From Telopea speciosissima (lineage: Eukaryota > Streptophyta > Magnoliopsida > Proteales > Proteaceae), in contig NC_057919.1 in NCBI RefSeq assembly GCF_018873765.1, positions 62,262,484 to 62,326,483 on the forward strand: DNA of 64,000 bases. The letters run 5' to 3'. Under the pieces are notes generated by a model. The model was not told where the DNA came from. It saw nothing but the letters and a program-made list of their open reading frames with translations, and did no database searches. Position 1 is the stretch's first letter. Each line of letters starts with the position of its first letter. A program made the position numbers and the translations under genes. Positions 1 through 64,000 of this stretch are shown in pieces.

Positions 1-2530
1 GTAGCCATATGCTCCACAACTTCCGGTGAACGACCTCTAATGTCCAGCGATTAAAATCCTGGCCTTAGATGCTGGTATAACTAATCGGCTACTGTGAATC
101 AGGGAAAAAAACTTTTTAGGGTTTTCAAAAAACAGAACTAGCTGCCTCTTGCTGATTCTTCTTCTTCTAATTGATAATAGCCCTTACCAAATTAAGTTAA
201 CGAGACTCCAGAACGCCAAGAAGGGAGTGAAGAGGGTGGGAAGTGAGAAATTCTCTAAAACAAGATGTACTTTGGTGGAGATCCAGCGGAAAAAAGGAAA
301 AAATTGTGTACTTGTATCGCTTTTTTGTTCTTAATCCTATATTTAAACATTCTTATTTACGCTCTCACTCCATTAATCATTCCTTCTTATTAAATTGCTT
401 CTTCCTATTCACATTTCTGAAAGTTGAAACTCAAAGAGACTCCATTGTATATTTGTATTTGTCGAAGGAGAAAGCAATAGGAAGATTCGCTTACTGAAGA
501 ACCGCTTTATTCTTCTCTGCAACATCTCTTCGGCATTTTGATTTAGTTTTTGGGGGTGGGGCTGGGTTGCAGGAAGGATACAGGTCGCTGGAACATGGTT
601 ACCACTCGTCGGAGATCTAAAGGTCACTCGTGAGCTAATTTGGCCATGGCTGGCGCTGATAAGCAACGATCAAAGGGGATTTTCCCCTATTTTCCTTTCT
701 GGTTCCTTATTTCACGTTTAGGATTGAAGGGTTTCAAACCCTAATTTGGGGAAGAAGATGAGGGCAATTTGGCCATTTAAATCAAAATTCTAACGTTTAA
801 CGTCTACAATTAACCGAGCGGGTGTTTTTGTTACTTGGTTTGGAAAGCAAGGGAGGTACATGGAATTTCCCAAACTTCATGGGTAAAAGTGTACATAAGT
901 CATACCTCAGGGGAGGTACGCGATATTTTCCCTAATAAAAATAGGGTGAGAAGGTGGGAGTTATGACTTTTCCAACTCTTTGTGAGAGACCCTCTCACAT
1001 ACACGGCTGTGATATACGGCTTGCACAGCCGTGTATGAAAACTTTTTTCAATGAAAATAATTTAATAATATATTATATATATTTATAAAAATATTAAATT
1101 AATCGCATTTTACAATTAGATAGTAAATTATCTAGATATTATTCAATCTCAAATGAAACAAAATATTTTACATGGTTAGTCTTATCCATTCATGGATAAT
1201 TCAAAAAACCCAAAAAGGAAGAGATGGCTTCCGATAAAAGAGGGAAAGAGGGGATTGGGCTCCTGCTGAGAAGCCCCGACCCAGACGCCATGCACGTCGG
1301 GATCCAGAAAGACGGGGAAAAAGGAAAACAAAATAGTAGTTAAGGGATAGAGTCCCTCAATTAATGGAAAAGAGGATATCTATATCTATATATATATTTT
1401 CAATAGATCTGACTATCTGTGAATCTGTACTTTAAAAAAAAACAAAGATGAATTTCATTGATTTTCTACTATTGTAGTATCTAGGGGGAGGAAGATCTGG
1501 GTTACGGAAGGCAGAGATATAAACGAATGATCAAAATTCCGAATCCGTTTAGAGGTATCCATATTCGGCCAGAAAATATTCAGATCCGATCACATTTGAT
1601 CCGTATCTGATCCAAATTCCGTCCATTTACATCCCTAGTTAGGAATTTGGAAATGAAAACATTGAGACTTTACCACATGTATATAAGATTGAATTTCAAT
1701 TGGTAGAGATTTCCATCTTAAAAAAGTTTAGTTGTCCGAGGATGGGCAGGTTAGTGGAGTGTCTCACCCAGTCACCACAGCTCCGTAGAGGGGAAAGAGG
1801 GGAATATGGATAATTTGACAATAAAATGGGTGATTTTTTTTTTTTTTGATGATAAAAAAGAAATTTATTAAGCTAAAGAGAAGGATAAACATAAGTATTG
1901 TTTGTTTCTTGGGCCTTTTTAGCTAAGTTAAACACCACTGGTGAACAGAATGGATCCCCCAAATTGCTAAAGCTCAAATCCTGCCCTATAGAGTCAATAT
2001 CCAAAAAATAGTGTAAGAGCGGCCAAGGCCAAAGCTTCGTAGTTGGAGATGGAAGAAAATCAGAGATCTGCCGATCCCAATTCTATATGGATACTATATA
2101 GGTGGGGTCCAGTTCCTCTACTTCTGAAGTTGGTACTTCCATCCTATTTCTGGGAGCTCATAGTGCACCACTTGGCTTGACATGCACCCAACGGTTGATG
2201 TTAAAAAAACTCAAAATATTTTGAAAACCACATGAGATGGTTGTTTGAACCACCTTGAACCCCAAACCAAACCCATCAACAATCCGAGCTCATTGACCCA
2301 TTTCGTTTTCTCGAGCTCGGCACCGTTGGATATCGCATCTGTCAGGTGTCGACCACTCCACCCCTAACTGCATCACACTGCAGAGGATTTTTGGGAACCC
2401 AACTGGGTTAGGAAAAATTATTTGCTCCATTTCCTATCCGATCCATTTTCCCAAGTCCCTCTTATAGGAGGGGATGGACCCCACCCGGACAATGTGTTCA
2501 GGCAAGCAGTAGAGGAATTTTTATCTCTTC
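1..2530. other. Intergenic, no gene recognised
   Basis: No open reading frame here resembles a known protein; the short ones are low-complexity. The stretch at about 840-935 (a purine-rich gene-like leader, then 'cctcaggggaggtac') resembles the arm of the fold-back MULE at 18.4-20.0 kb, so 1-940 may be the right part of such an element whose left end lies outside the window. A perfect 14 bp hairpin stem lies at 998-1037. The rest is AT-rich. Confidence 0.5.
998..1037. repeat. Perfect 14 bp inverted repeat (hairpin)
   Basis: CATACACGGCTGTG at 998-1011 is exactly reverse-complementary to 1024-1037, leaving a 12-base loop. The half-site 'cacagccgtgtatgaaaactttt' has degenerate relatives at about 10.20 kb, 47.99 kb and 57.45 kb, so it is probably the end of a dispersed repeat and not a regulatory hairpin. 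Confidence 0.6.
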
Positions 2531-2684
2531 TAATTCTGACACCCTCCAATTCCCCTACAATGCCTCACATGAGAGCTGAAATGACCACTTACCCACTACT
2601 TGGACACACTTCCCAAGGCAGTGGGTAAGTGGTCATTTCACTCCCATGTGAGGGATTGTAGGGAGTTGGAGGGTGTCAGAATTA
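2531..2684. mobile_element. Fold-back MITE (about 150 bp)
   Basis: The arm starting 'taattctgacaccctcc' (2531-2595) is the near-perfect reverse complement of 2622-2684, so the whole unit folds into one hairpin. The same vocabulary (cctccaattcc, catgtgaggaattgg) recurs at 15.13-15.47 kb, marking one family. No target-site duplication was settled. Confidence 0.75.
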
Positions 2685-2699
2685 TAGGTGATAAGGATC

Positions 2700-4560
2700 C
2701 GGCAGTAGAGTGGTCATTCCCATCACCACTATTAGAGGAACTTAGGGAAATGGACGGGTTAGGAAAATGATCCGTTGGCTTAGGGAGTCCTTTTTCCTTG
2801 GATAAAAAGGAGGTCTTAAATCTTCATATTGACCAAATCAACATGGAATCTCTCTCTCTCAGCCCCAAATTAGATACCAAATAAGTTATCGATAAAATGC
2901 ACGATTGAAATGAGTAATGATGACCATGGTTCTAAGCAGCAGTATCGCATATTCGGTATGGATTGGTTGTATCAATTCAAATATTAGCCGATCTGTATCG
3001 ATATCAATCAAAATGGCTACAGAGCATGGAATCAAAACTCGACCAAAACCTATCGAAACCACCAAATTATCTTGGTTTCGACAGGTTTCGAGACGAGTTA
3101 TGAAGGGAATTTAAAAAATCCATAAACTCGACAGGTTTCGATGGTTTTGGTCCAAGTTTTGACCAAAACAATGGTTCGATCGAAACCTGGTCGAACCATA
3201 ACTTCATTTGGTCGGAATCCACCAATTTGCATCCCTGCTGCTCCTTCTTATCCTTCTTCAAAAACAAACAGAAAGAAGGGACTATTTAAAGTCGAGAATA
3301 AAATCCAGATTTTGAATTTTTGAATAGTGGTTCCTTCTATTTAGGTTATAGGGGGTGGTTTCACAATCTGCAAAGGCAATGTTACTCAAAGATGACCAAT
3401 CTGGATTCACATATTCACAATACAATCTGGGAAGAGAAGACATCTTGAAAAAGAAGCCATTTTTTCACCCAATTTTAAGAACCCATATCGGATTCTCTAA
3501 CAGACGAAACCTTTGTCATGTTCTATGAAGCCAATTTAGACTCAAAACTAAGAAACCACATCGGGCCATTAATCTTTTAAGAGTTAACCAGGCCCACAAC
3601 CCGGTTAAGGCCTAGATCATCGTACCCGATTATAGCCTGAGATCGATGGAGTTCGTTCTGACCTGACATGATTATCTAAACGGACGATCACAATTCAGGG
3701 CTTGAAGTTGATTAAGCATAGTTAGGTCCGGCCAAAACGAACCAAACCCGCCCGGTTGACACCCCTTAATAAGGACATCAGTACTGGTCGTGATTTAACA
3801 TGTGGTGTACATATTATTTGGATAATATGTATAATTTAGGGTTCATTTACTTTAAAATTATGTGAACTAAGTATTTATAATACCACTTTAGTGTCTGTAT
3901 CAGCGCGTACATTAGCAAGCTTGGGTCAATAACCACAAATACCATTTTGAGTGATTTTTTGGTGAAATTAATTCATAGATTGTGTTGGAAATGTCAAAAA
4001 AATATGCAACCTGCAAAAAATCAGACCTAAAAAGCCTTTTTTTGGGGGTCGAAACCTTGGTTTCTCCATCAATGGGAAAAAATCCCTGGTTTCGACCAAA
4101 ACTCAGTCTTGACCAAATCGAAACTTGGTCAAAACCTAAGTTTTTTTTCCTTCATACGGAGAACCCATCAGGCCCCACATGGATATTATCAACCATTCTT
4201 ACCCCCTCTCATCAATGTTATTGCAATCTATTTGCACAACATAAAATGCCTTATCTTAGGGGTTTAACCTGTGGTTTAAGTGCATGGTATTGGATTGGGG
4301 ATAGATCACCCTGAAAAAAAATACAATAGTGATACAGATCGATTCGGATTGGACGATTTTGCTCTTGGTTTTCCTTAAAATTGATTGTTTTGACAACTTT
4401 AACCTTGATCTGTAACGTTCCACCGATACAGGCCGGATCAACTAAGTATCGGGATACACATTCAATGAGGGAGGGAAGGTATGTGGGATTAATTGATAAA
4501 GCCAACCAATGGGTAAACACACTAGCAATGTAGGTCCCAATAGAAAAATCTCCACCGCTC
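2700..4560. other. Intergenic, degenerate 'gaccaaaac' repeats
   Basis: No gene recognised. At 3020-3220 and 4050-4140 there are short, mutually inverted runs of 'gaaacc', 'ggtttcgac' and 'gaccaaaac', the pattern of an old palindromic MITE. The sequence near 3760 ends 'ggttgacacccctta', like hAT-type MITE ends elsewhere in this window. Confidence 0.45.
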
Positions 4561-4569
4561 TCCCTTGAG

Positions 4570-4808
4570 CTCGCTTTGTTTGTTTCGGCGTAAAATTTTA
4601 CTTGAAATTTTCACTTGTAAAAATTTGACTTATAAAAGTTTGCTTGTATACAAGTTTTCCAATGCTTGTTTTTTTTTTTTTTTTTTATAGAAACAAACAT
4701 TGGAAAACTATTCAACATGTAAAATTTTACATTTACGAAGTTAAATTTACCGCATAAAATTTTATCCGAATTTTTCAGGTAAAATTTTACGCTGAAACAA
4801 ACGGAACC
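4570..4808. mobile_element. Fold-back MITE (about 240 bp)
   Basis: 'tttgtttgtttcggcgtaaa' at the left end pairs with 'ttttacgctgaaacaaacgg' at the right end, and the inner 'ccaatgcttgttt' pairs with 'aaacaaacattgg' around a T-run. It lies about 300 bp downstream of the inositol-transporter stop codon. Confidence 0.7.
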
Positions 4809-5112
4809 GTTAAAAGTTATATTTTGAAACTCTTTTTAATTTAAAATAAACCAACATCCCTTTTCTAATGGTTAGAATATGAGACACTTTATAATGGTAC
4901 TGATTTCTTGTGTTTAATATTCCTTGATTATGGATTTCATGTTGGATGGAGTTGGTTGTTCTTGATTTGCATGGATTCCAAGATCTTAAAACACAAAGAA
5001 GTTAATTATTTCCACTAATCATGAATTATTCCCCAAATATGAACAATTAACCATATACAGAAAAGGCAGTGACTCGTGAGAAATAATCAACCAAACAAAA
5101 GAAGTAATGAAA

Positions 5113-8100
5113 TTAGTGAGTCTGCTCCAAACTTTGCACTGTCCCCTTCTCTTCTTTTTCTTCTTTTTGTTGGAGTTCACCCAAACAGACCTTATTCAAG
5201 GGCCAAGGTTTGAAGCCTCCTTTAAGCATTTTTTCAACCTCCTCAAATGGCAATCCTTTGGTTTCCGGAACAAAGAAATAGATGAAGAACAATGCAATGA
5301 AAGCAAAGCAACCAAATAACAGAAAAGTTTTGGCAGAGCCAAGGGCATGAGTTAAAGTTAAGAATGACTGGCTCACAATGAGGTTTGAAATCCAATTAGC
5401 CATTGCAGCCATTCCACCACAAAGGCCTCTATATTTCAAGGGGTATATTTCTGAGTTTATGATCCATGGAACGGTTCCCATCCCTGGTGAATAAGCAATG
5501 ATATAGAATGCTAAGCCGAGTATTGCGACGATGCCAAAATTGCTTGGGCATCCTCTAGTGAACCATTCACGATTCTCCCCATGACAGTCGCTTTTTGTAA
5601 TTGTATTCGAAGCTAGACATGCACCTGGATTAACCTGAATATATAACAAAATGTAATGAGTAATTAGAAAACCATTCTCCCAAACATAAATTAGTTCACA
5701 GTTTGTTAATTAATACAAAATCTTAGAAAAGAAAAACTTACTTTGTAAACTCCATTAGCACAAAAACCACACACCGAAGAAGCCTTCAAGCAATTCATGC
5801 AGTTCCAAGACAATGCATCATTGGCAGTCGAGTAACCTGAACATGTAGCATTCAGGCCAAAATGGGAGGACTCTAATTCACTAACCATAGGAGCATGGAT
5901 CGAAGCTTGATCAAAAACCACGAACAACATCACAAGGGAAGTCACCATTCCAATTGTACTGATGATAAGCAACCTCCTCCTTCCAAATCTATCTACAAGG
6001 AATATCAATAAAAGGGTACCGACAGCATTGAGACCTGATGTAATGAGAGAGAGCGCTAATGCTGTATTGTTCGAAGCAAAGCCAGCCAACTGAACTATGG
6101 TTGGACTATAATACATAACTGTATTGATACCCACAAATTGCTGAGCCACTTGAATACCAACCCCCGCGATAAGTCCTCTGCGGACTAGCACATTACTCCA
6201 TGCATTTCTTATTTTACTGAAAATGTTTCCTTTGCCAATGGAAGATTCCTCTGCTATTTCAGCTTCAATTGATAACCGCAAAGCTTCTACTTCACTGTCT
6301 ACTTCTTCAGGGTGATATATTTTCCTTAAAATTTTGATAGCTTCTATTTTTTTATTCTGTCGACATAAGAAAGAAAATACATAATAATAACAATAGAAGG
6401 ATATTCATCCCCCGCTCCCCCAAAAAAAAACCTAAGCATTTGGTACGAACCTTTCTATAGAGCCACCTAGGGGATTCTGGAAGTAGCCACATCAATATGA
6501 ATTGAACAAAAGCTGGAACTGCTGCAACTCCAAGCATCCAACGCCAGGTTCCCGGTACCTATATATATATAACAAAATCCTCCAAAGGATGGTTATCCAA
6601 GTAAGAGAAGGTATTATCCAAAGGATGGTTATCCAAATTGAATTGATATATATAGTGGTTTTTGGGTAGCATACCTTGGTGAAACCAAGATTAAGAAGGT
6701 TTGACAAAAATTGGCCTCCTGTTAGTAGCAAACCATTTGTGCTAACAAGGGCACCTCTAATTCTAGCAGGAGAAACTTCTGAAATATATAGAGGTGTAGT
6801 CATGGAAGCCATTCCAACTCCTAATCCCACAAATATCCTCCCCAAAAGTATCACCCATGGAGCCCAAGCAAGAGCCATGATTATTGCACCAACTAGGAAC
6901 AAAAAATCAGCTATTAAGATCGAATATCTCCGTCCAAGCTTGTCATTCGTCAGTCCGCCAAGTGCAGCACCAACTATAGCTCCTGCGACGGCCATACTTA
7001 CAATGGTTTCCTGCCAGCAGCACATACATGAGATATAAGGATTAAATGATAAAGGGTGTAACTTTAAGTCACCAAGGTGGTGAAGCGAGAAGTTATAACC
7101 TTCTTTTGATTGTCCCTCGTCTTATTAAGAAAAGTTATTTAAGTGTCATTTTCAAAAACTATCAATGCTTATGTGAAATGACAGGATTTACCCTCATTGA
7201 AAAAAGAAATGTGTTAACACTAAAAGGGAAAAAAAGTGAGATTACCAATTTTGTTTACAACAAGATTAGATTTTCCCAATAATAAGTGGGGTATGTATGA
7301 GAGAGAGAGAGAGAGATTTACTTGCAAAACTGTATTCCTATCAACAGATTGAAAATCATCTCGAATAAAAAGAAGTGCACCAGATATGACTCCTACATGG
7401 CAACAAAAAACATGAGAGTTTGATCAAATTACTGTTATCCATAAAGAACTAAGATTTGTGAAAAATCAAGTGAGCTTAAGTAAGTTGGGTGAGAGATACA
7501 ACCTAGTTTAAGGACAAAAGATCTCTGTTCGGGATTGTGGCTTACGCCAGCATTTCCTTTAGTCTATCACTCTCCTCCCCATATGAAAAGACACTTCTGC
7601 CCCCTTGTTTTGAGGATGACAAAGATAGACACATGGGAGTCCATACTCCCGGACAGAAACCTACTTCCCCAAGTTTAATTACCAGCAAATTAATTCTTGA
7701 CTGGTCTAGACTAATTATGTAATAGAATATGGTAGATTTTCTGCTGACTGTGAAAATAAAATCAAGAAAGTTGAATTGAAGACTGATTTGCGTAATCTAT
7801 TGGTGACCACCCTCTGTTGAGGACCATTAAGAGGATAGGCCTTGGTGCAACGGTTAAAGTTGCTCCAGGTTTGAGACTGGAAACAGCATCTCTGTGAAAG
7901 CAGGGGTAAGCTACGTACATATATTATGACCCTCCTTAGACCCTGCAGTAGCGAGAGCCTCGTGCACTGGGTATGCCCTTTTTTTAGAGAGGGATTGATT
8001 GCTCCATTCAAAGAAAACATAGAAATTGTAAAGAAATCACAATGTCCATCAACCAAGCAGAAACATCTAACAGAAATAAGCCCCAAGATTGTAAGAATTT

Positions 8101-8261
8101 AGGTGATCAAGAAAATTTTGATATGTACCAGTGTCATAGCCAAAGAGGAATCCTCCAATGCCTGCAGATAGGGCGAGACGCATGATGTAAGGCTGCTTCC
8201 AAGTTGTCAAACAGCATTCTCTGAATTCTGTTTTATCCGGTTTATGAACACCACCCTCCAT
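5113..8261 (-). CDS. Inositol transporter, INT2/INT4-like (6 exons)
   Basis: Major facilitator protein of the plant inositol-transporter group, expected to carry myo-inositol with protons across the plasma membrane. Exons on minus are 8261-8129, 7392-7322, 7010-6675, 6558-6451, 6356-5742 and 5634-5113; all junctions are GT-AG, phases agree, and the product is 594 aa, close to INT4 length. The start is ATG at 8261 ([13 protein letters not shown], as in plant INTs); an upstream in-frame TTG was not used. Visible signatures are GYDTGVISGA (about residues 40-50), [16 protein letters not shown] ending at residue 216 after TM6, DRFGRR, and VPETKG after TM12. A cysteine-rich extracellular loop (about 365-440, with CMNC and CGFC) is the PSI-like loop typical of INT2-INT4 and argues against INT1. 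No disabling change is seen. Assigning INT2 versus INT4 needs a tree. Confidence 0.93.
7831..7985 (+). mobile_element. Au SINE in transporter intron 1
   Basis: The sequence from 'ggccttggtgcaacggttaa' through 'cgtgcactgggtatgccctttttt' matches my memory of the Au SINE, a tRNA-derived plant SINE that ends in a T-run. It lies on plus, antisense to the host gene, within the intron 7393-8128. No clean target-site duplication was seen. Confidence 0.8.
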
Positions 8262-10249
8262 TGCATGCAATCTTTTTAAAACAGAGAGACAAGTAATCCA
8301 ACTTGAATAAACTATTATACAAAAGAGAAGAAAGTCTGATCTGATATTATCTCTCTTGAATAAAATCAGATCCTGGTTTTCTCTGAAATGTCATGACAGA
8401 ATGCCCTTCAATTTCATGAAAAAATGTAAAAACAAATGATCCAATTTTGGTCGATTCATGCTGAGTTTTCTGGTCTGAGAACCAATTCTAAGGTTCTTGA
8501 GACTGATGATTACTCTGGCTTTTGAAAAAAGTAAAAGGGCAAAAAGAAAAAAACTAAAACTCTAAAAGAAGTTAATTAACCAACTACAACTCAATTTATA
8601 AAATTAATTCCATCATAACAAGTAATAAAAGAAAAATAAAGAACAAAGAAGACATCCAGGAACTAAACTAACAATCTAGAAATGTTACCAGATCACAGAC
8701 AGGGAGATATGAGAGTTATTGAGAGCTGTGGATGATTATTGTTTATACATACATTCAATTACAGAGGTAACCTTGATTACAGAGAGAAGGTAGAAAGTAT
8801 GGATAATGAACTCTAATGGATATCTTTAATAGAGGTGGAGAGAACTACTTGTACCTGATTTAAGGGTGAGACAGACTAACTCTCCAAATGTTTACTGTAT
8901 GTCCAAAAAAGAGATGTTTCTCTCCAATAAACTCTCACTTCTGTCTCTCTTTATCTCTGTTCTGTGTAATATCATTTATTCTCTTCTCTATAAATGGATT
9001 ACAAAGAGAGAAGAAGATATGTTAATTGGAAAGTTAGGATGGGTTGAGTTGGTGAAGAAGATGTGTCTTCTTGTTTTCTTCATCAAACACCTTTGATACA
9101 ATTCATCAAACACCTTGGATCCAATTCATCAAACACATTTGATCCAATTCATATTTACCTCTTAAGGATTTAATTTGATTTTAAGAAAACTGAGAGAGCC
9201 ATTAATTAACCTAATCACCCACCCTTAATAAGAGGAAGCTACTGTTTCATGCAATACTACTGTTCCAGGTTTCTTTCCATTTTTCACTTCCTCATCCTTA
9301 GAACTCGTCACTTCTTTTCCACATGTCTTTTCCATTTCTGGCTTTGCCTCAACCGCACAGTTGAGTGATTGCAGTCATTGCACACATTCAAGCAGTTCAG
9401 TTTCCCTATATTCGAAGCGAATAATACTCCGTTAATGGAGAAGAGGATAAGCTTTCCACCTCACTCCCACTGGAAAGAGAGAGAGAGAGTGAATGACGGT
9501 TTTCGTAAACTTGAATCTTGAACAACTAAATGGAGTATTACGTATCAGCCACAACGTGGCAGAGATGAATGAGGAAATTTATTGCACATTTTGGACTTAT
9601 TATTGGATTAATGATCATTTCACAAATGGACCCACCTGCATTATAATTCCAAATTACCATTGTTAAAAAAAAATAAAAATTAGACATGTATAGGGATATA
9701 GGATCGTCTCCATAGAGCCCAGCATGTTCAGGAAGCATCCAGTCGTTGGGTTGTGCCACACATATCTCTAGCCTCTAGGCATGCGCCAAGATGTTTGCAA
9801 CACAACTCCATGGCCCACCCTTGCCCTAGGTGCTAAGCTTCCTGGAAAGGAGCCGGAGCCTAGATTACGGGAAAGGTATTTGTACACTGGAGATTCTCTC
9901 ATCAACTGCATCAAACAAGGTGTGTAGGAGCTTTGTCATTTTGGATTGGCATTTATGTTAATCTGACTGCATGTTATGCATGTGGTGCACATACACGGCC
10001 ATGCATGAAGGAACAAATTTGGCTTTCCTACTACCCCAAATCATAGGCGCAAACTTGGAAGAATCCCTTTCCCTCTTTGGGTTTACAAATAACCTCTTAG
10101 ATTTTAGTATTATCCAAAATACCCTTCTGGATTCTAAATCGACACCTACAATTGGGGCAGTAGGAACATAGCTACAACCCGTGGCAACAATCAATTTTCG
10201 TCCGTGCATGAAAACTTTTACCATAGATTATCCCAAAAATTGTATTTTG
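8262..10249. other. 5' flank of the transporter gene and intergenic DNA
   Basis: This holds the presumed promoter and leader of the transporter. A pyrimidine tract followed by AG just upstream of the ATG could be the acceptor of a 5'-UTR intron, but I could not fix a promoter. At about 9090-9150 'caattcatcaaacac' is repeated in tandem three times. No other gene recognised. Confidence 0.4.
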
Positions 10250-10254
10250 CAAGT

Positions 10255-11443
10255 TGTAAGTACCGTGGTCCTTTGCGATGAGGGTTTCCTCAGTCTTATT
10301 GACGACAGGCTATTGGGTCTGATAAAGTGGGGTATCGTTTTGACACCTCATCATGGGGTAGGGGTCATGCTTCATAAAATATTAAAACAATGAAGAGTCG
10401 CCACCTAGGTTTAGGGCCTAGGACCCACAAGATGTAGCCCTATCCATTATGAACGGAAACGGGCTACAGAACTCCATATGGTTTGGTCAGAGATTCGGGT
10501 AAGGGATCAGGTTACAAGCATGAGAAGGTGTTAGGCACCCATCTTGTCCGGCAAGAGCCAGTCTTTCTGTTATAGATGCTAAAAGGAGAGAATATTCTCT
10601 CTATATGAAGTTACATAATGTACATTATACATGCATTTATAGTATGTACACTAAATGATAAATCACAAAAAAAAACTACATTGTAAATGATGGAAATGTA
10701 CTAAATGTACCTCTATGCGAGTGTACCTCGGATCTCAACGATTCCCTGGCTCAGGGGAGACGGATGAATGGGCCAACACGGGCTTTTCTGAACAGAGTAA
10801 CAGCTCTTTTTGAATGTTCTTTGGTTATCTGTATGCGGACAGAATAACGGTTGCGAAGAAGATTTTCGCTATCCGTACACTGACGGGATAGCGAGATAGA
10901 GAGGTGGGAACCGCTCTTTTATTCAAGTGGGTAATCGACAGATCTACCCATACATTCGGAGTCTCGCTCCAACGAACACTCAAGAGGGGAAGAAATGGGG
11001 GAAAAAAGACTAAAAAACGAGCTGGGAGGGTCTCTTTGCCCGAAAACCTCTGATTTGGGGGGAGGGGGACCCTCTTATTTATAAGGAGGGAAGCCCCTTC
11101 AAAGGCCATGTGGAGACCACCATGGCGTCGTGGTGGCCCCTGCCACAGTGTTGTGGCTAACATCAGCCGGTCGACGTCAGAAACCCCCCGGCACCGTGAT
11201 TTTGTACTTGGGTGTCGTGGGGGGCCTCCACAGTGCCGTGAGGAACTGTCACAATGCCGTGATCGGTGAGATTTCTCTCTTTTTCACTTTTTTGGGCCAA
11301 AATGGGCTTTTTTGGGTGTTGGGGTGTGTTTGGGCGCATGGGCCCTGTCTTTTTAGGTCTGGGAAGGGAGGAAGGTGTGGCGTTCATCGTCCGTATCTCG
11401 TCGTCATCATCGCCAAGGGGGGTGACAAAATTTAGTGTCTACA
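10255..11443 (+). mobile_element. Solo LTR, Ty3/gypsy-like, with CAAGT target-site duplication
   Basis: The unit begins TGTAAGTACCG and ends GTGTCTACA (TG...CA), and is flanked by CAAGT at 10250-10254 and 11444-11448. There is no internal domain. A second copy lies inverted at 29012-30119. Open reading frames inside it (such as 11130-11435) are in LTR sequence and are not considered genes. Confidence 0.88.
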
Positions 11444-11448
11444 CAAGT

Positions 11449-12226
11449 ATATAAAAAATTAGGGAAAAAGAACTCTGAGGAGTGTGGCTTGTCGCCACCA
11501 CTCCCATGAGTCTCTCTCTCCTCCCTACATGAAAAGACACCTCTGCCCCCTTGTTTTGAGGAGGAGAGATATAGACACAAGTATAGAAATTGCTTTCTTA
11601 AAATTAAAAGAAAAGGATTATGGAATAGATTTTCTCCTTTATTTCTCTCCTTCCCATTAAAAAAATTCTCCGACGACATGATCAGCCCAAATGCCCAATG
11701 TATGCTATAATAAAAAAGATCTTCCTCACTCTTACAAATGCGTTTTTAGTTTTATCCAGATGTGCCCAAAATTTTGTGGATGGGTAATGGTTTTTGGTAT
11801 TGTTATCAGACGATCTGTATCAATATTGCTAGCCACTGATCTCAATACTATGTCGATATCGTATCAGTGAAACGGTACAGACCTGGAGTAAAACAGTAAA
11901 AAAAAAAATCCAATTTTTAAGTAAATCAGGGGTAAAAGAATAAAAAAAAATCTTATTTTTTAGGTAAACTAGGGGCAAACTTATCTGATTGATCTGTATA
12001 GATATCGTATCAGTTATGGATGTAATCAATACCCAATCTGATACCGTGCACCAAACCATGGAATGGGTAGACCCGAAACTCCCCTGCCTACATGCCTAAT
12101 TTTACCCAAATGAAGTTTTTCAGGTGTCAAAATTAAGTTTGAAAAATCTAGGAACTATGCAAGGTACATGGATATGTTCATATGACTTAAAAATACAAAG
12201 ATGCATGGACATACATAATTGGATAT
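11449..12226. other. Intergenic, no gene recognised
   Basis: A block around 11525-11575 (gaaaagacacctctgccccc) is shared with 7575-7625 in the transporter intron, so it is repetitive. About 11800-12060 carries opposed 'gatatcgtatcag' motifs of an old palindromic MITE. Confidence 0.4.
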
Positions 12227-12235
12227 TTGATTAAA

Positions 12236-12371
12236 GAGAGAATGTTCTATGTGCCGCAGTGCAGCCTGCACCCAGGCACATGGGCAGTCTGTGCAGGGGG
12301 TAGGGTTGTCATTGCACCCACCCCCATGTGCCTGGGTATAGGCTGCACTGCGGCATAGAGAACAACACCCC
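12236..12371. mobile_element. MULE-type MITE copy 1 with 9 bp TSD
   Basis: The terminal inverted repeats contain 'tgccgcagtgcagcctgcac' and its inverse 'ggctgcactgcggcatag'. TTGATTAAA is present on both sides (12227-12235 and 12372-12380). A 9 bp duplication is the Mutator-superfamily signature. Related copies occur at 45.1, 51.7 and 60.8 kb. Confidence 0.8.
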
Positions 12372-12490
12372 TTGATTAAATTTGAGTATCAAAATTTGAC
12401 ACATGGCTAACATATAGGTGTAGAACTCATCCAATGGTCAATTGGGGAGAACCAACTCCACATGGATTACAATGTTGGACCATTCACATA

Positions 12491-13010
12491 GGCTCTGTTT
12501 GGTTGCAAGGGGAATTAAAGGGAAAGGAAGGAAACTTTTCATACTTAAAAAAGGAATTATTATAATCATTACCCCATGTGACATCATGTGACAATATCAA
12601 ATAACTCTAAATCATTCCATATTTGGTTATTAAATTCCACTTTACTTTGCTTCTAATTTCCTTTGGTTTAAAATAAATACCAACAACTACCTAGCTCAGT
12701 TGGTGAGCCGTGGTGTGCTTCATGCCTATGCTCACCAGGAGGTCTCGAGTTCGAGTCTCCTGGCTGGTGGTACCTTATCCCCTCCCCGATTCAATCTCCC
12801 CTTATACAAAATATATATATAAAGCTCCCAATTGCACAAAAAAAAAAATGTAAAATAAATATTACATGTAAAATGTATATTTACTATTTATGGTAAGAAA
12901 TTGAAATAGTTTATACAATTACATGGGGTAATGATTACAAAAGTTTCTTTTTTAGGTTTGAAAATTTTTCCTTCCCTTCCCTTTAATTTTCCTTACAACC
13001 AAACGGAGCC
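12491..13010. mobile_element. Inverted-repeat MITE carrying a nested SINE
   Basis: The left end GGCTCTGTTTGGTTGCAAGG is inverted at the right end (ccttacaaccaaacggagcc), and the inner segments around 'attaccccatgt' also pair, so the arms are long. Flanking ATA on both sides may be a 3 bp target duplication. A SINE with its own TSD occupies 12680-12850. Without it the MITE is about 340 bp. Confidence 0.8.
12680..12850 (+). mobile_element. tRNA-derived SINE with 11 bp TSD
   Basis: A box TAGCTCAGTTGG at about 12692 and B box GAGTTCGAGTC at about 12747 form an internal RNA polymerase III promoter, and the unit ends in an A-run. TAAAATAAATA flanks it at 12669-12679 and 12851-12861. It lies inside the MITE at 12491-13010, so it inserted later than the MITE. 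Confidence 0.88.
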
Positions 13011-13400
13011 ATAGTTCATTTGCCTGTTCCAAGATACAAAAGGGGACGACAAGGTGAATCACCCACATATGTTCTTCATAAATCACAAGTGGTAACAAGT
13101 ACCTTTGTTTCCAAGGTGATTTTTAGGATTTTTAGCTGTTGGATAGATATTTCAATGGTTGGACTAGTCATATGTTGAATTTCAGCCTCAAAGTCCAGTA
13201 GAAGAGATAACAGCATAGTTTCTAGATTTCCTGTACCGACAGAAGGTGACCCAGTCCGACAGAAAGTACTAAATATTCAAGGGCTAACTTCCCGGTGGCA
13301 TACATCTACCTATACTAGTCTGATTCATCATTATAATATGTTTTTGGAAATGGGTGACCGAGATCTTCAAGCTTCCGGTTCAGCTACATCGTTCTTCTGA

Positions 13401-13830
13401 AATTTCCTTCATTTTCAAGGCCATTCGGGGTTCCAAAGATTTTTTTGGATTTTGAATTTTAACACACTTTTTGAATTTTGACACACTTTTGCGTGTTCGT
13501 AAAGTCGTTTTAGAGCTTGTAATCTTCATCTTGAATTTTATGAAATCAACTGTTTCTTACTTATTTTCATTTATCTTCTACTTTGTGGATTTGAGGGTTC
13601 ATTTGAGCTAAAATAATTTCCTTCATTTTCAAGGCCATCCGGGGTTCCAAAGTTTTTTTTGGATTTTGAATTTTAACACACTTTTTGAATTTTGACACAC
13701 TTTTGCATGTTCGTAAAGTCTTTTTAAAGCTTGTAATCTTCATCTTGAATTTTATGAAATCAACTGTTTCTAATTTATTTTTATTTTTCTTCTACTTTGT
13801 GGGTTTGAGGGTTCGTTTGAGCTAAAATAA
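13401..13830. repeat. Tandem duplication, about 214 bp x 2
   Basis: The block starting 'aatttccttcattttcaagg' at 13401 recurs at 13615 and runs through 'gagctaaaataat' in both copies, with few differences. A C-rich tract (13843-13872) follows the second copy. No coding meaning was seen. Confidence 0.85.
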
Positions 13831-14911
13831 TATCTAACACGCCCCCCCCCCCCCAACCCCCAACCCCCCAAAATACTTCTCGTGCGTCAAATTCAATTAG
13901 TCATCCTTCAGTTTAATGACATACCACTATGTTCATGAATTGTTTCATGTTGTTTTCAAAGCATGTGAGATTATGGAATTCATTTTGGCACCCTTGGGCG
14001 TTGAAAACAACAATATACTTAAGTGTGTTTTTTTTTGTGGGTAAATGACACCTAGGGTATCTAACGTTTAAACAAAATTATAATTTAGACTTTAGATATC
14101 CAATGTTTCACATATTGCGTTTGGTTGGGATATCTAAATCAGATTATAACAAAATCAGATCAGTTATAATCTCATTATTCAATTTTTTTTCTTTTTCTAA
14201 TTATACCCTTTTAAATAAATATTTTATTTTTTAATATAAAAAACAATACCCACATCACCATCCCCTCATCTTCTTCTTCGTCTTCCTGCAACCCCACCGA
14301 CCCCAACCCTACAGTCGTTGGAGTAAAAGGAGGCCACTGTAGTTTCTGCAAATCATCAAGTGGTTCTTTTGGAGGTTTTAGTCAGCTCTTCAAATCATGT
14401 AGTTTGATTTTTTATTTTATTTTTTAATCATCACTTGCTAAGGAAAACTGAGATTTTAGAGTTTAGACAGATAGAAATCTGGAGTCCAAGACTATATGAG
14501 GTGACTTATTGGATTAGGGTTTCCTCTTCAAAGTGGAAGAGGAAAAGAAAGTGTGAGTGTGATTAGAACGAGGAATTTGAATTCCTAGATATGGTGAGAG
14601 ATTGGAAAGAAGAGCGAAGAAGTAGGAGGAATGGCTAACTAACTGGAAAACAACACAAATGGGACGATTGCAAGGGTGCGGCGGTAGGAAGAATAGGGGA
14701 GGGGCTTGAGGAGGGTGGGGCAGGAAGTTGCAGAGGTGAGCGATCGATGGCAGCAGGGGAGGACGAACAGGGGTGGGGTTGTGGGAAAGAAGGGGTGGGG
14801 GGGGGGGTGGTTTGGGGAAGGAAAAAAGGGCGGGGTAGACGGTGAGGGTAGGGCGTGATGGTGGGATTAGGTTGCAACGAGGATTAGCGGCAGATCAGCT
14901 TGAATAATTAT

Positions 14912-15125
14912 GGATGAGATTTTGCTGCTACACTTGTAGGACAAGGCTGGCAGCGAAGGAAATGGAATCTTAAAGGGTATTTTAGAAAATACAAAAATCT
15001 AGAAAAGTATTTATGAAGCCCAAGGGGAAGTGAATTATTCCATTTCCTTGGCTGCAAGCCTTGTAGCAGGAACACGCCTTGTAGCAGGAACATTCCTATT
15101 ACAAGTATAGCAACAAATTTTTTTC
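14912..15125. mobile_element. Nested MITE, possible 10 bp TSD
   Basis: GAATAATTAT occurs at 14902-14911 and 15126-15135. The ends 'ttgctgctacacttgtagg' and 'attacaagtatagcaac' are mutually inverted. The right-hand flank may instead be the end of the adjacent MITE, so the TSD reading is tentative. Confidence 0.5.
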
Positions 15126-15470
15126 GAATAATTATCACCTCCAATTCGTGGGTACTTCCAATTCCTCAAATTCCTTTAATAGGGGGAGTGGACCCCACCT
15201 TGGGCAATATTTCGGGTTGGGGGTAGGGTGATCATTTCTACCCCCATGTGAGGAATTGGAGGAATTGGAGGGAATAACGATTCGATGGGTTTGGGTTGAA
15301 ATCGTTATCCCCTCCAATTCGCTGCCCCCTTCAAGTCTTCCAATTCCTCACATGGGGGAAGAAATGACCACCCTGCCCTTTGCCCAATAACACTGCCCAA
15401 GGTGGGATCCACTCCCCCCTATTAGAGGAATTGAAGGTGCCTGCGATTTAGAGGTGATAATTATTCGTTG
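15126..15470. mobile_element. Nested fold-back MITE
   Basis: The ends GAATAATTATCACCTC and gaggtgataattattc are exact inverse complements, and the interior 'ccccatgtgaggaattgg' blocks are also inverted. It is related to the MITE at 2531-2684. Confidence 0.7.
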
Positions 15471-15793
15471 CAATAGGGGCTTTGGATCAATGGGGTTCAA
15501 GGAAGAAGAAGTATTAGAAGAGGGACGGTGATAAGGGTTCCACATAGGTTTTTTTTATTAAAAAGTAAACATAATTATTCAGAAGCGTAAAATTGGAAAA
15601 GAAAAAAAAATGAGTAATCAGATTAATTATAATCAGATTTAGGTATCCCAACATAATATGTGAAAAGTTAAGTATCTAAACTAAATTATTTTTTTTTGGA
15701 TGAAAGTGTAATCACACAAACCACACACCAATCCCAAAAGATATCTAAACTATAGTTTGTTAAAATGTTAGGTGCCCTAAGTGTCATTTATCC

Positions 15794-18376
15794 TTTTTTT
15801 TTTCTTTTCTTTTTTTAAAAGTGTAATTACACAAATCACATAGCATTCCCAAAAGGTTAACAAACACTTAAGTAGATTATTGTTTTTCCCTGCCTAGCTG
15901 CTCCCTTTGTAGGAAAGGATAGGAGTGTAATCCGTTTTGCTCAATAGACTATCTTTCTACCCAAAAAAAAACTAGATTATTGTTTTCAATACCCAAGGGT
16001 ACCAAAATGAATTTCATAATCTCCACCCAAAAAAAAATTGAATTTCATAAGCGCACATGCTTTAAAAAACAAAAGCATTGAGTCAATTAATGGATTTCCA
16101 ATACGGCAATACCCATAGCACATGACATATTGTCTATGTCCACATATTGCTTAAATTTTGTTTTAAAAAAAAAAGTCAAATTTGCTTAAAACTATTTGAA
16201 GAATTATCATTATTGAAAAATAAAAGAAAGTAAAATATCCATGAGAAGGGCCCCACGGTGATATTGAGGGTTAAAACGACTACAACAATTTCATTTTTTG
16301 GATCTACCGATTAAAGTTATTGGTCTAGTTTTGGATTTATCGATTAAGTTATTGGTCTCCCACCGGTTCTAGAACCGATAGATCAACTAGAAACCAGTAT
16401 AAATCCTTATCCTAAACTTATATACTATATAATTCTTAAAGACTTAAGATTATGATAACTAAGGAACCGGACCGATAACCTAAAACCGGACCAATTGACA
16501 CCCTTAGTAATGACCAGCCGCCAATTTGTACTTAAGGCTATGTTTAGATGCCAAGAAAATAAAAGAAAAAAAAAATTATGATGATGCAATGATTGATTTA
16601 TGTCTCTCTTTCTCTCTCCTCAAATTCAAATGCACAGAAATCAACTGGTAATTTACAATGAAACACCGTGTGATCAAAACTGTTTTTTTACGGAAACAAT
16701 GATCAGAATGCTAAGATCTCCTTTATGTTCAAAATATTACGAAAAAAATGAGAAGATTCTCTAAGCAAGCAATATTGATGAGCGATGAAATGATTTCACA
16801 CATAGACAGGTAGTGAAGTCATTTCATATTCTCTCTATTTTTGATAGAATTTTCTACTTTTTTTTTTTTAGGTAATAGAATTATCTACTTTTAAATTTTA
16901 ACCAGATTACTTTCAAATTTCAATGCACCTAATGTCGTGTTTTCAAGTTCTGATTCTTATATTATACGCAAACCCCGAAATAAATTTAAGGGAGATTTTC
17001 TATCATTTCTTTATATATTTGACCTATATTTATTCAAAGTTTAAACTATACTACTTAAATTGCTTTTCTGATTCTTCCACACAAGCAAAGTTCCACCTCT
17101 TTTTCCTCTATTAATTCTTAATCCCTAAACTAACCCTGCTCCCATCTCCTTCGACAGCCCATTCTGATGACACCCGACTCCCATAGCCTCCTGTCACCCC
17201 CGCCTTCCCCTTTACCGTGAACCACCCCTCTCCACAACTCCTATCCCAATCTCTCCTCCCCCCCCCCCCCCCCCCAACCCCCCCGGCGTGCGCTTCATCT
17301 CCACTCCTCAGGCTCGATTTGTTCTGCAATTGCACATGATTCACAATTTGGGGGCTTTAGACTTGATGAAACAAAACATGCTGAGGAAGAAAGCCATGAT
17401 CATGGGGGCTAAATTTCTCCTTTTTGTTTTTGGCTCTTCATTTCAATCTCCATTACTACTTACATAAGAACAAGAAACTAACGAATAAAAATAAGATAAG
17501 TCCATCGTCCACGGTCCATTAGATTACCCCAATGCAGAGAAACATTAGGTGAACAATGAACAGGGCCTCTATTCTGGCAAACTCGAATTTCACAGCCCCT
17601 GCTTCGTACCAAACTGATAAATTAAATCACCTTTTGATTTGGATAATGGAGGTTACAATCAGTTGGCACATTGCAAAGACCGTAGAATTGTTAGTTTATA
17701 GTTTCAGGTTCTATGAGCTCGACTTCCACAGCTTCTACTCAAACAGTACTAAAAGCCTCACCATAATATTCACGCAAAGGGTGGATGAAGGCAGAGGCTA
17801 GGTCCGAGGGGAGATGGGGATTGGTGCCCCTGTAGTCTGCCAACAATACAAGAGACCACAAAGACGGTGGAAGATAAGAAAGCAGAGAGAACCCTAGAAT
17901 CAGATCTCTGCTCTTTGCGTCAATCTTTGAAACCCTTCCCCTCCCAAAAAAAAAGATGTATTTTAAGTTGATTTTACATTCTCAGAAAATAAAAATAGTA
18001 GTTTTTAACGCTCAGAAATGCAAAATCGACCTAAAATACATACTCAACACAGCCTTTGAGAAGGTAAAGCAAGGCAGGACAACTTAGCTTGGTCGACGAG
18101 GTGGACCTTGACAAACTAGTCTACGACAGTGGCAAGATGAGAAGTGGCAGCGGGCGGACGATGAGGACTATGCTGTGGAGGCTGTGGGAGGGACGCAGGG
18201 GTAATTTAAGGATTTAGAATTACATTACCAAAGGGCAAAAAGGCCTAACGTTTGCTTTATCTAGAGGAAACTTTCCCTAAATTTAAAATGGACTAGACTC
18301 TAAGGAATCAAAAAGGAACAACATAGCGCCACAACAGAGGGGCTGATATCAGGGACAACGTTGTGAACTATCTTCT
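15794..18376. other. Intergenic, no gene recognised
   Basis: AT-rich DNA with homopolymer runs, including a C-run at 17258-17276. At 16370-16510 'ccggttctagaaccg' and an end reading 'ccaattgacaccctta' suggest an old hAT-type MITE. The glycine-rich minus-strand reading at 17111-17344 is explained by the C-run. Confidence 0.4.
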
Positions 18377-18385
18377 TTAATTTAA

Positions 18386-20016
18386 GGTAAATTTACACAT
18401 ACCTCCCTGAGGTTTAATGAAAGGATATTTTCAACCCCCAGGTTTGGAAAATTCTGCATACCCCCCTGATGTTTGCAAATGATAACCGATTGTCCATTCC
18501 GTCAGTTCATGATTAACACTATTAAAAAATAGACTTGAACTGACAAAATTGCCCTTACGCAAATTTTTTTAAAAAAAAAAAAAAAAAAACACCTGCAATT
18601 CATCTTTCCCAAACGATTTTGGGGAAGATGAGTTGTAGGTTTCAAAACCCTTTCAACCCTTATCGAAATTAGGAAAATTTTCAAATCCACTCCACCTGCA
18701 ACTCATCTTCCTAAGAGGAATCTCATCAGGAATGAAGTGAAGACATGAAAAAGAGAGAATTTAACAACTTCAAGATTGCCATGCTTGACACAAAAATCAA
18801 AACAGATAGAAGTAGGCCAATGTCAGATTAAGAAATAGAAGAAGCTTTCCAGAAATTAGAGATTAAGAAATAGAAGAATCTTTCTTCTTCTTCCTCGATG
18901 AAAGACCAGGCGGTAGCTCCAAACCTCGAAGAGAAGAACTCCATGCTATGAGGTTCACTCGAGCGAAATTCTGGACTCAAGTACTAAAACCCTTCTCTAT
19001 TGGAACCAGCCAACAAACTTGAGGTTCAACAACCTAAAAAATCAAGGGGTTAATTTGACAGGAAAGACTTGGCGGAAGATAAAGAAGAAACGGTTGCCAT
19101 TAGCTATAAGGTTTTCTAAGCAAAGGATTTGGGAAGGTCAATCGAAGCGATCGCAAAGATTTCAAAATTTGGAAAATCCAAAGCAAAGATTGCATTTTTC
19201 GTCCCTTTTCCTTTCAATTTGTGGGAGAAAGAGAACAGAAGAGAGCCCAAAAACCAAGGAAGACTTATCCCTTTTATGAAATTCGAGATTCCTGCAAATA
19301 TTGGAAAACCACTTAGCTAGTAAAAATTTACAATGTCAGATCTCCAGTGATGCTGCCCTTTTCGCCGGTTAAAGATCTCGGCTTTACAGTTTTTGGCTCA
19401 GATCTCTGCTTCCGAATGGAATGGGACTTATGGTTTGTATCGAAGGATACAAACAAACCGTTAAGGACCCACTTTTTGTGAAGGGAAAATATCTTCTCCC
19501 ACGGGATCTGACCCTCTGGAATGGAGAATGACATTTTTTTATTTTTGGTGAAGATGGAGAAAGATATTTCAGACAATGATCTTGAATCCAGGATAGAACG
19601 ACTGCTTAAATAGTAGGTGGCGATGGTGGAGCAGCAATTTGTTTAGGTTTTAGAAGAAGAAGGAGAAAAGGTAATGAAGGGGTGAAGAGATTCAATTCAT
19701 TTATTTAATTTTGGATGCTCCCAATTTTAATGGTTTTTTCCTTGAATTAGTGCATCGACAGAGCAAAACCTACATATCATCTTCCCCAAAATCGATTGGG
19801 GAAGATGAATTGCAAGTGTTTTTTTTTTCAAAAAAAATTTCTATAAGGGCAATTCCGTCAGTTCAAGTCTATTTTTTAACAGTGTTAGTCATGAACTGAC
19901 GGAATGGACCTATCTGTTACCATTTGCAAACCTCAGGGGGATATGCAGAATTTTCCAAACCTGGGGGTTGAAAATATCTTTTCATTAAACCTCAGGGGGG
20001 TATGTGTAAATTACCC
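18386..20016. mobile_element. Fold-back Mutator-like element (non-autonomous, 1.63 kb)
   Basis: Terminal inverted repeats of roughly 250 bp begin GGTAAATTTACACATACC (left) and end ggtatgtgtaaattaccc (right). TTAATTTAA flanks the element at 18377-18385 and 20017-20025, a 9 bp target duplication typical of MULEs. The 1 kb centre (about 18.72-19.73 kb) has short readings (19019-19279 plus) with no recognisable transposase. It could hold captured host sequence, which I cannot identify. Confidence 0.85.
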
Positions 20017-20025
20017 TTAATTTAA

Positions 20026-20379
20026 TTATATTTTTTCTATTAACCCAAAAAAATAATAATAATAAGGCACAACAGGGAGGCTGAAGAAATCTTTAGGTAA
20101 TCACAGGAAACACAGTTTCATTTGGATGGTTAATCAGGGTAAACAAGGTCCAAACATACAATATACACGCATGTCCTCTATAAATAATAAATACTTATTG
20201 GTATAGCTCTTTTTTTTTTGGAGGGTTGGGCTATATTCACAGGTATTATCTACAGATGCCATTTATACTAATATATTTACAATTTATTTAGTCTCAAAAA
20301 GAAATTTCCCTAAGATAACATCATAAAACACTAGACAAGCTTGCCAAAATTAGAAAGAAGACATGCCTTCGGCTTTGGT
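20026..20379. other. 3' flank of the ATG18-like gene
   Basis: AT-rich sequence downstream (on minus) of the ATG18-like stop codon. It probably holds the 3' UTR and the polyadenylation region. No gene is seen. Confidence 0.4.
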
Positions 20380-23300
20380 CTAGAAAGTGTCTTCTGGCTT
20401 CAGGAAGTTGTAATATTCCAGTTGACTCATCTCGCCACCGGTCACCGGATCAAACTGACATCGATAGAAGCTGCACATACAATCACATACCATCACATAC
20501 CATCAAATTACTCATCTTTGAAGGATGACAATAACATTTCAAATGTTAACTTTCTTTCCTCGTTACTTGCCAAGGGAAGTTATATATTTGTTCTCATTAT
20601 TTGCCCTTAACAAAAGTTGCGACCCGGTCAAGGATTCTGGTATCTGTGTCAGGGGTCAAGTTGGTCAAGGCCAATCTGGATTGGTCCAGATAGGATTGAC
20701 CATTCCGACAATGAAAAAGGGCCAGGGAATCACCTGTTCCAAAAAATTTTATATCCATTGATACCTGTATATGGTATACCACTTGAATGCAAGTCTTCCG
20801 CTGGCAAACTTGGGTTCTAAAAAATAATCTCATCAAAATGTAAGATGCCCATCCTATTTGATCTGGCTCTGAATTCTTGATCCTAGGATGGCCAACTCAC
20901 TTGGCAAGGCAAGATGAGTTGTCAAATTGGGCCATGTGGAGGCTGATAATGCCGATCAGCCACACATTGGATAGACAGGATGATACCCTCTAAAGTTTAT
21001 CTTGACATATGCCAAATTTTGTGCCTCTCAGAAGGCCTACAATACATTGGCCTTTTCCCTTGTATTTTCAGACATCCAACTGTTTCTCCAAATAAATTCC
21101 TCTACAATTTTTATTAGTTCCATCGGGCTTACATGAGTGTATCAAGTTGGTGCCCAGGTAAGGTGTCATGGGGCTCTAGCAGCGTTACACTAACCATGGA
21201 ATTTTAATAATTCAAAGTATTACCTTCCATCCATGCCGAGTACAACGATTGTATCCTTTTGATGGCCAAAAGCAACAATGTACTGAGAACCTTCATGCAG
21301 GCGGAATTGCGCAACTGACCATTCTGAGCTAAAATACTTAGGCAGCACCCCTGCACGTATAAAATCCAACCAAGTTTTAGAAAAGCTTTCGGCTTCATTG
21401 GTTCATTATTATGCTAAAAAAGGTAAAAACAAAAAAAAGTAAAAATGATAATATACCCCCCCATGATACTCAGTTTATTAGGGATCAACAAAGATACCAT
21501 GAGTTTCTCAAACAGGTAAACAGGTTGTATAACCATTCCAACTGAGACACTTAATACATATTTTTAATTATTCTATTAGAATGATTTAGTAAAAGTAAAG
21601 AAATGTTACCTTTAATGAAAGAAAGTGATGAACCACTTGATGCAGCAGCATTATTGGGACCAGATACAATGCGTGTATTATCATTTCCTGGAGATCCTGA
21701 ATTAACCTTGAGATTGAAAACATGAACAGTGCCCTTGTCACTTGACACAGCTAGCCACTCTGCAGTAGAAGAGAAAGCCAAACTGTAGATCTCTGCTCTA
21801 TCAGCACCCCTACGCACCTGCATCATATATCCAATGAATCAAAAAGTAAAGGGAAGGTGCATTAAGCATGTAAAAATATACCGAATGATGAAGACCAACA
21901 TTTGGAAGTATGAACTTCCTTTACTTCCAAAGGAATCATATGCCGAAAGCACGCATAAACTAAAAAGAGGGAAGCTACCACAATTATCTGTCCAAAGTCA
22001 ATAGGGGCTCCAAGAAATGAATTTCCAAAAAACAGCCTCAAAATGTTGTATATGCTCCCCTCGCTGTTCATTATTAAACTTTCTAGTGGGCAGTTGAAAA
22101 GTTTAAAGTACTCTACAAGATTTCTAGATATCTAGTAAGAGTTGGCTCTTATCTACAAATTAAACCATTTGGAACAATGTCCTGCAAAAACTTAGCCCAA
22201 GGGTGACAATGACCAAGGATTGTCCAATGTTATATTACATGACAATGCAAGTCTAAAATTGGAGATTTACAGCAGTGGAAGGCCTAATTTTCAAGAAACC
22301 CACCAAAATTTTGTGAATGTGATGCTGTAAAATAATAATAAAAGAAAGGTGTTTCAGGCTCCTGCCTTCAGTTTATAAAAGGTGGCTTGCCAAGGTGACA
22401 ACCAACAAACACATACCTTAAAACGATTAAAAAGGACGACCACAAATAACCCCACCAAAAAATAACTCGATTCAAAGGTGTCTAACCTAAAAGCTGCTTG
22501 ATCAAGGATTAAATGCATAGGCAGACACCAGTCAGTTTGCAGTTACAAGTCTCAAAATATTGGTCCCACAGCCACAATACAGGAACTGCAAACTGATTCA
22601 GATTTTTTTTTGGTAAGAACTGATTCAGATTCATCACCAAATAAAACTTGTTTTATTAGGAATAAGTCCAGGGTTGGGTTATATACATGTTGGACCTTTG
22701 GTCCCATGGGTTTTCTATGTAATAGGCCCCTTTTAGGGGTCTAAAGTATGGGTAATTAGGTTGCAGACGGGATTAGCTGTTTTAGTTCCATACTTGGTTT
22801 TATTTTGGTGTTTTTGTTTTGTACCACCAACAGAAGGCAAAAACCAAAAGATACTAGTAGTAAACTAGTAATCCTTTTGATTAAAAAATAACAATATTGA
22901 AGTGACCAAAATCATATGGACAAAGAAAAGATTTTTTAGGAAGGATATATTGTTCATAATGCAGATCCTGGGTTTAGAAGACCCAAATCAGATTGCTTGT
23001 GGCCCACTAAAACGTGCAATAGCCAAATAGTAAGGAATGATGGCAATTCTGTAAATATGTGGAAGTTCATATAACCAATGGCAGAATTATAAATAAACAT
23101 AAGTCTATAATAAGATGGCAGTATCGTAATTAAAAGGAATCTCAAAGGGGTAATTGGTAGTTTTAAATGGGTGATAGGATATGAAAGAAAATAAGATTTC
23201 TTGTAAGAGGGTAAACTTCGAAGGGAAGGCAAAATTAGGATAAAGTTGAATTACCCTAAAGGAGGGTATTTCTGGAAGATGAGGTTTAATGGATTAAAAC

Positions 23301-26300
23301 ATAAATGAATCGACTGTCTCCTTCAACCTCACGTTAGGAATAAGAAGAGGCAGAAAACCAGATTCGATTTTGAGCGATGGAACTCATCGGTACCGCCTTA
23401 GACTCACCTGAAACTTCGGTGGAGGTCGAAAACTGAAAGACTTGCTGATTCCACTCAAATAGAGACCTAAAGTTTGAAGGAAATGAAAACTGCAACTCAG
23501 GTCCAGCAACAAGTACGAACCAGAATTTGATTTCTGATTCAATTTTAGAGTAGAGGTGATATCAAGGCATTTTGTTCTAAGGCTTGATTCACCTCAGGGT
23601 AGGGAACCTTCAATCTAAGCCTAAGTAGACTTGCTGATTCCACTCAAATAGAGACCTAAAGTTTGAAGGAAAAGAAAACTGCAACTCAGGTCCAGCGACA
23701 AGTACGAACCAGACTTGATTTCTGATTCAATATTACAGTAGAGGTGATATCAAGGCATTCCGTTCTAAGGTTTGACTCACCTCAGGGTAGGGAACCATCG
23801 ATCTAAACCTAAGCTGAAAAGGAGAGGGTAGGGAAGGATCAATTATCAATATGGCTGGTTGCAGGTGTTGCTGGAACAAAGGTAAGACTAGGTGCGTTTC
23901 AGGGATTCAACGGGAAAAGTAGGGCGAAGGAATAATAGAAGGAAGAAGGGAAGAAGAAGAAGATTACAGGGGAGGGGAGAAGAGGTGGTCACACGACCAT
24001 TGTTTTGTACCAATCGGTACCACAAACAACTCAACAAAATTCCATTCACAAATCTACCCAGCAAATTGGGTTACAATCATATTTATGTAAAAAAGAAATT
24101 AAGTTTCCTAATTGAAGTCTAAAACACAAATAGAGTTAAAATCTACTAACTAAAACAGAAACTCGATAAAACTCAAATTGCTAATTCCCTAATTGCTACC
24201 CAAATACAAGATTACATATATTTTCCAAATAAAATAATTCCTAAATATCCTGCTGAACCTAAGAACCCACTTGGACCCGGTTCGTCTTCATATGAGTCCC
24301 CCAGCGGGTTTAGCCCAGTCCAAAAAATTGCTCCTGCATTAGTTCATTTATTGTTCATTCATCTTTCTAATAGATATTTGCATTTTGTTTTTGGCCATTA
24401 AACAGAGTATATTCGTTGGTATTTTTAAACAAAAGTATACAATATAAAAACAGAACTATTTTTCCTCAAAAGAAGCTAAAAAAATGCCATGCTTGGCTGT
24501 ACATATATATGCATGCAAGTCCACAAAATACCAATGCCTGTTAATGTTTTGATTTTAGCATTCAAAGAGCATGTTTTTATTTTTAAACAACAGAATTTTT
24601 TCAAGATAGAAACAGAAAGGACAAGGTCAGATGGTGTGACATCAATATGACCAGGTTTTTTTTTCCAAAGCAGGGGCTGGCTCAAATCGGTGGAAGTCCA
24701 TTTTCTTGTAATCATGTGGAATCAGCCGGAGATTTGCTCATTCTTTTCCTTTTCCTATGAGTTCTAATAACATTTCATGCATAAATTTCATATCTTAGGA
24801 CCAATTTTTGGTAGTTTCAGTGGTGCTTTGGCACTCTAAATCCAGAAATCTGAATAAGACTCAAGCAACAGTCTCATGCTAAAGTTTGGATTCTCTGAAT
24901 GGAAAGCAACCTCAGAACATTTAAAGATTATTTTATGAATGCCAAGGAGCTTCTTATGATCTGTGGGATGTCAGTTCAAAAAATTATGAATAGAGTTTCT
25001 GCTCGCTTTTTGAAGAACAATAGTTTGGATCTTATCAGGATGTAGTTTTCGTTTGAGAATATGTTCTATCCTTATTTAGGCTTCAGCCTATTGGTTCTGT
25101 TGCAGCCCAGTGGTGATTTTTTGGCGCATTGGCCCTTCTGCCTTCTTCTTTCCCTATCCCTCTACTCAATTCCCTCCCCCACCCCCAATTCCACCTCCCC
25201 CAAAAAAAAGGCTGCCATTAACATCCAAAAGTTTCTTCAAATTGATGCATAATAAATCGTTTAGCAGAACCAATAACCAGAGAGAAAAATGACTTCCGGG
25301 AAAAGGAACCAATAATAGCACATATCAATGGGCAATGCCGTTCTTTTCCGAGATTGTTCTCGAGAAAATAAGAATACAAAAATATAGAGAAAAACAATGA
25401 ACAGAAGAAACAGTTAAACTGCTACATACCTCTTGAAGAAGAGTTCCATCCAATGTATTGAAAATCCGAACCAGAGTGCCCTTGGTGCTGGCTGTAGCGA
25501 GCAATTTACCATCCTGGGTGAGTGCGAAACACGCGATCCTCGAATCATGAGCCGTGATGAACTTTGTTCTCTTAGACGCATAATGCTCAACCCTAACCTG
25601 ACCCTTCTGCAGCCCAGGGCAAACCAAGACAAGTGAACCAGACACCTGTGACACCGCACAAAGCCCCTTGGGATTGGCAATCGTCTCAATTTGGTGCAAC
25701 AGCTTCAGGTCGGCGAAATTGTACACAAATATCTTCTGTTCCAAAACGACAATAATACGATCACGCCGAAGCCGTACGGCACGGACCTCAGATCTAAATG
25801 ACAACTCGCCGATGCAACGGCTCTGGTGATCATCCCAAATCATGACCTTGTTGATCGGGTATTGCGGATCAGGTCCGCCCCCGACAAGTGCAAGAATATT
25901 GCATCTAAAGAGCATCTCCACAACACCAATACCGCCTCCATGATCGAAGTCTCTCCGGAAGATTTCACGAAAAGGATCGCAGTTGTAGATCCGGAAGCCA
26001 TGATCTGTTCCGGTGGCAAAACATCCATGGTCCTGATTAAAGGAGAGGTGAAGGAGCGTGGGAACAGAAGACGCTGACGGAGACAAATTTTCATGGAGAT
26101 TGGGGTTAGCGCTAGGGTTTTGAATGAAAGGAGAGGTGGAAGAAGGGGAATTGAAATTGGAAGGAGCTTCCGCATCTTCATCTCCATCTCCATCTTCGAC
26201 GTTCTCTTCCGTTTCATCTCTTCGTTGTTGCATAGCAAAAGGAGGCTCTACTGCAATCTGAGATTCGTCCGATATCATGGCGCGTTCGTCTGAGGGAAGA

Positions 26301-26386
26301 GTGAGAAAATTCGAATTAGAATTAGGTTTAGGATTTGACTCCGGAAGCGGCCATGGAGGAGAAGAACAAGCGGAGAGAGCTGCCAT
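20380..26386 (-). CDS. ATG18a-like WD40 autophagy protein (4 exons)
   Basis: PROPPIN-family beta-propeller that binds phosphatidylinositol 3-phosphate and helps autophagosome membranes form. Exons on minus are 26386-25430, 21817-21610, 21350-21224 and 20470-20380. All junctions are GT-AG and in phase, giving 460 aa against about 425 for Arabidopsis ATG18a. The start is ATG at 26386 in the context ccATGG. Residues 1-110 are a Ser/Pro- and acid-rich leader ([16 protein letters not shown]), and blades begin near [17 protein letters not shown]. The lipid-binding L-R-R-G motif appears as VRRG at residues 320-323, the first codons of exon 2. [10 protein letters not shown] and the C-terminal [14 protein letters not shown] match plant ATG18a proteins. 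The first intron is 3.6 kb and contains a 189 bp tandem duplication. The subtype 'a' is inferred from remembered similarity. Confidence 0.92.
23441..23818. repeat. 189 bp direct duplication in ATG18-like intron 1
   Basis: 'cttgctgattccactcaaat' begins at 23441 and again at 23630. The two copies stay alignable through 'acctcagggtagggaacc' with scattered substitutions. It lies wholly in the intron 21818-25429, well away from splice sites. Confidence 0.85.
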
Positions 26387-28640
26387 GGATGGAAATTGTT
26401 ACGAAATTATGAAAAGGTTTCGTAGAAGAGAGAGACTCATAACCATCGAGAGAGAAAAAAGATAGAGATAAAAACGAACACAGCTGCCTTCAGATGTCAG
26501 ACTCCGGAACGAAGGAGTTGTATAGTTCGCCTCTCGCAAGCGTAAATTACGATTGCATCCTTATTGCTGATGAAAATGGACAATGTGTAAGGGGGTCCTT
26601 TACTTCTTGGGCAAGTATTGATATTTCGGTTTTTTATTGAGGGTATTTATGTAGTTTCGATATATGAAAACTGACGATGATCTTCTTCTTATTGTCAATC
26701 TAGGAGAGGGTTACCAATACGCTAGTTTGGGAAGAATTTATACGTTACGCCAATGGTGGTATAGATAATGGAATCAGTATACGAGATCCACATTGTTCCT
26801 GGGAAAAATAAATATGACCCATGGGAGGATGGGAATATGATGCGCTTATCTTGGCGGCTTTGTTACGCTTATAGGAGATCGAAGGACAGGATTTTCATCC
26901 TTTTGTGGTGGTGCTAGCTGAACTCTTTTTTTCTTTTTGTTTTTTTTTTAAATTTCTTCTTCTTATTATAATCAAGTTTTTTTCTTTTTTTTCAATCTTT
27001 ATTCTTTGATTTGGGGACAAGAAACATGAATGGACGTGGGAATGGAGCATTGATCCGTGTCAGAGTTGGAATCAATTTAGGCTGCGTTTGGCATGCATTC
27101 TTGAAATGCATTATAGATTGATAATGTAATTCAAGATTTCATATCAAATGCAGCCTTCGTTTTACACTCATATATAAAAAGGCAGCAAAGTCAATTTATG
27201 TGAGGAAAGAGATAGACACAAAGGTACTAATGTATCCTACCTTAGCGGTTCAAAGAAAAAGTTGACACAAATGTGCTATTGTTTCCTACCCTAGCGGTTC
27301 AAAGAACATTTTCTTTAAACATTTAAACCCATTATTTCTTTAAAGGATGTGACTTCTTGCTAGGCTGCATGTCCCCTGTGCCAGTGCAAGGTCAATAGGA
27401 TCACGCACATGGGCATCCAAGGGGAGGTGCGGGGTGGTCATTTCATTGCCTCATATGAGAGGCATAGGGGAACATTGTCAGGCAACTCATTTCAATTTCT
27501 CAAACTCAACATTTTGTGGCTCTTTGGCACCTCATTCTGTGAAGATTTCAATTTTGAACCGTGGCTAAAGATAATTAATTATACATCTATACTTTAAAAG
27601 CATTTGGAAATTGAAATCATATAGTGGATTTCTTGAAATTAAGGTGTGCGTTCCAAGAATGAATACCAAACGCAGCACGTACTAGTTTCCAAATAATATT
27701 TTATTAAGGGCAAGAGATCATTGTCTGATAGCGCAGCCCCTACACCAACACGAGGGCCAATGAAGCACGCACAAGGACATCAACATGGATGAGATTTATT
27801 TAGGGTGATAATTTTGCACTACCCTGTGTGTGGGCGCAGTTTCACGCAACCAAACAATGTTCTTTTTCCCTTTTATTAATTTTACATTATGTGGGCACAA
27901 GTTCACGCAACCAAACAACGTTCTTTTCCCCTTTTATTATATAGGAGGAACCAACCAGCCCCCCTCCCCTCTTCCCAAAAGAAGTGGTTTTCTTGATAGG
28001 ATATATTTTCACATTGACTTTTTGTTCCATAGAATAATTTGATAATTTTAGTCGTTTGATATGTTTTTAAAGAAAATAAAAAATTAAATAAGCCCCATGT
28101 CAAATTTAATGGTCTCATTTAAAAAACATTCTCTACCACATAAAACAAGTTTTAAAATGTTATATTGGCACATCAAAAGGTCAAATTAGTCCAAAATTTT
28201 ACCACTAACAATACAATAAGATGAGTAACACATTCATAGGATTTTGAACCATGTGTATTTTAAAAAAAAAATGCATTGTTGAATTTATAAGGATTAAATG
28301 ATTTTTCTAAACTTCAACAAAAAATAAAATGATTTTTATAAACAAAACAATAGTTTTCTTAACACAAGCAGCCTAGTGTTGTCAGGTGGCATGTATAATG
28401 GGTTGAAATTTTTTGGATAGTAGACATGAAGGTCCCTAATTACATGTCAAGTTTCAAATAAATATTTTTTTTCCTAGTTTCTATACATATTGAACCCTCC
28501 AACAAAAAAAAATTATATCTGCGACCCCAAATTACAAGACTTGTGTGCTTAGAGCTTATGGAATGACTAAAGTACCCATAGTAATGCCTTTTATTTTTGT
28601 GACATGTTATGTGAATTTATCAATCTATATATGACAACCA
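26387..28640. other. Intergenic, 5' of the ATG18-like gene
   Basis: The first few hundred bases are the presumed ATG18-like promoter. A MITE lies at 27080-27676. Around 27830-27950 a roughly 60 bp phrase (gttcacgcaaccaaacaa) is duplicated in tandem. No protein-coding gene recognised. Confidence 0.4.
27080..27676. mobile_element. Inverted-repeat MITE (about 600 bp)
   Basis: The left end GGCTGCGTTTGGCATGCATT is matched in inverse at the right end (gaataccaaacgcagc). Inside, 'cctaccttagcggttcaaag' is duplicated in tandem (27236 and 27285). A target-site duplication was not determined. Confidence 0.6.
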
Positions 28641-31600
28641 TAACTTTCTTTTTTATGGCAGAGAGAAATTCTATTAAAGAAATAAAAAGGGTACAAGATT
28701 GTCTGAAACACAAGTATTAAGTTTTTCTACTCTCGCAGAATTAGCCATATTATGAGTTATACTTAAATGATCCATACTCTGTTTATCACAGACACTTAGA
28801 AAATGGCATAAGAGCACATTTAATGTCCAAGAGAATAGTAAAATGCTATGAAATTTCTGTACATTCGCCCATTCATTCGATTAAAGCCTCGCAATCGGTC
28901 CAAAGAACAACATTTGTGGCCCCAATTTGCTTTCTTTTGAAGCCCTTAGAGTATTCCCCTAGTTTCGGCTTCTTAAGCATTCCCAACATAACCGAAGTCA
29001 ATAATAATATTGTAGATACTGAAATTTTGCCACCGCCTTTGGCAATGATGACAACAGGACACGGATGGAAAGCATCGCACCCATACCCCCCTTGACAAAC
29101 CCTGAAGCCCAAAACTGAGCCCCAAACTGAGCCCAAACTGAGCCCAGGAAAAGCCCATGGAACACGGCGCTGTGAAGGGCTGTCCATGGCGCCGTGAAGG
29201 ACTATCCACAACGCCGAGGAAAAGGACAAACGTCATCTGGGTGACGTCATCCACGGCACCATGGAAAAGTCTCCTACGGCGTCGTGGTCGTCCCCCACCG
29301 CGCTGTGATCTATGGGACACCCCTATAAATTGGAGGGCCCCCTACCTTTATTTTCATGGAGAAAAAGCCAAGGGAGACCCCCCCCAAGTCGATTATCCAC
29401 TCCCTTTCCCACTTTTAGACCATTTCGAGTCGTTGTGATACACATTTCTCCAACAAATGGATAGATCCTTCGATTATCCCACTTGAGCGATGAACGTTCC
29501 TTCCCTAACCTAGCCGTTACTCCGTTTGCATACGGATAACGAGAATCTCTTTTATAGTCGTTATTCTGTTCGCGTACGGATAATGAAGAACATCCTTGTC
29601 AAGTCAGGACTCTGTCCAAAGAACCAACGGTGATGCGCCCATCCATCTCCACCTGAGCCAGGGGACCTCTGATGTTCAAGGAATTCTTGCGTGAAGGGTA
29701 TAATCGTTGCAATGTAGTCTTTTGTGTTTTTCTATTTTAGTGTATATATGGTAAATAGAATGTATCCAAAACAACCACTTTAAACATACTTTATGATGAA
29801 AGAATACTCGACATTCAACATCTAGAATAGAAAGACCGATTCAATCGGGCAAGATGGGTGCCTAACAGCTTCCTATACTTGTAACTTGACCCCTTACCCG
29901 ATCTCTGACCAGATCATATGGAATCTTGTAGCCCATGTCCACTCCCGTGGGATAGGGCTACCCAATCGGGTTCTAGGCCCTAATCCTAGGTGGCGACTCC
30001 ATCCTTATGAAGCATGACCCCCATCTCTACATTAAGCTGTCAAAAATAATTGGACAAAAAAATCCCTATCATCCTAAGGCCAGGTGGAACCTTGACCCCT
30101 GAGGACCGCGGTACTTACAAATATTGACAAAAGTTTTCCTATAGGCAATAACCGAGTCCCATTCTGCTTTATATGTTTCTTTAACAAAACATCCATCACA
30201 TATAAATTGTGTAAGTACCAAGGTTGAACAGCTCATAGCATGGTATTCTGTAAGGCTTAATTCTTGATGCATGGGAGGAGAGAGGTCAACAAATGGTTGA
30301 AACAAATTCGGGTCAGCAATTCATTTGTCAACATTCTTCATAACCAAATAAGGATTAGGACATCATTTATTTCTTAAACAGTGGTTCCTAGCAGTCCATA
30401 AGAAGTAGCATGTCATGGAAAAAACCAAAAAAAAAAACATAAGATCTTACTTTGGCAGAATTGATGAATGGATCAAATTTTCAAACAAATTTGAGAGAGA
30501 TGTTGCTTTGAGGAATTGTAGTTCTTAGACCTAGTTTTCTTGTTGCCCAGATTCTGTTGGAAAAAGGGCAAGACAAAAAAGGTGTGAATCCCTTTTTTTT
30601 TTCTGGGCAAAAACATAGTTGTCATCAATATTAAGAAAGTGAAATAACTTATTTTAGTAGTTAGGCCACTCTTAAGTAATCTCCACATAAATAATTTAAA
30701 TTTTGGATGCATATTGAATTTCCATAATATGGATCAAACACTTGAAAGACTTCTCAGAGAGAAGACCACCAACAGAGGCTCCGTAATATTATTACAAGAT
30801 TGCACAAGCTGCGATCTTAGTAGTTAAGATTACATTCTTGGTAAAGGGACAAAACAAAAAATCATCATGAGAAATCAAAGCTAATGGAATCTTAACAATA
30901 AGAGAGGAAATGGAATATAGAAAAATAGAGTTAATTAAAGAAAGATTCAATCTCCTTCCCACAATCAAGTCCCCAAATTTCTCCAAAGAAGGAATAGGGT
31001 GCATGTTGCTACCAATATATATTTGAATCCATCGAGGAATACAAGGGTATTCTCATATGTCAGTGGAAGTTCCAGAACTCACCTTCCAGCAAATCGATTC
31101 TCTTAGTTTCAGAACAATATGAGAAATACTATTCCACACCCAAGAGTCCTTTTTTAGCTTAGTATTTAAAGCCCGAAGAATGGAATTAGAAAAGTATTCA
31201 GCTTTAAGAATTCGACTCCATAAAGAAGCAGGGTTATTTAGCATTTGTTATCCAAGATGGAGTAATAAAGCATGATTATAGACAACATTTAATCTAAAGC
31301 TTAATCCCCCTTCCTTTTGAGTTTACAAATATCAAACCAAGAAATTAGAGAGACTTTTCTGTGCTCCTGAGACTCCCCTCGTCAAAATTGACTACTGATA
31401 GCATCTGAATTGGAGCAAATGGTTTTTGAGAACAAAAACTAAGACATAAGGTAGGTTGGAACCAAACTAAGGACTAACTTAATTAGGATTGAACATCATG
31501 CCTATGATAGTAAAGACAACTTTCAATTTGCGAACTTATATAGAATTTTATTAACTATTAGACAATGCAAGTGCCTACTTTTGGCACGAGAAATCAACAA

Positions 31601-32938
31601 AGGAGAGCCCAAATGAAGAGAAATTAAGGACATATCTTTCATTCCTAATTGAGTACAAATTTATTGACACAAGAAAGATGGGATATTTTTGCTAAAGTAA
31701 ACCTTACTCTTATTTGAAATGATATGCTGACTACCATGATCTTAGCATATCATGAAAGAGTTGAAGAATGGCCTGGATAGATCTAATATCATCTATATTT
31801 GCATGACAGAACACAAAAGTGTCATCCGCAAATAACAAATGCAAAATTCAGGGGCTGACCTAGCAATTTAATGTCTTTGAACATGTTAAGGATCCTATAA
31901 TAGAACAAAAGACGGGGAAAAACCCTCAACCAAATTGAAGATGCAAGGATCGAGAGGACACACTTGTCTAATACCTCTAGAGTGCTCAAAGAAATTAAAA
32001 GTTGCACCCTTGAGTTTGATGGAATAAGAGACAGAGGAAAGAAGAACAATAACTAAATCACGCAATTTATCCAAAAATCCAAGAATTCAAAGAGAGCTCG
32101 AACATAATCCTATTTCAAACGATCAAATGCTTTTGACATATCGAACTTAATGGTTGTCCAACCCTGTTTCCTTTTGTAATGTCACGTGTAATGGATAATC
32201 TCATGAACAATGATGAAATTACTGAAATTTATCTTCCTTTAATAAAGGCAGGCTAGAAGGGGGAAATGCAACGTCCCATTAGCCCCTGAAGTCTTTTTGT
32301 AAGAAGTTTAGAAATGATTTTATAGGGAACTATACAAAGACTAATTGGATGGAAATCCTTCAAGGCAACAACCCTCTTTTTTTTTTGGAACAAAGCTATA
32401 AGAGTATGATTGGTTCCATGGGGAACGCTAAAGAAATAAAAAAAATTATGAACAAAAATGAGAACATCAAACTATACTAAATCCCAGTATTTGTAAAAAA
32501 AGAAAGCAAGGATACCATCATGTCTTAGAGCTTTATAGGCTCCAATACATAACCCAACATTCTTAACTTCCTCTATAGATGGTAAAGAAATTAACAAGTC
32601 ATTTTCTCATAAAGGAGATTATCAAGCAGAATAACGACGGCAACAGATGAGTGTCGTTGGAGTTGGAGGTAGAAAAAATAGAGATGAAATGCCAAGCAAA
32701 GACGTTAGCAAAAGAGGGGATAACATTAATAAAATTTTCATCAGCATTTTAATAAAATCAACCAATCTAACCCGTTAATTCATTTTAGTGATGGAATGGT
32801 AAAATCTGGTATTCCTATCCCCTCAATCACATATAAGTGTCGACTTTTGAAACCAAAATAATTCCTCAACTTCTAGTACCCAGTTGAAAGGTATTAGATA
32901 TCTTTGAAGTTTTGAACAGAACTTCAGGTGATGGGTCC
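28640..32938 (-). pseudogene. L1-like LINE, decayed, split by a solo LTR
   Basis: Fragments of a plant non-LTR retrotransposon ORF2 lie in order on minus. The junction before RT reads EELFWFQKS (about 32.85 kb). RT pieces include SIEEVKNVGLCIGAYKALRHD (about 32.55 kb) and the catalytic FADDTFVFC (about 31.83 kb). NPASLWSRILKAEYF (31.2 kb) and the zinc-finger-like region starting PKFKLFMWRLLKSGLTTK (30.7 kb) follow. An RNase H-like part continues across the solo LTR to VVLWTDCEALIEWMGE-type sequence (about 28.9 kb, with a stop at the W). Many stops and frameshifts make it dead. The 5' end is missing, and the Tat element abuts it at 32939. Confidence 0.8.
29012..30119 (-). mobile_element. Solo LTR (same family as 10.3 kb) inside the LINE, AATAT TSD
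   Basis: On minus it begins TGTAAGTACCG at 30119 and ends TATCTACA at 29012. AATAT flanks it at 29007-29011 and 30120-30124. It shares with the 10.3 kb copy the blocks 'gtcatgcttcata', 'gagtcgccacctagg' and 'tgttaggcacccatcttg'. It interrupts the LINE RNase H region. Confidence 0.88.
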
Positions 32939-33681
32939 TATTGTGGGTGAAAACCTCTGATGCTCGGTTCGCCCACGGATGAGCCTGTAAAAACCAAGCG
33001 ATGAGCACAAGAGAGCCGGTGTGGCTCCGGCCAAGGACTCTCCGACGCTCAAGTCAGGTCTCCAATGCAACAGCGTAACTACGTAGTGAAAGCAAGATGA
33101 GGAATGGTGCTCCATACCTGGGTATTTATAGAGTGAGGATGAGATGAGGCGGTTGGGAGAGTCCTCGTATGGTAGGAGTCCTTCTTTTGGAAGGCTCCCT
33201 CGAGTAGAGCGGAGTAGAGAGCTATTTTCGGGGTCGGGCTCTTATTAAGGTAAGAGTCCATGCAAAGTGTGATTTCGTACTGCGCTGGGATCGCGGCTCG
33301 ATCCTTATCCCATGATTCTCGGGATGTGCTGACGCGGCCCCGCGATCCCCGGTGGGGCGCTATAGTAGCCTTTGTGGAGGAGGGCTCGACCTCGGAGGTC
33401 GGCCTGGTCGGGCGGCCTTAACAGTCACCTCGGCCTGGGAGGTCGGCCCGAACGATTGGTCTTGGCAGTTAGCTCGGCCAGGGGTTTATGGTTGACCTGT
33501 GTGAGCTCGGCTTGAAGCTCGGCCTCAGCCACCGGCTAGCTTGCATGAATCTGGCTCTGTCAGGTGACTTATTGGAGATGGGGTCGGCCCGATTTCTTGC
33601 TCGGCTCAATTCGATTCTTGGACTGAGGTCAGGTCGGTAATGTGGCAGCCTTTGATAGGTGGGGTGTTTTATGCCTCATCA
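32939..33681 (-). repeat. 3' LTR of the Tat element
   Basis: 743 bp. In element orientation it starts TGATGAGGCAT at 33681 and ends CACAATA (the partner LTR ends CGCAACA), so the terminal CA has become TA. It carries 13 extra bases relative to the 5' LTR near 33390. TATAAATA on minus lies at 33123-33130. Confidence 0.95.
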
Positions 33682-33696
33682 CAGGCCCCCCCACTC
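33682..33696 (-). promoter_or_regulatory. Polypurine tract
   Basis: The minus strand reads GAGTGGGGGGCCTG directly before the 3' LTR. Such G-rich tracts prime plus-strand DNA synthesis in LTR elements. It agrees in position with the LTR boundary. Confidence 0.75.
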
Positions 33697-33937
33697 ATCA
33701 GGGGTCGGCTCAACACTGATGAGTGAAGTTTCCAGGTCTGCTTGTCAGGAAGATTTTTACGGCCGAGCCGAGCTTATTTTTGTCACGGATTTGACGCTGC
33801 ACGGTCTGACGGTTGGGTATCAGTGCCACGTCAGCGGAGTCATTATGGCAGGCTCGGGAATTCAAAACGTCCTTTGATCTGGGCCGTTGAATTATGCTGA
33901 GCTCTGATCGATCGTTGGATCAGTTCAACCCAAGAGT

Positions 33938-33945
33938 TATAAATA
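33938..33945 (+). promoter_or_regulatory. TATA box of the antisense gene
   Basis: TATAAATA on plus, 185 bases upstream of the antisense gene's ATG at 34123 and outside the LTR. This suggests the antisense gene has its own promoter. Confidence 0.6.
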
Positions 33946-34122
33946 GGTGACTCCTAACTATTCATTCTTCACTGCTCCAAGTTATTGACTTCTCGGTAAG
34001 CTCGGATTCTTTAGCTCTGTAGCGCTCGGTGCTTTCTGGTTCGTGATCAGCTCGGCCTTTGCTTCGTTCGCGCTCAGCTCATCCTTAGCTCTTCTTCAAC
34101 CAGTAAGTCTTCTCCGCCCAGT

Positions 34123-36426
34123 ATGTCAGTTGGTAGTAGTCCCATGGGCGAGCTGTTCGTCGGGGCGGCAGAGGGCTCGAGTCCGAGCCAAGAGCTCCCC
34201 GCTCGTTCTCCCACTATAGACCTGTTGGGCTCAACTTCGGATGAGCCCGATGTAGTGGAGCCTCGTCAGGCCGAGGTGGCCGAGCCTCCGTTGCTCCTGG
34301 AGTTCAACCATGTGGCCCAGCCAATCACCGTAAACCGAGCCAAGAACTCTGGGTCGTCCTCATCCGATGAGGAGTCAAGTGAGGGAGATTCGTCCGAAGT
34401 GGGGGTTGGCTCGATCAACTCGTCCGCTGACGCCCCTGAGCTTGAAGAAGGGAATGTCAACACCGTTCTGAGCACGATCACGGATGCCGACCTCGACTAT
34501 CTAAGGATTACTTATGCCATCCCCGAGGATATTCAACTCTGAGCTCCTAACCCCGGGGAGATGGCCTGCTTCATCAGGCCCGGTGAGGTGGCTTTATACG
34601 AGACGCCTTTCAAGTATGCGTTCAGGCTCCCCTTCCTCGGCTTGGTGGACCAGAACTTGGACCACTTCCACCTATCCCCTGGTCAGCTGGTGCTGAACTC
34701 TTGGCTGGCCCTGTACGACTTCTACGTCCTATTTTACGAGATGGGCCGAGGTGCAAGCATGACACTTTTCTCTCGGCTCTTTTTCTTGAAGAAGTCTCCA
34801 GAGAAGGGGTGGTACTACTTCAGTCGCCAATCTGGGAAGAGTGCGGCCCTGGGCAGCCACAAATTTTTGGTCGGCACGCTGACCTTCAATAAGTATTGGA
34901 AGCCTCATTTTTTCTTTGCTTCCATTCCAAACAGCCCTCTCCGAACCGAGTGGAAGGAGATGAACTGGAACTACGTCAATAGGGTACTGCCCCTAACCGA
35001 GAATGAGCTGACCTCGCTTGATCTAATCCCCCCGCGTCCGCCCTTTGACGTCCTTCGGCTTCAGGACAAGGGGTTTCTTCAAAGGTGGCACATGACCCCT
35101 GGTAGGAGCCCGAGCCGAGCCCATTTTCGTTCCCGAGCTGACCTCTTTAGTTAGTCTTTATTTCTTTTTTAATTTGTTTTTGACGTTTGGTTTCTCTTGC
35201 AGTGGTCGACCATATTCCCCCTATGGATATAGCTCGGCTAAGGGCCTAGACCCTTGCGGACTGAAGGAAGAAAAATGCAGAGAAGAAGTCCCGGGGTGAG
35301 TCCTCCAAGGCCCCCAAGGGCAAGGCCGTGTTGCCCAGCCCGCCCGACGCTGTGGTCGGCCTTGAGGCCCAAAAGAGTACGGGCCCAGCGGGGTCTCCAA
35401 GGAAAGGGAAGGGCCGAAAAGGCGAGAGGAGCCCGTCGAAAGTGGCCAAACGTCAGAAGCTCTCGGTCAATCTGACGAGTGGTGGTCTTCTGCCCGTGGC
35501 TTCTCCCCCCAACATTTCCCGCTATGTCTTAGGGAGGGCCTCAGCCAGCAATGTTCCGGTGAGGCCGACCTGGTGCCTCTTCCCAAGGGACTCGGCATTG
35601 ACGTCAGCTACGCATGCCAAGGAATGGCTGGATGTAGGTCGACTCCCGGCCGACAGGGAGAAACTCGAGGTGCTGTCAGACCCCGAGCTCCTCTTCACCC
35701 TGTTTCAGGATTTCAACATGGTAAGTTTTATGCTCGACTCTTATGATTAGATCCGACCTGTGTAATCTGTCTTGAGTTTTGTTCTCATGCTTTTTTGTAG
35801 GGCTTCACCAAGACAGTGGAGACTATGCTTCGCTTTGAGCGGCTCTTGACCGAGAACCACTCCTTGGGCGTCCAGTGCAAGAAAGCCTACCAGGATGCCC
35901 AGGATGCCGTTCAGAGGCGTCGGGAGACCCAAGAGAAGCTTACTGTGGCCGAGGCCGAGGTGGAGAGCTCTAGTGCCGAGGTGATCAGGCAGAAAGAGAA
36001 GGTCTGGGCTCTGCAGGCTCAGCTCATCGAGGCGAGGAAGAAGGCCAAGGAAGACTTGGCCCTAGCTCGGGATGAGGCGATCAGCGACTATCTCCAATCG
36101 AAGGAGTACACTGATGTGTGCCATGAGATCAGGAAGCCTCCCTTTGCCGAAGGTTTTGAGGCAGGCCGGGCTGATCTCTTGACCGGGATCAGGGAAGTCT
36201 ATCCCGATCTCAATCTCTCTCGTTTCAACGACGATGCTACTACTTTTGCCGGGGAGTTGGGAGATGAGGAGGGAGCCGAGGTCACCCAGGCTCTGCCCAT
36301 TGAGAAACATACGTGGACCGACCTCTTCATCCTTGACGCTGAACCCCAAGACCCCTTGCCGAGCCTACCACCGCGGATGTTGACGAGGTCGCCTCCAAGT
36401 CCACCGTCGAGGAGATTGAGATGTAA
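34123..36426 (+). pseudogene. Antisense gene of the Tat element (gypsy-type 'Transposase_28'-like), 3 exons, decayed
   Basis: Plus-strand gene opposite to gag-pol. Exon 1 (34123-35149) has a Ser/Glu-rich leader, then a domain with RPGEVALYETPFKYAF, SPGQLVLNSWLALYDF and YYFSRQ, resembling the plant 'putative gypsy type transposon' family (PF04195). Exon 2 (35203-35720) is a basic linker (KGKGRKGERSPSK), then RYVLGRASASNV. Exon 3 (35801-about 36426) is a coiled coil (RRRETQEKLTVAEAEVESS), then an acidic tail. Both introns are GT-AG with correct phase (35150-35202, 35721-35800). In-frame stops at 34540 (TGA), 35247 (TAG) and 35262 (TGA) look like C-to-T changes. Near 36350 a one-base shift separates the coiled-coil frame from the likely natural end (EEIEM, TAA at 36424). 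Function is unknown; in-element antisense ORFs are known from Tat relatives. Confidence 0.75.
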
Positions 36427-36498
36427 AAATATTTTTTTTTTTTTTTTGGGTGATCAAACTACCCTCATTGTAACCATGCCGAGCAGTCGGCCTGTACT

Positions 36499-36506
36499 GA
36501 ATAAAA
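36499..36506 (+). terminator. Probable poly(A) signal of the antisense gene
   Basis: 'tgaataaaaaat' follows the proposed stop by about 75 bases on plus. With the TATA box and introns it completes a conventional polymerase II gene layout. Confidence 0.5.
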
Positions 36507-36859
36507 AATCTATTTTTGCCAGAATTTGTCCAAGTGTTTTAGCTCAGCACTCTTAACCTTCTCTTCCTTGTGTATGTTGTTCCATTTGGGGTTGTGGCCG
36601 AACTACCGAGTCGTTCCGCTAGCCGAGCTTAGGGACTTGTCTATTTTTTACCCATGCTTCACGTGGTCGGCGGCTCGGCCATGCCATGCCTGAGGTCAAG
36701 GTGATTTTTGCTTTGGTTAGTTAATTCGCCATTCCCATCGGTCCGATTGGACAGGCTATCATATAAGCGGACGCGTGGCCGAGCAGCCTTCCTGGCCGAG
36801 CGTAATGCCTTAGCTTAGTTTCAAACTTTATTAGGCTTGACCAAGGGGGGAGTTTTCTC

Positions 36860-37305
36860 TTGAGAGGTCGGCCAGGTCTATGAGGATCGGTCTTACGACT
36901 TGGTTGCCGACCTATGAGGGTCGGTCTTTGAGGTCGGTCAGGTCTATGAGGACCGATCTTATGATTTGGTTGCCGACCTATGAGGGCCAGTCTTTGAGGT
37001 CGGCCAGGTCTATGAGGACCGGTCTTACGACTTTACTGCCGACCTATGAGGGTCGGTCTTCGAGGTCGACCAGGTCTATGAGGACCGATCTTACGACTTG
37101 GTTGCCGACCTATGAGGGTTGGTCTTCGAGGTCAGCCAGGTCTATGAGGACCCGTCTTACGATTTTACTGCCGACCTATGAGGGCCAGTCTTTGAGGTCG
37201 GCTAGGTCTATGAGGACCGGTCTTATGACTAGGTTGCCAACCTATGAGGGTCGGTCTTCGAGGTCGGCCAGGTCTATGAGGACCGGTCTTACGACTTTGA
37301 TTTAG
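36860..37305. repeat. 66 bp tandem array, seven copies, in the Tat 3' region
   Basis: 'ggtctatgaggaccggtctt' recurs at 36875, 36941, 37007, 37073, 37139, 37205 and 37271, exactly 66 bases apart. Each unit is itself two related halves (ggtctatgaggaccggtctt and cctatgagggtcggtctt), implying an older unit of about 33 bp. The period is a multiple of three, so a 141-residue open frame runs through it on plus, but that is a by-product. It lies just downstream of the pol stop. Confidence 0.95.
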
Positions 37306-37392
37306 GAGCTTGCAAATACGTTAAGTGGCGGAGAAAGACTTTATTTAATTGAATCAAATGTTGGGCCTGAAGCCAAATACACGCATGCTCAG

Positions 37393-40300
37393 TTATTGAA
37401 AAAATTTCTTCAAATTTTTTGAGTTCCAAGGTCTCGGTACCTTCTTGCCCCCCGGAGTCTGCAAGCGATATGTCCCGGGGCTAGTTTGCTTGGAGACTAT
37501 GTACGGGCCTTCCCAGTTTGGTGCTAACTTTCCTTGCTCCCTTGGCTGGGATGCACTAAGCTTTTTGAGGACAAGGTCCCCATGACGGAAGTGTCGCTCT
37601 TTTACTCTTGAGTCATAGTACTTTGCCATCCTCTGTTGGTATGCCGTGTTCCAGAGTAGTGCATTTTCTCGAACTTCGTCGAGGAAGTCCAGGTTGGCTC
37701 TCAGTCCATCTTCATAGGTCTTCTCATCGAAGTTGAGCACTCGGTACGACGATGCCATAATTTCGACCGGGGCGAGGGCTTCGATCCCATAAGTGAGGCA
37801 AAAAGGGCTCTCCCCGGTTGGTGCTCTTACTGTCGTCCTATATGCCCATAGGACACTTGGGAGCTCTTCCACCCATCTTCCTTTGGCCTCATCTAACCTT
37901 CTTTTAATGCTGACGAGTAATGTTCGATTGGACACTTCTACTTGTCCATTTGCTTGTGGATGAGCTACTGAGACGGGTCGGAAGTCAATGTAGAAGTGTT
38001 CACAAAACTCTCGGAAGGCCGGGTTATTGAATTGCGTGCCATTATCTGTGATGAGCACTTTCGGTAGTCCGAACTTGTAGATGACCTTGTCTCGAAAGAA
38101 TTTCTCCATGTTCTTCTCGGTGATGGTTGCAAGGGGCTCGGCCTTGACCCATTTGATGAAATAATCGATCGCCACTACCACGTACTTCCTGTTTCCTGTT
38201 GTCGGGGTGAAATCTCCGAGAATATCCATTCCCCACATAGCGAAAGGGATTGGGCTCAGCATTGAGGTCAGCTTTGTTGCTGGTCGGCTCGGGATTGGTG
38301 CAAACAGCTGGCACTTCTCGCATGTCTTCACATACCTCATGGCCTCTTCTTGCATTCTTGGCCAATAGAATCCTTGCCGAAGTATCTTGTATGCAAGAGC
38401 TCGGCCACCCATGTGACTCCCGCATATTCCCTCATGCACCTCGGCCAAGGCATACTCAGCTCCCTTCGGTCCAAGGCATCGGAGAAGAGGGGCCAAGATT
38501 GCTCTTTTGTAGAGCACTCTGTCGATCATGGTGTACTTGGCAGCTCGGATCTTGACCTTCCTTGCTTCGTCTCGATTCTCCGGGAGCAGGTCATTCTCCA
38601 AGTAGTTGACAATGGGGTCCAACCAGGTCGACCCATCCTCTTCAATGTGCTTTACGCTTTCTTCTTGTAAGGAGGGATTCTCTAAGATCTCTATGTACAC
38701 TGATCGGCTCAGATATTGGAGGTTGGCCTCGGCCAACTTTGACAAGGAGTTAGCCGCGGCATTCTCTTTTCTCGGTATTCGAGTCATCTCAAAGTGCTCA
38801 AGTTCGGAAATTAGGTCTCGTGCTCGGCTCAGGTAAGCTATCATCCTTTCGTCTTTCGCCTCGTAGTCTCCATTGACCTGGTTGACCACGAGGTGGGAGT
38901 CTCCTCGCACCTTCAACCGCTTTACGCCCATTGCTTTACTGACTTGAAGTCCGACTAGGAGGGCTTCATACTTGGCCTCGTTGTTCGAGGTGAGAAACTT
39001 GAACCTCAGGGCATATTGGATCAGAAACCCTTCGGGGCTCACCAGGATTAGGCCGGCCCCGCTTCCTCCGGAGTTGCTTGAGCCGTCGACATTCATGGTC
39101 CAAGTTGGGTCGATCGTAGCCCCGACCTCTTCTACTATCTTTTCTTCCCCGACTTCAAGGTCGGGCCCTATGCATTCGGTGATGAAATCGATAAGGGCTT
39201 GTCCTTTTATCGTCGTCCTCGGATGATAGCTTATATCGTATTCACTTAGCTCAACCGCCCAGGTGATCAACCGTCCCGAAACGTTGGGTTTGTGCAATAT
39301 CTTCTTGAGTGGCTGGTCGGTCAGTACCGCGATCGGATGAGCTTGGAAGAACGGTCTTAGTTTCCTTGCGGCCATAACAAGAGCGAATGCTACTTTCTCA
39401 AACCCAGAGTATCTTGTCTCGGCGTCGACAAGAACGTGGCTGATGTAGTATATGGGTCTTTGAGTTTGACTTTCTTCCCTAACAAACACCGCGCTGACCG
39501 GTATAGGGGTAGCGGCTAAGTAGACTTGAAGCTCCTCTTTTGGCTCGGGTCGGCTGAGAAGAGGCGGGTTTTCCAAATATTTCTTCAACTCTTCAAAAGC
39601 TTCCTGGCATTCATCCGACCAGATGAAGTCCTTCGGGTTCCGGATATTCTTGAGGGCCTTAAAGAACGGTAGGCACTTGTCGTCCGACCTTGACATGAAT
39701 CGTGCCAACGCCGCCACTCGTCCGTTTAGCCTCTGTACTTCTTGGATCGTCCTTGGAGGGCTCATCTCTTGGATGGCCCTGATTTTTTTCGGATTGGCTT
39801 CGATGCCTCTGACAGAGACCATGAAGCCGAGGAACTTTCCCGAGGTCACGCCGAATGCACACTTGGCGGGGTTCAACTTCATTTGGTTCTTCCTCAATAC
39901 GCCAAAGGCTTCTTCCACGTCGGCCAAGTGGTGTTCGGCCTTCAAACTCTTCACTAACATGTCGTCCACGTAGACTTTCATGTTTCTTTCGATCTGCTCG
40001 CGGAATATATAGTTCACGAGCCACTGGTATGTCGCTCTGGCATTTTTCAATCCGAACGGCATGACCTTGTAGCAAAAATTTTCTTGGTCAGTTCGGAATG
40101 CCGTGTATGACTCCTCCTCATGCATCATGATTTGGTTGTAGCCGGAATACGCATCCATGAAACTCAGCATCTCGTGACCTACCGTGGCATCGATCAAGAG
40201 GTCGATTTGAGGTAGCGGGTACTCATCTTTTAGACAAGCCTTGTTGAGGTTGGTGTAGTCGACGCACATTCTCCACTTCTCGTTCGGTTTGGGGACCATG

Positions 40301-41433
40301 ACAACGTTAGCCAACTAGGTCGGGAATTTTTCTTCTCGGATGAACCCTGATCGGTAAAGCTTCTCCACCTCTTCTTTGATCGCAGTTTGTCGATCAAGTG
40401 CGTAGTTCCTTCTCTTCTGCCGAATTGGTTTTCTACCTGGATCTACGTGGAGCCGGTGTTCAGCTATATGCCTGGGTATGCCCGTCATGTCGGCAGCCGA
40501 CCAGGCAAAGATATAAGCGTTCGTCCTTAAGAAAGCTCCGAGCCGATTCCTTTGATCTTCATTCAGTAATGATCCGAGCTGGACCACCTTTGCTGGGTCA
40601 TCTTTGCTGAGATGAAATGGGGTCAGGTCTTCCATGGGTCGTCCTCTCCTCTCGATAAGCTCATCCCGCTGATCCTCGGGGAGGTGTTCGACGCACATTG
40701 CCATTCCTCGGACATTGCCTTTGTTTTGCTTGACAAAAGTAGCATAGCACTCCCGCGCCTTCTTCTGGTCTCCTCGGACCTCGTCGACACCGTTCTCGGT
40801 GGGGAACTTCATCTTCAAGTGCGTCGGGGAGATGATGGCTTGGAGAGCGGTCAATGAAGGACGGCCGAGTATGGTGTTGAAAGCCACTACCGACCGTACT
40901 ACCATGAATTTAACATGGATCGTCGCCTGGCATGGAGCTTTCCCAATCGTGACCAGCAGGTCGATTGAGCCCTTGATGGTCGCGGCAGCTCCCGAGAACC
41001 CGTGAAGTGAGGTGCCTTCTGGCTTGAGCGCTTCGTCGCCAAAGCTAAATTGTCGGTACGCGTCTAGTGACATAAGGTCCACGGATGCGTCGGTATCGAC
41101 CAATACACGATGGACGAGTCTCTTCGTAATTTCTACCTACACCACTAAAGCATCGTCATGAGGTAAACTTATACCTTCGAGGTCGGCCTCGGTGAAGGAG
41201 ATCGTCGCCGCTGGCTTGAGCTTCTTGGTGGGCATCTTGCCAACTCCGATGAACCGTGCGTTTGCCTTAGCCTTTCGAGTAGTCTCTTGCCCGGGCCCTC
41301 CGAGGATAGTGTATATGGGAGCTCCCTTGTCACTGCTTGGCCCGGACCCATCCTCTTTCTTCTCAGCTCAGACTTTATCTTCATCTCGTTCGACTCGCCT
41401 ATTTTCGGGCCTCGGCTCGGCTCTTCTTTGATC
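37393..41433 (-). pseudogene. Tat element pol: PR-RT-RH-aRNH-INT, with in-frame stops
   Basis: One minus-strand frame with TGA at 41368, TAG at 41137 and TAG at 40315; downstream of 40314 there are 973 open codons. The protease active site reads VDTDASVD, where D-T/S-G is expected (Gly to Asp). RT has VDYTNLNKA, VMPFGLKNA and YVDD (near 39970). The first RNase H has YLAATPIPVSAVF, without the usual first aspartate. The second, archaeal-type RNase H has MNVDGSS, NNEAKYEA and VRGDSHLVV, but NAAANSLSKLA where an Asp is expected before the last helix. Integrase has the H2C2 zinc region, MDILGDF, ITDNGTQF and the GQVEVSNRT glutamate, ending with a GPY/F-like WEGPYIV. The TAG at 40315 sits where relatives have Trp. 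Confidence 0.93.
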
Positions 41434-43438
41434 CTACTCTTCAGGCCACTGACCCCCACACTCTTCACGGTCTCCTTTGACATATCGCTTCAAATGGCCC
41501 GCTTTTATCAGCTCTTTGAATTCTCTTTTCAGCTGATAACAATCCTCAGTGTCGTGACCGGTGTCCTTGTGGAACTGACAATATTTGTTCGGATTCTGAG
41601 ATGACCCCGCTTGCATCAATCGGGGTCGGCGGATGTACTCACCGTCCTGTATTTGCATCAAAATCTCCTTACGCGAGGTATTCAGTGGGATGTAATCGGG
41701 GCTCCGAGCTCGATCCGACCTGTCGGTTCGACGATCCATCCTGGGCCATTTGTCTTCCCTACGGTCGTCTGTTGTCGGCCTTTTCTTGTCGGGGTGGCCT
41801 TCGTTTCCCTTCCGAGCCTGGAGGACCTCGGCTATATTTGCAAGTTCATTGCATCTCTTCAAGAGCTCGGCCAGGTTTCTGGTCGGCTTCTGGGCCAAGT
41901 CCTTGATGAGGTCCATGTCGATAACCCCGTTGCTCATAGCCATATGGGTCGTGGCCTCATCCAAATCCTTGATGTCTAATGATTCCTTGTTGAAGCGGGA
42001 GGCGAAAGCTCGGATTGACTCGTTGGGCCTTTGCTTCACGCTGAGGAGGTTGACCGTTGTCTTCTTGTGTTTCATACTACTCTGGAAGCGCGTGACGAAG
42101 GCTCGACAGAGTTGAGCGAAGCTTGTTATGGAGTTCAGCGGCAACCAGGAGAACCATGAGGTCGCCGCGCCCTTGAGGGATACAGAGAAGGCTCGACAAG
42201 AAACGATCTCGGTTCCCCCATACATGGTCATCATCGCATTAAAGTAGTTGATGTGATTCGTTGGGTCGGTCGTCCCATCATATTGGTCGAATGGGGGGAG
42301 GTTTGAACCCGATCGGTAGCGGCGCGGTCATGATCTCAGGAGGATATGGGTGACGCCCGACCAGCGAATAGGCGTCTGGGGTCGGTTGTTTCTTCAACCC
42401 GTCCACTTGCTCCACCAAGTCTCGTAGCCATCTCTCCAGCTCGATTTCAGGTGCTCGGCCAACCGGCTCATCCACCCGATACAAATTATTTTGCTCGCTC
42501 GGCCTAAGTCGACCATTTGGCTCCTCAGCCCGAGGTCGGTAGGCTCAGTCATCCTGTTATGGTCGACCGTTCTGGTCAGCTCGATCTGCGCCATCCTTCC
42601 TTGTTCTTCTTTCCTCCTGGAAGTTGGACCCACGGGGGCTCCCCTGTTGTTCTTCTCGGGGAGGCGAGCTTTGACGCCGGGGGGTATGATGAGATCCTTC
42701 TCCTTGTCTCGTAGCGCGTCTTTCATTCGGCTCTTTCCCTTGTTCTCGGACTCTCCTCGGCTGTCCGTCCTCTCCGAGTCGTCCAGAGAATACCGACCTC
42801 CTCGCTACCAAGCCCGCTGGTTTGATTTCCTACCCTGTTCCCGGGCTTCGACGATGCTCTTGCTCATCCCGTCGAGCGCCTCTGCTAGGGCGCGAAGGAG
42901 GAGTCTTCTGACGAGACGGGTGTGAGGACGCGGCTCGGCTAGGCTCGGCCCTACGCCGACCACCATTTTGCTGTAAGTTTCTCTCTGCGCGGATCGGGGC
43001 TGGAGGGGGCGCGACCAGTGGTTGGCCCATCAGCCCGCCTCGGGCCATCTGGTTCATGAAGGTACGCAGCATCTCGTTGGTATGGAGCATCTGCAACTGC
43101 AAGTCCATAACTTGTCGATTATTTGTCGGAGCTTCGGGGTCCAAACTCTCCGGTAAGGGCGGCGGTGCAGGTAGGCCTAGCCCGCCCAAGTTTGGCTCGG
43201 CCTGTACCCGGTCAGTCGCAGCTGTAGCTAGCACATCTCCCCCATTCCCACCCTCTGGTGGGGGAATGGGACTGATCATGGTGCCCATGATGGGCTGCGC
43301 ACCCCCTACTCGAGGGGGTCTTCTATTTATCCCGTACCGCCAGGCTTCGGGGGGCGGTGATCGCCTCGTCTGCCCAACGGGCTGTGGCTCGTCTGTACGG
43401 GAAGTCGAGCCATGCTGCCCTGATCTCGTGTGCACCAT
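41434..43438 (-). pseudogene. Tat element gag, frameshifted and with stops
   Basis: The probable start is ATG at 43438 (MVHTRSGQHGS), 49 bases inside the PBS. A Pro/Arg-rich N-terminal part is followed by TAPLPIGFKPPP, then the retrotransposon-gag domain (FSVSLKGAATSWFSWLP, FVTRFQSS, NESIRAFASRFNKES) and a zinc knuckle of the form C-x2-H-x4-H-x4-C (CQFHKDTGHDTEDC), the variant found in Tat elements. Breaks are TAG at 42830, TAA at 42557, TGA at 42545, a one-base expansion of a G-run (C-run in gag) at 42293-42298 that changes frame, and TAG at 41434. All nonsense codons fit C-to-T or G-to-A change. Confidence 0.88.
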
Positions 43439-43486
43439 TATTGTTGCTCTTGAAGTTGGTAGAAACGACGATGGCCTGCTGATGTC

Positions 43487-43509
43487 GTTCCCATAAACGG
43501 CACCAAATC
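43487..43509 (-). promoter_or_regulatory. Primer-binding site
   Basis: Directly after the 5' LTR the minus strand reads GATTTGGTGCCGTTTATGGG, the tRNA-complementary start typical of plant gypsy elements (TTTGGCGCCG-like, with C-to-T at the CpG). Which tRNA is used was not established. Confidence 0.8.
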
Positions 43510-44239
43510 TGTTGCGGGTGAAAACCTCTGATGCTCGGTTCGCCCACGGATGAGCCTGCAAAAACCAAGCGATGAGCACAAGAGAGCCTGTGTGGCTCTG
43601 GCCAAGGACTCTCCGACACTCAAGTCAGGTCTCCAATGCAACAGCGTAACTGCGTAGTGAAAGCAAGATGAGGAATGGTGCTCCATACCTGGGTATTTAT
43701 AGAGTGAGGATGAGATGAGGCGGTTGGGAGAGTCCTCGTATGGTAGGAGTCCTTCTTTTGGAAGGCTCCCTCGCGTAGAGCGGAGTAGAGAGCTATTTTC
43801 GGGGTCGGGCTCTTATTAAGGTAAGAGTCCATGTAAAGTGTGATTTCGTACTGCGCTGGGATCGCGGCTCGATCCTTATCCCGTGATTCTTGGGATGTGC
43901 TGACACGGCCCCGCGATCCCCGGTGGGGTGCTATGGTAGCCTCTGTGGAGGAGGGCTCGGCCTGGTCGGGCGGCCTTAACAGTCACCTCGGCCTGGGAGG
44001 TCGGCCCGAACAGTTGGTCTTGGCAGTCAGCTCGGCCAGGGGTTTATGGCTGACCTGTGTGAGCTCGGCTTGAAGCTCGACCTCAGCCACTGGCTAGCTT
44101 GCGCGAGTCTGGCTCTGTCAGGTGACTTATTGGAGATGGGGTCGGCCCGGTTTCCTGCTTGGCTCAATTCGGTTCTCGGACTGAGGTCAGGTCGGCAATG
44201 TGGCAGCCTCTGATTGGTGGGGTGTTTTATGCCTCATCA
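43510..44239 (-). repeat. 5' LTR of the Tat element
   Basis: 730 bp, from TGATGAGGCAT (44239) to CGCAACA (43510) on minus, with intact TG...CA ends. TATAAATA on minus at 43694-43701 is the likely core promoter for gag-pol transcription. Confidence 0.95.
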
Positions 44240-44244
44240 GGTCC

Positions 44245-45100
44245 ATATTTTCCAACAGTTGAAATTGAAAAACAAAAAAAGAAAAAGAGATTCTTTACAA
44301 AGAGTCAGGTTCCCAAATGCCTCTTTGTTTTATTTTTTTAGGAAATTCATAATACCATTAACCTTAACTATAAGGTTTGAATTTCCCAAAATATCTCATT
44401 TTGAAAAATAAATAAATAAAAGAATATATATGACAACCATAAAATTATAAGAATTGAACAAGAGTAGGACTTTTCATGGGTAATTCTAACACATTGAATG
44501 ATATTTTTGTTTTTGGATACTTTTGTCCTTTTATAAATCCCAAGAAAAAAAATGCTTTAAAGAGGGGTTATGATAGATTTTGTTTGGGGTGTAGATATAA
44601 AAGTTAAAATTTTGGGTTTTTCACGAGTCTTCTATTGATAGTTTTTTTACAATATTCCTCACTCATTCCTCTTGTCCCCCCTCTCCAAACAAAGAAAAAA
44701 AAAATAGAGAATGCATATTCAGTGGATTCAAGGTATTCAAGTATGGGATTGTCTAAATGACACATTTATAGGTGTATTTAGGACTAATTGACACCTTTTG
44801 TTTGATCCTTAACTAGTTCTCATAAGTTTTTTTAAGTAAGGGGTGAAAAAAGTTTTCAAACAGAATTTGAAAGTGATTTATCATTATGTCATTATCAAAA
44901 GTTGTGATTGTCTTGTACATTTTTTTGAATGCACATGTGAAATGACATGATTTACCCTCACTGAAAAACTAAAGTGTGATACTAAAAGGGCAAAAAAAAT
45001 ATGGTTAAAAATTATTTGACACATTCTGATGTGTCATTAAGAAAAACCCCATCAAGTATTAAGTTCAAGATTGGACACGTAGTCTTATCTACAATAGAGA
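44245..45100. other. Intergenic, no gene recognised
   Basis: AT-rich sequence right of the Tat insertion. It has no LINE coding remnants, so the LINE at 28.6-32.9 kb was already 5'-truncated near the Tat target site. Confidence 0.45.
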
Positions 45101-45106
45101 GTTTTA

Positions 45107-45230
45107 AAGCGCAAGTTGCGCCAGACACATGGGGGGTGGGCAAATTGACCGCCCCGCCCCTCTAAATGGCAGAAATACTAATCCTATATGTCTGGATGCA
45201 GCTTGCACTACGGCACAAAGAACATCGACC
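45107..45230. mobile_element. MULE-type MITE copy 2 (degenerate)
   Basis: 'ccagacacatggggggtggg' and the inverse 'tatgtctggatgcagcttgc ... ggcacaaagaacatc' belong to the same family as 12236-12371, 51738-51900 and 60754-60923. The left end is eroded and no TSD was found. Confidence 0.6.
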
Positions 45231-45429
45231 CTATATATATACACACACACAAAAGAGAGAGAGAGAGAGAGAGAAAGAGGGATCAACATCATGAATGGAG
45301 GAGTATCACACTATCACATAGCAATAGATGGGTTTTTGACAACCAACTTGGATGTAGCTTGGGTGACAAAGACTTACACATGATGAACAGGATCCACACA
45401 CAATACAAAAACATATTCCATCACCTGTT

Positions 45430-45845
45430 GAGTTCTACTTGAACTTCGATACCCAGGACTCCAGCATCTTAATCACAGATGGTAGTTATAACCCAACCTC
45501 AAAACAGGGAGGATGGGGATATGTCATAATCCACAATCATGAATTATTTGCATCGTCTATGAATTATGGAAATGCAGGGACAACCCAGAAACAGAGCTCA
45601 GAGGACTCAAAGAACGAATCCAAAAAACACTTTTACTGGAATGCAGGAAATTGATGATTTGGGCAGATTCTAAAGAGCTGAAAAATTGGGTGACTTACCC
45701 AGATGCACATCTGTGGCCTTGGGAACTTTATCATCTCCTTTTTTATATTAAAACCTTTTATGACTTATTTCAATCTGTAACTATTGTTAAACAATTGAGA
45801 CATCTTATTCAGCCAGCCCATAATCTGGCACATATATTATGCTAG
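45430..45845 (+). pseudogene. LINE RNase H fragment
   Basis: ILITDGSYNPTSKQGGWGYVII, then, after a frame change near 45580, ELRGLKERIQKTLLLECRK and MMIWADSKELKNWV. This is the RVT_3-type RNase H found at the C-terminus of plant LINEs (DGS at the first catalytic Asp, ADSKELKNWV at a later one). It ends at TAG 45843. It is isolated from any RT and is probably a 5'-truncated insertion on plus. Confidence 0.65.
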
Positions 45846-46793
45846 GACAGAACAATTATCATCGGATTGTATGACAAATAATATTGCTATTATGTTCTAA
45901 TTAAGTTTTCTTTCATCAATATATATATATATATAACTATCACATATCCGTTAAATATCAAATTTGAAATTCAAATTCATATGGTCCACCTTATATTGTA
46001 TATTTTTCCTGTTGATGTACACAAAAACAACCCATTAATGGGCGATTGACATGTGGTAGAAAACCACTCAAAAGAAATAACTACACCAAAGCTAATATAT
46101 CCCATTCAAAATCGGATTCATTGGTAGTAGAACCTTGACATAGGAAACGTAGGTACAAGATAAAGCATTCAACAAATCATCAAGCTATTGCTCTTTTTGT
46201 ACCTCCTCTTACTGTTGTTGTGGTTTACAATCCACTCGGGTTGAGATGATCCATATTCCAAATCAGGTTATGGCTCATGAAATGGTGCAAATTAATCTAC
46301 ATCACAGGATCTTTTTATGCCACGTGTCACACAAGGAAAGTGGTATTACTGGGAATTGCCCGATTAAGGAATTGATGAGGATTTTTATCCGAGCCACCAT
46401 ATACCGAAATTCCTCTTGGCCTGTAATGAGGCCCATTGGCCCAGGGTGTTAAATGGTTGATTCGATCCGGTTTGCCTTTTATGGCCTACCAAGCGGACTT
46501 TTTTATCCACTTTTCCTCTCATTCCCCCCCCCCCCCACCCACCCATTCAGACAGTGAACAAATTCCTCTTGACCTGTTATGAGGTAGATGAGGCCCATGG
46601 GTGTCAAATGCTTGGTTCGATCCGGTTTTTTACCGGGCTGAACTGATATTGGGTTGGATTGGGCCAATCCGAAGCCAACTCAATAAGGGAAGGTTCAATA
46701 CTATATTTTATCCGGTTTGATTTCTTTGTTTTTTTTCAAGTTTTTATCATTTTTTATATCAAGTTTGGTCCGGTTCGATTTTGGTTTATCATA

Positions 46794-46859
<66 letters not shown>

Positions 46860-47566
46860 AACAATTATGGGATAAAATGGGCTTTTCTGGTTTTTTTGTT
46901 TGTATCACTTTTTTTTTATTGGTTTTGTATGGATTTTTGTCCGGTTTTTAGTTTTGATCCGATTTTTTCTTGGTCCGATGTAATCCATTTTTCAACTGAT
47001 TTCATAATACACCAAATCAGTCTGGTTCAGATTTGTTGTATCAGGTTCGATCAGTCTGATCTTTTTTTAACGTAAACAAATGGACGGTGCCCTAATTTGC
47101 TGTTTTCTAAATTGTTTTTTAATTTGCCTTTTTTGGTAATTATTCATGTAATAATAAAATGTGATGTTTTCAAAAATCACAAAATAAATATGAACCATCT
47201 ATTTTTATAAATTTTTTAATCTAAACCGTCTATTCTCATGCAAAGTTGGGAAAATAATATATAGAGTACTAATACATATGATTGTATATATCCGAGATGT
47301 GTGTCAATACAAAAGAGGGTATTTGATTGTATTAAACTCTAAAGTTTGACATGTGCATAGTTAATTTTTCTTGGGAAAATTGCATTTTCCATGGCTCCAT
47401 TAAGATAAGCTTAGAGAAACGATCATTGAATAGGTAGATGTCATCAAATATGGATTTCCATCTGTGTGAATTGGACTGGGTTCAGGCTCCATTTGGTTCA
47501 AATTTTAATTTACCCAACTTCGACCCAACCCAATTGCACTCTTAGTTCCATCAAACCATAAGGTTA
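45846..47566. other. Intergenic, low complexity
   Basis: No gene recognised. 46440-47080 is rich in degenerate 'ggttcgatccggttt' phrases of old hAT-type MITEs, and 46793-46853 is a (TA)n microsatellite. The apparent 138-residue hydrophobic reading at 46659-47075 is a translation of these simple repeats. Confidence 0.45.
46793..46853. repeat. (TA)n microsatellite
   Basis: About 60 bases of almost uninterrupted TA dinucleotide. Confidence 0.95.
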
Positions 47567-47943
47567 AGGGTGTCAATTGGTTCGGTTTGATTTTTTTTGT
47601 TTTGTTTTTTATTCGATTCAAGATATAATATGTAAAAATCGAAACCAAATAATTATTCCTAACTTCAAAACAAAACGGGACTGAATCAGTTTGGTTTTAT
47701 TTGGTTTTTATTTTTTATTTACTTTTTTTTGCGGTTTCATTTGGTTTGTATACAGTCCAAGATAATTCGGTTCAAATTCGATTTGAGTGGAAACAACCTA
47801 ATGAGACAAATATAGTTAGGAAAGAAATAAAACCGATTTGAATTTTCACTTTTAGAAACAAAACCGATTTGAATTTCCTATTCGATTCGTATTCAAACTG
47901 CAAATTTCGATTTCAATTTTTTATTCTGATTCCAAATTGACAC
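47567..47943. mobile_element. hAT-like MITE (tentative)
   Basis: It starts GGGTGTCAATTGGTTCGG and ends ccaaattgacac, a short terminal inverted repeat common in plant hAT MITEs, with an interior of 'cgaaaccaaata'/'ttggtttt' phrases. No 8 bp duplication was confirmed. Confidence 0.4.
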
Positions 47944-48298
47944 GAGCCGCACATAGAAACTTTTAGAATCGACACTCAAGCACGGTCGTGTGTGCACGAA
48001 ACCTTGTGCCATAAAAACTAGCAAAAAGATATATGAAATTTGGACTACTTATAGATCGGATGCAAGCCATTTAATTGAATTTTGATCCAACATATATGTA
48101 AAAATCCTCTTCTTATCACTTGAATGGGAGAAAATAAAGAAAAAGGAAGTGAAAGTGTGGATCATTGGGCCATTAGAGGAGTGCTGCTCTTTTATTTATT
48201 TTTTTCCTTTATCACTCACCAAACTTCTCTAATTACTAAACAAAAGATTTACACAAACCAAACTTCTCTAATTACTAAACAAAAGGTTTACACAAACT

Positions 48299-49040
48299 TG
48301 TTTGGGTTCCACGTGGAAGGCGGAAATAATAAAGCACACATCAAATGTAAGTAGCTAGATGTGGAGACTTATAGGTATTTTGACACCCTCTCCTTAACGG
48401 CTAACTTTTAAAGATGAGTTCTACTGAAGTTCCCTATAAGTGGTATTAGAGGCAGGGCACGACAACTCCAGCGTGCTCCCAAAGATGCATAAAAATCTTG
48501 CAGAGAAGATCTCAATCCCCACATATGCTCCCGTGTTGAGGGAAAGATTTTTAGCTTTTTATGCGAAAGCAATTATAAAGAAATTATCTGACATCATATA
48601 TACGGACTTAGGCACCCTCTCCTTAATGGCTAGTTTTTAAGGATGAATTCTACCTAAGTCCCAAACAAGTGGTATCAAAGCCAAGGTTGTGACCATGCCA
48701 ACATGGCAACCTGGTGTATCTCCAAAGATGAAGTTTAAAAATATCTTGGTTGCTCCCACTTGGATAAGAAGATTGTTGGGGTTCCACACGAAAGGTAAAG
48801 ATAATCTCACATTGTAACCTAAAGTAGAGACCTATAGGTTGTTGGACACCCTCTCTTTAACAGCTAGCCTTAGGCAATCCTTTAAAGATCTATGTTGCTC
48901 CTGCGTGGTGAGAGATATTGTTGGGGTTCAACATAGAAGATGAAAATAATAATCTCACATTGCATGTGAATAACCGATGTGAAGACTTATAAGGTACTTG
49001 GGCACCCTCTCCTTAACTGCTAGCCTTCGGTAATCCTTCA
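48299..49040 (+). repeat. Degenerate LTR-like units with tRNA-Met-type PBS motifs
   Basis: LTR-like starts 'tgttggggttccac' recur at about 48299, 48774 and 48919, and LTR-like ends 'ccctctccttaa...aagtccc' are followed by 'tggtattagagg' (48441) and 'tggtatcaaagcc' (48670). These match the initiator-tRNA primer site TGGTATCAGAGC of small LTR elements. The unit B counterpart is about 57.96-58.70 kb. No coding domain, so probably TRIM-like debris. Confidence 0.55.
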
Positions 49041-49044
49041 AGAT

Positions 49045-50278
49045 TGTTAGTGTATATGAGGGGTGTTAATGTATATGGTAGGACCGACTCAATATTAGTG
49101 TATATGGTTGTACATGTTTGGCACCGACTTTGACTTTTGTACAGAGTTATTTATTATCTTTTGGACTCAACTCTTGTATATATATCCTATACTATAATGA
49201 ATGAAATACGCAGAGTTTTACACATTCTAACATGGTATCAGAGCTATGGTTACCCTGTTCGTCCAGAGAGCTCCAGCCCCTCTCTGCCACTTCCACCTCC
49301 ACTGTTGTCTCAACCATTTTCTCTTTCCACATGTGGCAAGTGAGAGGTTCTGTTGGTGCAAAGGTGGTCGCGGCAAGTGAGAAGGTGAGTGTTGGATGCG
49401 GCAACTGAGAGATAGAATTTTTTTTTTTTAATAATTAAGGCTGATCTTAGACATGGGAAATAGGACATCAGCCAACGGCTTTGCACAAGCCATCGATGGT
49501 GAACTTTGGATAAGACAGGGCATCAGGCGGACTGCTGATGACAGCGGTGAAGATAGCAACGGAACAAAACCATGCAATAGCGGAGATCCGTGCAAAGGTG
49601 AATCCCTTTGCAGCGACAGACAACAATCAGGCGATCCCAAACAGGGATGGCAACAAGACAAACCCCAAGGCTGGAGCTCTATGGACTGACAATGAAGTCA
49701 ATCCCAAACAAAGATGACAGCAAGACCGCTCTATGGAAGCAGAGCTTTGACAACAAGATGATGGACAAACGGATCCCAAACACGGAATCCCAATCAAGAC
49801 AAATCTCATACATGGATTCTAAGGATAGACAGTCGGTGGACAGATGTCAAACAGGGATGGCATCAAGACAAGACAAATCCCAAATCGAGACTCAATGGAT
49901 AGTTGATGGCAAGACGATGGTAATAGACGACAGGTTGAAGGATGGCAACGTCAGGTGATGGTAATGGAAGTGCTTGGAGGACGAAACCGCATGTGGAAAG
50001 AGAAAATGGTTGAGATGACAGTGGAGGTGGAAGTGGTAGAGAGGGGTTGGAGATCTCTAGACGCAGAGGGTAACCATAGCTCTGATACCATGATAGAATG
50101 TGTAAAACTCTGCGTATTTCATTCATTGTAGTGTAGGGTATATATATACAATAGTTGAGTACAAGAGATAACAAATAACTTTATACAAAAGTCAAAGTCG
50201 GTGCCTAACATGTACAACCATATACACTAATATTGAGTTGGTCCTACCATATTAACACCCCTCATAGACACTAATACA
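49045..50278. mobile_element. Element with inverted LTRs and a PBS at both ends (1.23 kb)
   Basis: Left LTR 49045-49232 (TGTTAGTG...CTAACA) is followed by TGGTATCAGAGC (49233-49244). The right LTR, 50091-50278, is in the opposite orientation (on minus TGTATTAG...CTATCA), followed inward by the same PBS (50079-50090). Homology extends past each PBS, so about 290 bp at each end are inverted copies, roughly 90% identical by eye. AGAT flanks it at 49041-49044 and 50279-50282 (AAGAT if one terminal A is counted as target). Unit B has the uninterrupted site at 58703-58706. The central 650 bp shows no gag or pol. A normal LTR element has direct LTRs and one PBS. Confidence 0.82.
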
Positions 50279-51737
50279 AGATATTGCTCATATCTCTTCT
50301 ATATTCAATTTTCTTCCTAGGGATATTAATGGTATTGCTTACTCTTCAAACGAACTTGATCTTTGTATTAAGGATGCCTTGTGTTCCTCATGTCATTTTT
50401 CTAAATGAAAATATTCTTCAAATTCTACTCCTTGGCTACTTGATCCTTGCATTGGCTACTTAATATCTGCACTAGGATGCCTTATGTTTTTCATGTCATT
50501 CTTCTAAATGAAAATGCTCTTTACCGGGAAAAAAAAAACAATTGTTTGCCTCTAAGTTTATTCTACAAAACAATCCAACTCAATATCGTGATAGTCTTGG
50601 GAGTGGATGTTACATGTTAATATGAGTTAAATCTCTATAGATGATACCCAATGGCCAATGTCGAGTAGTTTGAATTTGTTTCATAAAGTAGGATTCCTAA
50701 TAAATCCTATTTAAATATCATTCGAACTAAAGTAGCTTTTGGATCACTTGGCAATGTGTATCAGTGCCCAAATTTAGTGGCTCTATTTTCATAATCCACA
50801 TGTCATTTTAATGTTTTTAGAAAATCACTTTGTTTCTCGAGATGAAGTATAAGAACCATTGAAAAGAAAAAGGTGAAATTAAAAGCCTTGCACATGGTGG
50901 GCATATGGTTGAGATTTAAATCACACACACATACGACATCTATAGAGAAACAACTTTAAGTTCTTAAGATCTATTTAGATATTTATTTGTCATATTCTTT
51001 AATCATAAGAAGTCGCAAACCATTTGAAATTAAAGTGGGAGGAATCCATATCTTCATCTATTACCTCTATAAAAAGAATGAATTTAATTTTCATTTTTTT
51101 TCCTTTGCCAAAACTCAACCCATTAATTTGACACATGTTTTCTAGACTCTAAAAAACCACATGATTAGAATTCTACTATTTTAATATTATTATTTTGTTG
51201 TTGTTAGTATACCAATAATATCGTTACTTCTAAAATATAATTTCCAACATATCTACTTCTATAAATTTATATCTAACATATTCTATATGCATTTACAATA
51301 AATAAAAAAAATGTATCCTATATCCCTAATCACAGTATTTCGAATATTTTTTTGCATATTTTATACATATCAAAATAACATTAGTCGTTCAAAATTTACC
51401 GCTTGTTACACAATGGTTGATTCAAAGTTTCTATATAATGGTTTTTTTTTTAGGGAGGGGGGTAAGGCCATAAGATATTCTGGTTGTTTATATATTCATT
51501 TGACCAAAATATTAGGGGATGATTCACCTATGTTATTAGGTTAATATTCATGAAAACTATGAAATGATACAATTCAATCATAGTTAGTTTAATTATTATT
51601 TTGTACCAAAAAAAAAACACAGCTTCTTATGACGTAATTGTGAAAAGATGTCGCGGTCAAGTTTGGTTTGTAGTTTGATAGAAAAAAAAGTATTCCCATA
51701 ATCAACATTAAGCCTTAAATAGGAAGACCAAAATAAA

Positions 51738-51900
51738 GGGATAAAGTTCTCTGCACTGGGGCGCAGGGTGCACCCAGACACATGGGATGAACGGAATGAC
51801 CGGTTGACCCCCCGAATGATCGAAATCTTGCTCTTTTCCCACCCCATGTGTCTGGGGGCAGTCTGCCCCAGATGTGCTCCCGGGCAGAGAACATCACCCC
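51738..51900. mobile_element. MULE-type MITE copy 3 (in unit A)
   Basis: 'gttctctgcactggggcgca' is inverted at the right (gggcagagaacatcacccc). Flanks are CAAAATAAA at 51729-51737 and a one-base-shorter version at 51901. It is the orthologue of copy 4, so it predates the A/B duplication. Confidence 0.8.
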
Positions 51901-52009
51901 CAAATAAAATACCACATAAAATTGAAAACTTTTTTGTAGAGAAAAAAAATAGATCTACGATTCTATTCTATATGAAAAAACATATAAATTCTATTAAATT
52001 TACCAATAT

Positions 52010-52960
52010 GCCATCAAATCTATGTTGAAGCACATTGATTAAAAAAAAATTGGAAAATATTGTATAGATAATTCGTCTCTATTTAATGGAAAAAAGATCA
52101 TCTAGAATTCTATATGGAAGCTACCTTTTCCTAAAAGTTGCTATAAGAGTAAGCCACCTAGAAAAGGCAAAGCTAGATTGAAGACACACCCATGAATATG
52201 AAATTCAACCTTTAAATATTCCTCTTCTATTTACCTTCTTTTATCATGTAGTGAAGCATATGTTTACCTTCTTTATCATGTAGTGCAGTAGTGCAACAAT
52301 GGATTCTGGTGAACTAACAGACTTCGAATATGCGTAACAGACAATGTTTGTGATTTTCTTTCTTTATAGTTTATATTTCTTTCTCACAAAAAAAAAATTT
52401 ATTCATAAAGTTCAAAAAAGTTTTTTTCACCTAGTAAAAATATATATTAAAGGACCGACAAAGGAGGCCGTGAGTATTAGGGTAATGGATATGCACTAAC
52501 ATCATTATGAGAGGAGGGTAGTTCCAACTTCACAGGGGATCAGTACTACTACCCCTAGATGGAGTGTACTTTTCTTTCACCCACAGTGGAGGAAAACTTT
52601 CTCTACTCAACATTGCCCCCACTGCTCCATCAATGAATATGGAGATTTTGTTTCCAAGACCTTGCTAGAACCAGTTGAGGCCTTATCGACCAAAGCAATT
52701 CTACATAGTCTAACCAAAACAAGTAGTTTTTTTTTATTCCTTTTCTCCTATTCTCCTTGACGACTCCTCCCCCATCTCACCCCCTTAGATGCAAGGGTTT
52801 ACTAATTCATAGAGGATATAAAATCCCAATTTCAGTTTTTTTTTTATTTTTTTTTATAGAATCCCCATTTTAAGTCCATAGCTTGATCTTTATTTCTTAA
52901 TGTGATAAATTGATGTGTAGAATATTAATGTCTCTGGTTTTATACTTCCTTTTGATATAT
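52010..52960. other. Intergenic, present only in unit A
   Basis: No gene recognised. Unit B has no obvious counterpart to this stretch. Confidence 0.4.
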
Positions 52961-53100
52961 AAAAGAGTATACCTCCTGCCACTGCAGGGTCTGGGAAGGA
53001 TCATAATATGCGCAGCCTTACCCCTCTACTGTCACAAAGAGACTGTTTTCATACTCGAACACGTGACCATTTGATCATAATAGAGTAACCTTCCAAGGCC
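52961..53100 (-). mobile_element. Au SINE fragment
   Basis: On plus, 'gcagggtctgggaaggatca', 'gcgcagccttacccc' and 'gagactgttttcatactcgaac' are the reverse complement of Au SINE segments. The 3' tail is degraded. Confidence 0.7.
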
Positions 53101-53559
53101 CACCCTCATTTCCTTAACAGGTAAGCTAAGTTTGGTGGAAATAACCCACCTCCACATGGCCAAACAACTATGCCATCAACAACTAGATATGTTATTACTT
53201 GGATTGTCCATGTTATGTCAAATTGGAAAAGGAACATTGCACTGCCCTTCTCTAGATTCCTTATAATCTTCTCACATAATAAATAGTGGGGGTCCCACAC
53301 TGATACACTCTTCTATCTTGACCATGTGGACCCCATATGGATGATATTATTTTCAAGTCCCTCATTGGTTAACGTGTAAATTCAGATTCTTACTTTTGTG
53401 ATTCTTTCTTTTAAGTATCCCCCCTAGTAAGAAACCGATTTATTGAGAAACATCTCATGAACAACTTATAGCTTGATGAACATAGATCTCATGGAGCCAT
53501 GGAGTGGAAATTGGCCATTCCGTCTCACACGAGATTGACAAGGCCTTCCTGGCTAGGGC

Positions 53560-54460
53560 TATCAACAATACCATTGCTAGTCCTAAAAATACAAGAAAAA
53601 GAACAGGCATGACAAGATGCAACTTTCCTAACTATATCATGGCATGATTGGAGTAATATGGAGATGAGTAGAATCAAGATTCGCCCTTCTTATTGAAGCT
53701 ATGACTTCTGAATTGTCAGATTCAACCTGATTTTGCTCCAATCCCATAGATTGGGCATGAAGTAAACCTGCCCAAACTGCCATGGCTTCACCAACTACGG
53801 TAGATGTAAAGAACATCTTTTCGGAAACAACTACAATCTATACTCCGAAACTATCTCTAAAAATGAAATCAATTCCCGCAATCGAGCTATCAGGCTGAAT
53901 AGAAGCATCACAATTTAGTTTAATAAAATCTGCATTCAGTGTTTACACTTTTGAGTGTTGTGGAGAGGGAACAACAGATGCAGCAGCTCCTTGTACCCTT
54001 CCCTCTTTCAATGCCTGCTGAAATTCAACAAAAGGTGCTTGGGTATATTGTATCACTTCCTCCAGAGTCCACTGTCTTCTATGGAAAACCTAATCATTGC
54101 GGGCTTTCCATAACCCCCAACATATAAAGGATGCAAGGGAGAATGATTTCCAAGCACCGGATTTGTTTGCTGCAAAAATATCATCTCAACCTTTAATCCA
54201 AAGATAAGTTTTAGGATCCGAGATGTCAGGAAGAGAATAGGAGAGTAAGCTACCAAACCAAATCGCCCTTGCAAAAGGGCATCCAAAAAAAAATGATCAA
54301 CGGATTTCATCTGTTCGTTACACTTCACACAAGACGTATCCAGATTAATGCATCTTCTAAGCAATGCCTCATTGGATGCCACTCCTTGTGCACAAACACA
54401 CCATGGAAAACTTCGAATTATTTGGCCAAATTCTTTTCTAAACCACATCATAAATCACAT
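53560..54460 (-). pseudogene. LINE 3' fragment: zinc-finger region and RNase H
   Basis: On minus, FPWCVCAQGVASNEALLRRC and CVKCNEQMKSVDHFF match the zf-RVT domain after LINE RT. Further along, the frame gives FIKLNCDASIQPDSS, VVGEAMAVWAGLLHAQS and VESDNSEVIASI, the RVT_3 RNase H with its first and later acidic positions. Stops interrupt both parts. It is found only in unit A, so it inserted after the duplication or was lost from B. Confidence 0.75.
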
Positions 54461-54984
54461 CTTAATTTTGATCAGAGAAATAATTATTAATGAGTTTGGT
54501 TACCTCACTAATGTTACAATGTGTGTGGTTGGGAAAGTGGGTTAGAGTTTGTAGAAATACCTTTCTTGAGTGCTAATAAGCTATAAGCTTTCACAATCCA
54601 AACCCACCTATTTCTTCTTCCCACCTTTGTATGGACACAAAGTATAAAGCATACACAAGAAGAAAAAAGAAAGGAAATCTATTAAAAATTAAGAAGACTG
54701 TTTACATTGTTCATATCAACACAAAGCTTTTTTGTTTCAAAAACTAGTGCTCCAAACTGATTTATGTTACATTCAGTTTAAACATCTAAGGGTTCAATCA
54801 ATGGAGGAAAACATGCAAGATCTCCCTTCTTCCTAAATGCTCCACAGTAGACAGAGGAAGAAGGAGATGGAGGAAGTTTACCAAACGATTAAGCAATTAT
54901 ATGGAAAGATATAGATAAGGATCAAACTATAAGGTTCAAATTACATACAGAGAAAGAAAGAGGTTCAGAAAACAAATGGAAAAA

Positions 54985-55866
54985 TCAGAAATCAAAACCA
55001 CCAGCATCGTCATAACCACCATCATACGCAGCGTCAGAAACCATATCCCCTATCAAAAGCCCACCAAGCGCTCCTCCCAGCAACCCAGCTCCCAATCCCA
55101 TCCCAAACTTATTCTTCTTCGGCTGTTGTTGCTGCTGCTGCTGCATCGGCGGGTACCCGTAACCCGGCGCCGGTGGATAACCATACCCTGGTGGAGGCGG
55201 TGGGTTTTGATAAACCCCCTGTGGTGGATACCCATACCCTGCCACCGGCTGCGGCGGATATGGATACGCATTTTGTGACGGCGGAGGATAACCAGATGCA
55301 CCTTGCGGAGGATAACCAGAAGCCCCATACGGAGGATAACCAGAAGCCCCCGGCGGAGGATACCCACCGCTACTCGTCCCTGAGGACGCAGGGTAGGCGG
55401 TGACGGGTTCATCTCCCTTCGATACGGTCGGTGCCGGAACAGTAATTTTGTCGCCAAACTTGTAAGAGAAATTCAATTGGCCTTTGGGCTTACCAGAAGA
55501 TGTCCTGACCTGATAGCTAACGAATTGGGCGGATTTTTCATCCCCTGCGTTAGCGTTATCGAGGAGCTCCTTGACAGGGACGTGTACTACGCCGATATCT
55601 TTATCGGAACCGATACTGCGATCACAACGGAGTTGAAAGATGAGAACAAGACCGCCCTTTAGAGCCGCGTCTTCGTCGATATTGAATTTCATCTGGAAAT
55701 TCCATTTAGGATTCGTTCCACCGTCCTTGTCGATCGGAGTTTTCTGCTTCGTCAGGTTATCGCCGCTGAGGTTAGCAACGAGGTAGACGTCCATCTTGCC
55801 GAAGATATTGACATCTTTGATATCTTTTGCAGCGATCACGGTGATTTCTAATGGTCGGTATTCCAT
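54985..55866 (-). CDS. SRC2-like C2-domain protein, copy A (intact, single exon)
   Basis: Homologue of plant SRC2 ('soybean gene regulated by cold 2') proteins, membrane-associated C2 proteins linked in Arabidopsis to ER/vacuole trafficking and calcium-dependent NADPH-oxidase activation. The start is ATG at 55866 (MEYRPLEITVIAAKDI) and the product is 293 aa in one exon. The C2 domain spans about residues 1-140 (GKMDVYLVANLSG, KTPIDKDGGTNPKWN, GVVHVPVKELLD). Then come repeated SGYPP/GYGYPP units (about 160-255), a poly-Gln run and the conserved hydrophobic Gly-rich tail (GLGAGLLGGALGGLLIGDMVSD). TATAAAT on minus lies at 55932-55938, about 70 bases upstream. The paralogue at 63.1 kb has lost this tail. 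The exact symbol is not assigned. Confidence 0.93.
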   Translation of the reverse strand: MEYRPLEITVIAAKDIKDVNIFGKMDVYLVANLSGDNLTKQKTPIDKDGGTNPKWNFQMKFNIDEDAALKGGLVLIFQLRCDRSIGSDKDIGVVHVPVKELLDNANAGDEKSAQFVSYQVRTSSGKPKGQLNFSYKFGDKITVPAPTVSKGDEPVTAYPASSGTSSGGYPPPGASGYPPYGASGYPPQGASGYPPPSQNAYPYPPQPVAGYGYPPQGVYQNPPPPPGYGYPPAPGYGYPPMQQQQQQQPKKNKFGMGLGAGLLGGALGGLLIGDMVSDAAYDGGYDDAGGFDF

Positions 55867-55931
55867 TTTTCTGATTCTGAAACAGAGAAAGAAAAACAAA
55901 CAATACGAGAAGAACTCGGTGACGATGGGAG

Positions 55932-55938
55932 ATTTATA
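55932..55938 (-). promoter_or_regulatory. TATA box of SRC2-like copy A
   Basis: TATAAAT on minus, 66-72 bases before the ATG. Copy B has TATAAAA at the matching place. Confidence 0.6.
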
Positions 55939-56024
55939 GGGAGAGAAAGGGTTTCAGTTTAAAATTTAAAGGAGAGAGAATAGAAACTGGGAAATTTCCT
56001 ATGTTATCTAATGTTTATGAGTTG

Positions 56025-56700
56025 GACCATGTTTTCGAAAACAAATTACGTAAATTGCCATCCTTTTTTTTTTGGGTAAAAAATAGAGATTTATTTGAAT
56101 ATGCAATAACTCAATGCATTGGGAGCAAAATATCTCTCGCAACTAAGGAGTGGAAAGTGGTCAAAGTATCGAACATAAAATTGAAAAAATTCGAATCAAA
56201 CTTAAATCATACTAAATCTGACAATCATGTGTCAAACTGTATTACCGAGATAATGCACGAATTGAATGAGAGTGAATAAAATTAAATCAGATTCGGGTTT
56301 AGATTATATAATTATTTGATTTCGATTTGTATATATTGATATTTTGAATCGAATTAGACCAGACCAAATCAATTGTCACCCAATCATAATCTTTCAATGC
56401 TCATTTGAAGTTGGTATTTATGGGAGGGCAATAGTATAAATTCATTGAAAATAGTTAAAAATCCTTTTCAATTCTCTAAAAGTGCAATGTGAATTTTGAG
56501 AATTTTGGATTTGAGAGCTCGAATTTTGGATTTGAGAGCTCGATACGTGGAAGATACTAAATCCAATGGTGATTGTTTTTTTTTCCTCAAACTCACCACA
56601 ATAGGACCCTCATTCCCAAACCGCACCGCACTTCTTGGGAATTGGGGAGGATTTTTTCCCTTGGTTATCAGGCGAGACAGAATACAGAGACATGTACAGT
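56025..56700. other. Sequence present upstream of copy A but not copy B
   Basis: The upstream regions of the two SRC2 genes align up to about 56020/63850 and again from about 56700/63890. The intervening 0.7 kb in A has no counterpart. No termini were resolved and no gene is recognised. Confidence 0.5.
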
Positions 56701-56930
56701 GAAGCAATAATCTTCCATTTACTAAAAAAAAATAGTAATATTCTTTTCTTTACCAAAAGTAGTAATCTTCCTTCGCTATTGAAAGTTCCAAATTCGTTCG
56801 TAAAGGCTAAAGGCGACAATTCCGTGTAAAATCAGTGTTTTATTTTTTTATTTTTTATGGAACCGTGTAAAATCAGTGTTGGTAATTGCGTTGTGTTCTG
56901 TCAGCAACTCAGCTGTGATATTCCCGTCTG

Positions 56931-57439
56931 ACGTCCGTAACTGAATCCCACTTGATTTTACTTTAATTAGTTGGAACCGTATCGGTGGACGTATCGGTCA
57001 CGGGTACTCCCGCTCCGTATCAATATCATATCGATATTTTTTTTTGTTAATATATCGTATCAATCATAACGATACAATATTGATACCTTCAACAGGCCCA
57101 TATGATAATCTTTAGTAACTCACCCAAAGTGATCGAAGAGAGAATCTCTTCAACCATTGTAATTTGAAGTTATGGTTGGACTCTAACTCCCATCCTTTAT
57201 TGGCGAATATCAAAGATATATTTTCTCGTGGTTGAAGAGATTGTCTTTTCACCTTGCCTGAGGGAAAACTTGAATATACAGACAATTTACCATTAAGAAG
57301 ATTGATATGATGAATTGGTATACCTTTCTAATTCACGGTTGTGCATAGTACACAGTCATGCTTTCAATCGTTGGATAGACATGATCGTGTATAGTACACG
57401 GCCCTTCATCCCCATCCAATAGTTGCAAACATGATCATG
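56931..57439. other. Spacer between duplication units A and B
   Basis: No gene seen. It includes opposed 'gtatcggtgg'/'gatatcatatcg' phrases of an old MITE. Confidence 0.4.
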
Positions 57440-57527
57440 CACAATGCACAGCCATGCATGAAACCTTTTGCCATTTAAAAAAAAAAAAAGGCAAAAAAAT
57501 ATATAAAATTATGACTACTTAGAGATT

Positions 57528-57756
57528 TTTTTTTTTTTTGGACTATCCTACTCAAAGGCCCATAGGCCAACTACAAGCTAAGGGGAAGGCTAAGACAAGC
57601 CCACAATCTATAACTAGGGGGGGGGGGGAGGGGGAGGGGGAGACAGGTGCCTTTTTTTGGCACAATATGCAATCCAGGAGAATCGATCCCTTAACCTCCT
57701 GGGGGGCATGCACCAACTTGCAATGCCACCAACCAACTGAGCTAGCAGTTGTTTGC
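57528..57756 (-). mobile_element. tRNA-derived SINE specific to unit B
   Basis: On minus it starts near TGCAAACAACTGC, carries the A box TAGCTCAGTTGG and a B box-like GGGATCGATTC, and ends in a poly(A) of about 14. ACTTAGAGATT flanks it at 57517-57527 and 57757-57767. Unit A keeps the empty site at 48047-48057 (acttatagatc). Confidence 0.9.
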
Positions 57757-58971
57757 ACTTAGAGATTGGATGCAAGCCATTTAATTGAATTTTAATCCAA
57801 CATATGTGTAAAAATCCTCTCTTTGTCACTAGAGAAGTAGAATGGCATAAAATAAAGAAAAAGGAGTGTGGGTCACAAGGCCATTAGAGTGTTGCTTCTC
57901 TTTCTTTCTTTTTTTTCACTCACCAAACTTCTCTAATTACTAAAAGAGACTTTACACAAACTTGTTGGGGTTCCATGTGAAAGGCGGAAAGAATAAATCA
58001 CACATTGTATCTATGTAACTCAATGACGAGACTTATAGGTACTTCGACACCCTCTCCTTAAGGGCTAATTATTAAAAATAAGTTCTACTTAAGTCCCCAA
58101 TAAGTGGTACTAGAGTTAGGGCATGACAACTCCGACGTGCCTCCAATGATGGATTAATCTCTCATAGAATATCTCAATTCCCACATATGCTCCCAGGTCA
58201 AGGGAGAGATTTTTAGCTTTCCACGCGAAAGCAATTATAAGATAATTATCTGATATCAGATATAAGGATTTAGGTACTCTCTCCTTAATAGCTAGCTTTT
58301 AAGGGTGATTTCTATCTAAGTCCCAAACAAGTGGTATTAGAGCCAAGGCTATGGTTGGGCCAGCATGGCAATTCGACGTATCTCCGAAGATGAAGTAGAA
58401 GAAGATCTTGGTTTCTCCCATATGGATAAGGAGATTGTTGTTGTTCCACGTGAAAGGTTGAAATAATAATCTCACATCGTAACATGAAGTGGAGACTTAT
58501 AGGTACTTGGACACACTCTCCTTAATGGCTAGCCTTAGGCAATCCTCAAAGATCCCTATTGCTCCTACGTGGAGGGGGATATTGTTGGGATTCTATGTGA
58601 AAGATGAAAATAATAATTTTACATCGGATGTGAATAGCCGATGTAGAGACTTATAAGTATTTGGGTACCCTCTCCTTAACAGCTAGCCTTGGTAATCCTT
58701 CAAGATATTGCGCATATCTCTTATGTATTCAATTTTCTTCAAAGGGAGGTTAATTGTATGGCTTACTCTTCTAAATGAACTTGATCTTTGTATTAAGGAT
58801 GCCTTTTGTTCCTCATGTCATTTTTTCAAAATATGCTTCAAACTCTATTCCTTGGCTACTTGATCTTTGTATTGGCTACTTAATCTCCGTATTAAGGATC
58901 TCTTGTGTTTCTCATGTCATTCTTCTAAATGAAAATGTTCTTTACAACAACAACAACAACAAAAAAAAAAA

Positions 58972-59304
58972 GGCAATCCACTACTATGTGCCTATGAAGT
59001 TTATACTATCAAGCAGTCCAACTCAATGTTCATGATAGTCTTGAGAATGGATGTCACATGTTAATATGAGTTAAATCTCTATAGATGATACCCAAGGCCA
59101 AGAAGTGTGAATTTGTTTCATAAAATAGGGTTCCAAATAAATCCTATTTAAAATCTAAATTTGTGAGGTGCTGCTATACCTCTCGCACTCAAGCTTGGTG
59201 AGGTTTATCACAGGGAAGGCCTCGAATGGGCACAATGGGGAGGGGAAGCCCGAGACGGAGAAGAAGTGGAAAAAAAGAAAGCTAAAACAAGGGTAGAGAA
59301 AGAC

Positions 59305-59335
<31 letters not shown>

Positions 59336-59757
59336 AGTCAATAATTACCGGTTTTCCTGTGATAACCGGTAAAGAAACAAAATGATGTTATAGGGTATTT
59401 TAGGAAGTTTAGTTATATTTTCTTGTTGAACGGGAAAAGAACTAACTAATCTGGGGATTAGGTAAATCTTTTCAAAATCTAAATTTATGGATGTAAAACA
59501 AATTTAAATTATAATTATCTTGTAATTCTTTTTTTAATCTCGTAGATCTAAGAAATTTCCCCCCCAAAAAAAAGGGCAATCAACTACTATGTGCCTATGA
59601 AGTTTATACTATAAAGCAATCCAACTCAATGTTCATGATAGTCTTGGGAGTGGACACCGCATGTTAATATGAGTTAAATCTCTATAGATGATACCCAATG
59701 CCGAGTAGTTTGAATTTGTTTCATAAAATAGGGTTCCAAATAAATCCTATTTAAAAA
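58972..59757. repeat. Direct duplication of about 180 bp around a 420 bp spacer
   Basis: 'ggcaatccactactatgtgc' at 58972 recurs as 'ggcaatcaactactatgtgc' at 59575, each running to 'aaataaatcctattt' (59150 and 59752). Unit A has only one copy (about 50.55-50.72 kb). The spacer holds a (GA)n run at 59293-59320. Confidence 0.8.
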
Positions 59758-60753
59758 AACATTCAAATTAAAGTAGCTTTTGAATCACTTGACAATGTCT
59801 AACAGTGCCCAAATTTAGTGGCTCTATCCATATCATCATCACATGTAAATTTAATGTTTTTAGAAAATCACTTTTTTTCTCAAGATGAAGTATAAGAACC
59901 ATTGAAAAGAAAAGGTGAAAAAAGCCTTGCATATGGTGGGCATATGGCTAAGATTTAAATCACACACAAACGACATCTACAGAAAAACAACTTTAAGTTC
60001 TCGATCAAGATCTATCCAGATATTTATTTCTCATATTCTAATTATAAGAAGCGGCAAACCATTTGAAATTAAAGTGGAATCCATATCTTCATCTATTACT
60101 TCTATAAATAAAATTACCTTAAAGTTCCTTAATTTTCATTTTGTCCCTTTTCCAAAACTCAACCCATTAAGTTGACATATGTTTTGTGGGCTCTAAAAAC
60201 CACATGATTAAAATCCTACTATTTTAATATTATTATTTTGTTATTATTATACTAAGAATATCGTTACTTCTAAACTATAATATCCAACAAACCCACTTCT
60301 ATAACTCTATATCATAGTATCATACCTACCATATTCAATATGCCTAATCACTACCTTGTATTTAGAATGTTTTTAGTCCTACAAAATCTACCATTTGTGA
60401 CACAATGGTTGATTTGAAGTTCCCATATAATGGGGGTTTTTTTTTTTTTTTTTTTTTGGCGGGAGGGGGAGGGGGTTAAGTCTGTAAGATATATACTGGT
60501 TGTTTATATATTCATTTCACCAAAATATTATGGGATGATTCCACTATGTTATTAGGTTAATATTTATGAAAACTATGAAAAGATACAATTCTATCATAGT
60601 TAGTTTGATTATTATTTTGTACTAAAGAAACAATTTCTAATGATGTAATTGTGGAAAGATGTCGTTTAGAAAGACATATTTGATTTTTAGTTTGATAGAA
60701 AAAAAGTATTCACATGATCAACATTAAGCCTTAATTAGTAATATCAAAATAAA

Positions 60754-60923
60754 GGGATAAAGTTCTCTACATTGGGGGCACAGGGTGCACCCAAACACAT
60801 TGGGGTGGGCGAAATGACCAACCCGCCCCCTTGAATGACCGAAATCTCGTCCCTGTCCCACCCCATATATGTTTCTGGGCACAACCGACCCCAGATGTGC
60901 TCCCAGGCAAAGAACATCACCCC
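60754..60923. mobile_element. MULE-type MITE copy 4 with 9 bp TSD
   Basis: Perfect CAAAATAAA at 60745-60753 and 60924-60932. It is the same element as copy 3 in unit A, with the better-preserved target duplication. Confidence 0.85.
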
Positions 60924-61084
60924 CAAAATAAAATACCACATAAAAATTGAAAAGCATATTTTGTAGAGGGAAAAATAGCTCTACAATTCCATTCTATATA
61001 AAAAAAGCACATGAATTCTATTAAAAAATTATGAAAATTACTGAAAAGTGCTAATGAACTGGCATCCCATTGACTCGGAAAAAT

Positions 61085-61155
61085 TGGATCATAATGTACG
61101 TAGCCTTACACTTGCTTTCATAGAGAGGCTATTTCCAAACTCGAACCTGTGACAA
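61085..61155 (-). mobile_element. Au SINE fragment
   Basis: 'gtacgtagccttacac' and 'gagaggctatttccaaactcgaacc' on plus are reverse-complement Au SINE. It is truncated at both ends. Confidence 0.6.
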
Positions 61156-61569
61156 AAAAAAACACAGAATGAAAGAATGCCTAGCTTGAGGTAGAGAGAG
61201 AGAGAGAGAGCGTGTGTGTGTGGGTGTGAGCTTATTAACCAAAAGAGAACCTATTGTATGTACCGGAATGACGATGAAACATGACGATGGACTCCATCAC
61301 TATTAATGTGGAATATTTTCCATCATTGGTATCAATTCTCCAATGGAGATTAAATAGAGATTACATGTGAGAGAATCATAATCAAATTATACAAGGTAAG
61401 AGAGGATAAAGGATACATAAAATATTGAGTTTACATCCAAGGGAGAATACGAATTAGAGTTTCTAAAAGAGGCTCAATCCATATCACATATGAGAAGCGA
61501 TATGGAGAGTCCAAGTTTGGTAAGAAATCTATCACATAATACACCCCCTCAAGGTGGAGAGTCAGGCAA

Positions 61570-62620
61570 CCGAATCTTCAGCTTGTCATGTAACAAATTG
61601 AGAACAAACAGTACCAAGGGCCTTAGTAAATGTGTCAGCGAGAACTTGCAATTGCTTCTTGGCCACACGATCACGGAAAAAATAAAAATCGTGATCTCCA
61701 CGTGCTTGGTGCAAGCATGGAAAACGGGTTCGTAGAAAGGTAGGCGGTGTCAATGTTATCACACCACAGTATAGGAGAACTATGTAGAGGGTAACCCAAT
61801 TCACCAAATAACGATTCCAACCAGATGAGTTCAGCCGAAGCATCAGCTAAGACCTTGTACTTAACCTCTGTAGAAGAGTGTGCCATGGTTTCTAATTGTG
61901 GGATGTCCAAGATATAAGATTCGAACGAAGAAAAATTGCAAAGCTGCCGGTGGACTTACGGTCGAAACCATCACCTGACCAATCAGCATCAGAAAAGGGT
62001 TGAAGAGAATGGGAAATCGACCTTTCAAGAAGTAAACCATGAGTGTGGGTACTCTTTAAGTAACGAATAATCAGTTTGACAAGTTGCCAATGATCAAGAG
62101 TCAGGGCATGCATGAACTAACAGGCACGGTTACCACAAATGCAACATCTGGATGGATCAGTGTGATATACTGTAGAGCACTCACAATCGATCGATACTCA
62201 ATGGGTTCAGGCATTGGCTCACCCCCTGAAATCTAGGACTTATGAGGGGTAGCTATGGGAGTTTGCACCGATTTACAATCAACCATCTCAGTGCATCGCA
62301 ATAAATATGATATATAGCGAGATTGGGAGAGTAAGAGTCCCTTGGAACGAGGGATGGCCTCAACGCCCAAAAAGAAATGAAGTGCACCAAGATCTTTAAT
62401 AAAAAATTCACCAGATAACTACCGATGGAGAGACAACACCATAAAAGGGCACTACCAATGACAAGGATATCATCAACATATATATCAAGATGTAACTAAC
62501 ATCGATACCAACACGTCGAATGAAAAGACATATGTCAGCCTTAGACCCATGAAAGCCTAGCTGAAGAAGAAAGTCCGAAAATCTATGAAACCAAGCCTTG
62601 GACCCCTGTTTGAGGCACTA
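61570..62620 (-). pseudogene. Ty1/copia fragment: end of RT and RNase H
   Basis: On minus, in order: HRFSDFLLQLGFHGSKADIC and a shifted LIYMLMISL (copia YVDD region), then TLDHWQLVKLIIRYLKSTHT, FSDADWSGDGFDRKSTGSF, AHSSTEVKYKVLADASAELI and ILWCDNIDTAYLSTNPFS. This is the classic copia C-terminus. Stops and frame changes make it dead, and no LTRs were seen around it. It is found only in unit B. Confidence 0.85.
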
Positions 62621-62820
62621 GAGAGAACAATGGAGGAAAAAATGTAAGATCTCCCTTCTTCCTAAATGCTCCATAATAGACAGAGAAAGGAGAAGGTGGA
62701 GGAAGTTTACCAAGCGACTAAGCAATTATATGGACAGATATAGATACAGAACAAACTATAAGGTTCAAAGCACATACAGAGAAGAGAAGGAAAGAGTTTC
62801 AGAATGATAGAGTTTGAAAT

Positions 62821-63020
62821 TTGTTTGAAATTTGAATTTTCTCCTCTGCACCTTTTTGGTGTTTTGAGGGTTTGTATGTATAATCAATCTTTACAAGAAG
62901 ATAATGATGTTACACGTAAAGATTAAGAGATAAACAAAAGAGAGCTATTAGCTACAACAGATAGCTGTCGGTTGAGAACTCTTTTTTATGAGCAGTGATT
63001 TTGTACCCGTTGAGTTGTTA
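62821..63020. other. Interval downstream of copy B
   Basis: About 200 bp that separates the copy B reading frame from the 3' flank shared with copy A (62.63-62.80 kb). It looks inserted relative to unit A. No gene is recognised. Confidence 0.4.
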
Positions 63021-63121
63021 CGCTTTCAGAAATCACCGTAACCACCCAATCCCATTCCAAACTTATTCTTCTTCGATGTCGATGGTTGCTGCTTCTGCGT
63101 TAGCGGTTACCCGTAACCCTA

Positions 63122-63712
63122 TTACGGCGCTGGTTGATAACAACCATACCCTGGTGGAGACGGTGGATGTTGGTAAACCCCCTGCAGCGGATATGGATAA
63201 TAACCACCGCCAGACCAAGGTGGCGGGTGCGCCACACTTTTCCCGGCGGTGACAGGTTCATCTCCCTTCGATACGGTCGATGCCGGGGCTGTAATTTTGT
63301 CGGCGAACTTGTATGAGAAATTCAATTGGCCTTTGGGCTTACCAGAAGATGTCTTGACCTGATAACTAATGAATTGGGCGGATTTGCCATTCCCTGGATT
63401 ATGGAGGAGGTCCTCGACGGGGACGTATACTACGCCGATATCTTTATTGAAGCCGAATCTGCGATTACAACGGAGTTGAAAGATGAGGACAAGACCGGTC
63501 TTTAGAGCCGCGGCTTCGTCGATATTGAATTTCATCCGGAAATTCCATCTAGGGTTCTTCCCACCTTTCTTGTCGATCGGGGTTTTCTGTTTCTTTTTCA
63601 GGGATTCGCCGCTAAGGGTAACAACGACGTAGACGTCCATCTTGCGGAAGAAATTGACATTTTTTATATCTTTTGCAGCGATCACGGTGAGTTCTAATGG
63701 TCGGTCTTCCAT
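63122..63712 (-). CDS. SRC2-like C2-domain protein, copy B (C-terminally truncated)
   Basis: Paralogue of the 55 kb gene. The start is ATG at 63712 (MEDRPLELTVIAAKDI) and the product is 196 aa. The C2 domain is complete, but several acidic or neutral residues of copy A are basic here (RKMDVYVV, LKKKQKTPIDKKGGKNPRWN, CNRRFGFNKD). The GYPP-repeat region is mostly missing: VTAGKS is followed directly by a shortened Pro/Tyr segment. Translation stops at TAA 63122, where six extra bases (TAATAG) interrupt the frame. The same frame downstream still shows KKNKFGMGLGGYGDF to a stop at 63026, a remnant of the lost tail. TATAAAA lies at 63788-63794. Either a truncated, possibly expressed protein or an early pseudogene. 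Confidence 0.75.
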   Translation of the reverse strand: MEDRPLELTVIAAKDIKNVNFFRKMDVYVVVTLSGESLKKKQKTPIDKKGGKNPRWNFRMKFNIDEAAALKTGLVLIFQLRCNRRFGFNKDIGVVYVPVEDLLHNPGNGKSAQFISYQVKTSSGKPKGQLNFSYKFADKITAPASTVSKGDEPVTAGKSVAHPPPWSGGGYYPYPLQGVYQHPPSPPGYGCYQPAP

Positions 63713-63787
63713 TTTTCTGAATCTGAGAATGTGAGAGAGAAAGGGGGAAAGACAAGCAATACAAGAAGAATTCGGTAACGATGGAAG

Positions 63788-63794
63788 TTTTATA
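63788..63794 (-). promoter_or_regulatory. TATA box of SRC2-like copy B
   Basis: TATAAAA on minus, about 80 bases before the ATG, at the position matching copy A. Confidence 0.55.
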
Positions 63795-64000
63795 GGAGAG
63801 AGAGACAGAGAAAAGACTCTGGAAATTTCCTGTGCTGACGAAACCGAGTTATCTATATTTGGAATGATTATTATCAAAACAAAAAATTTATAATCTTCCA
63901 TTTACCCCCAAAAACAAAAAATATAGTAATGAACCTTCGGTATTTCATTCGTAAACGTTAAACGTTACAAGACCGTGTAAAATCAGTGTTGGTAGTTACG

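Follow-up and report, generated by a model that had tools for sequence, protein, structure and literature searches.

Facing long terminal repeats at a Telopea speciosissima locus look like one aberrant insertion of a palindromic retrotransposon cDNA

At one locus in the genome of Telopea speciosissima two long terminal repeats (LTRs) face each other, each followed inward by its own primer binding site (PBS), which raises the question of whether this unit belongs to a class of retroelements multiplying with inverted LTRs or records a single accident. We analysed the window, that is the whole stretch of 64,000 nucleotides in which the unit lies, and searched the whole 823-Mb assembly for relatives, the counts from these genome searches being lower bounds. 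The unit looks like one aberrant insertion, a rare copying accident, and not like a member of a propagating palindromic class.

The two arms (about 290 bp each, with 650 bp between them) align in inverted orientation, 49047-49336 against 50274-49987, with 91% identity over 292 columns (BLAST, E 8e-109), a match that is far beyond chance. From outside to inside each arm carries a 19-bp extension, an LTR, the PBS TGGTATCAGAGC and a leader of about 90 bp, while the core between the arms contains diverged repeats about 70 bp apart; the features are located in Table 1. The PBS, which in the left arm we take to be of the tRNA-iMet type, lies at the inner LTR edge of both arms and has a single occurrence on either strand of the window (49233 and 50079). 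The initial annotation, made from the letters alone, had described inverted LTRs, a PBS inward of each of them and homology running past the PBS into arms and core of the above sizes, and on all these points it was borne out; its LTR length of 188 bp and LTR start at 49045 were instead to be corrected, the LTRs measuring 169 bp (left, 49064-49232) and 167 bp (right, 50091-50257), with the LTR start of the family (TGTTAATG) falling at 49064 in the left arm.

Table 1. Position of the inverted unit, its parts and the corresponding empty site, in coordinates of the window.
Feature	Position	Strand	Remarks
Left target-site duplication	49039..49044	.	CAAGAT (6-bp reading)
Left outer extension	49045..49063	+	19 bp, PPT-like GAGGGG at end; first 14 bases resemble U3 motifs
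Left LTR	49064..49232	+	169 bp, TGTTAATG...TTCTAACA
Left primer binding site	49233..49244	+	TGGTATCAGAGC
Left arm internal 5' leader	49245..49336	+	Homology to the right arm stops at about 49333-49336
Left arm/core junction	49330..49344	.	Novel; at most about 3 bp of microhomology
Core	49337..49986	-	Interior of ordinary elements; continues the right arm colinearly
Right arm internal 5' leader	49987..50078	-	
Right primer binding site	50079..50090	-	
Right LTR	50091..50257	-	167 bp
Right outer extension	50258..50276	-	19 bp; 2 differences from the left extension
Right target-site duplication	50277..50282	.	CAAGAT
Empty site, paralogous segment B	58701..58706	.	Single CAAGAT

A segmental duplication is present in the window, with segments A and B (48047-55946 and 57757-63803) about 80-89% alike in pieces and the unit in A only. 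Where paralog B reads CCTTCAAGATATTG, segment A has CAAGAT, the unit and again CAAGAT. The flanks had been annotated as AGAT/AAGAT; the repeat is indeed found on both sides and can be extended, being readable as 6 bp (CAAGAT), 5 bp (AAGAT) or 4 bp (AGAT), and with the 6-bp reading both outer extensions are exactly 19 bp long. The clean empty site claimed for B was confirmed, with a single CAAGAT and no insert, and entry as one unit is still the best reading. In fact, with a single pair of repeats around the unit and no unit in B, neither a chromosomal inversion nor two separate insertions account for it. The gap-free duplication of 6 bp is a slight oddity beside the clean 5 bp (CAAAT) at the ordinary copy C14 described below. 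Pieces of the left flank (48640-49044) are widespread in the genome, with at least 64 matches among the best 40 of 434 candidates, and therefore the unit landed beside other repetitive DNA.

The search with the left arm gave at least 21 matches from 20 candidates. Eleven were strong (86-100% identity, E < 1e-48) and correspond to the two arms of the unit plus nine LTRs at seven other places, the remaining ten being weak or short; with the right arm at least 16 matches were obtained, and the strong places were identical. The seven places are probably six insertions: three of them (C6, C1 and C14) have two LTRs, all direct, and three (C2, C11 and C7) have one. No second inverted-LTR unit was found in the assembly, and 0/7 of the other LTR places are inverted, these counts too being lower bounds. 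The complete direct-LTR copies, C6 and C1, span about 2.0 and 2.4 kb, respectively. The two places on C14, L020 and L021 (C14:31883 and C14:61563), lie on the same strand 29.7 kb apart, the former carrying a 5' LTR with PBS and the latter internal sequence plus a 3' LTR; since CAAAT stands on both outer sides, they probably belong to a single direct-LTR element that was interrupted. Within the fetched stretches C2 and C11 show a 5' LTR only, and C7 an LTR fragment only. Short opposite-strand LTR matches revealed by sensitive BLAST on the loci L021 and L023 (25-53 columns, E 0.007-0.06) are taken as chance.

In these copies the ordinary LTR begins TGTTAATG, directly after host DNA or, in the 3' LTRs, after a polypurine tract (PPT) such as TTGAGTTTGAGGGGG; variant starts were observed in the 5' LTR of C6 (TATTAATG) and in the 3' LTR of C14 (TGTTAATA). 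The direct LTRs have TG...CA ends (pairs of C1, C6 and C14), with the exception of the C6 5' LTR, which starts with TA and ends with AATA. The PBS stands beside the 5' LTR in C6, C1 and C11, with one change in C14 and three in C2, and the PPT directly precedes the 3' LTR in C6, C1 and C14; before the C7 fragment there is a different purine-rich stretch. TTGAGTTTGA is present in 8/8 of the PPT regions compared, which were chosen for matching that region. The flanks of the ordinary copies are CAAAT on both sides in C14, GAGAT/AAGAT in C1 (4/5) and CATAT/ATTAT in C6 (3/5). None of the 7 frames picked from the 25 listed in C6 and C1 matched a Pfam coding domain at E 0.1. The source family is TRIM-like and presumably non-autonomous, of about 2.0-2.4 kb, with direct LTRs, one PBS and no coding match found. 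It resembles TRIM or small LARD elements in its short LTRs, tRNA-type PBS, PPT and the same lack of a coding match, but it is only TRIM-like because its complete copies exceed the TRIM size, given as under 1,000 bp in a passage of PMC4717578. Related sequences were also noticed: L032 (C4:65382500-65388000) has the 3' internal end and PPT of the family with an LTR whose similarity over the 3' half is only about 73%, and is either a mosaic or a sister family; the PPT region is common to four more loci, L034-L037 (three on C3, one on C8); and L025 (C3:67786500-67793000) is a related element in which two direct repeats (about 160 bp, 87% alike) enclose a core-like match of 68%.

The core gave at least 9 matches in the assembly. 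In C6, C1, C11 and C2 a 5' LTR, PBS and leader are followed by core-like sequence, arranged and oriented as in the right arm plus core of the unit, and this part of the unit matches C6 with 82% identity over 673 columns. Moreover, the C14 copy matches the core to near its left end (84%, 409 columns) and continues with about 1 kb of other internal sequence, then the PPT and the 3' LTR. Core and arms are not separate entities, the former being the internal region of direct-LTR elements. Judged from these alignments, the unit is the first 0.9 kb or so of an ordinary element, without its 3' half, plus some 290 bp from the 5' end repeated in inverted orientation. The left arm is joined inside internal, non-LTR sequence, and the internal sequence belonging to each arm is unequal, about 0.1 kb against about 0.75 kb. 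Compared by eye with C14, the only relative covering the spot, the leader and the C14 continuation have no more than about 3 bp (ATG) in common as microhomology at the junction, and no relative compared spans the novel joint. Self-integration (autointegration) is defined by an LTR terminus joined to internal sequence. In its simple form it does not fit here, because there is no LTR end at the internal junction: both inner LTR edges run into the PBS, with the junction reached only about 100 bp deeper.

The outer ends of the unit are peculiar. The terminal 19 bp (49045-49063 and 50258-50276) lie beyond the LTR as delimited in the other copies compared and, going outward from the U3 start, both arms enter GAGGGG and then a 14-base stretch resembling U3 motifs. 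The initial annotation had taken both outer ends as U3 termini, which is inexact, as both run 19 bp past U3 into this PPT-like tract. The 19-bp extension as a whole was found in none of the compared relatives (0/7 other LTR places). A 17-base pattern of the extension, allowing up to one mismatch, occurs at 4 places in the assembly, namely the two arms (no mismatch) and two others (one mismatch); these latter are at chance level, because the backward control of the pattern gave 7 places. The left extension matches the U3 motif at 13/14 positions, and shuffles of the left LTR that keep base content only, with both arm versions tried, equalled this in 3/20,000 trials per arm version. Two readings suit the extension, one combining a PPT with a U3 motif, the other making it a tandemly duplicated copy of the opening 19 bp of U3. 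Since the odd end is common to both arms and present in none of the relatives, it suggests that the arms derive from one molecule or one source element.

The divergence between the arms (7.4% over 285 columns) was compared with that of the LTR pairs of C1 (4.3%) and C6 (12.9%) and with that of the A/B flanks (17.2% on the left, 11.4% on the right). Because the value of the arms lies between those of the two LTR pairs and below those of the flanks, it is consistent with an order in which the A/B duplication preceded the insertion and the arms were identical when inserted. For 7 of the 21 differences between the arms both states recur in other copies, for 13 one of the states is private, and 1 is uninformative; in the ordinary LTR pairs, both states are found elsewhere for 3/7 differences in C1 and 6/22 in C6. 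The arms, thus, behave as if identical at insertion, because their pattern of private differences matches that of ordinary LTR pairs. The tree of the arms has low supports and the arms are not sisters in it, and the slowly changed 3' LTR of C1 differs from them by 5.6% and 5.1% over the LTR, against 6.7% for arm versus arm. The test for different family members as templates of the two arms was neutral: the low-support tree and the ordinary pattern of private differences gave them no support, and nothing that would refute them.

We therefore favour, with a probability of about 0.72, one insertion of a cDNA that was palindromic, of half length and derived from an ordinary LTR retrotransposon family of low copy number, whichever of two routes produced it. 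A palindromic cDNA had been proposed from the start, and this part of the proposal stands as the best reading, while the suggested origin by self-integration failed at the junction. As for the route, the balance tips slightly towards a strand switch of the reverse transcriptase or a snap-back, well ahead of an end-joining of two partial cDNAs, with the remainder going to other routes; retroviral snap-back synthesis is a known process. A plus strand running through LTR, PBS, leader and core would lose its template about 0.9 kb in and would pair by a few bases with a plus strand, either itself or its twin in the same particle; once re-primed, it would copy leader, PBS and LTR back out to the end, and the product, with two like LTR-side ends, would insert with a duplication of 4-6 bp. 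We infer from the duplication only that integrase carried out the insertion. A more detailed version, in which an aberrant plus-strand start (PPT-like tract plus second U3 motif) was followed by fold-back at about 0.9 kb and integrase joined two identical U3-side ends, can be offered only tentatively and is itself doubtful. Several observations speak against parts of this account. The unit is a single example of an event without replicate; the family does not normally end in these 19 bp and the duplication, in its gap-free reading, is of 6 bp against a clean 5 bp in C14, so that a role of integrase is only presumed; a snap-back hairpin would have one double-stranded end and a 650-nt loop, and a further step would be needed to give two free ends; and the arms are not sisters in the low-support tree, the C1 3' LTR being nearer to each of them than they are to each other, which is compatible with two different templates.

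The other route within the broad explanation by a palindromic cDNA is that two partial cDNAs of the family, both intact at the LTR end and broken at the internal one, were fused head to head by the end-joining of the cell, the product then inserting by way of its two LTR ends. The position of the junction in internal sequence with little homology, the unequal internal lengths and a tree compatible with two templates all agree with such a joining; nevertheless, we consider it rather unlikely, as the rare 19-bp extension at both ends is not expected of independent molecules unless the source element carried it. Less probable still is that an ordinary direct-LTR copy had its 3' half replaced later by an inverted 5' end, through fork template switching or gene conversion. 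Rearrangement is the commoner source of complex LTR elements, with 20 recombinant cases against 2 by template switching in about 7 Mb of Triticeae sequence (PMC1950507), but here it would have had to end precisely where the target duplication begins, leaving a 19-bp tail that matches the other end, and there is no trace of inverted host flank.

A distinct palindromic family multiplying with inverted LTRs, which the initial annotation had put forward as a palindromic TRIM family, is very improbable. The clean insertion and the symmetric ends would suit it, and the search covered a single plant assembly; against it, 0/7 of the other LTR places are inverted, the 17-base pattern occurs exactly only twice in the assembly, both times in the unit itself, and the search for full-length inverted-LTR copies with the same core returned none, with lower-bound counts. 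Only direct or single LTRs elsewhere, which the annotation had held to indicate a one-off rearrangement, is what we found, whereas the two separate insertions or the inversion breakpoint that it associated with this outcome are not supported. Hardly to be entertained is a DNA transposon of foldback or MULE type with LTR sequence captured in its terminal inverted repeats, for, although the inverted repeats are long and the ends depart from plain U3 termini, the arms are LTR, PBS and leader save for the outer 19 bp and colinear with a retroelement family, the termini are shared by no other copy (up to one mismatch), and the 4-6 bp repeat is unlike the target duplications of MULE (9 bp) or hAT (8 bp) elements. 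DIRS-like elements use a tyrosine recombinase and make no target duplication. This identity was rejected, a short duplication flanking the unit and the ordinary copies lacking a coding match.

The kind of event is already known. The legend of Fig. 2 in PMC4717578 presents a maize array of Zma-SMART, an inverted TA-TRIM, with two inverted TRIMs inside one target duplication. Like our unit, it consists of small LTR units in inverted order within one target duplication, there 5 bp long (CTTCA), and the unit shares the feature of inverted units in one duplication, a likeness drawn from the description and not from aligned sequences; yet that legend shows two inverted TRIMs, whereas the unit has two unequal 5' halves with an internal joint and no 3' half. 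The section of that paper describing the array gives no mechanism. In PMC1950507, complex plant LTR insertions inside one target duplication are explained by abnormal template switching during reverse transcription. The Angela, Squiq and Opie complexes reported there resemble the unit as complex LTR insertions with one target duplication, but have a third, internal LTR shared by two complete internal regions, whereas the unit, with just two LTRs in inverted orientation, lacks any complete internal region. These two sources, the former by its legend, were the only close precedents for inverted or palindromic LTR elements noticed in a non-exhaustive literature search, in which no palindrome was met that joins two 5' halves and has an aberrant end common to both sides; such a palindrome is a variant of the known event.

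The unit would represent a fossil copying error, a palindromic retrotransposon cDNA preserved in the chromosome of a plant between the copies of a short target duplication. If two like ends were used, integration of a plant copia-type cDNA would not need a pair of U3 and U5 ends. For annotation, the locus advises caution, as terminal inverted repeats enclosing a PBS may be neither a DNA transposon nor a new class. The window holds another inverted-repeat unit (18377-18642 and 19766-20025), with arms of 267 columns, 88% alike, around a core of about 1.1 kb; no PBS was seen in it, and by eye it resembles a MULE-like DNA transposon with long TIRs. Two copies of a sequence of about 740 bp stand in direct orientation about 10.6 kb apart (32938-33681 and 43509-44239; 94% alike) and may be the LTRs of a large element, and at 36864-37299 a unit of about 66 bp is repeated in tandem.
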